NCBI GenBank assembly: GCA_002779825.1
Contig: PEVN01000452.1
Span: 18,371 to 82,370, forward strand
Source of the DNA: Armatimonadetes bacterium CG06_land_8_20_14_3_00_66_21
Lineage (GTDB): Bacteria; Armatimonadota; Abditibacteriia; CG2-30-66-41
Direction of reading: 5' to 3'
Length of the DNA: 64,000 nt
A program made the position numbers and the translations under genes. The notes beneath the pieces were generated by a model, which was given only the letters and a program-made list of their open reading frames with translations, searched no databases and was not told where the DNA came from. Of the stretch, positions 1-64,000 are shown one piece after another; position 1 is the first letter of the stretch, and every line of letters begins with the position of its first letter.

Positions 1-910
1 ACATGACGGTCAAAGTGTAGTGCGACGAGGAGGCGTTGTAGATGGTCAGGCTCCACGCGGGGTTGAGGCTGGAGACCATCACTCGGGGGAACAGCGTGGT
101 GAAGAGCGTAACAGCCGCCGACGCGATGGTGAGACCAGTCATCGTGAAGGCCCACCCATCTTTGCCGTTGCGGATGAGCCACCCGGCGCTCAGGATGGCG
201 GCTCCGCCGATGACCGGTACTCCGCCTGGCACCACCCCGAAGCGCGCGCCGAAGTCAGTCGCGTGGTAGGTGAAGGCAACAGACAGCCCGAGCAGCGCCA
301 CCGTTGCCGGTCCCAGCTTCATCGCCGCTGCGCGGGCTCGCGCCTGCAGAGCGCCTTCGGTGCGCAAGATCAGGAAGAGAGCGCCGTGGAGCGTGAACAG
401 GGCGAGGGAGGCGAGCCCGCCGACGAGAGCGTACGGGTTCAGCAGGTTGAAGAACCCGCCGACATAGTTCATGTCGGCGTCGAGGGGCACGCCGCGCACC
501 GCGTTGGCCAAGGCCACGCCCCACAGCAACGCCGGGACGAAGCTGCCGACGAAGATCAGCCAATCCCACAGGCTGCGCCAACCGGGGCGCTCGTCCTTGC
601 TGCGAAACTCGAACCCCGCTCCCCGGACGATGAGCGCCAGCAGCATGAGCGCCAGCGGCAGGTAGAACCCGCTAAACAGCGTCGCGTACCAATGGGGGAA
701 GGCGGCGAACATGGCGCCACCGGCGGTGACCATCCAGGTCTCGTTGGCGTCCCAGAAAGGCCCGATGGTGTTGATGAGGACGCGCCGGTCTCGGTCGTCT
801 CTGCCCAGGAACGGCAGCAAGATGCCGACGCCATAGTCAAAGCCCTCCAGGAAGAAGAAGCCGGTGAACAACACGACAATCAGGGCAAACCAAAGGGTGT
901 TCAGGTCCAT
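1..910 (-). CDS. cydB: cytochrome d ubiquinol oxidase subunit II (partial, runs off left edge)
   Basis: Reverse-strand translation from ATG at 910 reads MDLNTLWFALIVVLFTGFFFLEGFDYGVGILLPFLGRDDRDRRVLINTIGPFWDANETWMVT, a CydB N-terminus; directly downstream of cydA. Not in the ORF track because it is open at the edge. Confidence 0.95.
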   Translation of the reverse strand, partial: MDLNTLWFALIVVLFTGFFFLEGFDYGVGILLPFLGRDDRDRRVLINTIGPFWDANETWMVTAGGAMFAAFPHWYATLFSGFYLPLALMLLALIVRGAGFEFRSKDERPGWRSLWDWLIFVGSFVPALLWGVALANAVRGVPLDADMNYVGGFFNLLNPYALVGGLASLALFTLHGALFLILRTEGALQARARAAAMKLGPATVALLGLSVAFTYHATDFGARFGVVPGGVPVIGGAAILSAGWLIRNGKDGWAFTMTGLTIASAAVTLFTTLFPRVMVSSLNPAWSLTIYNASSSHYTLTVM

Positions 911-931
911 GTCTCGGTACTCTCCCTCGGT

Positions 932-2296
932 TCAATACTCCAGGTCTGAGGCGGCCGCGCCTGCTGCCTCCGGACCGTTCCGGGCGTACTTCCACAGCAG
1001 CTTCACGTCGACGACCAGTAGCGCGCCGTAGACGGCCGTGAACAGGATTAGCGTGGTCAGCACCATACCGGCGCTGACGGTGGGGGAAACGGCGTCGTTG
1101 GTCTTCATGACGCCGAAGACAATCCACGGTTGTCGGCCGACCTCCGCCATCATCCACCCGGCTGTGTTGGCCACGTAGGGGAGGACCAGGGCGAGCGGTA
1201 TCCACCGCAGGCACCACTTGCTCTCCGGCAGCGTTCCTCTGCTGGACAGGTGCAACGTCAGCCCAGCCAAGGCGATCATCAGGAGCCCGGCGCCGACCAT
1301 CACCCGGAACGACCAGTACGTGACGCAGACCGGTGGCACGTAGTTGCCCGGGCCGTACTCCTGCTCGTATTCGGCTTGGAGGTCTCTGATGCCCTTGACG
1401 GCGCCCGCCAACCGGTTGTATGCCAGTAGGCTCAGCAGCCGCGGAATGCGGATCGCAAACGCGTCGCGGCGCTGCGATTCGTTGCCGACAGTGAAGAGCG
1501 AGAACGAAGCTGGGTTCTCGGTCTCCCAGAGCGCCTCTGCTGCCGCGAGCTTCATGGGCTGCACCTTGACCGTTCGCTGTGTCTGTGCATGACCGCTGAA
1601 GGCGAGCCCCAGCGCGCCGATGACCCCGTAGATCGCCGCAAGGTGCGCAGAGCGCTGGAAGAAGTCCGAGTGATTCCCGCGCAAGAGGTGCCACGCGCTC
1701 ACCGCGAGGACGAAGAACGCCCCGGTCACCACGCCGCCCAGCAGCACATGGGGGAACGTGACTCTCAGGTACGGGTTGAGGACCAGTGCGGCGAAGTCGG
1801 TCATCTCAGCACGGCCGTTGCGAATGGCGAAGCCAACCGGGTGCTGCATGAACGAGTTGGCAAGGACAATCCAGAGCGCCGAGAGGTTCACTGCGAACGC
1901 GACCAGCCAGATGGCCGCGCAGTGCATCTTCTTCGACAGCCTCTCCCACCCGAACAACCACACGCCGAGGAACGTGGCTTCCAGATGGAATGCCACCAGC
2001 GCCTCGATGGCCAACGGTGCGCCGAAGATATCGCCCACAAACCGGGAGTACTGCGACCAGTTCATCCCAAACTGGAACTCCATCACGATGCCGGTGACGA
2101 CGCCCATGGCGAAGTTGATGAGGAACAGCTTCCCCCAGAACTTCGTCATGCGCTTGTAGGTCTCGTCGCCCGTGCGCACGTACAGCGTCTCCATGACCGC
2201 GAGCAGGGGAGCCAGCCCCAGAGTGAGCGGCACGAACAGGTAGTGGGACGTGATGGTGACGGCGAATTGCAGACGGGCCAAGGCCGCTACGTCCAT
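932..2296 (-). CDS. cydA: cytochrome d ubiquinol oxidase subunit I
   Basis: 454 aa; MDVAALARLQFAVTITSHYLFVPLTLGLAPLLAVMETLYVRTGDETYKRMTKFWGKLFLINFAMGVVTGIVMEFQFGMNWSQYSRFVGDIFGAPLAIEAL is characteristic of CydA. Confidence 0.97.
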   Translation of the reverse strand: MDVAALARLQFAVTITSHYLFVPLTLGLAPLLAVMETLYVRTGDETYKRMTKFWGKLFLINFAMGVVTGIVMEFQFGMNWSQYSRFVGDIFGAPLAIEALVAFHLEATFLGVWLFGWERLSKKMHCAAIWLVAFAVNLSALWIVLANSFMQHPVGFAIRNGRAEMTDFAALVLNPYLRVTFPHVLLGGVVTGAFFVLAVSAWHLLRGNHSDFFQRSAHLAAIYGVIGALGLAFSGHAQTQRTVKVQPMKLAAAEALWETENPASFSLFTVGNESQRRDAFAIRIPRLLSLLAYNRLAGAVKGIRDLQAEYEQEYGPGNYVPPVCVTYWSFRVMVGAGLLMIALAGLTLHLSSRGTLPESKWCLRWIPLALVLPYVANTAGWMMAEVGRQPWIVFGVMKTNDAVSPTVSAGMVLTTLILFTAVYGALLVVDVKLLWKYARNGPEAAGAAASDLEY

Positions 2297-2341
2297 GGTC
2301 GGCTACCTCTCAATCCCCTCGCGTGTGGTGCAGGTGCTCTC

Positions 2342-2758
2342 TCAGGCACGTTCCGCCGCGCGGCCGGCGAGGTCGGAGAAGCTAATGCCGGCCAGCCGGG
2401 CGCGGAACTCCTCCCTAATCTCCAGCCACAGCGGGTGCACGAGGCAGTGCGCGTCGCGCGGACACTCACCGGGTCGCGCCATGCAGCGGTTGAGCGTTAC
2501 CGGACCGTCCACCGCTTCCACTACCTCCAGGAGGGAGAACTCCCCGGCAGGCTTCGCCAACGACACTCCGCCGTGGACGCCACGCTTCAGGTCAACGATG
2601 CCCGCGTTGGCCAGCCGAGCCAGAATCTTCGTCAGGAAGGCGGCGGGCACGTTCTGCGTCTCCGCGATCTCCGCGGAGGGTACGCGTAGATCGCTCCGGT
2701 GGAGCGCCAGGTGCAGGACTGCCCTCACTGCATAGTCTGCCTGTCGGGAGATCTCCAT
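2342..2758 (-). CDS. Rrf2 family transcriptional regulator
   Basis: MEISRQADYAVRAVLHLALHR... wHTH of the Rrf2 family, with Cys triad NRCMARPGECPRDAHC; start placed at the internal ATG (2758). Confidence 0.9.
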   Translation of the reverse strand: MEISRQADYAVRAVLHLALHRSDLRVPSAEIAETQNVPAAFLTKILARLANAGIVDLKRGVHGGVSLAKPAGEFSLLEVVEAVDGPVTLNRCMARPGECPRDAHCLVHPLWLEIREEFRARLAGISFSDLAGRAAERA

Positions 2759-3046
2759 GGGCAATTCCTGACAAAGACGGTCTCCTATTCTATCAATCCG
2801 CCCGCGAGGGCGCAAGGCTCTGCGCCACAAGATTCCCTGCCCCGTTCTGGGTGCCCCGGTTGACGCCGCCTGCGTCCTGTGTTACCGTCCGTACAGCCTG
2901 TGCTCCTTGTGGCCCGCTGAAGCACCCGACTCGCGCGGCTTCCCGGCCGAGACGCGCGAGGCTGCTCGACGTGCACGCTCTGTATGGACGGAGTGCCGCG
3001 GCGGACTCTCAGGGCACAAGGTAACTGTTCGAGGAGTTGAAGCGCG

Positions 3047-4342
3047 ATGAACCAATCCCCAGCCTGGACGTTCCTGAAGACGACCCCCGTTCTCGTTCCC
3101 GGGGTGCTCGCCCTGTGCGGCTGCCTGTTGACGCAGCCGAGGAGTTGCGCCGCCACCTTCGGTGAAGATGTGGCGTTCCTGAAACAGCACTCCGATGTCA
3201 TTGTTCTGCGCGACGCCAGATCGGACGCGAAAGTGGCCGTGGTCCCCAGCATGCAGGGCCGCGTGATGACCAGCACAGCCCAAGGGGACCAGGGCGACAG
3301 CTTCGGCTGGATGAACAACGACCTCATCGCCAAGAATGAGCGACAGGACCACATCAACGTGTTCGGCGGCGAAGACCGCTTCTGGATGGGACCCGAGGGC
3401 GGGCAGTTCAGCATCTTCTTCAAGAAAGGCGACCCGTTCGATCTGCCGCACTGGCAGACGCCTGAGCCCATCGACTGGGGCGGCTGGGAAGTGGTGAAGC
3501 AGGGAACGTCGTCGGCGCACTTCCGCAAGCGGTTCCCATTCACCAACTACTCCGGCACGCGGTTCGACGTGACAGTGGACCGCGTCGTGAGCGTCTACAG
3601 CCGAACGGCAATCCAGAGGACCCTCGGCGTGAAGCTCGGCTACAGCCGAACGGCAATCCAGAGGACCCTCGGCGTGAAGCTCGGCAGCAACGTGAAGGCC
3701 GTCGGCTATGAGAGCGACAACCGCGTCACCAACTCCGGCGCCAATGCTTGGAGGAAGTCCACCGGGCTGCTGTCGGTGTGGATCCTCGGCATGTTCAAGC
3801 ATTCGCCGGCCACGACCATCGTCGTGCCGTTCAAGACTGGCCCCGAGTCCAAGCTCGGTCCCGTCGTGAACGACGCCTACTTCGGCAAGGTACCGGCGGA
3901 TCGGCTGAAGATCGACGCGAAGAAAGGCGTCGTCTACTTCAAAGGCGACGGCCAGTATCGCTCGAAGATCGGCGTCCCGCCCGGACGGGCGAAGGACCTC
4001 TTGGGCAGCTACAGCGCTGACAATCACTGCCTGACTCTGGTGAAGTTCACCCTCCCCAAGGGGGCGAAGGACTACGTGAACTCGATGTGGGAGATTCAGA
4101 AGAACCCGTTCGCCGGCGACGTGGCCAACAGCTACAACGACGGCCCGCCGGCGCCCGGCGCGAAACCGCTGGGACCGTTCTACGAGCTGGAATCCTCCTC
4201 CCCCGCGGCCGCTCTGGCACCCGGGAAGAGCCTGACCCACGTACACCGAACGATCCACGTGCAGGGACCGACGGCTGAGTTGGACCGGATCGCCAAGGCG
4301 ACGCTCGGTGTCGGGCTGGCGGAGATCGAGGCGGCGTTCTAA
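3047..4342 (+). CDS. secreted DUF6786-like protein
   Basis: 431 aa with N-terminal signal/lipobox-like region; body (VVPSMQGRVMTSTAQGDQGDSFGWMNNDLI..., FGGEDRFWMGPEGGQFSIFF) resembles DUF6786 proteins; contains an exact 45-bp duplication. Confidence 0.65.
   Translation: MNQSPAWTFLKTTPVLVPGVLALCGCLLTQPRSCAATFGEDVAFLKQHSDVIVLRDARSDAKVAVVPSMQGRVMTSTAQGDQGDSFGWMNNDLIAKNERQDHINVFGGEDRFWMGPEGGQFSIFFKKGDPFDLPHWQTPEPIDWGGWEVVKQGTSSAHFRKRFPFTNYSGTRFDVTVDRVVSVYSRTAIQRTLGVKLGYSRTAIQRTLGVKLGSNVKAVGYESDNRVTNSGANAWRKSTGLLSVWILGMFKHSPATTIVVPFKTGPESKLGPVVNDAYFGKVPADRLKIDAKKGVVYFKGDGQYRSKIGVPPGRAKDLLGSYSADNHCLTLVKFTLPKGAKDYVNSMWEIQKNPFAGDVANSYNDGPPAPGAKPLGPFYELESSSPAAALAPGKSLTHVHRTIHVQGPTAELDRIAKATLGVGLAEIEAAF
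3596..3685 (+). repeat. exact 45-bp in-frame tandem duplication (2 copies)
   Basis: tacagccgaacggcaatccagaggaccctcggcgtgaagctcggc at 3596-3640 and again at 3641-3685; encodes (YSRTAIQRTLGVKLG)x2. Confidence 0.98.
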
Positions 4343-4485
4343 GACCTGCTCTCGGCGCGCGCCGAGGCGAGGGGCGCTTCCCCAATAACCGGGGGCGTGG
4401 TCGTCAGCCCGCCAAGACGCAGGGGGCACGAGACGTAGGGCAGATTCTCCGTCACTGCCACTCCCTGCCTCAAGGAGAAGATGCA

Positions 4486-7230
4486 ATGCGCTCAATCCAG
4501 ACGGTAGTGTCGTTGATGTTGCTCGTCGGGTACGCCATGGCCGCCGAAGTGCAGACCATTGACGACTTCGAGTACGCGGACGCGGCGGCGGCTGATGCTG
4601 CCTGGGAAGCCTCCCAGGGCGCGCCGCCCGCGGAGTTGATGCCGCACGAGAGCGCCGGCGGCAAGACGGCCATGAAGCTGCCCTGCCCCTTCACTCAGGG
4701 CGACATTCCGCGCTCCTGCTACGACCGCAAGGGACCGCTCAATCTGCTCCGCGCCGGCGCCATCGCGTTTGACTTCTATGTCGATGACCCGGCGCCGATC
4801 AGCTACTGCAGCATCTACTTCCACACGGGTAACGGGTGGTTCGCCGCTTCCTTCGGCTTCACCCGTGGCTGGCAGCACGTGGTCCTGGGCAAGGGAGCGT
4901 TCCGCATCGAGGAGAAGCCCGGCGGCTGGGACCAAGTCGACACGGTCCGGATAAGCGCCTGGAAGGGCCAGACCCAGGACACGTTCTGCGCTTTCGACAA
5001 TCTTGAGGCGCGGACCGAGGACCTCGCAGTGGTTCGCGGGCTCGCCCCTGACGGAGAGAATGAGACCGCCCGGCGCTGCGCCGAGCAGCTCGGTGGGTAC
5101 CTGGACAAGCTGGGGCTGCCCTACGGGATCCTGACCGATAAAGACGTGGAAGGCGGCGCCCTCGCCGGCCAGAAGCTGGCGATCTTCGGCTACAGCCCCT
5201 CGCTGACCCCGGAGGCGGTCGCGAAGGTGCAGGAGTTTGTCGCTGGCGGCGGTAAAGTGATGGTCTTCTACTCAATCCCCGACCCGCTGCGCGCGCTGTT
5301 GGGGATTAGTAGCCTGACATACATGCCAAAAGAACGCGACGGGCAGTTCGCGCAAGTGGCCCTGGACGCCAAAGACCTCACCGGCTTGCCGGCATCCATG
5401 CGCCAAGACTCGTGGAATGTCAACACCGTCCAGCCTGGCGGGCAAAACGCCCGGGTGATCGGCACCTGGCAGGACGCCGCCGGGCAGGTCATCGGCCCCG
5501 GTGTGCTACTCAGCGACAACGGCGTCTACATGGGGCACATCCTCACGGACGCTGATGCCGAGAACAAGCAGGCGTTCCTGTTGTCCGTGATCGGCCACTT
5601 CCTTCCTGCAGCCTGGCAGACTGCTGCCGAAGTCTCGGTGAGCCGGGCGCAGGCGGTGGGCCCCTATCGCACCCAGGCCGAGTTGAGTGCCTTCCTGCAA
5701 CCCCAGACGACGGGCACGCCCCAAGCCGCAAGGGTGAAGGCGTCTCTTGCCGAGGCTGCGCAGGCCGAAGCCAAGGCCGAGAGATTGCTGACGGCGAAGG
5801 AGTACCCGGAGGTTCTGACCGCCGCCCGCCAACTCCACGAGTCGCTCATGGCCGCCTACCTCGTCGCGCACACCCCGCGCACCGCCGAGTTTCGCGCCGT
5901 CTGGAACCACTCCGGCACCGGCGACTGCGGCACCTGGGACGACGCCATGAGGCGCCTGAAGGACGCCGGCTTCAACGCCGTCGTGCCCAACATGTGGTGG
6001 GGCGGAGTGGCTCACTACGACAGCAAGCTCCTCCCGCACTCGGCGACCTTCGACCAGAAGGGCGACCAGATCGCCCAGTGCGTCGCCGCCGGGAAGAAGT
6101 ACGGCATCGAAGTCCATCCCTGGAAGGTGAACTGGAACCTGTCCACCGCGCCCGCTTCGTTCGTGGCGCAGATGCGCACTGAGAAGCGGTTGCAGGCGAA
6201 CTACAAGGGCGAAGAGGAAGCCTGGCTCTGTCCCTCTCACCCCGCCAACTATCAGCTTGAGCTGGACACCATGCTCGAAGTGGTGCGCAACTACGACGTG
6301 GACGGCGTCCACTTCGACTACATCCGCTACCCGCACGGCGACGTCTGCTACTGCGACGGCTGCCGCGAGCGGTTCGAGGCGGCACATGGCGCGAAGGTCG
6401 CCAACTGGCCGCTGGACTGTTACTCCGGCCCGCTGAAGGACGAGTACCGCGACTGGCGCTGCGGCAATATCACGCGCTTGGTCAAAGCAACCTCCGAGGC
6501 AGCGCACAAGCTCAAGCCCTACCTCAAGATCTCCGCCGCGGTCTTCAGTGACTACCCCGGCTGCAGAACCTCGGTCGGGCAGGACTGGGTGAGCTGGTGT
6601 CGGGAAGGCTACCTCGACTTCGTCTGCCCGATGAACTACACCGACAACGACACTCGGCTGGAGAATCTGGTCGCCAACCAAGTCAGTCGCGTCGGCAGTC
6701 GGGTGCCCCTGTACAGCGGCATCGGCGCGTTCATCATCCCCGACGACCAGGCCGTCGGGCAGTTGGAGATCGCCCGCGCCAACGGCGCCGACGGCTTCAT
6801 CCTGTTCAACATGGGCACCACGCTGGCCGAGCAAGGCTTCCCCCGGTTCGTCCAGGGCATCACCTCCGCCCCGGCGATCCTGCCCCACAACGGGCCCGAG
6901 GTCCGCTTCGTGACCATGTACGACGCCGAAGAGAAGCCGATCCGGGTGACCGAGGCGGCGCTCAAGGTGACCGTTGAGCTGGCCTCCACCGGCCGGCACC
7001 GCAAGGAGATCGCTGCCGTCACCGGCAAGCTGGAACTGCAGGACACCACCGGCAAGGCGCTGGCGCAGCTCGGCCCCCTGCCGAAGGTCGGTGAGAAGAC
7101 CGACGTGACCGTGACCAAGCAACCCGGCACCGTCCGCGTAGCAGCAGTCGGGACCATGACCTGCAAGGATGGGACGGCCCTGCCGTTCGTTGTGCGCAGC
7201 CGACCGTACAACTTCGCGGCAGGTGGGTGA
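4486..7230 (+). CDS. secreted multidomain glycoside hydrolase-like protein (GHL10 family, PF02638-like)
   Basis: 914 aa; signal peptide, N-terminal beta-sandwich-like domain, central Rossmann/GATase-like segment, then RAVWNHSGTGDCGTWDDAMRRLKDAGFNAVVPNMWWGG...VDGVHFDYIRYP typical of GHL10 TIM barrels. Confidence 0.8.
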   Translation: MRSIQTVVSLMLLVGYAMAAEVQTIDDFEYADAAAADAAWEASQGAPPAELMPHESAGGKTAMKLPCPFTQGDIPRSCYDRKGPLNLLRAGAIAFDFYVDDPAPISYCSIYFHTGNGWFAASFGFTRGWQHVVLGKGAFRIEEKPGGWDQVDTVRISAWKGQTQDTFCAFDNLEARTEDLAVVRGLAPDGENETARRCAEQLGGYLDKLGLPYGILTDKDVEGGALAGQKLAIFGYSPSLTPEAVAKVQEFVAGGGKVMVFYSIPDPLRALLGISSLTYMPKERDGQFAQVALDAKDLTGLPASMRQDSWNVNTVQPGGQNARVIGTWQDAAGQVIGPGVLLSDNGVYMGHILTDADAENKQAFLLSVIGHFLPAAWQTAAEVSVSRAQAVGPYRTQAELSAFLQPQTTGTPQAARVKASLAEAAQAEAKAERLLTAKEYPEVLTAARQLHESLMAAYLVAHTPRTAEFRAVWNHSGTGDCGTWDDAMRRLKDAGFNAVVPNMWWGGVAHYDSKLLPHSATFDQKGDQIAQCVAAGKKYGIEVHPWKVNWNLSTAPASFVAQMRTEKRLQANYKGEEEAWLCPSHPANYQLELDTMLEVVRNYDVDGVHFDYIRYPHGDVCYCDGCRERFEAAHGAKVANWPLDCYSGPLKDEYRDWRCGNITRLVKATSEAAHKLKPYLKISAAVFSDYPGCRTSVGQDWVSWCREGYLDFVCPMNYTDNDTRLENLVANQVSRVGSRVPLYSGIGAFIIPDDQAVGQLEIARANGADGFILFNMGTTLAEQGFPRFVQGITSAPAILPHNGPEVRFVTMYDAEEKPIRVTEAALKVTVELASTGRHRKEIAAVTGKLELQDTTGKALAQLGPLPKVGEKTDVTVTKQPGTVRVAAVGTMTCKDGTALPFVVRSRPYNFAAGG

Positions 7231-7241
7231 TGGCGGGGTGA

Positions 7242-7406
7242 GGCGGTCGAAGAGCGCAGCACCTGCTCAAGCTCAACCAGGTGTTAGACGACCTCGAACA
7301 GGACAGCATCGAGTGCTACGCCGCCGCATGCCCGGTCGTCCCGGTCCGGGCGATCCTCACCCACGGCTCCGAGTCCAAGTTGAGGCCCCAACCGTCTACC
7401 GTTTGA
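7242..7406 (+). pseudogene. possible gene remnant (no start codon)
   Basis: Open frame HLLKLNQVLDDLEQDSIECYAAACPVVPVRAILTHGSESKLRPQPSTV* looks protein-like but has no ATG and no upstream continuation. Confidence 0.3.
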
Positions 7407-7574
7407 TGCTCCGTGAGGGTCCCGCGTGTCTGCGGCGCAGGCCGACGCAGCATCCAGAAGGTCTTCGGGGCAGGTTGACGGGACATGTCCACCGGCCTAC
7501 ACTTGCCCGAGTCAGGCAGCCTGACCCACCACGCAGACATCGCCCAAGGGTGTCTAAGGGATCTGGAGCACCAC

Positions 7575-7784
7575 ATGCCATCGACGAGAGACCAGCGCTA
7601 CCTGGCGATTCTGCTGGACGCACTTCATGTGTGCAGGCAGTACAAGCCCAAGCTCGGGCACGGTGGGAGCGCCGGCTACTCGCTACGGGAATTCCAGGAG
7701 GTCTACGGGAACGACCCGTTCTACCGCTGGATGGGCCTTGACAATGCCCTCATGTACGCAGCCACAAGGCAGCCGGCGGCATGA
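7575..7784 (+). CDS. N-terminal part of a putative restriction endonuclease (possibly frameshifted) or small R-M accessory ORF
   Basis: MPSTRDQRYLAILLDALHVCRQYKPKLGHGGSAGYSLREFQEVYGNDPFYRWMGLDNALMYAATRQPAA; overlaps the next ORF by ATGA at 7781-7784. Confidence 0.5.
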   Translation: MPSTRDQRYLAILLDALHVCRQYKPKLGHGGSAGYSLREFQEVYGNDPFYRWMGLDNALMYAATRQPAA

Positions 7785-8386
7785 CCAGCATCTACCGGCA
7801 GATCGGGATAGGTTGCGAGCGGTTGTTCAGAGAGATCCTGCAAGACGCGCTGAGACTGTCGCCAGAAGAGGTCACATGGTCGTACACCGTCGCTCGAGCC
7901 GACGGCAGAAGTCAGACGCTCTCCCTGGACGGTCGCATCCTTTTTGACGCTGTGAGCGATTCAGACCGAAGGGGGCGCATTGCGGGTTGGGTTGATCAAG
8001 CTGCGCGTCGGCTTGACATTGACGGCAGGATCCGGCGGTCCATGAGCGGGGTGGTTTTCGAGATTCGGCAAGGCTACAAGAGCAAGGACTCGAAGCGCCA
8101 GAACGCCGACATTGCGAATGCGGCCACTGCATACACCAAGGGGTACCTGCCGTGCGTGGCCATACTGTCACAGCAGATCGATCGGGACATAGCCTTCCGG
8201 TACACGGCGGAGAAGTGGGCGCTGCTCACGGGCATCATGGGCAATGCGTCTCCGCACGACTCCTTCTACGCCTTCATGAAGGAAGTCGTCGGGTACGATC
8301 TCGCCCGTTTCTTCGAGAGGAATAGGGGACGACTGAAGAGCGAAGTCAAGCTCATTCTGGAGAGCCTGTTATCGGCGGACCAGTAG
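7781..8386 (+). CDS. putative Type II restriction endonuclease (PD-(D/E)XK-like)
   Basis: 201 aa; GVVFEIRQGYKSKDSKRQNADI has an E-x-(R/K)-Q-x-x-K layout; directly followed by a DNA methyltransferase. Confidence 0.6.
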   Translation: MTSIYRQIGIGCERLFREILQDALRLSPEEVTWSYTVARADGRSQTLSLDGRILFDAVSDSDRRGRIAGWVDQAARRLDIDGRIRRSMSGVVFEIRQGYKSKDSKRQNADIANAATAYTKGYLPCVAILSQQIDRDIAFRYTAEKWALLTGIMGNASPHDSFYAFMKEVVGYDLARFFERNRGRLKSEVKLILESLLSADQ

Positions 8387-8387
8387 A

Positions 8388-9641
8388 GTGCGTGCCATGG
8401 CAATCCCCAACACTGTCAGCCAACGGGCTGACTACACCTTCAAGTTCAACCGCCATCTGGGCCGCCACGGCTGGTTGAGACTGACCCCGGCATACTCAGT
8501 TAAACTGGTCGAGGAGATCCTGCAGACGGTGCCTCCGGAGTCCCGCGTGCTCGACCCATTTTCGGGCACGGCCACGACGCCGCTCTGCGCGGGGTACCGA
8601 GGGTTTTCGGCCGTGGGGCTGGAATTGAACCCCTTTTTGGTGTGGCTCGCCCAGGCCAAGACGGACCACTACCGCGCCTCGGACGTCCACGACGCGAGTG
8701 CAGCAGGACGGGACTTGGCTGAACGACTGCGGCGCGGGAGGCCGACACCAAGCTGCGCGCCCCCGATTCACAACATCGAACGATGGTGGGACGAGACCGA
8801 GCTCGCCTTCCTCTGCGCACTGAAAGGCGCGATTGGCCAGGGGCAACCCGACGACACCAAGGCCACGAGGCTGCTCCTCGTATGCTTCTGCCGGCTTGTG
8901 ATCAAGCTGTCGAACGCGGCGTTCAACCACCAATCCATGTCGTTCAAGCAGAAGAGCGCCGGTTCCGGCCAACTGCAACTCCTGCCCGACGAACCCGACT
9001 TCGTTTCCCTCTTCAAGGGCGAACTCGACGAAGTGCTCGCGGGCGCCCGCGACAACCCCCCCACGGTGCCAGAGATCGTCCAGGGCAACGCAAGGGACAT
9101 GGCCGCTGTCCGAGGACGGACGTTTGACTGCGTTATTACGTCGCCTCCGTACCCCAACCGGATCTCGTACATCAGGGAGCTTCGTCCGTACATGTACTGG
9201 CTCGGGTACCTCTCGAATGGACGAGAGGCTGGGGACTTGGACTGGGAAGCCATCGGCGGGACTTGGGGCGTGGCCACGAGCAGGCTGTCCGAGTGGGAAC
9301 GAAGCCCAGACGGCTTCTACCCCCCCTACTTCGCCGCTCTGTTGGAAGCGATCCGTCATGCCAGCGAGAAGAACGGTCCGCTTCTCTCGGACTACGTCGC
9401 GCGCTACTTCGAGGACATATGGCTCCACCTTCAGCGGATGCGCGCGCTATTGCCCACCGACGCACGGGTCCACTACATCATCGGCAACTCGACCTTCTAC
9501 GATGTTCTCGTGCCTGTAGAGCGACTCTATGTGGACATGCTCAGGGAGTTGGGATTCCGGCACATCGAGGTGCGCACGATCCGCAAGCGGAACTCCAAGA
9601 GGGCGCTCTATGAGTTCGATGTCTCGGCGACATCCGGGTGA
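8388..9641 (+). CDS. DNA methyltransferase (SPPY-motif, N4-cytosine/N6-adenine type)
   Basis: 417 aa; motif I VLDPFSGTATTPLCAGYRGFSAVGLELNPF and catalytic motif VITSPPYPNRISYIRELRPYMYWLGYL. Start GTG 8388 or ATG 8397. Confidence 0.85.
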   Translation: MRAMAIPNTVSQRADYTFKFNRHLGRHGWLRLTPAYSVKLVEEILQTVPPESRVLDPFSGTATTPLCAGYRGFSAVGLELNPFLVWLAQAKTDHYRASDVHDASAAGRDLAERLRRGRPTPSCAPPIHNIERWWDETELAFLCALKGAIGQGQPDDTKATRLLLVCFCRLVIKLSNAAFNHQSMSFKQKSAGSGQLQLLPDEPDFVSLFKGELDEVLAGARDNPPTVPEIVQGNARDMAAVRGRTFDCVITSPPYPNRISYIRELRPYMYWLGYLSNGREAGDLDWEAIGGTWGVATSRLSEWERSPDGFYPPYFAALLEAIRHASEKNGPLLSDYVARYFEDIWLHLQRMRALLPTDARVHYIIGNSTFYDVLVPVERLYVDMLRELGFRHIEVRTIRKRNSKRALYEFDVSATSG

Positions 9642-9680
9642 GGGAGTCACCCACCTGAACACCGTGCCAGCGAACTCCCC

Positions 9681-9698
9681 CTCGACATCGATGTCGAG
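9681..9698. repeat. 18-bp perfect palindrome ctcgacatcgatgtcgag
   Basis: Reverse complement equals itself; 40 bp after the methyltransferase stop. Confidence 0.9.
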
Positions 9699-9883
9699 AG
9701 CGCTGCTGCCATCGGCTACCCGACATGGTGCGGGGCCCATAGCACAGGCCGCACCCACGCCATCGACCTGCCCCCGCCCTCATCCACGCTCTCCACGCCG
9801 CCTGCGAGGCTACCGGCGGCAAGCCCGAGCCGCGTTCTCGTCGCACTTTGCCCAAGCTTCCCGTGCCTATTCCCCCCGCAGCC

Positions 9884-9913
9884 TTGACTCGGCCGCCGCC
9901 CATGGGGTACAGT
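9884..9913 (+). promoter_or_regulatory. sigma70-like promoter candidate TTGACT-N18-TACAGT
   Basis: ttgact 9884-9889, tacagt 9908-9913; precedes ~450 nt of hairpin-rich sequence without a convincing CDS. Confidence 0.5.
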
Positions 9914-9919
9914 GTGTTA

Positions 9920-10119
9920 TTCGGGCAGTAGGGCCATGGGCTCGTCAGGGCCGCAGCAGGGCTTGCCAGTGCTCTCCCGATTGCTCCGTTCTCCCGCCTC
10001 GTCCCGGTGAGGCAGATGCCGTTTGCCGGGTACGGGAGAGCAAGGGTCGAGGGTGGTTCACCTCCTCGATTGGTCCGTTGCGGACCACCGCCGTTTCCCA
10101 GACCCAGGCGACGGCGTTT
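9920..10119 (+). ncRNA. candidate structured RNA (independent ncRNA or helicase 5' leader)
   Basis: Nested/serial stems: gctctcccg(9971-9979)/cgggagagc(10033-10041); gcctc/gaggc (9996-10013); tcgagggtg/cac..cctcga (10047-10069); ggtccg-ttg-cggacc (10072-10086); cgccgt/acggcg then TTT (10089-10119). Confidence 0.35.
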
Positions 10120-10367
10120 CCATGTGTTGTGCTGTTCTGCAGTCTCTGCCAAGCAGGGAGCTGTCCAGGCAGTGAAGGGTCCCGTTACCGGTCTTACCGC
10201 CAGCCGCCGGTACGGAGTCAGGCGCAGTGGTTGGCGGACCCACCCACAGGGTCACACTCGCGTTCGACAAGTGCTGCGTTACACGTGATCCACTGGGTAC
10301 TGAGAAGGTGTCGCCGTGTCGGTGTCGCCTCGGAGTCAGGTGTAGCACAGCAACAGAAGGAGTCACA

Positions 10368-11675
10368 GTGAGTTTTCAGGAGTTCAACCTACATCCGAAG
10401 ATCGCCGCCGGTGTCAACGCCTTAGGCTACGTTGAGCCGACCCCCATTCAGACCCAGGCGATGCCCGCAGTCCTCGAAGGTCGCGACGTCATGGGGCTGG
10501 CGCAAACCGGCACCGGAAAAACCGCCGCGTTCGCGCTGCCGATCCTCCAACGCCTCATGAGCGGCCCCCGCGGCCGCATCCGTGCGCTGGTCATTTCTCC
10601 CACCCGGGAGCTGGCCGAGCAGATCCACGACGATTTCTGCGACCTGGGTCAGCAGACCGGCCTCCGCACCGCCACCGTCTACGGCGGCGTGGGATTCATG
10701 CCCCAGAAGAGCAAGCTCAACGGAAAGTGCGAGATCGTCGTCGCCTGCCCCGGGCGGCTGCTGGACCACCTCGGCCGGCGTACCATTGACCTGCGCCACG
10801 TGGAGGTGCTGGTCATCGACGAAGCGGACCAGCTCTTTGACATGGGCTTCCTGCCCAACGTGCGCCAGATTCTGCGTCACCTTCCCACCCAGCGGCAGAC
10901 GCTGTTCTTCTCGGCGACGATGCCCCGCGACGTGGAAGCGCTTGCCCGGGACGTCCTGGGCGATCCCGTTCGCGTTCAGGTGGGCTTCTGCAAGCCGGCC
11001 GACACGGTTTCCCACGCGCTGTACCCCGTCAAGCAACAGCTCAAGACGCCCCTGTTGGTGGAGTTGCTCAAGCGGGTCGACACCGAGTCGGTGCTCGTCT
11101 TCACCCGCACAAAGCACCGCGCTGCCAAGTTGGCGCAGCAACTGGGGCGGGCGGGCTTCGGCGCCACTGCGCTGCAAGGGAACCTGTCCCAGAGCAAACG
11201 ACAGTCTGCGCTTGACGAGTTCCGCCGGGGTTCCGTGCGCATTCTGGTTGCCACTGACCTCGCCGCCCGGGGCCTCGATGTGTTGAGCATCTCGCACGTC
11301 ATCAACTACGACATCCCCGACACCGCCGACGCCTACACCCACCGCATCGGCCGCACCGGGCGGGCGTCTCAGACGGGCGAAGCCTACACCTTCGTCACTC
11401 CGGACGACCGCACGCAAGTCCGCCAGATCGAGCGCATCCTGGGTGCGCAGATCAAACAGGTGAGGCTCAACGGCTTCAACTACGACGCCAGCGGCAGCAG
11501 GGACGAGTTCGCTCGCGAATCCGGCCGCCCCGCGCGCCAGCAGCAACGCCCGCGAGTGCGAGAGGGCCAGTCGCGCAGCAACTACACCTCGTTCGGCAGC
11601 CGCACCAACGGCCCGTCGCGCAAGCCGCACCCCCGCCGCGGCCCGTGGCGGATCAGCGACGCACAAGCTCTGTAG
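10368..11675 (+). CDS. DEAD-box ATP-dependent RNA helicase
   Basis: MSFQEFNLHPKIAAGVNALGYVEPTPIQTQAMP (Q motif), AQTGTGKTAAF, PTRELAEQ, VIDEADQLFDMGF, FSATMP, HRIGRTGRA. GTG start at 10368. Confidence 0.95.
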   Translation: MSFQEFNLHPKIAAGVNALGYVEPTPIQTQAMPAVLEGRDVMGLAQTGTGKTAAFALPILQRLMSGPRGRIRALVISPTRELAEQIHDDFCDLGQQTGLRTATVYGGVGFMPQKSKLNGKCEIVVACPGRLLDHLGRRTIDLRHVEVLVIDEADQLFDMGFLPNVRQILRHLPTQRQTLFFSATMPRDVEALARDVLGDPVRVQVGFCKPADTVSHALYPVKQQLKTPLLVELLKRVDTESVLVFTRTKHRAAKLAQQLGRAGFGATALQGNLSQSKRQSALDEFRRGSVRILVATDLAARGLDVLSISHVINYDIPDTADAYTHRIGRTGRASQTGEAYTFVTPDDRTQVRQIERILGAQIKQVRLNGFNYDASGSRDEFARESGRPARQQQRPRVREGQSRSNYTSFGSRTNGPSRKPHPRRGPWRISDAQAL

Positions 11676-11700
11676 CTCTTAGATCTCAAGTCGATTGAGT

Positions 11701-11751
11701 AGGCGGCGGCGGCTCCGGTATCCCTCCGGGCTGTCGCCGCCTTTCGCTATT
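11701..11751 (+). terminator. hairpin terminator candidate downstream of helicase
   Basis: aggcggcg (11701-11708) / cgccgcct (11735-11742) followed by ttcgctatt. Confidence 0.45.
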
Positions 11752-11955
11752 CCGGGCATGTCGCGCCGCGGTCTTGCCCTATCGCCGCTGACCAGATAGC
11801 CTCCTCTGCGCGCCGCTGCGGACGAACCACAAGCGGCGGGAAGACGTGACAATGAGCGCGGCGTGGAGAAGTGTCCCGATAGACGGCGGCCTGATTGCTC
11901 CACGGACCTTCGGCTCCATGCGCAAGCGCATGAGTCTGTGAGGTGAGCCGACCGC

Positions 11956-12294
11956 GTGCCCGCTCCGCCGAGCCTCTGCGAACCCTACGAGCAGGCGACC
12001 GTCCTCCGCGAACTGCACGAGCGCTTCCCCGGCATGCGCCCGCGAATCCAGATGGAGGTCGACCAGTTCGGGCGGCTGGTCGACTGGACCTGGTATGCCC
12101 GCCGCGGATCCGCCTATCTGTACAACAAGGAGTCCATGGCGGTTACCGTCGAGTCGCCCCAGACGGCAGCGGCGCTCCGCCAGCAGGCCCGGTGGCGGGT
12201 GCTTCAGGAGAGCGACTGGGAGATGACGTTCCTCGTGCCCGATGCCGACTTCGCGGAGGTGGCAGGGCTGGTGGGGTTGCACCAACGGGTGTAG
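11956..12294 (+). CDS. hypothetical protein
   Basis: 112 aa, GTG start; MPAPPSLCEPYEQATVLRELHERFPGMRPRIQMEVDQFGRLVDWTWYARRGSAYLYNKESMAVTVES; coherent hydrophobic/charged pattern, no antisense competitor of known family. Confidence 0.5.
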   Translation: MPAPPSLCEPYEQATVLRELHERFPGMRPRIQMEVDQFGRLVDWTWYARRGSAYLYNKESMAVTVESPQTAAALRQQARWRVLQESDWEMTFLVPDADFAEVAGLVGLHQRV

Positions 12295-12318
12295 CGGCCT
12301 GGTCTCTCTGTCTGTACA

Positions 12319-12516
12319 ATGTGCTCCGTGCGCCTCCACTTCGATCCTGCCAAGAACGAGCGCAACATCCGCGACCGCAGGCTCTCCTTCGAATCGGCGG
12401 CCGACTTCGACTTCGACGGCGTGGTGTACGTTGACGATCGGGAAGACTGCGGAGAGACACGCTACGTTGCGATAGGACTGCTCGACGGCTATGCCAAAGC
12501 CCGAAGCTCTCGTTGA
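12319..12516 (+). pseudogene. brnT: truncated BrnT-family toxin
   Basis: LHFDPAKNERNIRDRRLSFESAADFDFDGVVYVDDREDCGETRYVAIGLLDG matches BrnT up to the mid-beta-sheet, then ends abruptly (YAKARSSR*). Confidence 0.65.
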
Positions 12517-12766
12517 CGCTCTCGGCGAGGTGCGAGAGATCATGCCGTCCGACCTCGAGGGCTTTCGTCCCGCGCGGGAGGCGCTGCCGGCATCGCGCTG
12601 CAAGACCGTCGGCGTGCCCGGGCCGCAGAAGACACCCACCAAGCAACGCCTCCCCCTCAGGCTGTCGGCAGACGTCGTTCAACGGTTTCGCGCAACTGGC
12701 GACGGGTGGCAGACACGGGCGGACGCGGCCCTCCAGGACTGGCTAAAGTCACACAATCCTGCGTAG
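12491..12766 (+). CDS. brnA: BrnA-family antitoxin
   Basis: MPKPEALVDALGEVREIMPSDLEGFRPAREALP...QRLPLRLSADVVQRFRATGDGWQTRADAALQDWLKSH; ribbon-helix-helix C-terminus with GWQTR typical of BrnA. Confidence 0.75.
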   Translation: MPKPEALVDALGEVREIMPSDLEGFRPAREALPASRCKTVGVPGPQKTPTKQRLPLRLSADVVQRFRATGDGWQTRADAALQDWLKSHNPA

Positions 12767-12803
12767 CGCGCTCTCCGCACTCCCCCCAAGGAGGGAACTT
12801 GGC

Positions 12804-14348
12804 GTGTTCGCGTTCACGAGCCGATACTGCACAACTGCCACCGGCAGGAGGGCTGGCGCAGCACTCCTCGTCGCCGGTCTGGCAACTGCCGCCGCAGCGC
12901 AGCAGCCCGCGGCGCCCGACTCGCCCCCCCTCGTTCGCCCTGCCCCCAAGCAGTTCCTGTGGGGCTTCTGCCAGGTCTGTTCGGGAACCTGGCCGCTGAG
13001 CGATGAAGAGATGGCGCGGACCGTCAAGGACTTGGGTGTCAACGCCATTCGCCTCTTCGTGCCGCCAGCGTGGGTGGGCTTCCCGCAGAAGACCTGGCAG
13101 GGGCCGGAGTCCATCGACTACACGAAGACGCCGGCCGACGAACTCGTGTGGGATCGACCGTCGCCGGAGATCGACTCGCTCGACGAGGTGATTGCGCAGC
13201 TTCGACGCTTCGGTATCCACCCCTTGGTGATGCCCCTGTTCGTGACACCTTACACGGACTACCTGTACAAGGACGACCTGACGTTCCTCAACGACCCCGA
13301 CAACAAGGTGGGGGGGCAGCCCAGCCCGGTGGACTTCACCGGTATCAAGCCGCTGGAGCAGGTGCTCTACCTCGCTCGCGCCGTTGCCCGCCACCTGCAC
13401 GAGAAGTTCGGCGACGACTTCACGATGATCTTCGACGAGGTCCGCGGCGGCAATCCGGAGCCGCCGGCCGCCCATGTCGGGGAGCAGGAACGATGGGCGC
13501 AGGTTGTTGCTGCCCTCAAGCAGGAAGCGCCCGGCTGCACGGTCTTCTCACCAGAGCTGTGTGTCGGCATGTGGTGGTGGCCCACGGCGCTCAAGAATGA
13601 CGGCGAGGTGGCGGGCAAGCTCTTGGAGTACAACGAGCAATGGCCCCGCGGCGACCGGATCGAGAACTACGCCGCCTCCTTCGACGCACTGGCCATCTCG
13701 TTCTTCGAGATTGGGGTCCGGGAATGGCTGAAGTTCGCGCCGACCCGCACGTTCGTGCAGGTCAACGCCGACGTTCCGCTGCACGTCACCCGCGACCACT
13801 GCCGACCGAAGCAGTGGTTCTGGGGGGAGGCGCCGTGGGGCTCGTGCGAGGCGTTGGCGCTACAGCGCACCTGGACCGGCGTGTTCTTCGGAACGGACAA
13901 CTGCCGCGGCCTCCTGTCGTGGCAGCTCAAGGACCATGAGGGCAGCGGCTCGGGCGTGATTCAGAAGGACGGCAAGCTCGCCGATACCTACCCCGCGGCG
14001 CAGCAGTTCGCGCGGGTGGTCTGCGAGGAGAGTCGCTTCCTCGCCACATACCACGGGGCGGTAAACGCGGACGGGTTCCCGGTCGCCAGAGACGACCAGT
14101 TCGTGGAAGAAGACCGCGACGTCATGACGCGGTTGCTCGGGCAGCACTTGGTTGTCTTCAACTGCGGCAGTCGTCGGACTGACCTGCTGCTGCGCAACCC
14201 CCAAGGCTGCACCTTACAGCCCGTCGTGCAGCCGGGATGGCCGCACAGCCTGAAGATCGAGCACCGGGGCGACGAGGCAGTGCTCTCCGGAGTGATCCCC
14301 TCGCACCTCTATCTGCTTCGCCTGCTGCCACCGAGTCCTGGCGAGTAG
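12804..14348 (+). CDS. secreted glycoside hydrolase clan A-like protein
   Basis: 514 aa; signal peptide; FLWGFCQVCSGTWPLSDEEMARTVKDLGVNAIRLFVPPAWVGF..., HLHEKFGDDFTMIFDEVRGGNPEPP suggest a TIM-barrel cellulase-like fold. Confidence 0.5.
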   Translation: MFAFTSRYCTTATGRRAGAALLVAGLATAAAAQQPAAPDSPPLVRPAPKQFLWGFCQVCSGTWPLSDEEMARTVKDLGVNAIRLFVPPAWVGFPQKTWQGPESIDYTKTPADELVWDRPSPEIDSLDEVIAQLRRFGIHPLVMPLFVTPYTDYLYKDDLTFLNDPDNKVGGQPSPVDFTGIKPLEQVLYLARAVARHLHEKFGDDFTMIFDEVRGGNPEPPAAHVGEQERWAQVVAALKQEAPGCTVFSPELCVGMWWWPTALKNDGEVAGKLLEYNEQWPRGDRIENYAASFDALAISFFEIGVREWLKFAPTRTFVQVNADVPLHVTRDHCRPKQWFWGEAPWGSCEALALQRTWTGVFFGTDNCRGLLSWQLKDHEGSGSGVIQKDGKLADTYPAAQQFARVVCEESRFLATYHGAVNADGFPVARDDQFVEEDRDVMTRLLGQHLVVFNCGSRRTDLLLRNPQGCTLQPVVQPGWPHSLKIEHRGDEAVLSGVIPSHLYLLRLLPPSPGE

Positions 14349-14454
14349 AATGGGAGCCCGACGCGCAGGCGTTTCTGTAACGCGAGGAGCATAGCGGGAG
14401 TCCAACGGCCGTGCTTGGACTGAACACCGCACGGCAGGAGACGCTTCCGTTCCG

Positions 14455-14516
14455 CAGGACGCCCGAACTTGTTCAGGGCTGGGCGCGAGGAGTGCCCGAA
14501 CCAGTCGGGCGTCCTG
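14455..14516. repeat. 12-bp perfect inverted repeat hairpin
   Basis: caggacgcccga (14455-14466) / tcgggcgtcctg (14505-14516), with inner gggc/gccc pairing; intergenic. Confidence 0.8.
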
Positions 14517-14535
14517 AAGGAGCGGCCGACGGAGA

Positions 14536-16308
14536 ATGGCAATGATGCCCGTGATTGAGCGGATGTGGAGAACCTGTTGGACCGTGACTGTGCTGAGCCT
14601 CAGCGCGGGTCGCTGTCCGGTGCAGGGCGCGGAAGTGAAGGTGTGGAACGGCGACTACGTCCCGCCGCCGCGGCCGCTCAAGACCGAAGTCACAGTCGGT
14701 GCTTACGTCTTCCCAGGCTGGTACCGCGATGAGGGCAAGGGCGACTACCCCTACAAGACCCACGACGAGGACAGCGAGTGGCGCCAGGTCGCCAAGTGTC
14801 CGAAGCCGCGACCACTGCTTGGCTTCTACGAGGATTCGCTGCCGGAGGTCAACGACTGGCACATCAAGTGGGCGCTTGAGCATGGGGTGTCCTTCTTCTG
14901 CTTCGACTGGTACTGGAACGCCGGCGAACACCGACTGCTCCGCACTTTGGAGCGCGGGTTCCTGAAGGCGAAGTACTGCGACCAGATGAAGTTCTGTATC
15001 CACTGGTGCAATCACGGGCTGGATTGGCGGAACAAGAAGTGGAACCGCCCTCTGGACGAAGACTTCCGGACCAAGGCGCTGGTCGAGATGAGCGAGTACC
15101 TCGCCGACAACTACTTCAAGCTGCCGAACTACCTGAGGCTCGAAGGACGGCCCGTCCTCGTGGTCTGGGACGCCAAGAGCCTCATTCAGGCCAATGGCGG
15201 CGCAGCCGGGTTTGCCGCCGCGCTGGACGCGATGAACAAGGCGCTTCGGGACCGAGGAATACCGACCCTCTACCTACTCGCCATGTCCAACAGCCAGGGG
15301 ATCCGAGCGGGGGGCTTCGCCGCCACCACCGGGTACGGCTACTACGGGACCGACTACGACTCGAAGTACGAGTGGCGCGCCGGCCGCAGCGTCCCGTACG
15401 ACGAAGTCGTCAAGCACTATGAATCGGTGTGGCGGGGGATCACCGCTGACCCTGTGCTCCCTTACGTGGTGGCCATCGGCTCCAACTGGGACAGCCGCCC
15501 GCGTGCCGGCGATAATGCGGCCGTCATTTCCGGCAAGACGCCTGCGAAGTTCGAGACCATGTGCCGGAACAGCCTGAAGTACGTCGACAAGGGGCTGAAC
15601 CTGGCGATCATCGAGGCTTGGAACGAGTGGGGCGAAGGCAGCTTCATCGAGCCGGACAAGGAGTTCGGCTTCGGGTTCCTGGACGCTGTGCGGAGGGTGT
15701 TCGGCGACGGGACGGGCAACCATCCCGACTACGTGCCCACGCCGGAGAAGATCGCCTCCTTCAGCGTGCTGAAGGGCGACGAACTCGCCAAGGCCAGTGA
15801 GGTCGAGAAGCAGCCGTACCTCGATCCGCCGCTGTCGCTGCGAACCGTGGAGTGGAAGATCGATGAGCCGTTGCCCGACACCAAGGTGCTCAGAGGATGG
15901 GAGTTCGACGGCGCTTCCAGCGAGGGCTGGATGCCCTACCATATTGAGCCGCTCGCCGTGCGCGACGGCGTGCTCCTGACCGCTGTCACGACCGAGGATC
16001 CACAACTCATCGTCGACAATGTGGGCGTGACCCTCGACGACATGGGGTGTCTTGCGCTGCGGCTCCGCGTGCCCGACGGGGTCTCCTCCTGCGAGCTGTT
16101 CTGGACGACTGCAGCCGAGCCGACCATGTCTGCCGACAAGGCCTTCCGGTTTCCGCTCAAGGGCGAGGGACAGTGGCACACGTACCAGGTCGCCAAAGCG
16201 GCGGAAGGCAAGTGGAGCGGGGCGCTGAAGGTCCTCCGGCTCGACCTCGGCGGGCCCGGGGACAAGCTCGAAGTGGACTGGATACGGCTATATGGCAAAC
16301 AACGTTAG
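14536..16308 (+). CDS. secreted GH99-like / WbsX domain protein
   Basis: 590 aa; EVTVGAYVFPGWYRDEGK...LLGFYEDSLPEVNDWHIKWALEHGVSFFCFDWYWNAGEHRL...LAIIEAWNEWGEGSFIEPD is typical of WbsX/GH99-like proteins. Confidence 0.8.
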   Translation: MAMMPVIERMWRTCWTVTVLSLSAGRCPVQGAEVKVWNGDYVPPPRPLKTEVTVGAYVFPGWYRDEGKGDYPYKTHDEDSEWRQVAKCPKPRPLLGFYEDSLPEVNDWHIKWALEHGVSFFCFDWYWNAGEHRLLRTLERGFLKAKYCDQMKFCIHWCNHGLDWRNKKWNRPLDEDFRTKALVEMSEYLADNYFKLPNYLRLEGRPVLVVWDAKSLIQANGGAAGFAAALDAMNKALRDRGIPTLYLLAMSNSQGIRAGGFAATTGYGYYGTDYDSKYEWRAGRSVPYDEVVKHYESVWRGITADPVLPYVVAIGSNWDSRPRAGDNAAVISGKTPAKFETMCRNSLKYVDKGLNLAIIEAWNEWGEGSFIEPDKEFGFGFLDAVRRVFGDGTGNHPDYVPTPEKIASFSVLKGDELAKASEVEKQPYLDPPLSLRTVEWKIDEPLPDTKVLRGWEFDGASSEGWMPYHIEPLAVRDGVLLTAVTTEDPQLIVDNVGVTLDDMGCLALRLRVPDGVSSCELFWTTAAEPTMSADKAFRFPLKGEGQWHTYQVAKAAEGKWSGALKVLRLDLGGPGDKLEVDWIRLYGKQR

Positions 16309-17360
16309 CGTGTGCGTGAGACGCGCGCCCTCGGGTCGGCCGGGCCGGACCCACCGCCCTGTCGGTGTGGCAGCCATCGCGACTTCGCTCCTGCTGACAG
16401 CGCTGGCCGCGGCCGACTGGCGCGATCACCCCGAGCTCCCCGACTGGGCCCGTCGCGGCTATGTGCAATGGGGGCACGGGGCCAACATTGACGGGCGCAT
16501 CAAGTGGGGAGCCGGTGGGTTCGGCGCGGACGTGGCCAACGTGAAGCTGCTGCTGTATTGCGGGCGCAACCTGCAGCAGACCATCGCATCCCTCGACGAC
16601 GAGGCGGCGCGGCTGGCGAACGAGGGCGGCCTGCGCAGACAGCCGTACATCTGCAGCCAGACCGTGTGGTGGCGCACGGAGGAGACGAAGACGCCGGAGC
16701 TGATCGGTGCCGTCCGACAGGGGCTTGACGGCAAACCGATCATCATCTACAGCAACCCCGACCGCCATTGCGGCTGCTACAACGCACCGTTCTGGCTGGA
16801 GTACACGAAGCAGAAGATCAAGACCACCGTCGAGGGTGGTGGTATCGCTCAACGGGCAGGATCTGAAGACGTACAACGGCTCCGAACTGCGGAACGCGGG
16901 CTGGTACGCGGTGCCTGTCCCCGACGGAGTCCTCAAGGAGAGCAACGACGTCACCTTCCGCGCGCTGGGGAAGCCCAACGGCCACCCGGACTGGTTCGCG
17001 CTGAAGATCGACACTGAAGCCGCCACGCGCCGCTCGTCGTGGTCCGAGGAGGACGGCAACACCTGGACCGAAGCGGACCTGTCTCCGGACCCCGGCGCGC
17101 AGACGGGCGAGTACTTGGTGCGCCTTGGACCGCCGACCGACCCCGACGCCGTTGCGAAGCCCGAGGACTTCATGGGGAAGCTGCACGTGCGACCGGCACG
17201 CGCGGTCGAGGTGGTGCTCAGGACGGTGGGACCGGCACCCCTCGGGAAGCTCGTCTCGCCCGACGGGCCAGACCAGACGATAGCGCCGACCATCGACGGC
17301 GACTTCGCGACGTACCGCATTCCGGAAGTCTACGTCTACTCAGTGCTGGTGCTGCGCTGA
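16292..17360 (+). pseudogene. frameshifted / internally deleted secreted glycosidase-like gene
   Basis: N-part in frame of 16292 (ADWRDHPELPDWARRGYVQWGHG...NAPFWLEYTKQKIKTTV) and C-part in another frame to 17360 (VVVSLNGQDLKTYNGSELRNAGWYAVPVPDGVLKESNDVTFRALGKP...YVYSVLVLR*), joining near 16825-16845. Confidence 0.6.
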
Positions 17361-17403
17361 GCCCTCGGGGAGCCGTCGCCGAGTGGCCAACAGACCTCAA
17401 CGT

Positions 17404-20400
17404 CTAGCCCCTCGCGAGGCACGTCACGCTTCCGTCTTCCTCCACCACGTACAACCGGCTGTTGGCCGCCGCGGCGCCATTGAAGACGGGCGGGGAGGGG
17501 AGTTGGTACTCGGTGGCTCTGTCACCGGACTTGCAGTCGATCGCGTAGAGCAGACCGCCCTTCCTGCCCTCGAAGGCGCCCAGCGGGTCCTTCGGGTCAA
17601 CGACATCTGGTGGGCCCGCGACGAACAGGCGGCCAGTGGTCAGGACCATGGCACGGACCCGGACCGGGACGCGCTCCATCCAGGTGTTGGACTTGCCGCC
17701 GAGGTTCTTCCCGAATAGCAGGTATCCCTTGCTCCCCGGCGTGAAGAGGACGGTCGGGGAGAGCCCTTGCAGCGAGTCGAACTGCCGGATGTAGTAGACG
17801 GAGTTGCTGTCATGTGCCAGCAGGTTCGCGTAGTTTCCGTCGTAGTTCCAGGGCGTGCGCTTGAAGTACGTGTCATCCAGAAGTCCGCTTCGCACTTGGA
17901 GGTCCGGCCGGCCGGGCTTCCGTTTCAGCTCGCCGTCGAACGCCACCGACCGCATGTAGAGCGTCGTCCCGTCTCCCACCAGGATGTCCGGGAGCGACCC
18001 CATCGGCAGGCGGAAGTTGTCGTCGTATGTGGCGTCGGCGTTCTCCGGCGGCGCGCCCTCTTCCGGTCGGACGGCGAGCTTGCCGGCGGCGTTGACGTAG
18101 TAGTCGGGACCTGCCATCCTCGTGTGGCACCGCGTCTCACCGGTGGCGGCGTCGACTCCAAACAGGTAGAGACCGCCGTCCAACTCCGACGTCCTCCCGG
18201 CGACGAAGTAGGCGACACCCTCCTGCACCAGCACACTTCCAGGTACGGGCCACGCCGATTCCAGTTGCCCGTAGGCGCCGATCAGCCGCTCTTCGGGCGC
18301 GGCGCGGAAGCGCCACACCAACTGCCCGTCGTCGGCACGCAGGCAGTACACCCAGCCGTCCGCGGAGCCGAAGAGGACGGTGCCGTTGTGGTACGTCGGC
18401 GGCGAGTCGACGCGGCCGCCGGCGATGAACGCCCAGAGCTGTTTCCCGTCCGCGGCGTCGAGGCAGACGACCTGGTGTTCGTCAGTGAGCGCCGCGAATA
18501 GCTTGCCGGCGGCGACGATGGGCGCCGACACTTTGGTGCCCACGCGGACCCGCCACACCGGTGCCAGTCCGTCGGGAACTTGCGTGTCTACAGCACCCGT
18601 GCGCATTGAGTCGTGACGGAAGGCAGACCATTCGGATTTCGGATCTTGGGTTCCGGGTTTGGGATTTGACGCTTGCCCATAGACTGGACCGCGCACGAGT
18701 TGGGCTGACGGCTGGCCGCTGACGGCTCCTTGCGGCGAAGCCGGCGCCAACGCCTGGAAGCCGTTGAGCTTCTCCTCGATGTAGCAGGTGCATGGATGCG
18801 GTGGTACGTACTGGAGGCCGTTGGCCGGCATCTGCCCAACGTGGCAGGTGCCGCGGACCCAGTTGGACACGGTGTGCTTCCCCTCTTCGAGGTCGACGTA
18901 TTCGGTCCCGCGCCGGCTGGCCAGGAGGTACCGGACGGTGGCCTTGTTCCGGTAGCAGCGGTGGTGGTGATACGCCCTGAAGATCGGACCGGTCGGTACT
19001 TCCTTCTTCAGCGCCCCGGTCTTGAGGTCGTCCCCGTTGACTGACCGCGGCCACCATTCGTGCTGGCCCTTGCCGCCGACGTCGAAGGTCGTGTCATCCA
19101 GCTCTGCGCTCCAGGTCCAGACAAGCCCCTCGATCACGAACACCTCTTTCCACTCGTACCAGAGGTGACCGATGTACTTCTTCGGTTGCGCCCACAGCAG
19201 CTTCCCCGTCTCGCCGTCGAACGCGGCCAACTTGGCCGGGCTGGCGTGGAGGACGACGCCGTCACTGACGATCATGGTCCCGTTCCAGAGGTTGTCCTGG
19301 GCATTGGCGCCTCCGGCTGTGCGGTCGGCGTCGGCAGTCGGGAAGGAGGCGTGCCACTTCTCCGCGCCGGTCCTGAAGTCCAGACCGACCAGTTGTGTTC
19401 CGTCGAGCAGCGCCACCGTCTTCCCGTCGGTCGCCGCATTGGCAGCGGGGGCCACGTAGGGTGCTTTGAGGTCGGCGTAAGGACTGGTGAACTTCACGTA
19501 GTCGACGGCGCTGCCGCGGTACGTCTTCCCGCTGGCCCAGAGCAGCTTGCCCGTTCCTGCGTCGACGGACACCACCTTGAGCTGCCCGTCGACAAACACC
19601 GGCAGAATCAGCTTCCCATTGTGGTAGAGGATCTCCCCGGCGCCCTCCGTGCCGGCGTAGGTCTGCAGCACTTCGCCAGTCCGGGCGTCCAACTCCGAGA
19701 CGGGCGCGCGGTATCCAAGTGTGACGTACACCTTGTCGCCCACCGCGACCAATCGCTGGCGGATGTCCAGCGGGAAATCGCCCGGTCGGTTGGTGAACCA
19801 CGTGTCCTTCCACTCGCGCCAGCCCCAGCGGCGAATGGGGACCTTCCAGAGCAACACGCCGTTGAACGCGTCGCGCGCCACCAGCGACCACTTGTCCGGG
19901 AGCGTCGCTCCCTCCACGCTGTTCGGCGCCTCATCAACGATGGCGAACAACCGGCCGCGGGCCGTCACCACGGTACTCACGCTCGAGTCGGTCTCGTGCG
20001 ACTTCAGCCACAACGGCTCCGCAATCCACTGGTAGTGCCGCGGCGGGCCGACCACGCGGTCTTGAGCGACGGGGTTCCCGTCGGCCCCGTGCAGGTAGTG
20101 CGTCCACTCGTCGATATCGGCGGGCCACGGCTTCTGGAAGCACACCCACCGGCCGCCCGCCTGCAGAATCGAGGGACCCTTCAGTCCCAGCGCCCGCAGT
20201 TGGTCCAAGAGCGCCCCTGCCTGCCCCTCCGTCGCGAACGTGCCGACGCACGCCGTCCCGAGTGGCGCCAGCACGCGGAGCACCTCCTGCGGCGTCGGTC
20301 CGCCCTTCGCGAGGGCGGCGTAGGAGTCGACAACAACAAGGTTGATGAGATTATCCGTATACGGCAGCCGCCCGCCCTCAAGCACGTTCGCCGACACGGC

Positions 20401-20712
20401 GCCATACATCCCCGCGGCCCGGATCGTCTCCCGCATGGTGTCGCAGAGTTCCCGATCCGCGCACAGCACGTGGACCACGAAGCGCCCCTGCTTCGCCAGC
20501 GCCAGCGCCAACTCAGCGTCCGTAGCGCCAACAACCGAAACGACGCCGCCCGACGCACCCCCAACACGCACCATCTGCGCAGCCGTTTCCAGCGCCGTCG
20601 GTCTCGGCGCCTCCGCAAGCACCGCGCCCTCAAACAGCCACGTGATCAGGAAACCGTACCGCCATCTGGATGGGTTCATAATTCCTCCATTGTGCATCTC
20701 ATGCCGCCTCAA
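17404..20712 (-). CDS. secreted PQQ-like beta-propeller protein with N-terminal methyltransferase-like domain
   Basis: 1102 aa; signal peptide; SAM-MTase-like region (VVSVVGATDAELALALAKQGRFVVHVLCADRE...LPYTDNLINLVVVDSYAALAKGG...EVLRVLAPLGT) followed by repeated (V.A..G.LLW) propeller blades. Confidence 0.8.
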   Translation of the reverse strand: MRRHEMHNGGIMNPSRWRYGFLITWLFEGAVLAEAPRPTALETAAQMVRVGGASGGVVSVVGATDAELALALAKQGRFVVHVLCADRELCDTMRETIRAAGMYGAVSANVLEGGRLPYTDNLINLVVVDSYAALAKGGPTPQEVLRVLAPLGTACVGTFATEGQAGALLDQLRALGLKGPSILQAGGRWVCFQKPWPADIDEWTHYLHGADGNPVAQDRVVGPPRHYQWIAEPLWLKSHETDSSVSTVVTARGRLFAIVDEAPNSVEGATLPDKWSLVARDAFNGVLLWKVPIRRWGWREWKDTWFTNRPGDFPLDIRQRLVAVGDKVYVTLGYRAPVSELDARTGEVLQTYAGTEGAGEILYHNGKLILPVFVDGQLKVVSVDAGTGKLLWASGKTYRGSAVDYVKFTSPYADLKAPYVAPAANAATDGKTVALLDGTQLVGLDFRTGAEKWHASFPTADADRTAGGANAQDNLWNGTMIVSDGVVLHASPAKLAAFDGETGKLLWAQPKKYIGHLWYEWKEVFVIEGLVWTWSAELDDTTFDVGGKGQHEWWPRSVNGDDLKTGALKKEVPTGPIFRAYHHHRCYRNKATVRYLLASRRGTEYVDLEEGKHTVSNWVRGTCHVGQMPANGLQYVPPHPCTCYIEEKLNGFQALAPASPQGAVSGQPSAQLVRGPVYGQASNPKPGTQDPKSEWSAFRHDSMRTGAVDTQVPDGLAPVWRVRVGTKVSAPIVAAGKLFAALTDEHQVVCLDAADGKQLWAFIAGGRVDSPPTYHNGTVLFGSADGWVYCLRADDGQLVWRFRAAPEERLIGAYGQLESAWPVPGSVLVQEGVAYFVAGRTSELDGGLYLFGVDAATGETRCHTRMAGPDYYVNAAGKLAVRPEEGAPPENADATYDDNFRLPMGSLPDILVGDGTTLYMRSVAFDGELKRKPGRPDLQVRSGLLDDTYFKRTPWNYDGNYANLLAHDSNSVYYIRQFDSLQGLSPTVLFTPGSKGYLLFGKNLGGKSNTWMERVPVRVRAMVLTTGRLFVAGPPDVVDPKDPLGAFEGRKGGLLYAIDCKSGDRATEYQLPSPPVFNGAAAANSRLYVVEEDGSVTCLARG

Positions 20713-20727
20713 CTTCGTTGGGACCTC

Positions 20728-22158
20728 TCACTCCGGAGTTGCCTGCTTCGCGATGTCCTCGGCCGACAGCGCTGCGCTGTACGCCTTGACTTCATCGATC
20801 AGGCCCTCGAAGTTGTCGGTGATCTCCGCCGGGCTGTTCGTTTCGTCGTAGCCGATCTCCATGCCCTGACCGCACTCGCCGGGGAGGTAGCCTTCTGTTT
20901 TCGCGGTGGCGGCGAGTTTGCCGTTGACGTACAGCTCGACGTGATCGCTCTTGACCACTCCGGCCAGGTGCACCCACGGGCCGACGACTTGCTCGGTTCC
21001 GACGGCGATGTAGGCTGGACCCGCTTGCGTCAGGTGAATGCCGAACTTGGCGACTCCGTCCATGACGTAGAGCGAGAACCCGCAGAACGCGCCGCCCTTG
21101 GCGACGACCACGCCGTTCTTGGCCTCGGACTTGACCCACGCCATGACGGTGAAGGGCACGTTGCCGAAGCGTGCTCCCGGTGGGTGGCCGAGCTCGACGT
21201 AGTTGCCTTTGGCGAACCGCAACGCGTGCCCGACCTTTCCCGCCGTCGGTTCGCAGCCTTTGATCTGGCCGTCGCTGCCGTGGCCCGTCACGTCCTTCGC
21301 GACCTTCGTGTCCTGATCGTCGAAGCGCCAGTGCGCCATCAGGTCATTCTCGCGCGAGAACACGGCGAGGGCGTGCCCAATCGCCTCCTGAACGGCCGGG
21401 TCCTTCTCTCCGGCGAGCAGCGCTTTCAACGGTTTCTCCGCACGGTCGTCTCCCAGCTTGGTGAACGCCTCCACCGAGGTTCGCCGGACGCCGGCGTCTG
21501 CGTCCTTCAGGGCGGCGAGGAGCGGCTCGACGGCAGCCGTGTCCTCCAGCTCCGCCAGCGCCTGCACAGCACGCAGCCGCACTCGCGGCTGAGGCTCCTT
21601 GAGCAGGGCGGCGAGGGGAACCGTCGCTTGTTCGGCGCCAGCGCCCTTGAGCAACCAGAGGAGGTGCGGTACGTCGGCGGAATCCTCCTTCAGTGCACCG
21701 ACGACCGTGCCGACGATCCCCGGGTCGTGCAGTTCGCGGAGCGCCCACGCCGCCTGATCGCGCACGCAATACTCCGGGTCGCCCAGCGCTGCGAGCAACG
21801 CGGCAGCGGCCTTCGGGTCTTTGATCTCGCCCAGCGCGTAGGCGGCATACAGGCGGACGTTGGCCTCCTTGTCGCGGAGCGCTTCGAGCAAGGGCGTCAC
21901 CGCGCGTCCGTCCTTCATGGCGCCCAGGGCTTTGGCGGCCTCTCTGCGCACCTCCTTCTCCGGGTCTTTGAGCGCTGCCACCAGTGCCGGGACGGCTGAC
22001 TGGTCGGCGAGCCGGCCCAGCCTCGCGGCGGCGTTCTCCCGCACGGCAGGAACGCTCGACTGCAAGTCCCGAACGTACGCCTCCGCCGCCGGTTCGGCAG
22101 CGCAGACGCCCAGTGACGCGGCCCAGATCAGGAGGGAAATGACAACGGCAGTCTTCAT
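20728..22158 (-). CDS. secreted HEAT-repeat + LamG/concanavalin A-like lectin protein
   Basis: 476 aa; repeated AVPALVAALKDPEKEVRREAAKALGAMKDGRAVTPLLEAL; C-term DLMAHWRFDDQDTKVAKDVTGHGSDGQIKGC...VAKGGAFCGFSLYVMDG LamG-like. Confidence 0.85.
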   Translation of the reverse strand: MKTAVVISLLIWAASLGVCAAEPAAEAYVRDLQSSVPAVRENAAARLGRLADQSAVPALVAALKDPEKEVRREAAKALGAMKDGRAVTPLLEALRDKEANVRLYAAYALGEIKDPKAAAALLAALGDPEYCVRDQAAWALRELHDPGIVGTVVGALKEDSADVPHLLWLLKGAGAEQATVPLAALLKEPQPRVRLRAVQALAELEDTAAVEPLLAALKDADAGVRRTSVEAFTKLGDDRAEKPLKALLAGEKDPAVQEAIGHALAVFSRENDLMAHWRFDDQDTKVAKDVTGHGSDGQIKGCEPTAGKVGHALRFAKGNYVELGHPPGARFGNVPFTVMAWVKSEAKNGVVVAKGGAFCGFSLYVMDGVAKFGIHLTQAGPAYIAVGTEQVVGPWVHLAGVVKSDHVELYVNGKLAATAKTEGYLPGECGQGMEIGYDETNSPAEITDNFEGLIDEVKAYSAALSAEDIAKQATPE

Positions 22159-22370
22159 GTCGAATGCACCTCGGGCCTTCTGTTCGCGCCGGCTGCCGGG
22201 CCCTCCTTCCCGCGAAAGGAACGGCGGCCCCCTCCGGGGTGATCGCCTGAGGGGTGCAGGCTGCTGACGGGCTCGATGACAGTGGTCGCTTGGACCTCAG
22301 ATGGTCGGGAACTCCGGGTCTGGGCCGAATACTGCCCACACTCAAGGCCACTGGTTGCCCAGAGCTGCGC

Positions 22371-22456
22371 AGCGCTGAAGGCGCTGATCCATACCAGCCT
22401 GGCGGCAACGCCCCAGGTAGCGGCGACCACACGATACATGCCGGCGCTGAAGGCGC
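22371..22456. repeat. REP-like intergenic palindromic element
   Basis: GCGCTGAAGGCGC occurs twice (22372-22384, 22444-22456) flanking hairpin CCTGGCGGCAACGCCCCAGG (22398-22417). Confidence 0.6.
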
Positions 22457-22636
22457 GATTCCGTGCCTGGCTGTCCCGCGCACCGCGGCGGAGGCGGCAC
22501 CCGGGACCGACTCCAGCCGCCCTCAAACACCAGTGTCGACATAGCGTGAACGCCAGCAAAGCGGTGGCCTATGCCTCTCCACTCAGTGGGGACGGCAACC
22601 GACGCGGTTCGAACAGCAACGGAAGTGAAAAGAGCC

Positions 22637-22999
22637 ATGAGACGGGCTACCTCGGAGTGGCTACCGCCAATCAACGAGTACAAAGCGCACTGGACGGAGT
22701 ACGGACCGGACAGGCAGGTTGCCGGCAAGACGCTGGCTGAGTTCGAAGGGCTGGCAGAGGCGGTCCTGGTGGCCCTCAAGGAATGTGAGGACTTGAGGCA
22801 CCAAGCGGAGCTGGCTGCCGCCCGGCGCGACGCCGACGGGCAAGCTCTTTACGCCGCGATGAGGGCGTACAACGGCTACGTTCGCGCCATGGAAGGGCCG
22901 GGTTTGGAGCACGTCAGGACCGCCCCGCGTCTGGCCAAGCACCGCCGCTCGGCCGGCAACGCTCCACCCGCCTCGACACCGCCTACGACGGTCGGGTGA
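22637..22999 (+). CDS. hypothetical protein
   Basis: MRRATSEWLPPINEYKAHWTEYGPDRQVAGKTLAEFEGLAEAVLVALKECEDLRHQAELAAARRDADGQALYAAMRAYNGYVRAMEG; helical heptad-like pattern, part of ORF 22571-22999. Confidence 0.4.
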   Translation: MRRATSEWLPPINEYKAHWTEYGPDRQVAGKTLAEFEGLAEAVLVALKECEDLRHQAELAAARRDADGQALYAAMRAYNGYVRAMEGPGLEHVRTAPRLAKHRRSAGNAPPASTPPTTVG

Positions 23000-23235
23000 G
23001 AGGGCGCACTTGGGGAGGGGCAATCGATCCATGTCGCGGCGTGGAGGCGTCGGGCGTGGTCTGCGCCACCGCCTGTCCTGCGTCCTCCGGCAGTGCCCCG
23101 AACGACGGTAGCGGGGCAGGGACTCCGCGGCGGAAGCCACGTCGCCGGCGGGTACTCTTGTGGGACGGCCGGAGTGCAGGTGGAACATTTCCTCTGGGCG
23201 TGAAGTCAAAGTCGGCAGCCTGACCATCGAGGTGC

Positions 23236-25668
23236 TTGACTATGAGAACCAGAGGAACCCCCGTCCTGTTTGCCGTGACGTTGTGCGTGCTGGCGACCGC
23301 TGCCCTGGGGCAAGGCTACATCCTCGTCCCCCCGCCCGGCCCGTGGCCGCCCCCGCCGCCGCGACCCAGGCCGTTCCCCGTCCCGCCGCGCGACTACCTG
23401 CTGCGCGTGAAGAGCGAGAAGGTCAACGTCACCATCAAAGACAACGTGGCGGAGACGGCTGTTGAGCAGGTCTTCCACAACGACCTACCGCAACGGGTCG
23501 AAGGGACCTACATGTTCCCACTGCCGGAAGAGGCGGCGATCTCCGGGTTCGCCATGTACGTCAACGGAAAGCGGCTGGAGGGCGAGGTGCTGGACCGGGA
23601 CAAGGCGCGGGGCATTTATGAGGACATCGTCCGCAAGTTGAAGGACCCGGCGCTGCTGGAATACGTGGGGCGGAACGCGTTCCGGGCGAAGATCTTCCCC
23701 ATCGAGCCCAACAGCGACCAGAAGGTCGAACTCAAGTACTCCGAGCCGCTGAAGGGCGAGAGCGGCACGTTCCGCTACACGCTGCCGCTGAAGGTGGACA
23801 ACTGCCAGTCGCAGCCGTACGACGAACTCGCCGTCTCGGTCAAGCTCGCGTCGAAGGTGCCATTGAAGGGGGTCTACTCGCCGACCCACGAGGTGGACGT
23901 GAAGCGGGACGGCGACCGGAACGCTGCGGTCAGCTTCGAAGCGAACAAAGCCGTGCCCGACAAGGACTTCGTGCTCTACTACAACCTGTCGGAGAAGGAC
24001 TTCGGGCTGAGCCTGGTGACCCACCGCGAGGCGGGCGAGGAGGGGTTCTTCATGATGCTGTTGGCGCCGAAGCAGGAGCTGCAGCAGAAGGAGATCGCCG
24101 GCAAAGAGATCGTCTTCGTGTGCGACACCTCGGGCAGCATGGCCGGCGATGACAAGATCGACCAGGCGAAGAGCGCCCTGCGATTCTGCCTGAAGAACCT
24201 CAACAGCGACGACCGCTTTGCCCTGGTCACCTTCAGCACCGAAGTGCGCACGTTCCGGGAGGAGTTGGTCACGGCCAACAAGCAGAATGTGGAGGCGGCG
24301 CTGGCGTTCGTCGACAAGATCAAGGCGCGCGGCGGCACTGACATCGACTCGGCGCTGCAGGCGGCGCTGAAGATGATGGAGGGTAAGGAGCAGTCGGCGA
24401 TGGTTGCCTTCCTGACCGACGGGCTGCCGACGGTCGGCGAGACAGACCTCGCGAAGATCCTCGAGAACGCCGAGAAGGCGAACAAGGCCAAGCGCGCCCG
24501 GGTGTTCGCATTCGGCGTCGGGTTCGATGTCAACACCCACCTGCTGGACACATTGTCCGGCGACAACGGCGGCGCCTCGCAGTACGTCAAGCCGAAGGAA
24601 GATCTGGAGGTGAAGCTGTCCGCGTTCTACGAGAAGATCGCCTATCCGGTGATGGCGGATCTGGAGGTTGACTTCGGAAAGGTGCGCACGTACGACGTCT
24701 ATCCCAAGCGACTGCCCGACCTGTTCAAGGGCTCGCAACTCACTGTCTTCGGCCGCTATGACGGCACCGCTGACGCCGCCGTCACGCTCACGGGCGCCGT
24801 CGGCGGGAAGAAGCAGAAGTTCACCTATGACGCCGGGTTCCCCAAGTCGGAACGCAACGACTGTCTGCCACGACTTTGGGCGACGCGCAAAGTCGGCTAC
24901 CTGTTGGACGCCATCCGGCTGAAGGGCGACGACAAGGAACTGCGCGACGAGATCGTGAAGCTGGCGCTGGAGTACGGGATCGTCACGCCGTACACGTCAT
25001 TCCTCGTGCAGGAAGACGCCGAGCGGCTCGCGCAGCGGCCGCAGTTCCGGCAGCCTCGGGATTTCCAGCCCATGCTGGCAGCACCCGTGGCCGCGACCGG
25101 GCCGGGGAGAGCTGGCGGCGGCTTTGGCGGCGGCGGACTCGGCGCGGCGGACTTGGCGCTGGCGAAGGAAGGCGAGGGTGCTGTCCAAGTTGCGCAGTCG
25201 GTCGCGCGGCTGAAGCATTCCAGCGTGGCCGACGAACTGGTGTCGCGCTCCCGCGAGACGCGCCGAGTGGGTGAGAAGCTGTTCTACCTGACCGACGGCG
25301 TCTGGATCGACGGCCTGTACGCGGCAGACAAGCAGACGCTGAAGGTGAAGTACCTCAGCGACGCCTACTTCGCGTTGGCGGGCGCGAACGCGGAACTGGC
25401 GAAGTGCCTTGCTCTCGGCGACCGAGTGATCGTGTGCTGGAAGGACAGATGTGTGGAAGTCGGCCCCGAGGGGAAGGAGAGCCTCTCGCCGGAAGAGCTG
25501 AAGGCGTTCGCTGCCAGCGCAAAACATGCCGCGGCCCCCGCCGCCCACGCGCCCGTCGCCCGCGCCATCGAGGCCGTTCCGCAGCGCGCGAAGGTCGCCC
25601 TTGCCGCCGTGCCTGCGGGCCTGCTTGGGCTGGGTGGCTTGCTGTGGAGAGTGCTTCACGTCGGGTGA
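23236..25668 (+). CDS. VIT and von Willebrand factor A domain protein (inter-alpha-trypsin inhibitor-like), membrane-anchored
   Basis: 810 aa; VIT (VNVTIKDNVAETAVEQVFHNDLPQRVEGTYMFPLPEEAAISGFAMYVNGKRLEGEVLDRDKARGIYEDIV) and vWA (IVFVCDTSGSMAGDDKIDQAKSAL MIDAS); C-terminal TM. Confidence 0.93.
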   Translation: MTMRTRGTPVLFAVTLCVLATAALGQGYILVPPPGPWPPPPPRPRPFPVPPRDYLLRVKSEKVNVTIKDNVAETAVEQVFHNDLPQRVEGTYMFPLPEEAAISGFAMYVNGKRLEGEVLDRDKARGIYEDIVRKLKDPALLEYVGRNAFRAKIFPIEPNSDQKVELKYSEPLKGESGTFRYTLPLKVDNCQSQPYDELAVSVKLASKVPLKGVYSPTHEVDVKRDGDRNAAVSFEANKAVPDKDFVLYYNLSEKDFGLSLVTHREAGEEGFFMMLLAPKQELQQKEIAGKEIVFVCDTSGSMAGDDKIDQAKSALRFCLKNLNSDDRFALVTFSTEVRTFREELVTANKQNVEAALAFVDKIKARGGTDIDSALQAALKMMEGKEQSAMVAFLTDGLPTVGETDLAKILENAEKANKAKRARVFAFGVGFDVNTHLLDTLSGDNGGASQYVKPKEDLEVKLSAFYEKIAYPVMADLEVDFGKVRTYDVYPKRLPDLFKGSQLTVFGRYDGTADAAVTLTGAVGGKKQKFTYDAGFPKSERNDCLPRLWATRKVGYLLDAIRLKGDDKELRDEIVKLALEYGIVTPYTSFLVQEDAERLAQRPQFRQPRDFQPMLAAPVAATGPGRAGGGFGGGGLGAADLALAKEGEGAVQVAQSVARLKHSSVADELVSRSRETRRVGEKLFYLTDGVWIDGLYAADKQTLKVKYLSDAYFALAGANAELAKCLALGDRVIVCWKDRCVEVGPEGKESLSPEELKAFAASAKHAAAPAAHAPVARAIEAVPQRAKVALAAVPAGLLGLGGLLWRVLHVG

Positions 25669-25802
25669 CCCGCCGGCGGCTGCAAGGGCAATCGCCCGGG
25701 AACCAGTCGGCGAGGACGGGGCGACCCGCGCTCCGTCTGGCCTCCTCGCCCTCGCTGGCTGCTGGAACCATCCCGTGCGTTCCCTGTCCTACCGAGGTGC
25801 TG

Positions 25803-25808
25803 TATAAT
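25803..25808 (+). promoter_or_regulatory. consensus -10 (TATAAT) upstream of oxidoreductase
   Basis: TATAAT about 55 bp before the GTG start at 25864; the -35 is poor (ttccct). Confidence 0.45.
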
Positions 25809-25863
25809 CCTGCTCTGGGGCACTTGGGCGCCCCGGCAGACGACGCAACGAAGGAGTTTTTCA

Positions 25864-27156
25864 GTGGAGAGCACTCGACCCGTGAACCGACGACAATTCC
25901 TGACGGACGCCGGCAAGGTGGCCGCTGTAGCAAGTGTGGGCTTGACCGCCGCTTCCGCCAAGCGCGTGCTCGGAGCCAATGAGCGAATGCGCGTCGGCGT
26001 GATCGGGCCCGGCCTGCGCGGGTTCAATGTGCTTATCCGCGGGGGGCTGCAGCGGATCGACAACGTGGATCTCGTGGCCGTCGCCGACATCTACGAGGGC
26101 TGGCGGGAGCGCGGCATCGAGGCGGCGCAACTCACCTATGAGAAGGCCAAAGGCTACGACCACTACAAGAAGCTCCTGGACGCCAAGGATAAGGACAAGC
26201 TCGACGCTGTCGTCATCGCCACGCCGGAGCACTCGCACTGCCGGATGGTGCTGGACGCGCTCGACGCTGGCTTCGATGTGTACTGCGAGAAGCCGATGAC
26301 GCACACCGTCGAGGAAGCCAAGCAGGTTGTTGCCGCCAACAAGAAGGCCAACCGGATTATCCAGGTTGGGACGCAGCGACGGAGCATCGACGTCTACCAG
26401 CAGGCAGCCAAGATCGCCCAGGCCGGGCAGATCGGGAAGATCACCCAGGTGCGAGCCTTCTGGTATCGCAACTCCAAGAACGACTCCCCGCAGTGGCGGT
26501 ACTACATTCCCGAAGAAGCCTCGGAGAAGAACCTCAACTGGAAGGAATTCCTCGGCACGGCTCCCGATAGACCCTTCGACCTGAAGCGATACTTCCAGTG
26601 GCGCTGCTATTGGGACTACTCGATGGGCATCGCCAGTGACTTGATGATCCACCAAGTGGACGCGACCAACATGGTGCTCGGGTCTACGGCGCCCAAGTCG
26701 GTGTTCGCCATGGGCAGTACGCTCCGGTGGACCAAGGACCTCGACCCCGACCGGGAGACCCCGGACACGTGGAACACCCTCATCGACTACGGCAGCTTCC
26801 AGTTCAACTACAGCTCGTGCTTCAGCAACGAGCACTACGAGCTTGGGGAGCAGTTCCTGGGGACGGACGGGACCATCGAGATCGAGAAGGAAGGCGCCAC
26901 CCTCCGCGTCTTCCCCGAAGCCGAGAAGATCCGTTCAATAGCGGAGGTGCCCGAACTCGAAGTCCGGTCGAAGGACCCCAATGGCGCCAAGTCGCACCTG
27001 GAGAACTTCCTCGGCTGCTGCCGGACGCGCAAGCGCCCCAATTGCACCGAGGTGGACGGTTACTATGGCGTCATCGCGGCGCACATGGCCGTGCGGTCAT
27101 TCTTCGAGGGTAAGCGAGTTACCTGGGACGCGGAGAACGAGGTCGAGGTGGTCTGA
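25864..27156 (+). CDS. TAT-exported Gfo/Idh/MocA family oxidoreductase
   Basis: MESTRPVNRRQFLTDAGKVAAVASVGLTAASA twin-arginine signal, RVGVIGPGLRG nucleotide-binding motif, CEKPMTHTVEEAKQ. Confidence 0.93.
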   Translation: MESTRPVNRRQFLTDAGKVAAVASVGLTAASAKRVLGANERMRVGVIGPGLRGFNVLIRGGLQRIDNVDLVAVADIYEGWRERGIEAAQLTYEKAKGYDHYKKLLDAKDKDKLDAVVIATPEHSHCRMVLDALDAGFDVYCEKPMTHTVEEAKQVVAANKKANRIIQVGTQRRSIDVYQQAAKIAQAGQIGKITQVRAFWYRNSKNDSPQWRYYIPEEASEKNLNWKEFLGTAPDRPFDLKRYFQWRCYWDYSMGIASDLMIHQVDATNMVLGSTAPKSVFAMGSTLRWTKDLDPDRETPDTWNTLIDYGSFQFNYSSCFSNEHYELGEQFLGTDGTIEIEKEGATLRVFPEAEKIRSIAEVPELEVRSKDPNGAKSHLENFLGCCRTRKRPNCTEVDGYYGVIAAHMAVRSFFEGKRVTWDAENEVEVV

Positions 27157-27453
27157 TCCGACGGCGCACAGCGCCGGCCACCACTCGACAACACGTCCTG
27201 TGTGTTCCTGAGAGCCCGCCGTGGCGACTGCCGCGGCGGGCTCGTCGTTTGTTGGTCGCGTCGGCCAGGTTCGGCCCCGTTACGCGCGCTCGTCAACAGT
27301 GTGCGTGCACATCCGTCTCCGAGTCCTCGATCACCCCCCGTCACCGTGCCCCCACGGATAGCGTCAGCGGGTCGGGTCCACACTTCATCTGGAGGCGGAC
27401 GACGGGGCCGCGGTGTTTGCAGCGGATTTCTCCCGTATCTCTGCGCCGTGACC

Positions 27454-27518
27454 TTGCGCACAACCGTGAATCGTGATATCATTTCCCGAGAATTATCAGA
27501 CTTTCCCGGAATTTCCCG
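27454..27518 (+). promoter_or_regulatory. mraZ promoter (TTGCGC-N17-TATCAT) with TTTCCCG repeats resembling MraZ boxes
   Basis: ttgcgc 27454-27459, tatcat 27477-27482; TTTCCCG at 27482-27488, 27502-27508, 27512-27518 (10-bp register). Confidence 0.6.
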
Positions 27519-27541
27519 TAATATCCGTGCAACCGACCGCC

Positions 27542-27997
27542 ATGAGCGCCTCTGCCGCCAACTATGTTCAGCGAGTCGATGCCAAGTGGAGGCTTCCCGT
27601 TCCACTGAAGTTCCGCTCGACGTTTGCGCCGGAGTTCCAGATGTTCCTGGATCATGATAACTACTTGGCGCTCGTGTCGTTGCAGCGGTGGCAGGAACTC
27701 GTTGAGTACATGGACTCCCAGCGCAAGCTGAACCCGGACGACGACGACCTCCAGGATGCCGTGGACCGCACGTACAACTTCTCGGAAGAGGTCTCGGTGG
27801 ATGGCAGCGGTCGGTTCGTGATCCCGTCGCGGTTGCGCCCGGAGTGCGACCTGCAACCCGAGACTGAAGCCGTCTTTGTCGGCCGCGCCGACCGCGTTAC
27901 GCTCGTGTCATTGGCGAGCTTCGAGCAGGCCTTCGAGCCGAAACTGAGGTCAGAGGACGCTCGGGCCGCCCAGAAGCGCCTCCTGCGGGGCGTTTGA
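27542..27997 (+). CDS. mraZ: transcriptional regulator MraZ
   Basis: MSASAANYVQRVDAKWRLPVPLKFRSTF...YNFSEEVSVDGSGRFVIPSRLR; first gene of the dcw cluster. Confidence 0.85.
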   Translation: MSASAANYVQRVDAKWRLPVPLKFRSTFAPEFQMFLDHDNYLALVSLQRWQELVEYMDSQRKLNPDDDDLQDAVDRTYNFSEEVSVDGSGRFVIPSRLRPECDLQPETEAVFVGRADRVTLVSLASFEQAFEPKLRSEDARAAQKRLLRGV

Positions 27998-28004
27998 TCG
28001 CCCT

Positions 28005-28982
28005 TTGACTCCCATGATTCAGCGCCGCCTGCATCCACCGGCTTTGGTGGAGGAGGTCTTGGACTTCCTTCGCGCTCGCGACTTGCGCGACGGCGTCGTG
28101 TGTGACTTGACCCTTGGTACAGCCGGCCATACACTGGCCCTGCTGCGAGCGAACCCGCACCTGCGGGTCGTTGGTTTCGACCGCGACGAGGAGTCGCTCC
28201 GAGTCGCGCAGGACCGGCTAACGGCTGAAGGCGTGTCGGCTCGATGTCGGTTCGTGCACGCGGACTACCGGTACTTTGGCGCGCACCTTGATAACTCAGA
28301 AGCTTCATGCGTCGGGGGAGTGCTTCTCGACGCAGGTTGTAGTCTCTGGCAACTCGACGATGCCCAGCGCGGGATGAGCTTCCGCGGCGAGGGTCCGTTG
28401 GACATGCGGTTCAGCACGTCCCAGGAGGGCTGCACCGCTGCTCAGCTCGTGAACGACTCCTCGGAGGAGAGGCTGGCCGAGTTGCTGAGACAGTATGGAG
28501 AGGAATCGTCTCGGGCCCGGATCACTGCTCGTGGCCTTTGTCGCAGCCGTCGCCGCAGTCCCATTCGAACTTCACAGGAACTCGTCGCCGCAATCAATGC
28601 AGCCACCACCGGCCCGTCCCGTCGCAGCAACGAGGCCGCCGTGACCCGGACGTTCGCTGCGCTTCGTAGCGCCGTCAACGAGGAGCTACCAGCCCTCGAA
28701 GGCGGTCTGCGCGAAGCGGCGCGAATGCTCGCGCCAGGCGGCCGGCTTGTAGTACTCACCTACCACTCTGGGGAAGACACCATCGCGAAGGCCGTCCTCG
28801 CGGAACTGTCCGGCCCCGGTCCGGGCCCTTTTTCCTCCTCTCCTGCACGGCAACCTGTGGTCCGGTTGGTGGCCAAGAAACCGGTTGTTCCCACCCGGAG
28901 GGAGACCTTGGCCAACCCGCGGGCGCGAGCCGCCAAGCTGCGGTGTGCCGAGAAGCTGCCCCCTGCAGAAGCTCCTGAGTAA
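28005..28982 (+). CDS. rsmH: divergent 16S rRNA (cytosine-N4)-methyltransferase RsmH
   Basis: DLTLGTAGHTLALL, LLDAGCSLWQLDDAQRGMSFRGEGPLDMRF, EAAVTRTFAALRSAVNEEL, APGGRLVVLTYHSGEDT; position after mraZ. Confidence 0.88.
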   Translation: MTPMIQRRLHPPALVEEVLDFLRARDLRDGVVCDLTLGTAGHTLALLRANPHLRVVGFDRDEESLRVAQDRLTAEGVSARCRFVHADYRYFGAHLDNSEASCVGGVLLDAGCSLWQLDDAQRGMSFRGEGPLDMRFSTSQEGCTAAQLVNDSSEERLAELLRQYGEESSRARITARGLCRSRRRSPIRTSQELVAAINAATTGPSRRSNEAAVTRTFAALRSAVNEELPALEGGLREAARMLAPGGRLVVLTYHSGEDTIAKAVLAELSGPGPGPFSSSPARQPVVRLVAKKPVVPTRRETLANPRARAAKLRCAEKLPPAEAPE

Positions 28983-29033
28983 TCATGTTCGGGCCGTCGC
29001 CCGTAGCCCCCCATCCAGAGAGGAGAGATTGCC

Positions 29034-29642
29034 TTGGCCGCTGATCCGCTGTTGACCCACGAGTCTCTGCTGCGCGTGCCGTCGGCGCCCGCCGCGGGGT
29101 ACCGCGCCCTCTCGTGGACGTGGGGTGCCATCGCCAAAGGGGTGTTCCTCTTTGCGCTGGGGATGACGCAGGTCTGGCTGTACGCGTGGTCCAAGACCGA
29201 GCAGGAACGGCTCGACAAGCTGAACACGAACGTGCAACGCGTACGCGCGCAGGCCCACAGCAAGGCCTACCGATATGCCCGTTTAGTGGACAGGTTCCAG
29301 GTGCAGCCTGCCGAGGCCGAGACCTTCCAGCGACTCACTCCGGAGTTGGTGGACCGCGTGCACCTTCCCGCCTCAACGGCGACCGTGGCAGCTTCCTGTC
29401 CGGTTGGAGCTAAGAACGCCGGGAACGCCAGGGGGGATTCCCCCGGAGGGGCGAACGTGTGGCGTTCGGTGGAGTACGTGCTCCGCGGGCACACTGCCGC
29501 CGCGGAGCAGAGATCGCCCGTTCGTGCGACCTCCGCTCGGGCCGCCGTGCCGGCGTTCGGCGACAGGTGCTTGCGCGAATGGCGCGCGGCGGGGAAAATC
29601 TGTCCGCGAGGGAGACCTGATCCTTGGGCGTTCAACCGGTAA
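29034..29642 (+). CDS. FtsL-like bitopic membrane protein
   Basis: TTG start; single TM (AIAKGVFLFALGMTQVWLYAWS) then coiled-coil-like KTEQERLDKLNTNVQRVRAQAHS; lies between rsmH and ftsI. Identity mainly positional. Confidence 0.55.
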   Translation: MAADPLLTHESLLRVPSAPAAGYRALSWTWGAIAKGVFLFALGMTQVWLYAWSKTEQERLDKLNTNVQRVRAQAHSKAYRYARLVDRFQVQPAEAETFQRLTPELVDRVHLPASTATVAASCPVGAKNAGNARGDSPGGANVWRSVEYVLRGHTAAAEQRSPVRATSARAAVPAFGDRCLREWRAAGKICPRGRPDPWAFNR

Positions 29643-31414
29643 CGCAGCGTCGAACTGCAGTCATCCCGTGGCTGTTCTTCTTCTGCCTGCTTGGGTTCGC
29701 AGGCAAGGTCGGCAACCTGCAGTTGGCGGGGGAAGAAGCACACTGGACGCGAGACACGCTCAAGCCCAGGCGCCTTCGGGAGGAAGTCGTACCCGCCCGC
29801 CGAGGCACGCTGTATGCCCGCAACGGCACGCCGGTGGTGGTCACTGTCGACCGGAAGGCGGTTACCGCCAATCCGCAAGTGGGGCGCGACAGCGCGGCCG
29901 TGGCGCACGAGCTCGCCGGGCTGCTGGGAGAGCCGGAGCTGCTCCTCAGAGCGCGGCTTGCGAAGAGGCGACAGGCGGATGGAAGCCCGAACTTCTACGT
30001 CAAGCTGTGTGGCAAGGTGCCCCTCTCGGCCGAGGAGCGGTTGCTCCCCAGGACGCACAGGTACCCGCTGCAGAACGACGAGTGCGCGCAGTTCCCCGGC
30101 GTCTACCTCAGCACGTGGCATGAGCGCCGGTACCCCCTCGGCTCCTTCGCCTCGCAGCTCCTGGGACGGATTCAGGACGACGGGGTACCGACCGGCGGCA
30201 TTGAGCGGTTCTACCAGGACCGTTTGGCCGGGCGCGATGCTCAGCGTACGTACGAAGTAGACGCCAACGGCCACGCGGTGCCAAACGGGTACGCGCGCGA
30301 GGTAGCGGCCAAGCAGGGGCAGAGCTTGGTGCTCACTCTGGACGAAAACCTCCAGACCGCTGCGGAGACTGCGCTGGCTCAGTGCCTGGAGCAGTTCAGC
30401 CCTGAGTTTGCTTGTGCGCTGGTGCTGCACCCGCCGACGGGGCAAGTGCTGGCATGGGCCTGCGCGCCTTCGTTCGACCCGAACCACGTGCGCCCCGAGG
30501 ACATCGCGTCCATGAACAACCGGCCCGTCACGTATGTGTTCGAGCCCGGTTCGACCTTGAAGCCGGTGGTGGCCGGGATCATTGCGGAGAACACGACCGA
30601 CTGGCAGTCCAAGCGGTACGACTGCACTGGGGTCATGCAACTGGGCAATCGCCAGAAGCACTGCTGGATCCTGTCCGAGAAGGGCCACGGCCACGGGCCG
30701 CAGGGCCTGTCAGACGGCATCTGCAACTCCTGCAACATCGCGATGATGCAGTTTGGGCTGCGGCTGGACGCCCGGGTGTTGTATGCGGGCTTCGCGCAGT
30801 TCGGGCTCACGAAGCCCACCGGCTGCGACGTGCCATACGAACGCAGCGGGATGCTGGCGCCCTACGACACATGGAGTCTGCAACGGCACGCCGATGTCAG
30901 CTATGGCCAGGGCATCGCCATCACCCCGCTGCAATTGGCGACCGCCATCTCGGCAATCGCCAATGGCGGGAAGCTCATGCGGCCGTATGTGGTGTCCGAA
31001 GCGATCGATGAGTCCGGCCGCCGGCACCCGATCGGCAGACCATGTGTTGTCCGGCAAGCGCTCTCGAAGACGACCGCCTCCCAAGTCACCGACATGATGG
31101 TGCGGGTGATTGACGAAGGCACCGGCAAGAGCGTTGCCCTCCCCAACGTCCGCGTCGCCGGAAAGACGGGGTCGGCCCAGAAGGCGGTCAATGGGCACTA
31201 CCCCGCCGGCCACTACATCTGCACGTTCACCGGCTTTGCGCCCGCTGAGGCGCCGCGCGCCTGCGTCTTGGTGATGGTCGTGGAACCGAAGGGCGCCCAT
31301 TGGGGTTCGGAGGTTTGCGGGTCTACCTTCAAAGCGATCATGCAGGAAGCACTGCTGCACACGGAGATCCGCCCCGTTCTCACTGCGGGCAGACCGCGCG
31401 GGCCGAGGATCTAA
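29624..31414 (+). CDS. ftsI: peptidoglycan transpeptidase FtsI/PBP
   Basis: 596 aa; RRGTLYARNGTPVV, SxxK (EPGSTLKP), SxN (NSCNIAM), KTG (AGKTGSAQK). Confidence 0.95.
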   Translation: MGVQPVTQRRTAVIPWLFFFCLLGFAGKVGNLQLAGEEAHWTRDTLKPRRLREEVVPARRGTLYARNGTPVVVTVDRKAVTANPQVGRDSAAVAHELAGLLGEPELLLRARLAKRRQADGSPNFYVKLCGKVPLSAEERLLPRTHRYPLQNDECAQFPGVYLSTWHERRYPLGSFASQLLGRIQDDGVPTGGIERFYQDRLAGRDAQRTYEVDANGHAVPNGYAREVAAKQGQSLVLTLDENLQTAAETALAQCLEQFSPEFACALVLHPPTGQVLAWACAPSFDPNHVRPEDIASMNNRPVTYVFEPGSTLKPVVAGIIAENTTDWQSKRYDCTGVMQLGNRQKHCWILSEKGHGHGPQGLSDGICNSCNIAMMQFGLRLDARVLYAGFAQFGLTKPTGCDVPYERSGMLAPYDTWSLQRHADVSYGQGIAITPLQLATAISAIANGGKLMRPYVVSEAIDESGRRHPIGRPCVVRQALSKTTASQVTDMMVRVIDEGTGKSVALPNVRVAGKTGSAQKAVNGHYPAGHYICTFTGFAPAEAPRACVLVMVVEPKGAHWGSEVCGSTFKAIMQEALLHTEIRPVLTAGRPRGPRI

Positions 31415-31432
31415 GATGAGGACCTGACGACA

Positions 31433-32926
31433 GTGCGCACGCTACCCGAGCTTCTTCAGGACGTCGCAATCGCACGGACCACCGGCGAGGCCGCGAGACC
31501 GGTCGAGGGTCTCGCCTACGACTCGCGAACCGTCAAGCCGGGCGACCTCTTCGTCTGCATCAAGGGGTTCGCGACTGACGGGCACCGCTTCGTCGGCGAG
31601 GCGCTCGCCCGGGGCGCGACAGCGATCGTCTGCCAGGTGGACAACACGGTCCTGCTCCCGAGCCTCGGCGCTGCGGCCCTGGTAGAGGTCGCGGATTCGC
31701 GAGTGGCGCTGGCCGAACTGAGTTGCGAGTTCTTCGACCACCCCTCCCGCGAGTTGAGGGTATTCGCCGTGACGGGTACCAACGGCAAGACCACCACGGC
31801 CACGATGGTCGCGCGGGTCTTCGAGTCGGCCGGGATCCCCTCGGCCAGCCTCGGGACCTTGGGGATTCGGGTTGGGGAGCGAACACGCGCCTTGAGTCGC
31901 ACCACCCCGGAGGCACCGGACCTTCAGGCTGCGCTCAGAGGATTGGTCGACGATGGGATCCGCGCTGTGTGTATGGAGGTGTCTTCGCACGCCCTCTCCC
32001 TTCACCGAGTCCACGGCTGCGCCTTCGATGCCGCGGTGTTCACAAACCTGACCCGGGAGCACCTCGACTTCCACTCGACCCTCGAGAACTACTTTGCCGC
32101 CAAAGCTGTTCTGTTCACCGATTACGCAGAGGTAGCAGGACGGCTCAAAGCCTTCGTTGCCGTGATCAACGCCGACGATGCCGCGGGTCGGAGACTTGTT
32201 GACCTCTGCCCCAGCCCGACGCTCACCTACGGGATCGAGACCGACGCAAACCTGCGCGCCGAAGGGCTGGCCATCCGGCGGGACGGGGCGGCCTACGTCG
32301 CTCAGTTCGACGACATCCACCTGCCTGTGCACCTCCCGATGACAGGACGCTTCAACGTCTACAATTCGCTGGCTGCGGCAGGCGTCGGCATCGTCTCCGG
32401 GCTGGATCCGGTGGCGATCAGGCAAGGGTTGGAGAGTGTGCATCCCCCCGCCGGCAGGCTGGAGATGATCGAGGAAGGACAGCCCTTTGCCGTGGCGGTC
32501 GATTACGCACACACCCCGGACGGGCTCCGGAATGCCATCTCCACTGTGCGCGAGATCGCCGACGGGCGGGTGATCTCGGTCTTCGGGTGCGGCGGCGACC
32601 GAGACCGCACCAAGCGGCCGCAGATGGGCGGCCTCGCCGCGAGCCTGAGCGATCTGTGCATTGTCACCTCGGACAACCCCCGGACCGAGGACCCCGAAGC
32701 CATCGTCGGCGACATCCTGGAGGGGATTGAGGACACCGGCGGCTGTGAGGTTATCCTCGATCGCCAGACTGCCATCGAACGCTCCTTGGCTCTGGCCGAG
32801 CCAGGCGACTTCGTTCTAATCGCGGGGAAGGGTCACGAAACGTACCAAATCTTCCAGGATCGCACGATTCACTTCGACGACCGCGAGGTTGTCCGGGCTG
32901 CATTGAGGGGGCGACTCGGTGCTTGA
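31433..32926 (+). CDS. murE: UDP-MurNAc-tripeptide ligase MurE
   Basis: VTGTNGKTTTATMVARVFESAGIPSASLGTLGI, LTREHLDFH, VDYAHTPDGLRNAI, FGCGGDRDRTKRPQMG, SDNPRTEDPEAI. Confidence 0.98.
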   Translation: MRTLPELLQDVAIARTTGEAARPVEGLAYDSRTVKPGDLFVCIKGFATDGHRFVGEALARGATAIVCQVDNTVLLPSLGAAALVEVADSRVALAELSCEFFDHPSRELRVFAVTGTNGKTTTATMVARVFESAGIPSASLGTLGIRVGERTRALSRTTPEAPDLQAALRGLVDDGIRAVCMEVSSHALSLHRVHGCAFDAAVFTNLTREHLDFHSTLENYFAAKAVLFTDYAEVAGRLKAFVAVINADDAAGRRLVDLCPSPTLTYGIETDANLRAEGLAIRRDGAAYVAQFDDIHLPVHLPMTGRFNVYNSLAAAGVGIVSGLDPVAIRQGLESVHPPAGRLEMIEEGQPFAVAVDYAHTPDGLRNAISTVREIADGRVISVFGCGGDRDRTKRPQMGGLAASLSDLCIVTSDNPRTEDPEAIVGDILEGIEDTGGCEVILDRQTAIERSLALAEPGDFVLIAGKGHETYQIFQDRTIHFDDREVVRAALRGRLGA

Positions 32927-34301
32927 GTGGTCAGCGGCCGAGATGTGTGCCGACCTGAAGGGGACCCTCCTGGGCGGTCTCCCCACCGCTCGCTTGACCG
33001 GGGTCTCGACCGACACCCGCTCGATCGCGCCCGGGTGTCTGTTCTTCGCGTTGCAGGGGGAGCGGTTCGACGGGCATCACTTCTGCCGCGAGGCGCTCGA
33101 GGCGGGTGCTGGCGGGGTGGTGGTGAATCGCTCCGACCTCGACCTCCCGCAAGGGGGCGTTGTTGTCTGCGTCGACGACCCGTTGTTGGCACTGGGGCGC
33201 CTCGCCGCTGCACACCGGAACCGGTTCGACGTGCCCGTTATTGCCGTCACCGGCAGCGTTGGCAAGTCGACAGTCAAGGCGTGGATCGCGACGATCCTTG
33301 AGCAATCTCGCCGCACGCTGGGCGCCAGGGAGAGCTACAACAACGAGATTGGGTTGCCGCTCACGCTGCTGGAGCTGACCGCCGACACCGAGGTGGTGGT
33401 GCTCGAGATGGCCATGCGCGGGCTCGGCCAGATCAAGTACTTGTGCGACTTGGCGCGGCCGCAGATCGGCGTGATCACCAACGTCGGCGTCTCTCATTTG
33501 GAGTTGCTGGGCAGCGTCGCGAACATCGCCAAAGCGAAGGGCGAGCTGTTTGAGGCGCTCCCGCCGGAGGGCGTCGCCGTTGCAGACTCGGCCGGGCCGC
33601 ACTACGGCGACCTGTGCGCGCGAGCCACCTGCCGCTGCCTTAGCTGTGGGCTTGGCGAAAGAGCAGCCGTCCGCGGAGACAACCTACGGCCCGGCGCTGA
33701 CGGAACCACTCAGTTCGACCTCTGCCACGAGGGCGACCACGTGAGGGTCACCCTCAACGCACCCGGCCGCCACAACGTGGAGAACGCCCTGACGGCCGCG
33801 GCTGCTTGTCTCGCCGTGGGTGTCCCACTCACTGAGGTCGCAGCAGGCCTCGCCTGCGTGACTCCGCCGAAGATGCGGCTGCAGCCTCTGCGCAGCCTCC
33901 GCGGCACTGTCGTGCTCTCCGACTGCTACAACTCCGCCCCCGTTTCAGCCCAAGCCGCCGTAGGGGTGGCTCGCGACTGGCAGATCGGGGGGAGACGACT
34001 CGCCGTGTTGGGAGACATGAAGGAACTGGGCCCCGAGAGCGCCGCTCTGCACCGACAGCTCGGCCGGTCGCTGCCCGCGGCAGGCTTCGCGTGGGTCTTC
34101 GCCGTCGGCGACTATGCAGACGACCTGATCGAGGGGGCAGTCGTCGCCGGGATGAGTGCCAAACAGGCAATCTCGTGCGAGGACAACCAGCAGATCGCCC
34201 AGCGGCTCGGCGCTGAAGTCCGGCCCGACGACCTGGTCTTGGTCAAGGGCTCGCGCGCCATGCAGTTGGAGCAGGTCGTGGAGGCGCTCTGCAATGCGTG
34301 A
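32919..34301 (+). CDS. murF: UDP-MurNAc-tripeptide-D-Ala-D-Ala ligase MurF
   Basis: VTGSVGKSTVKAWIATILEQ, NNEIGLPLTLLEL, VVLEMAMRGLGQI, DCYNSAPVS, VLGDMKELG. Confidence 0.97.
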   Translation: MLEWSAAEMCADLKGTLLGGLPTARLTGVSTDTRSIAPGCLFFALQGERFDGHHFCREALEAGAGGVVVNRSDLDLPQGGVVVCVDDPLLALGRLAAAHRNRFDVPVIAVTGSVGKSTVKAWIATILEQSRRTLGARESYNNEIGLPLTLLELTADTEVVVLEMAMRGLGQIKYLCDLARPQIGVITNVGVSHLELLGSVANIAKAKGELFEALPPEGVAVADSAGPHYGDLCARATCRCLSCGLGERAAVRGDNLRPGADGTTQFDLCHEGDHVRVTLNAPGRHNVENALTAAAACLAVGVPLTEVAAGLACVTPPKMRLQPLRSLRGTVVLSDCYNSAPVSAQAAVGVARDWQIGGRRLAVLGDMKELGPESAALHRQLGRSLPAAGFAWVFAVGDYADDLIEGAVVAGMSAKQAISCEDNQQIAQRLGAEVRPDDLVLVKGSRAMQLEQVVEALCNA

Positions 34302-35253
34302 GTGCCTCGTTGCCGCCGCCCTCGCGGCCGGGATTGTGTTGGCCGCCACGGGTCCCTTCGCCCGGTGGCTTCGAGCCGGGCGGCTACGGCGGGAGGTGCG
34401 CATTGACACTCCGGAGTCCCACCAGGCGAAACAAGGAACGCCCTCGATGGGAGGGGTCGTGCTGACGTTGGCGGTCGCGGCGGCTTGCCTGGCCGCCAGC
34501 CCCACGGTGTCGTGTCTGGTGCTGACCCTTGCCACGGTGGCCTTCGCCGGTCTCGGCTTCCTCGACGACTTTGTCAAAGCGACCGCCCGCCCCGGGTTCG
34601 GGATCAAGGCGCGCCACAAGTTCTCCGTTCAGGTGGGGCTTTCGGGGGGGGCTGTCTACGCCGTGGCGTGGGCGTTCGAGTTGCCGCCGGCGCTGCATTG
34701 GCCGCCGACGTTCGCTGCGGTGCCACTGGGCTGGGCGTTCGTTCCTGCCGCGGTGTTCTTCGTGGTGGCCGTAACGAACGCCACCAACATTGTGGATGGA
34801 TTGGATGGTCTGGCTGCTGGCGTGCTGTTTCTGTGCTTCGGCGCCCTGACCGTGATCTCAGCCGTTGAGGGACTCACCCCGGTGGCGGCATTCAGTGGCG
34901 CCGCGGCTGGCGCTTGTCTGGCATTTCTGTGGTTCAACCGGCATCCGGCCCGGATCTGGATGGGCGACACCGGCTCGATGGCATTGGGCGCCGGCCTGGC
35001 GTTGACCGCGTTGGCCAGCGGCAAAGAGCTGCTGCTGCCGCTGCTCGCCCTCGTGCTGGTGGTCGACGGCGTCTCCGTGATCCTCCAAGTGCTCGCGTTC
35101 AAGACAACCGGGAAGCGCCTCTTCCGAATTGCTCCCATCCATCACGCCCTCGAATTGAGAGGCTGGCCTGAAACCCGAGTCGTGACTGCCGCCTGGCTCC
35201 TGACAGGAGTCGGCGCTTTGGGCAGTGCGGCAGTCTGGCTTTCCGGCAGGTAG
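34294..35253 (+). CDS. mraY: phospho-N-acetylmuramoyl-pentapeptide transferase MraY
   Basis: QGTPSMGGVVLTLAV, FLDDFVKATARP, NATNIVDGLDGLAAG, WMGDTGSMALGAGLA, PIHHALELRGWPE; ATG at 34294 overlaps the murF stop. Confidence 0.96.
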   Translation: MRECLVAAALAAGIVLAATGPFARWLRAGRLRREVRIDTPESHQAKQGTPSMGGVVLTLAVAAACLAASPTVSCLVLTLATVAFAGLGFLDDFVKATARPGFGIKARHKFSVQVGLSGGAVYAVAWAFELPPALHWPPTFAAVPLGWAFVPAAVFFVVAVTNATNIVDGLDGLAAGVLFLCFGALTVISAVEGLTPVAAFSGAAAGACLAFLWFNRHPARIWMGDTGSMALGAGLALTALASGKELLLPLLALVLVVDGVSVILQVLAFKTTGKRLFRIAPIHHALELRGWPETRVVTAAWLLTGVGALGSAAVWLSGR

Positions 35254-35263
35254 AGAGACGACA

Positions 35264-36664
35264 GTGCCAACCACACCGACACGTGATAGCTCCTTCGCCG
35301 AAGCACTTGCCGGCAAGCAGGTGGCTGTCGTCGGCCTGCAACGCAGCGGCTTGGCGCTGGCCCGGGAACTGGCCCGCCGCGGTGCTGTCGTCGTGGGGAC
35401 GGATGAGAAGTCGTGCGCTGAGCTGCCCGCAGCCGTCGACGAGTTCGCGCGGCTGGGAGCGACTGTCCACTGCGGCGAGGACGCCTACCAGGGGCTTTGC
35501 GAGTGCGACCTGATCGTCGTCAGCCCGGGCGTCCCAATCGACAAGCCTGCGCTGGCCGAGGCGCGCCGGCAGCAGATCCCCGTCCTCGGCGAAGTCGAGT
35601 TCGCCTCTCGTCTGACTCCGAACGAGATCGTCGCAGTCACCGGCACCAAGGGGAAGACCACGACCGTCTCGCTGCTCGGCGCGATGCTCTCGGCGGCGGG
35701 AATCGCCAACCGCGTCTGCGGCAACATCGGGCAGCCGTTGGTCGGCGAGGTGGCCGCCGCCGCCCCTGCCGAGGTGCTGGTGGTTGAGGTCAGTAGTTTC
35801 CAGCTTGAGTCGACCGCGCTTTTTCGCCCGCGGCACGCGGCGATCCTCAACGTAGCCAGCGATCACCAGGACCGCCATGCCTCGTTTGAGGAGTACGTAG
35901 GGGCAAAGCTCAAGCTGCTGCACAACCAGACGGCAGAGGACCGCTGCTACCTCTCCTGCGACTACCCCGAGCTGCGGCAGGCCGGGGAGGGCGCCGTCGC
36001 TCCCGTGACGTGGCTCAGCGTCGGGCGGCCGCTCGACGCCGGTGCTTGGGTGAGCAGTGCCGACGAGCTTTGCTGCCAACTGCCTCAGTGGGAAGGAGTC
36101 CTGTGCAGAACGGAGGACCTGAAGCTGCTCGGGCGGCACAACGCCGGCAACGCGCTGTTTGCCGCTGCAGTTGCGTTCGCGCACGGCGCCTCTGTGGACC
36201 AGGTGCGCTCGGTGTTGACTTCCTTTGCGGGCGTTCTCCATCGGCTTGAGCGCGTCGCTGACGTCGACGGGGTAACCTTCTGGAATGACACGATGGCGAC
36301 GACGCCCTTCGCCGCCAAAGCGGCGCTGGAAGCAATGCGCGGCCCGACGGTGATTATAGTCGGCGGGCGCGCCAAGACGGACGACTTCGCTCCGTTGATC
36401 GACGCGCTCTCTCGGCTGGCAAAGGCAACGGTGTGCCTTGGCGAGAGCGGGCCGGCCCTCGCCGCGCTGGCCCGTTCGGCAGGAGTGCCCCGGGTCGAGC
36501 AGGCTTCGTCGCTGTCTGCCGCTGTGGGCGCGGCCTTTGCCGCTGCGTCGGCCGGAGACAACGTTCTGCTGTCGCCGGCATGCGCCAGCTTCGACATGTT
36601 CCGAGATTACGCAGACCGGGGCGAGCAGTTCCGGCAGTGCGTCGCAGCGCTACGAGGTAACTGA
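35264..36664 (+). CDS. murD: UDP-MurNAc-L-Ala-D-Glu ligase MurD
   Basis: VAVVGLQRSGLALARELARRGAVV, VTGTKGKTTTVSLLGAML, NIGQPLVGEV, FWNDTMATTPFAAKAAL; GTG start at 35264. Confidence 0.96.
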   Translation: MPTTPTRDSSFAEALAGKQVAVVGLQRSGLALARELARRGAVVVGTDEKSCAELPAAVDEFARLGATVHCGEDAYQGLCECDLIVVSPGVPIDKPALAEARRQQIPVLGEVEFASRLTPNEIVAVTGTKGKTTTVSLLGAMLSAAGIANRVCGNIGQPLVGEVAAAAPAEVLVVEVSSFQLESTALFRPRHAAILNVASDHQDRHASFEEYVGAKLKLLHNQTAEDRCYLSCDYPELRQAGEGAVAPVTWLSVGRPLDAGAWVSSADELCCQLPQWEGVLCRTEDLKLLGRHNAGNALFAAAVAFAHGASVDQVRSVLTSFAGVLHRLERVADVDGVTFWNDTMATTPFAAKAALEAMRGPTVIIVGGRAKTDDFAPLIDALSRLAKATVCLGESGPALAALARSAGVPRVEQASSLSAAVGAAFAAASAGDNVLLSPACASFDMFRDYADRGEQFRQCVAALRGN

Positions 36665-36666
36665 AC

Positions 36667-37872
36667 ATGCTGCAGCTTTTCCGACGCTGTTCCCGCCCCC
36701 CGTTCGATCCGCTCCTGTTCACGCTTACCTGTGTGGTGACGCTGGCGGGGATCCCCCTCCTCTACAGCGCCAGCTACGCGGAGGGGCTCGCGCTCCACGA
36801 TGACCCGCAGTATTTCGTGCTCCGGCAGGCGGCCTTCGCCCTCGTCGGCTTCGCCGGCCTGGTGGCCGCTGCCAAGGTGGACCTGGCCTGGCTGCGGAAG
36901 AGGAGCCGCTTCTTCCTGGGGGCAACCGTGGCGCTGCTGTTTGTGTGTTTGTCGCATGGCGCGCTCAACGGAGCGCGCAGGTGGATTTCGGTGGGGGGCT
37001 TCACGGTACAGCCGTCGGAGTTCGCGAAGCTGGCGCTCATCATCTACCTTGCCAGCTACCTCGCGAAGGCTCGTGAGTGGATCCAGGAAGGCTGGACGCC
37101 TGTCGTTCACGTCGCGCTGGTGACAGGAGGCGTCGCCCTGCTGCTGTTGCTCCAGCCCCACCTGAGCGCGTTGCTGCTGGTGGTGGGTGTCGCTACAGTC
37201 ATGGTCGTGCTTGCCGGGCTGCCGGGGAACCGCGTGCTCAGCCTCGGGTGTGTACTGCTGATCGCCGGAGTGCCTCTCTTCCAGATTGCGCCGCGCGAAC
37301 AGCAGAATCGCGTCAAGGTCTGGTTGGGGCTGATCCAGAGCGAAGAGGACGCGTACCACCAGAAGCAGTCACTGCTTGCCATCGAGCGCGGTGGCGCGCT
37401 GGGAGTCGGCTTCTGCGAGGGGCGCCAGAAGCTCCGCTACCTGCCCGCCTCTCACAATGACTTCATCTTCTCCTGCATCGCGGAGGAGTTTGGGTTTCTG
37501 GGCGTGGTGGTGGTTCTGTCGCTTTTCTCGGCGCTGGTCATCCGGTGCTATGACATCGCCCATATGTGCGGCAGTCAGTTCGGGAGCCTGCTGTGCACGG
37601 GCGTGGCAACATTGCTGGGGCTGGAGTTGGTCGGGCACGTTGGGGTGGCCACGGGGCTGCTGCCGCCGACGGGCGTAACGCTGCCGCTGGTGAGCGCGGG
37701 CGGCTCTGCGTTCATTTGCGTGCTCTTCGGCATCGGTCTGGTGCTGAATGTGTCGCGGGGTGTGTCTCCGGAAGTCGAGGCGATGGACGATGGATTTGGT
37801 TTTGACGGGAGGGGGGACGGGAGGACACATCTGCCCGCTCCTCGGCCTCGCCGATACGGCGCGGTCGCTTGA
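36667..37872 (+). CDS. ftsW: SEDS glycosyltransferase FtsW
   Basis: Multi-TM; GARRWISVGGFTVQPSEFAKLALI, LPASHNDFIFSCIAEEFGFLG, GLLPPTGVTLPLVSAGGSAF. Confidence 0.95.
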   Translation: MLQLFRRCSRPPFDPLLFTLTCVVTLAGIPLLYSASYAEGLALHDDPQYFVLRQAAFALVGFAGLVAAAKVDLAWLRKRSRFFLGATVALLFVCLSHGALNGARRWISVGGFTVQPSEFAKLALIIYLASYLAKAREWIQEGWTPVVHVALVTGGVALLLLLQPHLSALLLVVGVATVMVVLAGLPGNRVLSLGCVLLIAGVPLFQIAPREQQNRVKVWLGLIQSEEDAYHQKQSLLAIERGGALGVGFCEGRQKLRYLPASHNDFIFSCIAEEFGFLGVVVVLSLFSALVIRCYDIAHMCGSQFGSLLCTGVATLLGLELVGHVGVATGLLPPTGVTLPLVSAGGSAFICVLFGIGLVLNVSRGVSPEVEAMDDGFGFDGRGDGRTHLPAPRPRRYGAVA

Positions 37873-38890
37873 CCCGTCAACGCAGGTAACCTTCATTGGC
37901 GAAGCCAGCGGGCTTGAGAACCGTCTCGTGCCAGCCGCCGGGTACCCCTTGCGGGCACTCAAGGGACGCCCGCTGCCTCGGCGGTTTTCGCCGGCCTCGA
38001 TCCGGGCATTGCTCACTTTGGCCGCAGCGGTGCCCCGGGCCACAGCGCTGCTTCGCGACCTGGCTCCCAGCGCTGTGATCGGTACGGGCGGCTACGCCAG
38101 CGCCTGTGTGCTGTACGCGGCTGCGCGGTTGCGCCTGCCGACTCTGCTCATCGAGCTGAACGCGGTGCCGGGACGGACCACCCGGGCGCTGGCGCGGCGC
38201 GTGACACGCGTGTGCACGCAGTTCGAGGAGACGGCCACGCACCTGCCCGGCGGGCGCTGTGAGCTGACCGGCAGCCCCGTCAGAGCGCCGTTCCTTACGG
38301 TAAGTCGGGAGACTGCGCGCGCTCAGTTGGCCGTCGGCCCCGAGGACTTCTGCGTGTTGGTCTTCGGCGGCAGCCAGGCGGCGCGGACCCTCAACCTTGC
38401 GGTCGAGCAGGTGCTGCCGTTGCTGGCGGCGGCCGGGCGCCCGCTCTGTGTGCGCCATTTGTGCGGCGAGACCTTCCTGCCGACCGCCGAAGGACTGGCA
38501 GCGCAGTACGCGGGACACCCGTCGCTGGCGTATCGCCCCGAAGCCTATCGGGACGACCTCTGGACGCTGCTGTCGGCGGCGGACGTGGTGGTCTGCCGGG
38601 CCGGTGGCTCGTCGCTCTCTGAGCTCTCCGTGGTGGGCGTGCCGGCAATTCTGGTGCCGTACCCGTTCGCGACAGACGACCACCAAGCTCGGAACGCTGC
38701 GAGCTTCCGGGATCGCGGCGCGGCAGTGGTTGTGCCGGATCGCGAACTGTCCGGCACGCGGCTGGTGCAGGAACTAACCGCCCTGCTCGACGACCCGCAG
38801 CGAGGTGAGACCATGCGTCGGCAGGCACTGAGCGCTGGCTTCCCGGAGGCGGCGGAGCACCTGCTGTCCTTGGTGCTGGCGCTTACTTGA
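37790..38890 (+). CDS. murG: UDP-GlcNAc transferase MurG
   Basis: MDLVLTGGGTGGHICPLLGLAD, IGTGGYAS, ELNAVPGRTTRALARR, VFGGSQAARTLN, CRAGGSSLSELSVVGVPAILVPYP; start overlaps ftsW by 83 bp. Confidence 0.96.
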   Translation: MDLVLTGGGTGGHICPLLGLADTARSLDPSTQVTFIGEASGLENRLVPAAGYPLRALKGRPLPRRFSPASIRALLTLAAAVPRATALLRDLAPSAVIGTGGYASACVLYAAARLRLPTLLIELNAVPGRTTRALARRVTRVCTQFEETATHLPGGRCELTGSPVRAPFLTVSRETARAQLAVGPEDFCVLVFGGSQAARTLNLAVEQVLPLLAAAGRPLCVRHLCGETFLPTAEGLAAQYAGHPSLAYRPEAYRDDLWTLLSAADVVVCRAGGSSLSELSVVGVPAILVPYPFATDDHQARNAASFRDRGAAVVVPDRELSGTRLVQELTALLDDPQRGETMRRQALSAGFPEAAEHLLSLVLALT

Positions 38891-38916
38891 AGGCGCCCCT
38901 GAATACGATGTAGAAT
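38887..38916 (+). promoter_or_regulatory. internal promoter candidate before murC (TTGAAG-N18-TAGAAT)
   Basis: ttgaag 38887-38892; tagaat 38911-38916; 168-bp gap between murG and murC. Confidence 0.5.
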
Positions 38917-39058
38917 AGTGGCGGTCGCAGCCAGAACAAACCTGGTGGCCGCAGCAGCGCTGGAACGGACAAACGCACTTCTCGGCGACGCGGGGAAGCG
39001 GAGGACCGGCGGACTCAGTCGTTGTCAAGCGTTCGTAACGAGGAGCGTACCAACCTAC

Positions 39059-40480
39059 ATGCAGACCGAGCGGCCATACCTTTCGACAATTCGGCAATTC
39101 CACTTCATCGGGATCGGTGGCATCGGGATGAGTGGCATCGCCCATTTGCTGCTGGAGTTGGACTACCGGGTCAGCGGGTCGGACATCAAGGCGTCTCCGC
39201 TCACGCGTCGCCTCAGCGGGTTGGGCGCGGTTGTCCATGAGGGGCACGAAGCCAGTCACCTCGATGGCGCGGAAGCGGTAGTTGTCTCCTCGGCAGTTCC
39301 AGAGACCAACCCGGAGTTGCGCCACGCTCGCGAGACCGGCTTGCCCGTCATCCACCGCTCGCAGATGCTGGCCGAGCTGATGGACCGCCAGCGCGGGATT
39401 GCCATCGCCGGCACTCACGGCAAGAGCACCACCACCTCCATGATCGGCGTAGTCTTCCAGCGGCACGGCGCCGACCCAACGGTCGTGGTCGGTGGCGAGC
39501 TGAACGACCTCGGCGGCAACGCGAGGCTCGGGCGCGGCGAGTACTTCATCGCCGAGGCCGATGAGTCGGACGGCTCTTTCCTCAACCTCCACCCCCAGGT
39601 GGCCGTGGTCACAAACATCGAAGCGGAGCACCTTGACCACTATGCGTCTGAGGCCGAGGTGGTCGCTACCTTCGAGCGGTTCCTCCGCGCCCTCCCGGCG
39701 GACGGCACTGCCGTCATCTGCGGCGACTGCCCAAACGCGCTGCAGGCCTCGGAGTTCATGGCAACGCGTCGCCTGACGTACGGGTTCGGCGACACCTGCG
39801 ACCTCACCGCGGCCGATGTTCGGCCGGACGGCTACCAAAGCCGGTTCACCGCCTTCCGCCACGGAGTGGAGCTGGGTCAGCTCACGTTGGGCGTCCCGGG
39901 TCGGCAGAATGTACTCAATTCATTGGCGCCCGTGGCGACGGCGCTGGAGGCAGGCATTCCCTTTGAGACGGTGAGCGGCGCGCTGGCGGACTTCCACGGA
40001 ATCGGGCGACGGTTCGAGAAGGTTGCGGAGACCGCCGGGATCCTCCTCATCGACGACTACGCGCACCACCCCACGGAAGTGCGCGCCACCCTTCGAGCTG
40101 CGCGGGACGGGTTCCCCGACAGGCGCATTGTCTGCGTCTTCCAGCCACACCGGTACTCGCGCACGCAGTTCCTGGGTGCGCAGTTCGGGACTGCGTTCAC
40201 CGACGCGGGATTGGTATTTGTAACTGACGTATACGCCGCCGGTGAACCACCGCTGGAGGGCGTCTCCGGCGAGCTCATCGTGGACGCGGTCCGACAGCAG
40301 GACCCGAGCCGGTGCGTGCGGTACCTCCCGGATCGCAAGGAAGTGCCGGGGGCGCTGAAGCAAGTCGCGCTGCCGGGCGACCTCGTTCTCACCCTTGGCG
40401 CCGGGAACATCCGGGAAAGCGGCGTGGAGTTTGCGCAGAGCTTGGGCGCTCCCGTCGTCGCCAGCCCTCCGCCGTCCTGA
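39059..40480 (+). CDS. murC: UDP-MurNAc-L-alanine ligase MurC
   Basis: FHFIGIGGIGMSGIAHLLLELDYRVSGSD, IAGTHGKSTTTSMIGVVF, EADESDGSFLNLHP, DDYAHHPTEVRATL, FQPHRYSRT. Confidence 0.97.
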   Translation: MQTERPYLSTIRQFHFIGIGGIGMSGIAHLLLELDYRVSGSDIKASPLTRRLSGLGAVVHEGHEASHLDGAEAVVVSSAVPETNPELRHARETGLPVIHRSQMLAELMDRQRGIAIAGTHGKSTTTSMIGVVFQRHGADPTVVVGGELNDLGGNARLGRGEYFIAEADESDGSFLNLHPQVAVVTNIEAEHLDHYASEAEVVATFERFLRALPADGTAVICGDCPNALQASEFMATRRLTYGFGDTCDLTAADVRPDGYQSRFTAFRHGVELGQLTLGVPGRQNVLNSLAPVATALEAGIPFETVSGALADFHGIGRRFEKVAETAGILLIDDYAHHPTEVRATLRAARDGFPDRRIVCVFQPHRYSRTQFLGAQFGTAFTDAGLVFVTDVYAAGEPPLEGVSGELIVDAVRQQDPSRCVRYLPDRKEVPGALKQVALPGDLVLTLGAGNIRESGVEFAQSLGAPVVASPPPS

Positions 40481-40557
40481 GCTACTCTCGGCCGCGCCTT
40501 GAGCAGCGGCCAGTTCACAGCACCCAACACAGCCTCCAACGCAGCAGGAAACGAACC

Positions 40558-41325
40558 ATGAACAAGGGCGCCCCCCAGTCGGGTTGCGGTTTGCCGCCCG
40601 GCGAGTATGAAAGTCGCCAGGCGGAGCGACAAGTCGGCCGGTTCTGCCTCCGGGTGGCATTGGTCGGCCTGCTCTGCGGCCTGTACGCCGCCCAACCAGT
40701 GCTGGTGCGCCGCCTTCGGATCGAGGGATGCCGGGCGCTGTCTGAAGCCACCGTGCGGCAGTACACCGATGTGCTCATTGGGCAGCACTGGGCGGTGGCG
40801 CGGACGCGACCTGTGCAGAAGCGTTTGCTGGCGTTGCTCAGCATCAAGGACGTTCGCCTGCGTCGCTGGCCGTTCCAGGAGATCACCGTCTCGATCGCCG
40901 AGCGCAAGCCGCGCGCCCTAGTCTCCGCCCGCACGGGCCCGTTGCTCGTGGACGACGAGGGGGTGCTCTTCGAGCCGCCCGATGGTCCCTTGCCGAAGTG
41001 CCCAGTGCTATCCGGGCAGCGGCTGAAAGGAGCCAAGCTCGGCGGCCGGCTGGACGCGGAAGACCTCGGGCGAGTGCTCGATTGCCTCCGGAGCGCGCAG
41101 GCGGCTAAGCTGCCCGCACCCAGCCGGGTGGTGCTGGACGGGAACGGTGGCTTGACGCTATATACGGCCGGCCCCCTCTGCATTCACTTGGGCCGGCAGG
41201 ACCTCCGGGAGAAGCTCCTGCTGGCGAAGTATGCGGTGGAATCTCTGCGCGCGCAGCAGAAGCCGGTAGCCAGCCTCGACCTGCGGACCCTTGACTGCCC
41301 GACGTGGTCACCGCATCTCAGTTGA
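40558..41325 (+). CDS. ftsQ: cell division protein FtsQ (POTRA)
   Basis: Single TM then VLVRRLRIEGCRALSEATVRQYTDVLIGQHWAVARTRPVQKRLLALLSIKDVRLRRWPFQEITVSIAERKPRALV. Confidence 0.88.
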   Translation: MNKGAPQSGCGLPPGEYESRQAERQVGRFCLRVALVGLLCGLYAAQPVLVRRLRIEGCRALSEATVRQYTDVLIGQHWAVARTRPVQKRLLALLSIKDVRLRRWPFQEITVSIAERKPRALVSARTGPLLVDDEGVLFEPPDGPLPKCPVLSGQRLKGAKLGGRLDAEDLGRVLDCLRSAQAAKLPAPSRVVLDGNGGLTLYTAGPLCIHLGRQDLREKLLLAKYAVESLRAQQKPVASLDLRTLDCPTWSPHLS

Positions 41326-41358
41326 GGAGGCGAATCTCGCCGCGAGCTGCCAACCGAC

Positions 41359-42192
41359 ATGCCCACAGCCCTCGCCGAACAAGAACCAACTGAGCCACCG
41401 GAGGGTCCGCCGCAGGCAGCGCCTCTGGCGCCGCCCCGCCACACCCGCCGCTGGCTGGCCCAGTTGCCGCTAACCCTCGTGTGCCTTCTGCTTGGTGCCT
41501 TGGGCGCTGCGCTCTGGCGGATCGACGGCGGGCGGGTCGGTCAGGACGGGCTTGAGGGGCAGTCGAAGCAGCCCAATCGCGCGGAGATTCTGGCACAGCA
41601 ACTCGCCGACTCCGATGCGAAACTCGAAGAGATGCGCCGCGAGATCGAGCAACTTCGGCAGAGCCTGAAGCAGTACGAGACTGCGGCCGCCAAAGATCAG
41701 AGCCTCGCGAAGGAGATGCATGGTGCCCTCCAGCAGGCCAGAATCGCCGCCGGTCTCACTGCAGTCGAGGGGCCGGGAATCGTGGTGACGCTGGAGGATG
41801 CGGCGCTACGCGCCGGCGCGGGGGAAGACCAGTCGCCGTACGTGATCCACGATGTTGATCTGCTGCAGATCGTCAACGAGTTGCGAGCCGCGGGAGCCGA
41901 AGCAATCGCCCTCAACGGCCAGCGCCTGACCGCCACCAGCGAACTGCGCTGTTCGGGCGGGGTGGTGCGGGTCAACGGAATCTCCCTGGTGCCCCCATTT
42001 GATGTGCGCGCCATCGGCAGCGCCAAGGCGCTGGCCGGCGCGCTCAATCTGCCCGGCGGAGTCATGGAGATCCTCCGCAAGTTCGAGATTGCGGTGAATG
42101 TCACCCTCAAGTCGAAGGTGGAGCTTCCCGCTGCCGACGTCGCCCAGTCGTTCAGATACCTCCGAGTTGCGGACGTCAAGCCGGACCAGTAG
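41359..42192 (+). CDS. DUF881 family protein
   Basis: VEGPGIVVTLEDA...YVIHDVDLLQIVNELRAAGAEAIALNGQRLTATSELRCSGGVVRVNGISLVPPFDVRAIG, the DUF881 signature. Confidence 0.92.
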   Translation: MPTALAEQEPTEPPEGPPQAAPLAPPRHTRRWLAQLPLTLVCLLLGALGAALWRIDGGRVGQDGLEGQSKQPNRAEILAQQLADSDAKLEEMRREIEQLRQSLKQYETAAAKDQSLAKEMHGALQQARIAAGLTAVEGPGIVVTLEDAALRAGAGEDQSPYVIHDVDLLQIVNELRAAGAEAIALNGQRLTATSELRCSGGVVRVNGISLVPPFDVRAIGSAKALAGALNLPGGVMEILRKFEIAVNVTLKSKVELPAADVAQSFRYLRVADVKPDQ

Positions 42193-42240
42193 GCCGGCCG
42201 CCCTGACGCCGCCGCCCAAGCGCCCTGCGGTTCCCGGATC

Positions 42241-42651
42241 GTGGGGCCCGAAGGATGGTGCAGTTCCCCCGTGTGGTTGCCCATTTCTGCGTTGGTGGCT
42301 GGTTTTCTTCTCGTCCATGCCACCCAGTTCACCGTGCCAGAGGCCCTCGGCAGGTACCTGGCTCTGTGCCTGGTAGCCGGTCTCGACTCCGTCGTCGCCG
42401 GCGCTCGGGCACACTTGGAGGGCCGGTATGAGGGCACCTCGCTCCTCCTGGGATTCCTCGCCACCTCGGTCTTCGCCGTCTCGTTGGCATCCCTCGGGGA
42501 CCTTCTCGGCCTCAACCTGTTGCTGGCTGTCGTGGTGGCGCTGGGGCTCCGGCTGTTCCAGAACCTTACCGTCCTCCGCGCCCACGTGGTCAGCCGCTTC
42601 CTCCACGGCCGCTCCCCGGCCCCGGACACCCGAGCTGCTGACGTGCTCTGA
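42241..42651 (+). CDS. sbp: small basic family protein (DUF1290)
   Basis: PISALVAGFLLVHATQFTVPEALGRYLALCLVAGLDSVVAGARAHLEGRYEGTSLLLGFLATSVFAVSLASLGDLLGLNLLLAVVVALGLRLFQNLTVLR. Confidence 0.88.
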   Translation: MGPEGWCSSPVWLPISALVAGFLLVHATQFTVPEALGRYLALCLVAGLDSVVAGARAHLEGRYEGTSLLLGFLATSVFAVSLASLGDLLGLNLLLAVVVALGLRLFQNLTVLRAHVVSRFLHGRSPAPDTRAADVL

Positions 42652-42801
42652 CCGCTGCGCCGCGCCTGGCAGTTGGGGGGGCACCAACGAGGACGGGGCA
42701 GTCTTCTTGCATGTCCCGCAGGAACCGGGCGGGGGCCGGCGAAACCCGCTCTGCTTCGGGCACCCCGTCTGTTCCTGACGGTCGCCCCGGGATGACCACT
42801 C

Positions 42802-44028
42802 ATGTCGCGTTCCCCAGTTGTCGGCTTGGATGTCGGAACCACCAAGATCTGCACTGTTGTCGCTGAGGTCACTGAACCAGGCGACGCGCAGATCCTTGGG
42901 GTGGGTGTCAGCAGGTCACTGGGGCTGAAGAAGGGCATCGTCGTGGATGTCGAGGACACGGTGCGGTCCATCCGCGCCAGTGTGGCCGAGGCCGAGCGGA
43001 TGGCTGGCACCGAGGTTCGCTCGGTCATCGCGGGAATCACGGGCAGCCATGTGTCCTCGATGAACACGCGCGGGGCGGTAGCAGTGGCGGGTGACGACAA
43101 CGGGATCAGCGGCAGCGACGTTCAGCGCGTGATGGAGGCCGCCAGCGTTGTCGTCATTCCGCCAGATCGCCAGGTCATCCATGCAGTTCCCCGGGGGTTC
43201 ACTGTGGACGGCCAGGACGGCGTGCGGCGCCCCATCGGCATGTTCGGCAGCCGGCTGGAAGTCGAGATGCATCTGGTGACCGGGCTGCGCGCGTTCATCG
43301 ACAATGTCGCCCAGTGCGTCGAAGGTGCGGGGCTGGACCTGGAGCGGCTGGTGATGGAGCCCATCGCCACCGGGGAGGCGGTGGCGACGCCCGCCGAGCT
43401 GGAGCTCGGCGTGGCGATTGTGGACATCGGCGGCGGCACGACAGATGTGGCGCTCTTTGGCGAGGGCAGCATCGGGTACTCGGCTGCGATCCCCATCGCG
43501 GGCAATCATGTGACGTACGACCTGGCCGTCGGTGTTCGCACCCCGACAGAGGAAGCGGAGCGGATCAAGCTGACGCAGGCCACCGTCGCCATCGACACCG
43601 TCGGCAACGAAGAGCACGTCGAGATCAGAGCCCCCGGAAGCGCCGAACGGCGACTCGTCCCCCGTCGCCTGGTTGCGGAGATCGTTCTCTCGCGGCAACG
43701 CGAGCTGCTGGAGTTGGTCAAGTCGGAGCTGACGGCTTCCGGGCTGGTGGACCGGCTCGCGAGTGGCGTAGTGCTGACCGGGGGCGGCGCGCTCCTCCAC
43801 GGGACGCGAAAGCTGGCCGAGCAGGTTCTGGAGCTGCCAGTCCGGATCGGGCTCCCGCTGGACGTGCGGGGCATGTCCTCCTCAGTCAACAGCCCCATCT
43901 TCGCGACGGGAGTCGGTTTGGTGCGGTTCGGCGTTCGGCATCCCGAGACCCGCTCCCAGACCCCGGCACCGGTGGCGTTCGCCCAGAGCGCCTGGGACAG
44001 GCTTCGCGCGCTGTTCAGGATGGGTTGA
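42802..44028 (+). CDS. ftsA: cell division protein FtsA
   Basis: PVVGLDVGTTKICTVVAEV, VGVSRSLGLKKGIVVDVEDTVRSIRASVAEAERMAG, VDIGGGTTDVALF, GVVLTGGGALLHG. Confidence 0.96.
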   Translation: MSRSPVVGLDVGTTKICTVVAEVTEPGDAQILGVGVSRSLGLKKGIVVDVEDTVRSIRASVAEAERMAGTEVRSVIAGITGSHVSSMNTRGAVAVAGDDNGISGSDVQRVMEAASVVVIPPDRQVIHAVPRGFTVDGQDGVRRPIGMFGSRLEVEMHLVTGLRAFIDNVAQCVEGAGLDLERLVMEPIATGEAVATPAELELGVAIVDIGGGTTDVALFGEGSIGYSAAIPIAGNHVTYDLAVGVRTPTEEAERIKLTQATVAIDTVGNEEHVEIRAPGSAERRLVPRRLVAEIVLSRQRELLELVKSELTASGLVDRLASGVVLTGGGALLHGTRKLAEQVLELPVRIGLPLDVRGMSSSVNSPIFATGVGLVRFGVRHPETRSQTPAPVAFAQSAWDRLRALFRMG

Positions 44029-44049
44029 ATCGGCGCGCGCCCCCCGGGG

Positions 44050-44124
44050 TGGTGGGCCCAGCAGGATTCGAACCTGCGACCAGCCGGTTATGAGCCGGAC
44101 GCTCTACCGCTGAGCTATGGGCCC
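44050..44124 (-). tRNA. tRNA with CAU anticodon (Met elongator or lysidine-type Ile2), CCA encoded
   Basis: Reverse complement GGGCCCATAGCTCAGCGGTAGAGCGTCCGGCTCATAACCGGCTGGTCGCAGGTTCGAATCCTGCTGGGCCCACCA; perfect 7-bp acceptor stem, TTCGAAT T-loop, CTCATAA anticodon loop. Confidence 0.95.
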
Positions 44125-44212
44125 ACCGAGGTACCCATAGGTAGACCAGCTTACCAGCATTGGCTCCAAGCGGCAAGAGGTTGGGGGGAGGGGCCGGCCG
44201 GGGAGGGGGCGG

Positions 44213-45406
44213 CTAATCGGCCAGATAGTCGCGCAACTCGCTCTGAACGCGTTTGTGCCGCAGTTTGCGCAGCGCCTTGGCCTCGATCTGCCGGACCCGC
44301 TCGCGGGTGAGGCTGAACTTCTGCCCCACTTCCTCGAGCGTCCGCGGGGACCCGTCCGCAAAGCCGAAGCGAAGCTTCAGCACCTCCCGCTCCCGCTCGC
44401 CAAGGGTGTCCAGGATCAACTCAAGTTGCGCTCGGAGCCACTGATTCGACGCCGCGTCCGAAGGCTCCTCGGCGAGGCCGTCGGCGACCACGTCGCTGAG
44501 GCTGCCGGTTTCCCCCTCGCTGAAGGGCTGCTCGAGGGACAGGGGTTCGCTCGTCAGGCGGCGCAGGGCGGCCAGCCGTTCCACCGGCATGTCCAGCTCC
44601 TCGGCAAGCTCCTCGGGCTGGGGCTCGTGACCGAGACGCTGCGATAAGGTCCTGGTGGCGCGGATCAGCTTGCCCAGGGCCTCGGAGATGTGGAGGGGGA
44701 TCCGGATCGTGCGGCTCTGGTCGGCGATGGCGCGGGTGATCGCTTGCCGGATCCACCACGTGGCGTACGTACTGAACCGGTACCCTCTCCGGTAGTCGTA
44801 CTTGCCGACGGCTTTCATCAAGCCGAGATTGCCCTCTTGGATCAAGTCGAGGAACGGCATGGCGGTGCGCTTGCCGTACTTCCGCGCAATGCTCACGACC
44901 AGCCGTAGGTTGGCTTCTGTGAGTTCGCGCCGGGCGGCGTCGTCGTCCTGCTCAACCCGTTTGGCGAGGGCGACCTCTTCTTCCGTGGTGAGCAGCGGTA
45001 CCTGACCGATCCGGTTCAGGTACAGGCGGATCGCGTCCTCCAGCGGGACCGCCTCTTCGGCGGCCAAATCCTCCTGGCGCAGCAGGGAACGACGGTCCGC
45101 CTCCGTGGGCGGGCTGTCGGCGGCTTCAGCCTTGGCGACTCCCTCGGCCTTGTCCACCACACGGACGCCCTCGTTCTCCAGCGCCTCGAAGACTTCCTCG
45201 ATCTCTACGGGATCCCAAGCGACGTCGTCGCGGAGCGCGTCGTTGATCTCCTCATACGTGAGGAAACCTCTGTCCCTTCCCTGGGCAAGCAGAGACTGGG
45301 TTTCAGGAGCGGATAGTAACTCGTCCTTCGGGTTGGACAACCGCGTTCTCCCCTTTCGACAGCACCAGGCGCACAGTACAACCTGAGTTCGCGCCCCGCG
45401 AGGCAA
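44213..45406 (-). CDS. rpoD: primary sigma factor RpoD/SigA
   Basis: [96 protein letters not shown]. Confidence 0.97.
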
Positions 45407-45427
45407 CAGCGCCCCGGAGCCGAGTCC

Positions 45428-47260
45428 TCACTCACTGTATTTGACGCCCTGGCGGAAATGCCTTGCCAACTCCTGATATTCCTGATGGAGCGGGTCCTCT
45501 CCGCTCAAGGTGCCGGCTGCCAGCCGCGTGTTGACCTCAGCCCGAACTTCCTCCCAGCGCTTCCGGCGAGCCCGGTCGCGGATGAGCTCGATCCGTTCTG
45601 CGAGCCTCGTTTCCGTCGTTGCCATGGCTGGTGGCTCCAGCGCTAACCGGCTGAGCAGTGCTTTCGCCTCGGTGTTCTCCGCGTCGGCGACGACCTTGCC
45701 GACATCAGTCTGCACGAGCCCGCCGAGGTGGGCGAAGAGCGCTGCGGCAGCCGCCCGGCACGTGTCATCAGCCCACTCGTCGAGCGCAAGGTGCTCCTTC
45801 ACGTAGCGGGCGGCTTTGGTCTCGTGCAACATCGCAGAGAGCAGCTCGTGTTCTGCTCGCACGTAGCCGGGGACCGGCCGCGGCCCCTGCGGCCGGAGAG
45901 GGGGCGCTTGTTGCCCGCTCGCCTGGGGTGAGCGCCCTTGCGGTCGGGTGGGTCGCCGCAGCGCCTGCCGCACCTCGTGCCGGATGGCTGCCTCTGCCTG
46001 CTGCACCCGGCCAAGATCGGGGTGACACCAACGCACCGCGAGTCTGCCAATCTGCTCTTCCCGCTCGATCTCGCTGCGGAGATCACACAGGATGGGTACC
46101 ACCTGCCGCACCATCTCGGCGGTGATCTTGGCGGAGCCGGCCGGTTGCTCACGCACGGCGCGGTTGAGGCGGTAGTCGATCAGCGAGACGGCGTCGCGAA
46201 CCGCCTGCTGGAACGCCTCCGGGCCCGCCTCGCGAACCCAGTCATCCGGGTCCTTCCCTGCCGGCATCTCGACGATCCGGACTTTGATCTCCTGTTCCTG
46301 GAAGATAGTCGCCCCTCGCACCACCGCCGCCATGCCGGCGGAGTCGCCGTCGAAGGCGGCCACGATGGTCTTCGCGTAGCGCGCCAGCGTGCTCCCGGAC
46401 CGGGGTGTCACGGCCGTGCCCATGGTTGCGACGGCGTTGGTGATTCCATGTTGGTGGAGGGCGATGGTGTCCATGTACCCCTCGACCAAGATGACCTCTC
46501 CTTGAGCTGAGATGTCGCGCGCCGCCAGGTTGAGGGCGTACAGCAGGTCGCCTTTGCTGAACACCGGGGTCTCGGCGGTATTCACGTATTTTGCCGATTC
46601 GTCCTTCAGTGCGCGCCCACCGAAGCCGACCACGTTCCCTGACACATCCCAGATGGGGAACATCAGCCGGCCGCGGAACCAGTCGAAGTGGCCAGTGCCC
46701 TCTCGCCGACGCGACACAAGTCCGGCCTTCACGCCCTCCTCCGGCGTGACGCGCGCCCGCCGCAGTCGGTTGAGCAGCGCGTCCCAGGAGTCCAGCGAGT
46801 AGCCCAACTGGAAACGTTCCGCCGTTGCGTCGTCGATGCCTCGCCGGGCCAGGTAGGCTCGTGCTCCCGCTGCCTCGGGCGCCTGCCCCAGCGCCTCGTG
46901 GTACCAGCGGGAGACCATGGCGTTGATCTCGAGTATGCGTTCCCGTTCGGACCGCCGCGCGGCGTGGTCGCCCGAGACCTCGAAACGCAGGTTCACCCGC
47001 TCAGCAAGCTTCCGCGCCGCCTGGACAAAGTCCAGTGCATCGTGGCGCATGATGAAGTCGAACACATCCCCGCCGACGTTGCAGCCGAAGCAGTGGAACA
47101 CCTGCTTCTCCCGCGAGACGGTGAAGGAGGGAGTCTTCTCTTTGTGGAACGGGCAAAGCCCCTGGAACTCGCTGCCCGCCCGCTTCAGCGCCACATAGTC
47201 GGAGATGACCTCGACAATGTCGTTGCGTTGCCTGATCTCTTCTTTCTGGTCTGCAGCCAT
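45428..47260 (-). CDS. dnaG: DNA primase
   Basis: IVEVISDYVALKRAGSEFQGLCPFHKEKTPSFTVSREKQVFHCFGCNVGGDVFDFIM zinc-binding domain; VILVEGYMDTIALHQHGITNAVATMGTA TOPRIM. Confidence 0.96.
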   Translation of the reverse strand: MAADQKEEIRQRNDIVEVISDYVALKRAGSEFQGLCPFHKEKTPSFTVSREKQVFHCFGCNVGGDVFDFIMRHDALDFVQAARKLAERVNLRFEVSGDHAARRSERERILEINAMVSRWYHEALGQAPEAAGARAYLARRGIDDATAERFQLGYSLDSWDALLNRLRRARVTPEEGVKAGLVSRRREGTGHFDWFRGRLMFPIWDVSGNVVGFGGRALKDESAKYVNTAETPVFSKGDLLYALNLAARDISAQGEVILVEGYMDTIALHQHGITNAVATMGTAVTPRSGSTLARYAKTIVAAFDGDSAGMAAVVRGATIFQEQEIKVRIVEMPAGKDPDDWVREAGPEAFQQAVRDAVSLIDYRLNRAVREQPAGSAKITAEMVRQVVPILCDLRSEIEREEQIGRLAVRWCHPDLGRVQQAEAAIRHEVRQALRRPTRPQGRSPQASGQQAPPLRPQGPRPVPGYVRAEHELLSAMLHETKAARYVKEHLALDEWADDTCRAAAAALFAHLGGLVQTDVGKVVADAENTEAKALLSRLALEPPAMATTETRLAERIELIRDRARRKRWEEVRAEVNTRLAAGTLSGEDPLHQEYQELARHFRQGVKYSE

Positions 47261-47559
47261 GAGGGGTCCCGGGAGCCAAGTGGACCCCGTAGTGTTCGCC
47301 GCCATGCTCATAGGACCTTCTCGGCAGGCTGCGGTCCAGAGCGCTGGGAGTGCTGTGCGAAGCGGCCGAGCGGAAGACGAAGTCAGGCGGAGAGCGGCAC
47401 GAAGCGGGCGCGGCGAGACACTTAGGCCCGAGACTGGCAGCAAAAGACAGGTAGCCTCAACGAGTCGCGAAGAGAGCGAAGCCGCAGGCCAGTATGCCCT
47501 GCGAGTGGAGGGGAGGACGGGCACGTTGGGGATCGCGCCAGCGGCAGGGGAGAGGGCGG

Positions 47560-48798
47560 TTAGAAGTTCGTGCGGTAGTAGACCTTGCGCTCGGGGTTGA
47601 AGTGATCGGGATCGCCGAAAATGTTGATCCGGACAACCTTGTGATCCCGCAAGGTGAACATGACGTTGTAGCTGTCGTGGTAATAGAAGATGAACGTTCG
47701 GCGCAACTCGTTTGTAACGGTGCCGAAGCTGACGCTGCCGTTCAGTTGCGCCCCTCCGCCTCCGCTCGAAAAGGTCAGCCCGGTGGCTGCCGCCTGTTGG
47801 GCGCCGCCGCCCTGCGGTCCGCCTCCGCCCATACCCATGCCGGGTCCGCCCATGCCGCCCTCCATGCCGCCGGGTTCACCCATGCCACTGCCGCCGCCCG
47901 GGCCACCCATGCCGCCCCCGGGTCCGCCCATTCCACCGCCGGGTCCACCCATCCCACCGCCAGGTCCACCCATGCCGCCGCCTTCAGCGCCGCCGCCGCC
48001 GCCGCCGCCGGCCCCCATCGCTGCGCCGCCGCCACCGCCGCCGCCGCCGGATACGTAGGTCTGGATGTCGTCTGGAATGCCGTACCGCAGGAACACTCGC
48101 TGGGTGTCATCGCCGAGCCGGACGCAGTGCGCCGGGTCGCCAAGCTGGGTTGCCGCGATCTTGCATTGTGTCCCGGCGACGACGATCTGATCGATGAAGC
48201 CGAGTCGGTCCACAACGAACCCCATCGTATAGGTGTCGCGTTGATAGAGCCACTCGCAGTGGTTCTCATCCACCGCCACCCAGGCTGCCAGAGCCCAGGC
48301 TGGAGCCGGGCCGCCAGCCGAGACGGCCTGCGCCTGACCGCCGCCGCCACCTTCTCCGCCACCGGGTCCGCCCATGCCGCCACCGGGTCCGCCCATGCCG
48401 CCACCGGGTCCGCCCATGCCGCCGCCGGGTCCACCCATCCCGCCGCCCCCACCGGCGCCGCCCATCATCGCGGCCTCGCCGCCGCCCCCGCCGGCGCCGA
48501 CTCCACCGGGAGGCGTCTGCGCCGGAGCCAGACCGCCGCTGCCGACAACGACGGCGGTCGGATTGCCGTGAACACGGAAGAGACAGTACCGCAGCACGTA
48601 GTTGCCGGTTTCGCGGTCCAGCACCTTGTCGCCCAGGGAGACGCCGCAGAGCTGGAACTCGAACGGGTAGCGGACCCAGTGCTTCTGAGGCAGGCCGTCA
48701 GGGCCAATGAGTTGGTGGGCCAGGGTCGGGCCGACGCAAAGGATGAGAGCGGCTGCGGCGATGAACGCGCGCGTTGAGGTGGACTGTCGAGTGGGCAT
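47560..48798 (-). CDS. secreted glycine-rich protein with two BamE/SmpA-like modules interrupted by GGPGGGM arrays
   Basis: Signal peptide MPTRQSTSTRAFIAAAALILCVGPTLA; internal resemblance ...LGDKV...VLRYCLFRVHGNPTAVVV/LYQRDTYTMGFVVDRLGFIDQIVVAG and ...LGDDTQRVFLRYGIPDDIQTYVS/FYYHDSYNVMFTLRDHKVVRINIFG. Confidence 0.75.
   Translation of the reverse strand: MPTRQSTSTRAFIAAAALILCVGPTLAHQLIGPDGLPQKHWVRYPFEFQLCGVSLGDKVLDRETGNYVLRYCLFRVHGNPTAVVVGSGGLAPAQTPPGGVGAGGGGGEAAMMGGAGGGGGMGGPGGGMGGPGGGMGGPGGGMGGPGGGEGGGGGQAQAVSAGGPAPAWALAAWVAVDENHCEWLYQRDTYTMGFVVDRLGFIDQIVVAGTQCKIAATQLGDPAHCVRLGDDTQRVFLRYGIPDDIQTYVSGGGGGGGGAAMGAGGGGGGGAEGGGMGGPGGGMGGPGGGMGGPGGGMGGPGGGSGMGEPGGMEGGMGGPGMGMGGGGPQGGGAQQAAATGLTFSSGGGGAQLNGSVSFGTVTNELRRTFIFYYHDSYNVMFTLRDHKVVRINIFGDPDHFNPERKVYYRTNF
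47881..48000 (-). repeat. GGPGGGM heptapeptide array (diverged copies)
   Basis: Repeated ccgccgggtccacccatccca-type 21-bp units encoding GGMGGPGGGMGGPGGGMGGPGGGMGGPGGG. Confidence 0.9.
48361..48444 (-). repeat. GGPGGGM heptapeptide array (near-identical copies)
   Basis: accgggtccgcccatgccgcc exact at 48361-48381, 48382-48402, 48403-48423, plus a variant at 48424-48444. Confidence 0.95.
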
Positions 48799-48939
48799 CG
48801 TTTGGTTCCTCGCTGTCGGTTCGCCGAAGCCAGGCAGGGAGCCCCACCTGGTTCCGAAAGGCGCTCGGGTGCCACAAACAAAGGACACCCTACAATACCC
48901 GCAGGATAGGCGAGCCAAACAACTCCCGCAGGATCGTTC

Positions 48940-51660
48940 TCACCCGGACTCGGCCGGTACTGAAAGCGCTGTCGTGGTCACAGGATACCTCAATATGCCG
49001 TCGGTCACAACGGCGACTTCAGAGGTGCCCTCTAGCTTGTGGACGCGGGCGCGCACCCGCCCCGCGAATCCGGGCAGTTGGAGACCCGCGCCGGGGGTGT
49101 CTGACCACCAGTACCACCTGCCGCCGAGGCGCACGAGTTCGTAGCAGCCGCCCGACTGGTACACGTTGATCTCGCCGAGTTCGCCCACCCGAAACCGGCA
49201 CGGTCGGTCGGTCGGTCGGCCGTCGGTGCACACCGGCGCGCGGCCGAAGCTGCGGACGACGCCGCGGGCTGTCCCGCCAGCGCCAGGCTGTGTCACCGCC
49301 TGCGCTTCGTTGCGAGCGTCTGTCGCCACCCGGATCAGGAAGTCCGGGGTCGTCTGCAGCGGCTGGCTGGTGAGGCTCAGTGCCAGCGCCACGCCCGGAC
49401 CGCTCAGCCCGGCGACGCGGAGTCCGGACAACTGGCGTTCCGCCGGCTTGAGTGCGCCGGCCACGGCCTGGAATCGTGGTGCGTCCACCGTCAGCAGACC
49501 CTCCGCGCAATGGCGCTCGAGTTCGCCGGTGTCGCTGCAAAACGTCCGCGTGTCGACGCTAACGTGAGAGACCGGAGCGTCGTAGAGCTTGCGGAGGGCG
49601 TCGAGACTCAGGCGGAGGGTGTTCCCCGCGGACAGCGAGTTGAAGGCGAAGCTGCGCGTCTGCGGGTCATACAGCCCATAGGCTTCGCCGGTCTGCTCGC
49701 TGACGCCAATCGGTTCGCAGCCTCGTTGGCGGAGCGCCGCGAGGTCGAAGGGAGGCCAGAGTTGGAGGGTCTTCCGCACGCCGTCGCCGAACAGCAGTCC
49801 GGCGAACGACACTGCCCGGGTGGCGGACTCCTTCGTCGGCAGCGCCAGCGTGGCAACAGAAAGCGGCACCGGCGCGCGGGCGGAGTCTGCCAGGTCGAGG
49901 CTGCGTCCCGCGGCCGACAGCAGGCGGCCGGCGCCGAGAAGACGCCCGGTCCCACTCCTCCCGGAGGCGATGGACAGTCCGCTGCTGGTGGTCCACTCGT
50001 CGTCGTACAGCCGGTTCTGCGTTCGGGTGACCCAGGCCAGGCGGTAGAGCGGGCTGTGGTAGCGGAAGTAGTAGAAGGTATCGACCTGCGAGTAGCAGAC
50101 CTCTGCCGAGCGCCGAGCGGCCGAGACGTCTTGGCGAAGGAACGCAGTCGCGCAAGCGCCGACCAGAGACCAGCGAGCCGGGTCAGCGTGAGCATCGAAG
50201 TAGCTGACGGGGTTAACCGAGTCTTCCGTGCCATAGGTGAACAAGAGCAATGCATCGAGGTCTTGCAGCAAGCCGTACGCTGTGGCCTCGACGATCCCTG
50301 CAGAGCGATACCGGTTCGGCCAGCAGTAGCCCCACTCGCGCACCACCAGCGGCTTTCCCGCCATCCGCGAGAGCGTTACCCAAGGAGCGAAGCCGAACTC
50401 GTCTTCGTTCGCCACGGGGTTGTCGCCGTGGAAGTAGGAGGGGAGCTTCCAGTCCTTGCCGGCGGGCCAGGAAGGATGGTCCTGATAGTAGTTGTTGCCG
50501 ACGAAATCCAGTTCGTCGGCGACGGACTGGAGGTCGGGCATCTGGTGGTTGCTTACCACCGCCGTGAGCGGGACGCTGACGCCAAGCCCGCGCAGGTGCT
50601 GCTTCATCGCGCGGAAGTACTGACGCTGCACCTCGTAGGCGAACAGCGCGCCTTCGTTCTTGCGGACCGGCGACCGGACGGAGGCGGCATACGGCGAGTC
50701 GTTCAGCTCGCCCAGTTCCATTGCCGGCAGTTCGACCGTGCCGCGCTCCAGGCTCTCGTCTGGTCGCAAGGCTTGTTCGCCTCGGAAGTTGGTCCAGCGG
50801 GCGCGGAGGGTTCCGGTGTTCCCGTGGCGTTGGCGCAGGAAGTCATTCCACCGCGCGGCAAGCTGCTCCTGGTACGGCGACACGAGCGTCCGCCACTGGC
50901 TCCGCCTGATGAGGAGACCATTCTCGTCGCAGAGTTCCACCAGCGCCACCGCCGGGTCGTCGGCATACGAGAGGTGCGTGAACGGGTTGACGTGCTCCTT
51001 GAGCAGCTTGGTCGCGTACTCCTTCTGCAGCTCGATGAGGCGCGGGTCGAAGCACGCGTAGGGCTTTGCACCTCGGTCGAGCTTCTCGCCGTTGGGGACC
51101 CCATCGCCCGTCTTGAAGGTGCGGTAGTCCAACAGGTCGAGGTAGGTGTAGATTCCTCGTTCCTTCAGTCTGGCGATCCAGTAGTCGAGTGCGCGGAGGC
51201 GGTCTGGATGGAGGTGCCGAGAGTCGCTCTGGTCGCCGTCGATGACACCGTAGACATCGTCAAAATGGTGCAGCCTGACCATGTTGAGGCCTGCGCGGGC
51301 AAACACGTCAACGACTTGGTCGATGGTGGCGTCGTCCACGAACAAGCTGCGCCCCGCCACATTGATGCCGAAGAACCGCGCCCGGCCGCCCTTCTCAAAG
51401 TAGAAATGGCCGTCTGCCCCCACACGCACGAAGCCGTGCTTCCCGGCGGGTGCGTCCAGCAACTCGGTGAGGTTGGCCAGCGAGGAATAGGGGAACCGGG
51501 CGTACCGGGGATCGAGTACGTTCATGGGCGCGGCCGGCGCGGCAGTGATTCCAGGGCAGCCGAGAGAGAGCGCCAGCCAAACGAGTGACAGGTGCTGGCG
51601 GCTGGCTCTGGTTCGCCCGGTTTGCCGGCCGTATCGCGGCCCGATTGTCTCAGTACTCAT
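48940..51660 (-). CDS. secreted cellulase/beta-galactosidase-like glycoside hydrolase (clan A)
   Basis: 906 aa; FYFEKGGRARFFGINVAGRSLFVDDATIDQVVDVFARAGLNMVRLHHFDDVYG...PLVVREWGYCWPNRYRSAG; TIM-barrel GH pattern. Confidence 0.75.
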   Translation of the reverse strand: MSTETIGPRYGRQTGRTRASRQHLSLVWLALSLGCPGITAAPAAPMNVLDPRYARFPYSSLANLTELLDAPAGKHGFVRVGADGHFYFEKGGRARFFGINVAGRSLFVDDATIDQVVDVFARAGLNMVRLHHFDDVYGVIDGDQSDSRHLHPDRLRALDYWIARLKERGIYTYLDLLDYRTFKTGDGVPNGEKLDRGAKPYACFDPRLIELQKEYATKLLKEHVNPFTHLSYADDPAVALVELCDENGLLIRRSQWRTLVSPYQEQLAARWNDFLRQRHGNTGTLRARWTNFRGEQALRPDESLERGTVELPAMELGELNDSPYAASVRSPVRKNEGALFAYEVQRQYFRAMKQHLRGLGVSVPLTAVVSNHQMPDLQSVADELDFVGNNYYQDHPSWPAGKDWKLPSYFHGDNPVANEDEFGFAPWVTLSRMAGKPLVVREWGYCWPNRYRSAGIVEATAYGLLQDLDALLLFTYGTEDSVNPVSYFDAHADPARWSLVGACATAFLRQDVSAARRSAEVCYSQVDTFYYFRYHSPLYRLAWVTRTQNRLYDDEWTTSSGLSIASGRSGTGRLLGAGRLLSAAGRSLDLADSARAPVPLSVATLALPTKESATRAVSFAGLLFGDGVRKTLQLWPPFDLAALRQRGCEPIGVSEQTGEAYGLYDPQTRSFAFNSLSAGNTLRLSLDALRKLYDAPVSHVSVDTRTFCSDTGELERHCAEGLLTVDAPRFQAVAGALKPAERQLSGLRVAGLSGPGVALALSLTSQPLQTTPDFLIRVATDARNEAQAVTQPGAGGTARGVVRSFGRAPVCTDGRPTDRPCRFRVGELGEINVYQSGGCYELVRLGGRWYWWSDTPGAGLQLPGFAGRVRARVHKLEGTSEVAVVTDGILRYPVTTTALSVPAESG

Positions 51661-53536
51661 TCGTCTCCCCGGCTCGTCCGGCGGACACGGGTCGTCCGGA
51701 CTTCAGGAGTTCCGACACAGTCACGAAGCGAAAGCCACGCTCCGTGAGGTTCTGGATGAGCAGCTCAAGGATGTGGACGGTCTCGTCCTTGCCGTTGTGA
51801 AGCAGGAGTAAGTCGCCCTCCGCCGCTTGGCGCGCCATCGCTCCGGCGATCTCCTCGGGCGCGCGCCCTTTCCAGGAGGTGATGTTGGGCCCCCAGAAGA
51901 TGGACACGTACCCTAACTCCCGCAGGGCAGCGCGGACATTGCCGTTGTAGTTCCCGCCGGGCGGCCGGAAGAGCCGGGTGCGCCGTTGACTCGCCTGGCG
52001 AATGGCAAGCTCCGCCTGCAGGACTTCGCGCTCTGCCGCGGGCGTGGTCAGTGTCGCCATGTTCGGGTGGGAGAAGGAGTGGTTCGCCAGTTCGTGCCCA
52101 TCTTTCTGAATCGCCCGAACCAGGTCGGGGTAGGCGGCCGCCATCTTGCCTACCAGGAAGAACGTGGCTCGCGCCCGGTGCTGGCGTAGGATCTCGAGGA
52201 TCTTCTCCGTAAAGAATGGTCGCGGCCCGTCGTCGAACGTGAGCGCCACGCACGGGCCGGCGCCCTCGACCCGCCACACTTCCGTGGCAGGTACCAGCGG
52301 GCGGTATTCGGCGCCTTGCCGCAGCCGCCGGAGCCCCTCATGCGCCTCGCTCCGAGTCGGGTCCTCCACGAAAAGGCGAGTGTACTCGGTCAGCGCCGCG
52401 TCGCGCTGACCGCCCTTCTCGTAGCTCTTCGCCAGAATCAGGCGCGGCCGGGTGGGGTCGGCGCGCACCCGCAGCAGTGTCCTGAGGTTGCTCTCGACAC
52501 TGACGCGGTCTGCCGGCGGTAAGGCCGCGGGCGGGGCGACGACCGTGGGCGGAGGCGGGGCAGGCGCGTTCTCCAACGCGACGTGACGGAACTGCTGGCC
52601 CAGCAGCACCCCGCCTGCGCCGTAGGCCTGAATCGCGACCACATGCGGGCCGTTGGCGGACGGGCTCGTGTCCCAGACCCAAGTGTACGGAGACTTGTTG
52701 GTGACCGCGCGCATAGCTCCGTCCAGCAGGAACGCGACGTATTGCGTCTCCTTCTGTAGCGACGACGCAGTCACGGCCATCGCGCCCGACACAGTGATCG
52801 GCGCGGGAAGTGGTGCGTCCATTACCAGCCTGCCCCGACTGGGGGTCAGCTCCAGGGACTGGAGACCGCCGCCGGACTCCGCCGGCTTCTCGGTGAAAGG
52901 CGAGGAAGTGCCGGTGGTTGCCTTCCCCGCTTCGAGGGAACCGGGTGTCAGATCGACCAAGGCGGCCGTCGTAGCCGCGCTCTGTTGCAGTTGCCTGAGC
53001 TGCTCAGTTGCCCCCGCGAGAGCGCCGCTGAGTATGTTTGCTGTGGCGGCAACCTCATGCAGGAACGGGTAGCCGTTCGTCTGCGTGAGCGCGGTTTGAC
53101 ACTCCTTCACTGCACCGGCCGCGATCCCCTGAGTACAGAGGGCGTAGGCGAGGTTCGTTCGCGCTTCTGCGTACGTGGCGTCGAAGCGAACGGCGTTCTG
53201 GAAGTGCGTCGTCGCCTGTCCAACGTCGCCGGTTTTGAGCAGGAGCAACCCCATGGCGTTGTGGGCGGCGGCGTAGTCAGGGCGCGCCTCCAAGGCCGCC
53301 AGGTACTCTGCCTTGGCGGCGCTGAGGTCGCGCAGGCACGTGGCCGCAAGGCCGAGAGCCAAGTGGATCTGCGGGTTCCCGGGCTCGAGTTTTTTGGCTC
53401 GGGTGAGCGAGGCGACCGCGCCGGGGTAGTCGCCTCGGCCCAGGAGTTCTATTCCCTGCTCCAGCGGAGACTGCCCGGCAACCTCCTGTCCCGCAGTGCC
53501 GAGAGCGGTGGACAAGCAGGCGAAGAGCAGGGCCAT
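51650..53536 (-). CDS. TPR-containing polysaccharide deacetylase (NodB domain)
   Basis: TPR-like N-term (EQGIELLGRGDYPGAVASLTRAKKLEPGNPQIHLALGL), C-term VALTFDDGPRPFFTEKILEILRQHRARATFFLVGKMAAAYPDLVRAIQKDGHELANHSFSHPNM. Confidence 0.94.
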   Translation of the reverse strand: MALLFACLSTALGTAGQEVAGQSPLEQGIELLGRGDYPGAVASLTRAKKLEPGNPQIHLALGLAATCLRDLSAAKAEYLAALEARPDYAAAHNAMGLLLLKTGDVGQATTHFQNAVRFDATYAEARTNLAYALCTQGIAAGAVKECQTALTQTNGYPFLHEVAATANILSGALAGATEQLRQLQQSAATTAALVDLTPGSLEAGKATTGTSSPFTEKPAESGGGLQSLELTPSRGRLVMDAPLPAPITVSGAMAVTASSLQKETQYVAFLLDGAMRAVTNKSPYTWVWDTSPSANGPHVVAIQAYGAGGVLLGQQFRHVALENAPAPPPPTVVAPPAALPPADRVSVESNLRTLLRVRADPTRPRLILAKSYEKGGQRDAALTEYTRLFVEDPTRSEAHEGLRRLRQGAEYRPLVPATEVWRVEGAGPCVALTFDDGPRPFFTEKILEILRQHRARATFFLVGKMAAAYPDLVRAIQKDGHELANHSFSHPNMATLTTPAAEREVLQAELAIRQASQRRTRLFRPPGGNYNGNVRAALRELGYVSIFWGPNITSWKGRAPEEIAGAMARQAAEGDLLLLHNGKDETVHILELLIQNLTERGFRFVTVSELLKSGRPVSAGRAGETNEY

Positions 53537-53592
53537 TGCCGCGGCTCTGCCGCGGCCGGTTGCCCAGTTGGGCCCCCTTCGTTCCCGACCCC

Positions 53593-53946
53593 TCAGGTGC
53601 GGCGTGACGGCCCCTCCTTGGGCGAGCCCCAGCCTGCGTGAACAAGCCCAAATGTGGTGTACTTGCCTGTCGCCTCATGCCAGGAGAGCCGGAGGTCCTC
53701 CACTCGCGCCCCCCCCGGGCCTTGGCGGAGGTATTCGAGCAGGGAGGCGAGCCGGTCGGCCGCGCCTTCGGCAATGACCTCAACACACCCGTCCGGGAGG
53801 TTGCGAACAGTGCCCGACACACCCAGCGCGTGGGCGCGGCCGAGCACAAACGCGCGGTAGCCCACGCCCTGCACGGTTCCACTCACGACGGCCTCCAAGC
53901 GCCGGCAGCCGCGCGATTCTGTTTGGTTCTGTGACTCGTCCAGCAC
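53593..53946 (-). CDS. acyP: acylphosphatase
   Basis: VSGTVQGVGYRAFVLGRAHALGVSGTVRNLPDGCVEVIAEG. Confidence 0.93.
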   Translation of the reverse strand: MLDESQNQTESRGCRRLEAVVSGTVQGVGYRAFVLGRAHALGVSGTVRNLPDGCVEVIAEGAADRLASLLEYLRQGPGGARVEDLRLSWHEATGKYTTFGLVHAGWGSPKEGPSRRT

Positions 53947-54093
53947 GGGGCCGGATTCTACTCGTGCCCGGCCACCGTGTCAAGGAAGCCCCACGCACGG
54001 CACGCCCGACCGTGGGCATTGTCGCTCGCCGCAAGGAGATCACGCGCAGCCGGGGAACTTAACGAGCAGCCCAGATGAGGGAGAGCGCCGCGT

Positions 54094-54834
54094 ATGTCTA
54101 CCTCCAAGCCGTTCGAACTGGTTGCCCACCGCGGCGACAAGACAAATGCCCCCGAGAATACGCTCGCCGCGTTCCGCCGCGCCTGCGAGGTCGAGTGCGA
54201 AGCCATCGAGTTGGACGTCCACCTGACGAGGGACGGCGAACTGGTGGTGATCCACGATGGCACGCTTGACCGCACCACCTCCGGCAGCGGCCAGGTGGCC
54301 GACCAGACGCTCGCCGAGGTCCGCCGCCTGGAGGCCGGCTCGTGGTTCTCCCCGGAGTTCGAGGGGGAGCCGGTCCCGACGCTCGCGGAAGCCATCGCCG
54401 CTGTTGCCGGTCGCAGGATATTGGTGGTCGAGATCAAGGACCCACCCAGGGACAGCGACCGCGTCGAGCAAGCCGTCCTGAGCGACCTCCGCAACGGCGA
54501 ACTCCTCGAAGCTTCGCTGGTCATCTCGTTTGACTGGCAGAGCGTCGAGAATGTCCGGCGTCTCGCGCCCGCGACCAACGTGTCCCTGCTCGGGATCAAC
54601 GGCCCGGCGCTGCTGGAAGCCGCCCGGCAGCGGGCCACCGGCCGCATGTCTCTGCTCCACACCGCTTGCACCGAGGGGTTGGTGAGCGCCGCTCGCGAGG
54701 CCGGCGTGTGGGTGAACGCCTGGACGGTCAACAATGAGGAGGAGATGCGACGACTTGTCGCCCTCGGCGTCGACTCAATCGCCTCCGACCGGCCAGCGGA
54801 CATGGCGGAATGGCGGAAGCGGCTGACGGCGTAG
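54094..54834 (+). CDS. glycerophosphodiester phosphodiesterase
   Basis: ELVAHRGDKTNAPENTLAAFRRACEVECEAIELDVHLTRDGELVVIHDGTLDRTTSGSGQV. Confidence 0.95.
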   Translation: MSTSKPFELVAHRGDKTNAPENTLAAFRRACEVECEAIELDVHLTRDGELVVIHDGTLDRTTSGSGQVADQTLAEVRRLEAGSWFSPEFEGEPVPTLAEAIAAVAGRRILVVEIKDPPRDSDRVEQAVLSDLRNGELLEASLVISFDWQSVENVRRLAPATNVSLLGINGPALLEAARQRATGRMSLLHTACTEGLVSAAREAGVWVNAWTVNNEEEMRRLVALGVDSIASDRPADMAEWRKRLTA

Positions 54835-54932
54835 ATCCGGGAATTGCCAGAGCGCCCTGCCCCCTGGAGGTTCCCCGGTGGCACTCGTGCTGCCTCGGTG
54901 GTTCACCACGTCTCAGTGACGGCCTCCCTCGC

Positions 54933-55805
54933 ATGACAGAACAAGACCCCCCCCTATCTCAGGCCAAAGGCGTCTTCACCGACGAGGCGCGGCCGCTCCC
55001 GGCAAACCTCGCCAACGTCCATGTCGTGCTCGTCCAGCCGCAGGTCCCCGGCAACATCGGCGCTGCGGCCAGAGCGATGAGGGCCATGGGGTTGTCGAAC
55101 TTGGTGCTCGTCGACCCCTGCGACTACGGCCCGAAGACAGAAGCGCCGGCGCGTGCGCGCGTCGCCCAGGAGATCCTGGACAACGCAAGAGTGGTAGAGA
55201 CGCTGGACGCAGGGCTCGAAGGGCTGACACTCGTCCTTGGCACGACCGCAAAGCGCCGAGGGCAGGGGATGCGCAGCATCGTCCCGCTCCGCGAAGGCAT
55301 CGCGGAGCTGCTTCCGGTCTCGCAGACCCAGCCGGTGGGTCTGCTGTTCGGCCGCGAGCAGTGGGGACTCGACAAGTCCGAGTTGGGCAGGTGCCAGCTC
55401 TGGGCGAGCATCCCCAGCCCCCACCGGAGCCTGTCCCTCAACCTCTCGCACGCCGTGATGGTTGCCTGCTACGAGGTCTACACCCAGAGCTGCGGTGAGT
55501 TTGAGACGATCCCCCTCGAAGCAGCGCCCCTCAACGAAGTCGAGCGCATGTACGACCACCTCAACTCCGCCCTGATCGAGGTCGGCTTCGCCCCTCGCGG
55601 TGGTAAGGAGGCCTTCACCCAGTCGCTCCGCCGCGCCTTCTCGCGTGCCCAGCTCGAGACCCGAGACGTCGAGGTGTTCCACCGGATCGCGCAGCAGATG
55701 GAGTGGTTTGCGCGGAAGGGGTGGCAGCGGGTGCGGGCCTCGGCCGATCCGGGAATGCCGCCGGCTGAAGACCAAGGACCAGAAGGACCTCAGGGACAGC
55801 AGTGA
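54933..55805 (+). CDS. tRNA (cytidine/uridine-2'-O-)-methyltransferase TrmJ-like (SPOUT)
   Basis: VVLVQPQVPGNIGAAARAMRAMGLSNLVLVDP, GLLFGREQWGLDKSEL, SLSLNLSHAVMVACYE. Confidence 0.92.
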   Translation: MTEQDPPLSQAKGVFTDEARPLPANLANVHVVLVQPQVPGNIGAAARAMRAMGLSNLVLVDPCDYGPKTEAPARARVAQEILDNARVVETLDAGLEGLTLVLGTTAKRRGQGMRSIVPLREGIAELLPVSQTQPVGLLFGREQWGLDKSELGRCQLWASIPSPHRSLSLNLSHAVMVACYEVYTQSCGEFETIPLEAAPLNEVERMYDHLNSALIEVGFAPRGGKEAFTQSLRRAFSRAQLETRDVEVFHRIAQQMEWFARKGWQRVRASADPGMPPAEDQGPEGPQGQQ

Positions 55806-55974
55806 CAACGGGTGCCACCCGACCGAAGTGGTGTGCGCAGGCAAGCTGCCTGCCGGCCACCCCGTTCTGTCCCTGGTCCCGGGTGTCCTTACCGTCGTCT
55901 CCGTCCCTTTCAGCCATCCACAAGCACCCTCCGCGGCGTCACACTGGAGGCAGGACGCCAAAGGAGACTGCACC

Positions 55975-56565
55975 ATGAGACCACGAACCGTTGCAACAGC
56001 GCTGCTGGCGCTTCTGCTCCCGAGCGCGGCATTCGCCGGGACCTGGGAGATCGACCCCGTCCACTCGACCGTCGGGTTCAGCATCCGTCACTTGGTCGGC
56101 CGCGTCAGCGGCCAGTTCACCAAGCTCACGGGGACCATTACCGCCGACGCAAAGAGCCCGACCAAGGCCAGCGTGACGGCCACGATTGATGCCACCAGCC
56201 TCACCACGCAGAACGAACGACGGGACATCCACTTGAAGGGCGCCGACTTCTTCGACGTGGACAAGTACCCCGAACTCACGTTCAACACCAAGAAGGTACT
56301 GGTAAAAGGCAAGGACCGATTCCAGGTCCTCGGCGACCTGAAGATGCACGGCGTCACCAAGTCGGTCACCCTCGACATGACTTACAACGGCCAGGGACCT
56401 GACCCATGGGGCAACACCCGCGCTGGCTTCAGCGCGACCACGACGCTAAACCGGAAGGACTTCGGTCTGTCGTGGAACAAGCTGCTGGAGGCGGGCGGCG
56501 CGATGATCGGGGACGACGTGAAGGTCACGCTGGAGATCGAGGCAGTCCTCAAGCAGGACAAGTAG
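55975..56565 (+). CDS. secreted YceI family protein
   Basis: GTWEIDPVHSTVGFSIRHLVGRVSGQFTKLTGTI...ADFFDVDKYPELTF...NRKDFGLSWN. Confidence 0.96.
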   Translation: MRPRTVATALLALLLPSAAFAGTWEIDPVHSTVGFSIRHLVGRVSGQFTKLTGTITADAKSPTKASVTATIDATSLTTQNERRDIHLKGADFFDVDKYPELTFNTKKVLVKGKDRFQVLGDLKMHGVTKSVTLDMTYNGQGPDPWGNTRAGFSATTTLNRKDFGLSWNKLLEAGGAMIGDDVKVTLEIEAVLKQDK

Positions 56566-56587
56566 CGTGCAGCCGGCCGGCTGAGAC

Positions 56588-57394
56588 TTACCCCACAAGC
56601 TGCCGAAGCAGTGGCAGCGAGAGCCGAATGTGGCGCTCGTAATACTCGGGTCGGCCCCACTTGGCGCCATGCGGCTCGATGACGACGTGCCCCTGGTAGT
56701 CGTGCTCGTAGAGCAGGCCCAGAAGCTGCGCCCAAGGCAGTTGCCCGTAGCCGACGGGCGGTTCGGTCTCGCGGTCGCCGATCCGGAGAATGTCCTTGAC
56801 GTGGAAGTGGCCGACGCGGTGACCGAACTCCGCGAACACCGGCAGCGGGTCGGCTTTGACGTTGCGCATCAGCCCGACCGGGTCGACCTTGAGCTTCAGT
56901 TGGGGCATTGCCTCGCACAAGGTACGGAGCGCCTCGACGCAATTCACGAAGTTGCCGGGGTGTCCCATGTAGGTGGCGTACGTCAGCCCCTTCGACTCGA
57001 CGTAGTCGAGGAGTGGCGGGAATCCCTCACGGTATGCGGCGACGTTGGCGGCGAGGTCGCCCTCGACTTGCCCCGTGTCCGAGAAGAACACCGTCGCTCC
57101 CACCTCAGCCGCATAGTCGGCCCCGGCGCGGAATAGGGCGTGGCTTGCCTCGCGTTCGACGGGATCGGCTGCGAGGTAGTTGATCCGCCAGAGCCCAAGC
57201 GCGCAGACGCCGGTTCCATGGGCCTCGCACGCGCTGCGGATCGCCGCCGCTGGGACAACTGTGGCGGGGTCGCGCTGGTTGAACAGCAGCTCGAGGGACA
57301 ACTTCTCTCCGGCGGCGAAGGCTGCCCATTTCTCTATGTCTTTCCCCTCGGGCACGATGAACCCGAGCGTCGGAGTGTTGCTGTCGCACCTCAT
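56588..57394 (-). CDS. sugar phosphate isomerase/epimerase (AP endonuclease 2-like TIM barrel)
   Basis: HFHVKDILRIGDRETEPPVGYGQLPWAQLLGLLYEHDYQGHVVIEPHG; start placed at MRCDSNTPTLGF. Confidence 0.85.
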   Translation of the reverse strand: MRCDSNTPTLGFIVPEGKDIEKWAAFAAGEKLSLELLFNQRDPATVVPAAAIRSACEAHGTGVCALGLWRINYLAADPVEREASHALFRAGADYAAEVGATVFFSDTGQVEGDLAANVAAYREGFPPLLDYVESKGLTYATYMGHPGNFVNCVEALRTLCEAMPQLKLKVDPVGLMRNVKADPLPVFAEFGHRVGHFHVKDILRIGDRETEPPVGYGQLPWAQLLGLLYEHDYQGHVVIEPHGAKWGRPEYYERHIRLSLPLLRQLVG

Positions 57395-57471
57395 GGCTGG
57401 CACCTCGGAACCGCTTATGTTCGCGCCGCGCTTGAATCCCCCGACGGCGGTGCAGGGCGAGGGAGGCGTTG

Positions 57472-58131
57472 TCACTGGACGAGCGCCCGGTCTCCGCGAA
57501 GGTTGAGGGTGGGCAGCTCGTCTTCCTCTTCGTCGGTGGCTGCCGCCCCGTCTTCGCGGTGCCCCAGGCGGGTCCAGTCAAGGATGCTCTGGTGGCGCGG
57601 GTCTTCTGTTTGAGCGTCCAGTTCAGGACTGTCCACGGGGGGCTGGGGCGCTTCGGGCGGCGGCAACGGGGGTGCTTCAGCGGCTCTGTCGGTGCCGTCC
57701 TCCAGCATCCGCAGATGCGATTGCAGGAGCACGCGGAACTCCATCTCGAAGCGGCGCCGTTGTTGTCGCAGCTCGGAATACTCGCGCTCGACCTCGGCGC
57801 CGCGGCTTTGCGCGTCGCTGAGCACTTGCTGGCGCTTCTGCTCGGCGTCGGCGAGGATCACCTCCGCCTGCTTCTGGCTGCCTCGGCGCGTGTCCTCGGC
57901 AGATTTCTGCGCCAGGACCAGCGCGTTCTGCATCGTCTCTTCGATCTTCTCGTAGTGCAGCAGCCGGCGCTCCAGCGACTGGACCTTCTCGCGCAGCTCC
58001 GCGCTGGTCGTGAGCGCCTGTTCCAGCGTCTCGGCGATCTGGCGCAGGAACTCCTGCACTTCTCGCTCGCGGTAGCCCCGGAGGGAACGTCGGAAGTCCT
58101 TGTGGAGGATGTCCAACGGGGTAACGGACAC
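57472..58131 (-). CDS. divIVA: DivIVA domain protein
   Basis: MSVTPLDILHKDFRRSLRGYREREVQEFLRQIAETLEQALTTSAELREKVQSLERRL. Confidence 0.92.
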   Translation of the reverse strand: MSVTPLDILHKDFRRSLRGYREREVQEFLRQIAETLEQALTTSAELREKVQSLERRLLHYEKIEETMQNALVLAQKSAEDTRRGSQKQAEVILADAEQKRQQVLSDAQSRGAEVEREYSELRQQRRRFEMEFRVLLQSHLRMLEDGTDRAAEAPPLPPPEAPQPPVDSPELDAQTEDPRHQSILDWTRLGHREDGAAATDEEEDELPTLNLRGDRALVQ

Positions 58132-58168
58132 TGCGTGTCACTCCTTACGAACATGCACACCCCCCTCC

Positions 58169-58255
58169 GAGCCGCGACCGTGAGGGAGCGGCCCCGGCAA
58201 GCACTCCGCGATCCACCGGCTTGGCGCCGGGGCCGCTCCCTCACGGTCGCGGCTC
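58169..58255. repeat. 30-bp perfect inverted repeat with 27-nt loop
   Basis: gagccgcgaccgtgagggagcggccccggc (58169-58198) / gccggggccgctccctcacggtcgcggctc (58226-58255). Confidence 0.97.
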
Positions 58256-58298
58256 AGAGGAGACGGGGCTTCCACGGGTCGAGGTGCGGCAGGTGCAA

Positions 58299-58565
58299 TT
58301 AGAGCGCGCGGAGAAGCAGGTTCCGGAGCGCTTGGAGGAGGAAGATCGCGATCAGCGGGGACAGGTCAAGCCCCACGCCGCCGGACCGGACGGTGAAGGC
58401 CTGAAACGGCTTCAGGATCGGGTCAGTCACCTGATAGAGCAGCTTGACCAGCGAGTTGTACGGATCCACCCGCACCCAGGACAGCAGGCAGCGGATGAAG
58501 ATGAGCAGGACGACGAAGTCGATGACCCTGGCCAGCAGGTAGCCGATACCGAACATGTTAGGCAC
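58299..58565 (-). CDS. YggT family protein
   Basis: 88 aa; VIDFVVLLIFIRCLLSWVRVDPYNSLVKLLYQVTDPILKPFQAF. Confidence 0.93.
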   Translation of the reverse strand: MPNMFGIGYLLARVIDFVVLLIFIRCLLSWVRVDPYNSLVKLLYQVTDPILKPFQAFTVRSGGVGLDLSPLIAIFLLQALRNLLLRAL

Positions 58566-59381
58566 TCACTTCTTTGCCAGCTCCGCGGAGCGCTGGGTTG
58601 CTGCAGTCACTGCGTCCATCATTGCGCCACGTACAGCCGAACGCTCGAGGCAATGGATGCCGGCGATGGTGGTGCCGCCGGGGGAGGTCACCATGTCTTT
58701 GAGTTCGCCCGGGTGCTTGCCGGTGGCGAGGACCATTTCGGCGGCGCCGAGCACGGTCTGGGCGGCCAGGCGGGTGGACAGGTCGCGCGGAATGCCGTTG
58801 CGGACGCCGGCATCAGAGAGGGCCTCGATGAACAGGTACACGTAGGCGGGGCCGCTTCCGCTGAGTCCGGTAACGGCGTCCATCAGCTTCTCTTCGACTT
58901 CGACGGCGAGCCCCACGGCGCTCAGCAGCTCATTCGTCAACGCGGCATGCTCGGCGGTGGCGTGGGTGCCCCGGCAGAAGGCCGCTGCTCCCCTGGAGAC
59001 CAACGCGGGCGTATTGGGCATCACGCGGACGACGGGCGCGTTCTCCGGCGCTTGGGCCTCCAGCGCCGCCAGCGGCACGCCGGCAGCGATGGAGATCAGC
59101 AACTGGTCGCGGCACAACCCCGGTCTGGCGGCCTCCAGAGCCGCCGCCACGTCTTTGGGTTTGACGGCCAGGACGACGCAGTCGGCCCCGCGGACCGCCT
59201 CTGCGTTGGTGGGGGCGGTGTTGATTGCGAGTTCGGCACGAATCGCCGCCAAGCGGGCAGTGTCGACATCGGTCGCAGTGATCGCGGCCGGTTCCAGCAC
59301 GCCGGCGTTCAGGGCGCCGCGCACGAGCGCGCTCCCCATCGCACCGACACCGAGGAGGGCAACCTTCTTCTCTGCTAGCAA
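58566..59381 (-). CDS. proC: pyrroline-5-carboxylate reductase
   Basis: VALLGVGAMGSALVRGALNAGV, VVLAVKPKDVAAAL, VRVMPNTPALVSRGAAAFCRG, GLSGSGPAYVYLFIEALSDAGV. Confidence 0.97.
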   Translation of the reverse strand: MLAEKKVALLGVGAMGSALVRGALNAGVLEPAAITATDVDTARLAAIRAELAINTAPTNAEAVRGADCVVLAVKPKDVAAALEAARPGLCRDQLLISIAAGVPLAALEAQAPENAPVVRVMPNTPALVSRGAAAFCRGTHATAEHAALTNELLSAVGLAVEVEEKLMDAVTGLSGSGPAYVYLFIEALSDAGVRNGIPRDLSTRLAAQTVLGAAEMVLATGKHPGELKDMVTSPGGTTIAGIHCLERSAVRGAMMDAVTAATQRSAELAKK

Positions 59382-59386
59382 CTCGT

Positions 59387-59914
59387 CTATCCCTCCGGTC
59401 TGGGTCCAAATCCTGCGCGCGCGAACAGGCCCGTTCTCATTTCCGGCGGCGGCCCGTCCGCAAACCCCGGGCGGGGTTTCGGCTGCTCGAACCCGTCGGC
59501 AAAGAGCCCGGTCTCGGCGAGGTTACGCTTGTCATCGGGAGTCAGGGAGAAATCGTGGGGCACGAAGACGAAAATCCGGTCGCCCGTCGGCAGGCTGGCG
59601 CCACCAATCCCGAAGGCAACGCCGGACAGCACATCAACGATCCGCTGCCCCTTCCCCCGGTCGAGCTCCTGCAGGTTGGCGACGACGGCGCTGCCGGCGA
59701 CGAGGTACTCTGCCGCCTTGTAGGCGTCCTCCAGGGACTGCGGGCTGATGGTGAAGATGGACTTCCCGCGCGAGGGCAAGACCCGCAGGCGCGCCCGACT
59801 GCGCGCACCGGCGTAGGACTCGTCGGCCTCTTCGCAGTGGCTCCGCGCGGGCGCGGACGCCGGGGTGCCCCCGAGGTATCCTTTCAGGTACGAAACAGCG
59901 GTCGAAACGCTCAT
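59387..59914 (-). CDS. sepF: cell division protein SepF
   Basis: KSIFTISPQSLEDAYKAAEYLVAGSAVVANLQELDRGKGQRIVDVLSGVAFGIGGASLPTGDRIFVFVPHDFSL. Confidence 0.94.
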   Translation of the reverse strand: MSVSTAVSYLKGYLGGTPASAPARSHCEEADESYAGARSRARLRVLPSRGKSIFTISPQSLEDAYKAAEYLVAGSAVVANLQELDRGKGQRIVDVLSGVAFGIGGASLPTGDRIFVFVPHDFSLTPDDKRNLAETGLFADGFEQPKPRPGFADGPPPEMRTGLFARAGFGPRPEG

Positions 59915-60009
59915 TGCGCTGGTCCTCCTCTATTGCCGCGATGGTGGCTGCTATGGTTGCGGTCTGGTCTATCCCCACCACGCTGCGCGCGCGGTGGGGT
60001 GTGTGCTTG

Positions 60010-60699
60010 TCACGGGCGCGGTCCGAAGAGACCCGTGCCGACTCGGACGAGGGTCGCTCCCTCCTCGACTGCGAGGGGGTAATCGTGGGTCATTCCCATG
60101 GAGAGCTGGTCCATCGACACCCTCGGAATCCCGGCCGCTCCCACTTCCTCCGCCAATGCGCGTAGCCGACGGAAGAACGGGCGCGACTGCTCAGGATCCG
60201 CAGAGAAGGGCGGCATGCACATCAGGCCACGAACGTTGAGGTTCGCCAACGGTGCCACCTGCGCGGCGAGGGCCCGAAGCTCTGCCGGGGGCACCCCGGA
60301 CTTCGTCTCCTCGCCGCCCAAGTTCACTTCGATCAGCACCTCAAGCGTCTTGCCGACTGCCGCAGCGCGCTTGTCGAGTTCCTGTGCCAGCCGAACACTG
60401 TCCACGGACTGGACTACGTCGAAGAGCTGCACAGCGTGCCGAGCCTTGTTGACCTGGAGGTGCCCGATGAAGTGCAGGCTGACCGGCCCGCGGAGGAGGG
60501 GGAGCTTGTCCTGTGCTTCCTGGACGTAGTTCTCGCCTACGGCCCGCAGACCGGCCTCGATCGCACAGTTGACGCGGTCGGGGGGGACCTTCTTTGCAGC
60601 GCCCAGGATCGTCACGTCTTCAGCGCGGCGTGCAGACCGTTCCGCGGCTTCCGCTACGCGCTGTTGAATGACCCTGAGATTGGCCGCAACATCCACCAT
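60010..60699 (-). CDS. YggS family PLP homeostasis protein
   Basis: VTILGAAKKVPPDRVNCAIEAGLRAVGENYVQEAQDKL, SLHFIGHLQVNKARHAVQLFDVVQSVDSVRLAQEL, RVSMDQLSMGMTHDYPLAVEEGATLVRVGTGLFG. Confidence 0.97.
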   Translation of the reverse strand: MVDVAANLRVIQQRVAEAAERSARRAEDVTILGAAKKVPPDRVNCAIEAGLRAVGENYVQEAQDKLPLLRGPVSLHFIGHLQVNKARHAVQLFDVVQSVDSVRLAQELDKRAAAVGKTLEVLIEVNLGGEETKSGVPPAELRALAAQVAPLANLNVRGLMCMPPFSADPEQSRPFFRRLRALAEEVGAAGIPRVSMDQLSMGMTHDYPLAVEEGATLVRVGTGLFGPRP

Positions 60700-60758
60700 G
60701 GCAATGACGCAGTGGCTCCTTCTGGGGTGGCGGTCGTGCGATAGTACCGAGTGGACGC

Positions 60759-60767
60759 ATTATAGCA
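60759..60767 (-). promoter_or_regulatory. extended -10 promoter (TGCTATAAT) for the yggS-sepF-proC-yggT operon
   Basis: plus-strand attatagca; reverse complement TGCTATAAT ~60 bp before the yggS start. Confidence 0.6.
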
Positions 60768-60926
60768 CACGGTCAAGGGGTGGGCAACAAGGGAGGGGCG
60801 GCAGTCGTGCGTTCGCCGGCAATCCCGGCATCGAACCCTCGCCCGGGGCCCCGGGCATTCGTTCCACGCCCCCTCGGCGGCACGTGCGCGGGGTGGGGGC
60901 GGATTGGCAACAATGCCGCGGAGGCT

Positions 60927-60955
60927 TTGACCTTGACCCAGGGTTTTGGTATCCT
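60927..60955 (+). promoter_or_regulatory. sigma70-like promoter (TTGACC-N17-TATCCT) for the alternative sigma gene
   Basis: ttgacc 60927-60932, 17-nt spacer, tatcct 60950-60955. Confidence 0.55.
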
Positions 60956-61087
60956 CTGCGTGGCTGGTTTGAGTGAAGCGAGCTCTCCGGGAAGCCTCCG
61001 GTCTCGCCGCGCGCGTGCGAGTGCGCCCACTGCCGGTGGCGGGCACTCCAGTCAATCTGACCAGGAAGTAGTCCTCGAGCATGCACC

Positions 61088-62089
61088 ATGGTTGAGCTTC
61101 TCTCGTTCGGTGACAGCGATACGGAACTACCGCCGGGATCCCTGCGGCAGACCGAGGAGACCGACGACTGGGCGTCGGTCGAAGACTCCGACAACGGCAA
61201 CGGTGATCGCCCCGACTCCGGAAAGGACGACGAGGGCTGGGTGCCCTGGGGAGCGGGTTTCATCGACGAGCAATGGTCGCGCGCTCTCAGCAAGCGCGCG
61301 CTGCTTTCCCGCGGCGAGGAGATCGAGCTGGCGCGCAAGGCGCAAGCCGGCGACGAAGACGCGCGAGAGCACTTCATCGAGTCCAATTTCAAGCTCGTCA
61401 TCAGCGTCGCGAAGCGCTACCGCAACTCCGGGGTCCCCATGGAGGACCTCATCCAAGAGGGCAACCTGGGTCTGATCAAGGCAGTGGATAAGTTCGACCC
61501 CGATCGTGGCTGCCGGTTCAGTACCCATGCAGTGTTGTGGATCGAGGGGCAGATCCGTCGCAGCATCGCCAACCTCCGGCACAATGTGCACCTGCCCCTC
61601 CGGATTGTGGCCGACCTGAGCAAGCTGAGCCGCGTCACCGACGAGCTTACGCAGAAGTTCGGGCAGAAGCCCTCGGCCATGGACTTGGCGGAGACGATGG
61701 AGGCGTCGGTCGGGCATGTCACGCAACTCCTGGAGCTCCGTCCCGATCCGGTGTCACTGGATGAGACCATCGACGGCGAGTTGGGGATGTTTCTGTCGGA
61801 CGTGCTGGAGGACGAGAACACGCTCTTCCCGGACGACTTTGCGGTCCGGCGGGAGTCGCAGCGCGAAGTGCTGGACGTGCTGCAAGCCCTGCCGGAGCGC
61901 TACCAGTTGGTCCTGCGCCTGCGCTATGGTCTGGACGACGGTCGGGAGCACACTCTGGAGGAGATCGGCCAGAAGCTGAACCTGACCCGACAGCGAGTGC
62001 GGCAGATCGAGATGACTGCGCTGAAGAAGATGCGCTGTATGGACTGTCCGCGCCTCCATCTTTTCGACCCGGAAGACGTGGTAGCGTGA
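61088..62089 (+). CDS. sigma-70 family RNA polymerase sigma factor (non-primary, divergent region 2.3/2.4)
   Basis: [110 protein letters not shown]. Confidence 0.93.
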   Translation: MVELLSFGDSDTELPPGSLRQTEETDDWASVEDSDNGNGDRPDSGKDDEGWVPWGAGFIDEQWSRALSKRALLSRGEEIELARKAQAGDEDAREHFIESNFKLVISVAKRYRNSGVPMEDLIQEGNLGLIKAVDKFDPDRGCRFSTHAVLWIEGQIRRSIANLRHNVHLPLRIVADLSKLSRVTDELTQKFGQKPSAMDLAETMEASVGHVTQLLELRPDPVSLDETIDGELGMFLSDVLEDENTLFPDDFAVRRESQREVLDVLQALPERYQLVLRLRYGLDDGREHTLEEIGQKLNLTRQRVRQIEMTALKKMRCMDCPRLHLFDPEDVVA

Positions 62090-62163
62090 CGCCAGAATGC
62101 CGGCCATGGCCGCGGCCGAGTGCTCGCGTCACAATAGATACTGGACAGGCGGGATGAAGTGGA

Positions 62164-62291
62164 ACGGGCGACCCGGGGGCCTGTGTCTACGCTCTGTCGC
62201 GACCGTTTGCCCCGGCTGAATCCGCTTCGCGTTCGCCCGTTGGTTGGGCACTGTGACCCCGAAGGCCCGTACAGCCGGGCAGCTCGCCCGT
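62164..62291 (+). ncRNA. candidate rod-like structured RNA / leader upstream of cysteine desulfurase
   Basis: acgggcga-cccgg (62164-62176) pairs with ccggg (62275-62279) and tcgcccgt (62284-62291) with a 4-nt bulge; gggcc (62177-62181)/ggccc (62264-62268) can extend it. Confidence 0.3.
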
Positions 62292-62333
62292 CTTCGCCTC
62301 AGTGCCGTCTGTTACCGAAAGAGAGCCTGTTAG

Positions 62334-63605
62334 ATGGAAACGATTTACCTCGATCATGCAGCCACGACGCCGGTCGCTCCGGAAGTCATCGAGGCGATGT
62401 TGCCCTACTTTACCGAGCACTTCGGCAACCCGAACGGGATTTACTCGGTCTCACGTCGGGCAAAGCAGGCGCTGGAGGAGTCCCGGCAGCGCGTGGCGGA
62501 GTTCTTCCACTGCAAGGTGACAGAAGTCGTGTTCACCGGCGGCGGGTCCGAGAGCGACAACATGGCGATCAAGGGAGTCGCCCTCGCCCAGCAGGGAAAG
62601 GGGCGGCATCTCATCACCACCCAGATCGAGCACCACGCTGTCTTGCACGCGTGCCAAGCGCTCGGAAAACAGGGGTACGAAGTCACCTACCTGCCGGTGG
62701 ACGCGACCGGACTGGTCACTCCCGAGCAGGTTCGAGAAGCCATTCGAGACGACACGATCTTGGTCTCGGTCATGTATGCCAACAACGAGGTTGGCACGGT
62801 GGAGCCCATCGCCGAGATCGGTGCCGTCTGTCGCGAGGAGGGCGTGCTGTTCCACACAGACGCGGTTCAGGCAGTGGGGCAAGTCGACTGCCAGGTGGAA
62901 GCGCTCAATGTCGATCTGCTGAGCTGCTCGGCGCACAAGCTGTACGGCCCCAAGGGCGTCGGCGCCACGTACGTCCGGCGCGGCACCAAGCTGCTTCCGC
63001 TCATTGACGGAGGCGGGCAGGAGCGCAACCGGCGGTCTGGCACGGAGAACGTCGCCGGCATTGTGGGCATGGCCACTGCACTCGACTTGGCTGAACAGCA
63101 CCAGGCGGCCGGGGAGACGGTGAGGATACAGCAGCTCCGCGACCGGCTCATAGAGGGGATCGGCGAACGGGTCCCCCAGGTGCGCCTCAACGGCCACCCC
63201 ACCAAGCGCCTGCCCAACAACGTCAACTTCTGCATTCAGTACATCGAGGGCGAAGGCGTCCTCCTGGGGCTGGACATGTCCGGGATCTGCGCCTCAAGCG
63301 GCTCTGCCTGCACTTCCGGCAGTCTGGATCCCTCGCACGTGCTCCTCGCCATGGGCATTCCACACGAGCGCGCGCACGGTTCACTGCGGCTTTCGCTTGG
63401 GGTGCATAGCACCGAGGCGCAGGTGGACACAGTGCTGGAGGTGCTCCCCAAAGTCGTGGAACGCCTGCGCCAGTTGTCGCCCCTCTACGACCCGAAGACG
63501 CAGACAGCCACGAAGCTGGCGGAGGCGTTCCGGCAGCGCGCAGAGAGCGGGGAGTTCGAGCACGCCGGCGATCACGACCACGACCTGGAAGACGCCGAGG
63601 GCTGA
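62334..63605 (+). CDS. cysteine desulfurase NifS/IscS family
   Basis: IYLDHAATTPVAPEVIEAMLPYFTEHFGNPNGIYSVSRRAKQALEESR, TQIEHHAVLHACQAL, SAHKLYGPKGVGATYVRRG, ASSGSACTSGSLDPSHVLLAMGI. Confidence 0.97.
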   Translation: METIYLDHAATTPVAPEVIEAMLPYFTEHFGNPNGIYSVSRRAKQALEESRQRVAEFFHCKVTEVVFTGGGSESDNMAIKGVALAQQGKGRHLITTQIEHHAVLHACQALGKQGYEVTYLPVDATGLVTPEQVREAIRDDTILVSVMYANNEVGTVEPIAEIGAVCREEGVLFHTDAVQAVGQVDCQVEALNVDLLSCSAHKLYGPKGVGATYVRRGTKLLPLIDGGGQERNRRSGTENVAGIVGMATALDLAEQHQAAGETVRIQQLRDRLIEGIGERVPQVRLNGHPTKRLPNNVNFCIQYIEGEGVLLGLDMSGICASSGSACTSGSLDPSHVLLAMGIPHERAHGSLRLSLGVHSTEAQVDTVLEVLPKVVERLRQLSPLYDPKTQTATKLAEAFRQRAESGEFEHAGDHDHDLEDAEG

Positions 63606-63707
63606 GCCGGCTGAGGCGGAACGCGGTGTGGTCAACGTGATGCAAGCGGCCGAATGGGTTAGAATGGCGCGTGCGCCGAGGCGCTGACGTTGACCGAGGA
63701 GCAGTCC

Positions 63708-64000
63708 ATGTCCCACATCCGATTCCCGGAAGAGTCCGGCATCCAACTGGTTGAAGACGTCCCCGACGGGGGGATCTTCCTCGGCTCTGTCGAGAAGGTC
63801 TTCAACTGGGTCGTCAACTGGGGTCGCAAGGCCTCTATGTGGCCGCTGACGTTCGGGCTGGCTTGCTGCGCCATTGAGATGATGGCCACCGGTGCCGCTC
63901 GGTACGACCTGGACCGGTTCGGCATCATCTTTCGCGCCACCCCTCGCCAGTCTGACCTGATGATTGTCGCGGGGACCGTCACCCACAAGATGGCTTCCCG
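63708..64000 (+). CDS. nuoB: NADH-quinone oxidoreductase subunit B (partial, runs off right edge)
   Basis: [96 protein letters not shown]. Confidence 0.95.

Follow-up and report, generated by a model that had tools for sequence, protein, structure and literature searches.

An antitoxin gene beside an internally deleted toxin gene: a BrnT/BrnA locus as a probable orphan-antitoxin remnant in an Armatimonadetes genome

The window, the 64,000-nt stretch of DNA analyzed here, carries on its forward strand a BrnT fragment (12319/12328-12516) overlapped by a complete BrnA open reading frame (12491-12766). The locus is real, and the coordinates given for this toxin/antitoxin pair in an initial annotation of the DNA were borne out. 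The best explanation is that the toxin was lost by deletion and that BrnA is an orphan-antitoxin remnant that is now mostly drifting, a reading to which we assign a probability of about two in three (0.68). Specifically, a horizontally acquired brnTA would have lost its toxin through one 87-nt in-frame deletion within brnT. The remnant peptide would be no nuclease, brnA would be translated weakly, mainly by ribosomes reading the brnT remnant through the overlap, and, without a toxin to restrain, the DNA-binding strand of BrnA and the operator would have begun to erode. Such an antitoxin would have no essential role today, acting at most as a passive neutralizer of closely similar incoming BrnT.

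The brnT remnant was delimited using a seven-relative codon alignment. Read from ATG 12319 it has 65 codons; from GTG 12328 it has 62 codons followed by TGA (12328-12516). The first codons of brnT in relatives align at GTG 12328, not at ATG 12319, and the GTG is probably the true start. The similarity to BrnT that had been noticed up to GLLDG was confirmed by a match to PF04365 of 41 bits, which is above the cut-off and covers profile positions 1-51 of 77 alone rather than the whole domain. The genes are adjacent and, as annotated, the ATG of brnA at 12491 lies within the toxin 3' end; with its toxin incomplete, the locus falls short of a complete type II toxin-antitoxin operon. PADLOC returned no match.

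The nature of the lesion was apparent from the end of the toxin frame. In relatives, brnT continues for 29 further codons (RLHVLCF...RKAN-REV-R) and then ends in YAK-xxxx, within which brnA starts. In the window, GLLDG is joined directly to YAKARSSR-TGA, such that the N-terminal 54 codons run in frame into the native last 8 codons and the frame is open through the native, brnA-overlapping end with no intervening stop. The tail (12490-12516), TATGCCAAAGCCCGAAGCTCTCGTTGA, gives an ungapped alignment with the native brnT end of L011, TATGCCAAGGTCCAAGCCTCTCGTTGA, with 22 of 27 nt identical. L011 is the closest relative and served as the reference for the deletion and for residue numbering. This level of identity is reached by 1 of the 63,973 27-mers in the window, the tail being the best; other relatives end in YAKIQTAD or YAKARSPDQ. 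The match to the native end argues that the brnT lesion is an internal, in-frame deletion with the C-terminus retained, not a C-terminal loss. The junction, GGC/TAT, lies at 12489-12490, where 87 nt (29 codons, L011 residues R56-R84) are absent. Comparison with BrnT/BrnA pairs thus upheld the view that the toxin is broken and that some 25-35 residues are gone (the count is 29), but not the proposed site and manner of the break: the C-terminus had been called missing and the last 8 codons unrelated, whereas the missing block is internal and the tail is native.

The alignment revealed a second in-frame deletion, of one codon (3 nt), in the N-terminal part of brnT, along with changes at conserved positions. 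The presence of these independent changes makes it very unlikely that the lesion is an assembly or consensus artefact in a population whose brnT is full-length. Further, the two parts of brnT meet cleanly, in frame, and with no N at the junction. The source of such an error would be a metagenome-assembled genome of 578 contigs, 93% complete and 6.6% contaminated, and the brnTA allele of the window is known as a single copy.

The missing block contains much of what the family conserves. Across 44 aligned proteins, 20 BrnT positions, start Met included, are invariant or nearly so, and 11 of these are in the block: R56, F62, R70, I72, S73, R75, K76, A77, N78, R80, and E81. The AF2 model of L011 BrnT (pLDDT 95.7) has strands at residues 46-53, 56-65, and 68-76 and its last helix at 79-91. 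The block comprises strands 56-65 and 68-76 plus residues 79-84, the first half of the C-terminal helix, which bears the conserved KAN-RE motif. Mutagenesis of Brucella abortus BrnT identified five residues important for RNase activity, Glu78 among them (PMC5086665); the corresponding L011 residue is most likely E81, which lies within the missing block. With two core β-strands of the family's four-stranded sheet, half of the last helix, and 11 of the 20 conserved residues gone, the toxin is almost certainly dead. It is hardly credible that the shortened BrnT still functions as the toxin of a working minimal module. It does retain three residues (D6, K9, and the arginine of ETR) that probably correspond to others required for activity, but it lacks two core strands as well as the conserved C-terminal motif. 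The initial annotation had made its reading depend on short BrnT homologs not being common and toxic; among the toxins beside the 80 related brnA genes of this sample, no otherwise intact short BrnT was found. A Foldseek search of the PDB with the L011 BrnT model yielded no significant match, and a sequence search of the PDB with BrnT yielded one distant toxin chain, 7vd7.

The deletion also affected brnA. The nearly invariant RE-V codons of brnT double as the Shine-Dalgarno sequence of brnA (GAGGTN), and this native site, GAGG(TNAAG), was within the deleted block. The only Shine-Dalgarno-like stretch left before brnA is AGGA at 12474-12477, 13 nt from the ATG. The energy of the duplex with the 16S tail is −3.9 kcal/mol in the window versus −5.6 kcal/mol or lower in 20 of 24 relatives with intact brnT. 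Translation of brnA may now depend on the weak AGGA or on ribosomes passing through the brnT overlap. Four of the intact relatives (L014, L021, L023, and L032) also have no strong Shine-Dalgarno sequence, so weak translation of brnA is not certain.

The brnA frame (12491-12766) encodes 91 residues and matches PF14384 over its full length (67 bits, profile positions 7-68 of 68). The RHH helix segment FRATGDGWQTR is fully conserved. The strand residues have changed: R43P, T55P, E52Q, and I54L. In the 80-sequence alignment of relatives, position 55 is T in 60, S in 16, K in two, and N and R in one each, and never P; R43P and L36R are likewise at well-conserved positions. The strand that bears T55P is the one that touches DNA in RHH proteins. 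The window BrnA was modeled with low confidence (pTM 0.32), too poorly for placing T55P structurally; judging from what is known of the family, the substitution would bear on DNA contact. A comparison of BrnA with the PDB gave no convincing relative. Overall, the window BrnA has 15 residues absent from 30 close relatives, the most of all 31 sequences. Its dN/dS relative to L011 is about 0.1 with dS near saturation, similar to that of intact pairs; most of its divergence is therefore older than any relaxation, and the low value may simply reflect a recent deletion. With synonymous sites near saturation, relaxed selection is not demonstrable from dN/dS. The idea that toxin loss speeds up BrnA evolution was also dropped: the window, L026, and L034 have long branches, and L016, L017, and L019 do not.

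Upstream of brnT, alignment with 34 relatives revealed a promoter/operator remnant, CTGTCTGTACAAT, at 12308-12320, 7 nt before GTG 12328. Compared with the brnTA consensus, TTGTRYRTACAAT, it has kept the right half of the palindrome and a −10-like TACAAT and has lost the left half. Using a leave-one-out position weight matrix, the total score is reached by 0.04% of random 40-nt stretches; the right half scores at the median of the relatives and the left half below all 34. Together, T55P, R43P, and the lost operator half suggest that BrnA autoregulation is eroding, and autoregulation by the window BrnA is less likely than anti-addiction. The initial annotation had called the antitoxin intact and had allowed it a role as a regulator. 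An antitoxin-bearing remnant with a complete BrnA frame is indeed present, but the native ribosome-binding site is deleted, the prolines in the RHH strand are unique, and half of the operator is gone, all of which counts against a regulator role.

These data bear on the possibility that the short brnT was kept as a non-toxic leader coupling the translation of brnA, perhaps with a product that binds BrnA as a co-repressor. Consistent with this, both brnT deletions (87 and 3 nt) are in frame with no stop between them, and the genes still overlap as in the native pair despite the loss of the native Shine-Dalgarno sequence. However, without any constraint, two deletions would both be in frame with a probability of 1 in 9, half of the core sheet is gone, and the operator half-site and the DNA-contact strand are eroded. 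We consider such a leader unlikely. It is similarly improbable that brnT was hollowed out under selection, leaving a harmless leader that feeds ribosomes to an SD-less brnA as an antitoxin-only shield; if this were true, the phage brnA genes described below, which begin at the former start of brnT, would represent the same outcome reached by another route.

Returning to drift after toxin loss, the origin of the pair was evaluated from BrnA and its neighbors. The window BrnA is 70% identical to a Burkholderiales copy and is sister to that copy in the tree (support 85/82), and 100 genomes related to the host lack BrnA of this type. The gene at 14536, a downstream neighbor, shares 64-72% identity with genes of the same phylum and class; the contig therefore fits the host phylum, with the pair as an acquisition. 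The brnTA pair was acquired horizontally, probably from Burkholderiales-like donors, as judged from these similarities. An empty insertion site was not found; one neighbor gene in two relatives stands without the other neighbors. Just upstream of the pair, a 112-residue frame (11956-12294; L150) matches no known Pfam family. It has a single paralog (55%) in the rest of the genome; 60 relatives have none.

The search for further brnT copies in the genome that the initial annotation had proposed yielded six full BrnT-like matches, five of them above the family cut-off, and one marginal match. In C463, C403, C53, and C202, an open toxin frame is followed by a different small antitoxin-like frame. 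The window BrnA is not obviously serving these other toxins, because they are divergent and most are paired with a different antitoxin of their own. It is thus an orphan in that it is the sole BrnA above the cut-off in the genome and its cognate toxin is incomplete. Two of the BrnT-like toxins, C181 (L005:229-477) and C284 (L006:1501-1725), have an internal stop (TGA and TAG, respectively), and up to three of the genome's seven BrnT-type toxins look disabled. A weak BrnA-like gene, C303 (L010:1501-1704; 22.7 bits, below the cut-off), has no toxin seen adjoining it and is a possible second orphan antitoxin.

Toxin loss was also surveyed at related loci. Among 41 same-clade brnA loci with upstream sequence (L011-L052 without L041), brnT is broken, partial, or absent at ten: L016, L017, L019, L026, L028, L034, L038, L040, L046, and L051. 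In L026, L034, and L046 the reading frame is broken, which could reflect sequencing errors. In the reverse census, all 12 close brnT-anchored loci have brnA. The asymmetry between the two censuses (12/12 versus 31/41 loci with a partner; Fisher P = 0.09) is suggestive only, as anchoring on near-complete toxins is biased. In L016 (4881-5270), a deletion has joined the initial ~40 codons of brnT to brnA in the same frame; we read this locus as a natural BrnT-BrnA fusion without the nuclease core.

In three viral contigs, L151 and L152 (which have one difference) and L153, brnA is present and brnT is absent (around 1471-1768). The neighbors of brnA there are a terminase small subunit gene and a ParB/methylase gene. 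The brnTA operator, TTGTTACTACAAT, immediately precedes the start codon, which stands at the expected start of brnT; brnT seems to have been cut out such that brnA now starts where brnT did. Between the two phage lineages of brnA, pN/pS is about 0.3, and the protein changes are all in the N-terminal third, leaving the other two thirds identical despite synonymous changes. The phage brnA is a candidate counter-toxin or regulator, and a functioning orphan antitoxin is more plausibly encoded by these genes than by the window brnA. Bordetella phages carry a full brnTA pair, and a related gene stands alone in Rhizobium phage RHph_N3_2.

Whether the window BrnA might likewise be kept, for neutralizing the BrnT of incoming plasmids or phages, is doubtful. 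Anti-addiction by orphan antitoxins in general is a published idea (PMC7192599, PMC7354431), brnTA of the same family is found on phage and plasmid records, and the two phage lineages keep brnA alone under a brnTA operator with most of the protein unchanged. Against this, no close plasmid copy was found (best full-length match, 49%), and it is the window BrnA that has lost its Shine-Dalgarno sequence and has the most unique substitutions of the 31 sequences. An orphan antitoxin that is mostly drifting remains the preferred reading.

The locus resembles the BrnT/BrnA system of Brucella abortus (PF04365/PF14384) in its toxin-first operon, overlapping antitoxin frame, Pfam matches above both cut-offs, and, in the relatives of the window, palindromic operator-like promoter site. 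It differs in that the toxin is without 29 internal residues, the Shine-Dalgarno sequence is deleted, an operator half-site is lost, and the RHH strand is altered. As in the orphan antitoxins of Klebsiella pneumoniae (PMC7192599), an antitoxin is kept in its original context beside a degraded toxin; here, however, the lesion is resolved exactly, the host phylum and antitoxin family are different, and the allele is known from a single copy. BrnT-BrnA fusion genes (PMC11980606) are also modified brnTA loci, comparable to L016, whereas the window has two separate frames and no fusion. Orphan antitoxins are well documented (PMC7192599, PMC7354431), so the window locus is a further instance of an ordinary sort of decay, not a novel class. 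It provides a clear step in the death of a toxin-antitoxin module, in which the toxin goes first, through an internal deletion that takes the ribosome-binding site of the antitoxin with it. This locus, the remaining decayed brnT loci, and the toxinless phage brnA genes form a small comparative set for distinguishing orphan antitoxins that are debris from those that are shields.

Finally, the operators of the relatives pair with the RHH strand of BrnA. BrnA proteins with VSTTIRL stand behind TTACTACA (L014, L016, L020, L021, L023, and L151-L153), and those with ERITIRL mostly stand behind TACATACA/GCATACA (the rest of L011-L050), with L035 as an exception. This pairing could help in finding which bases BrnA reads.
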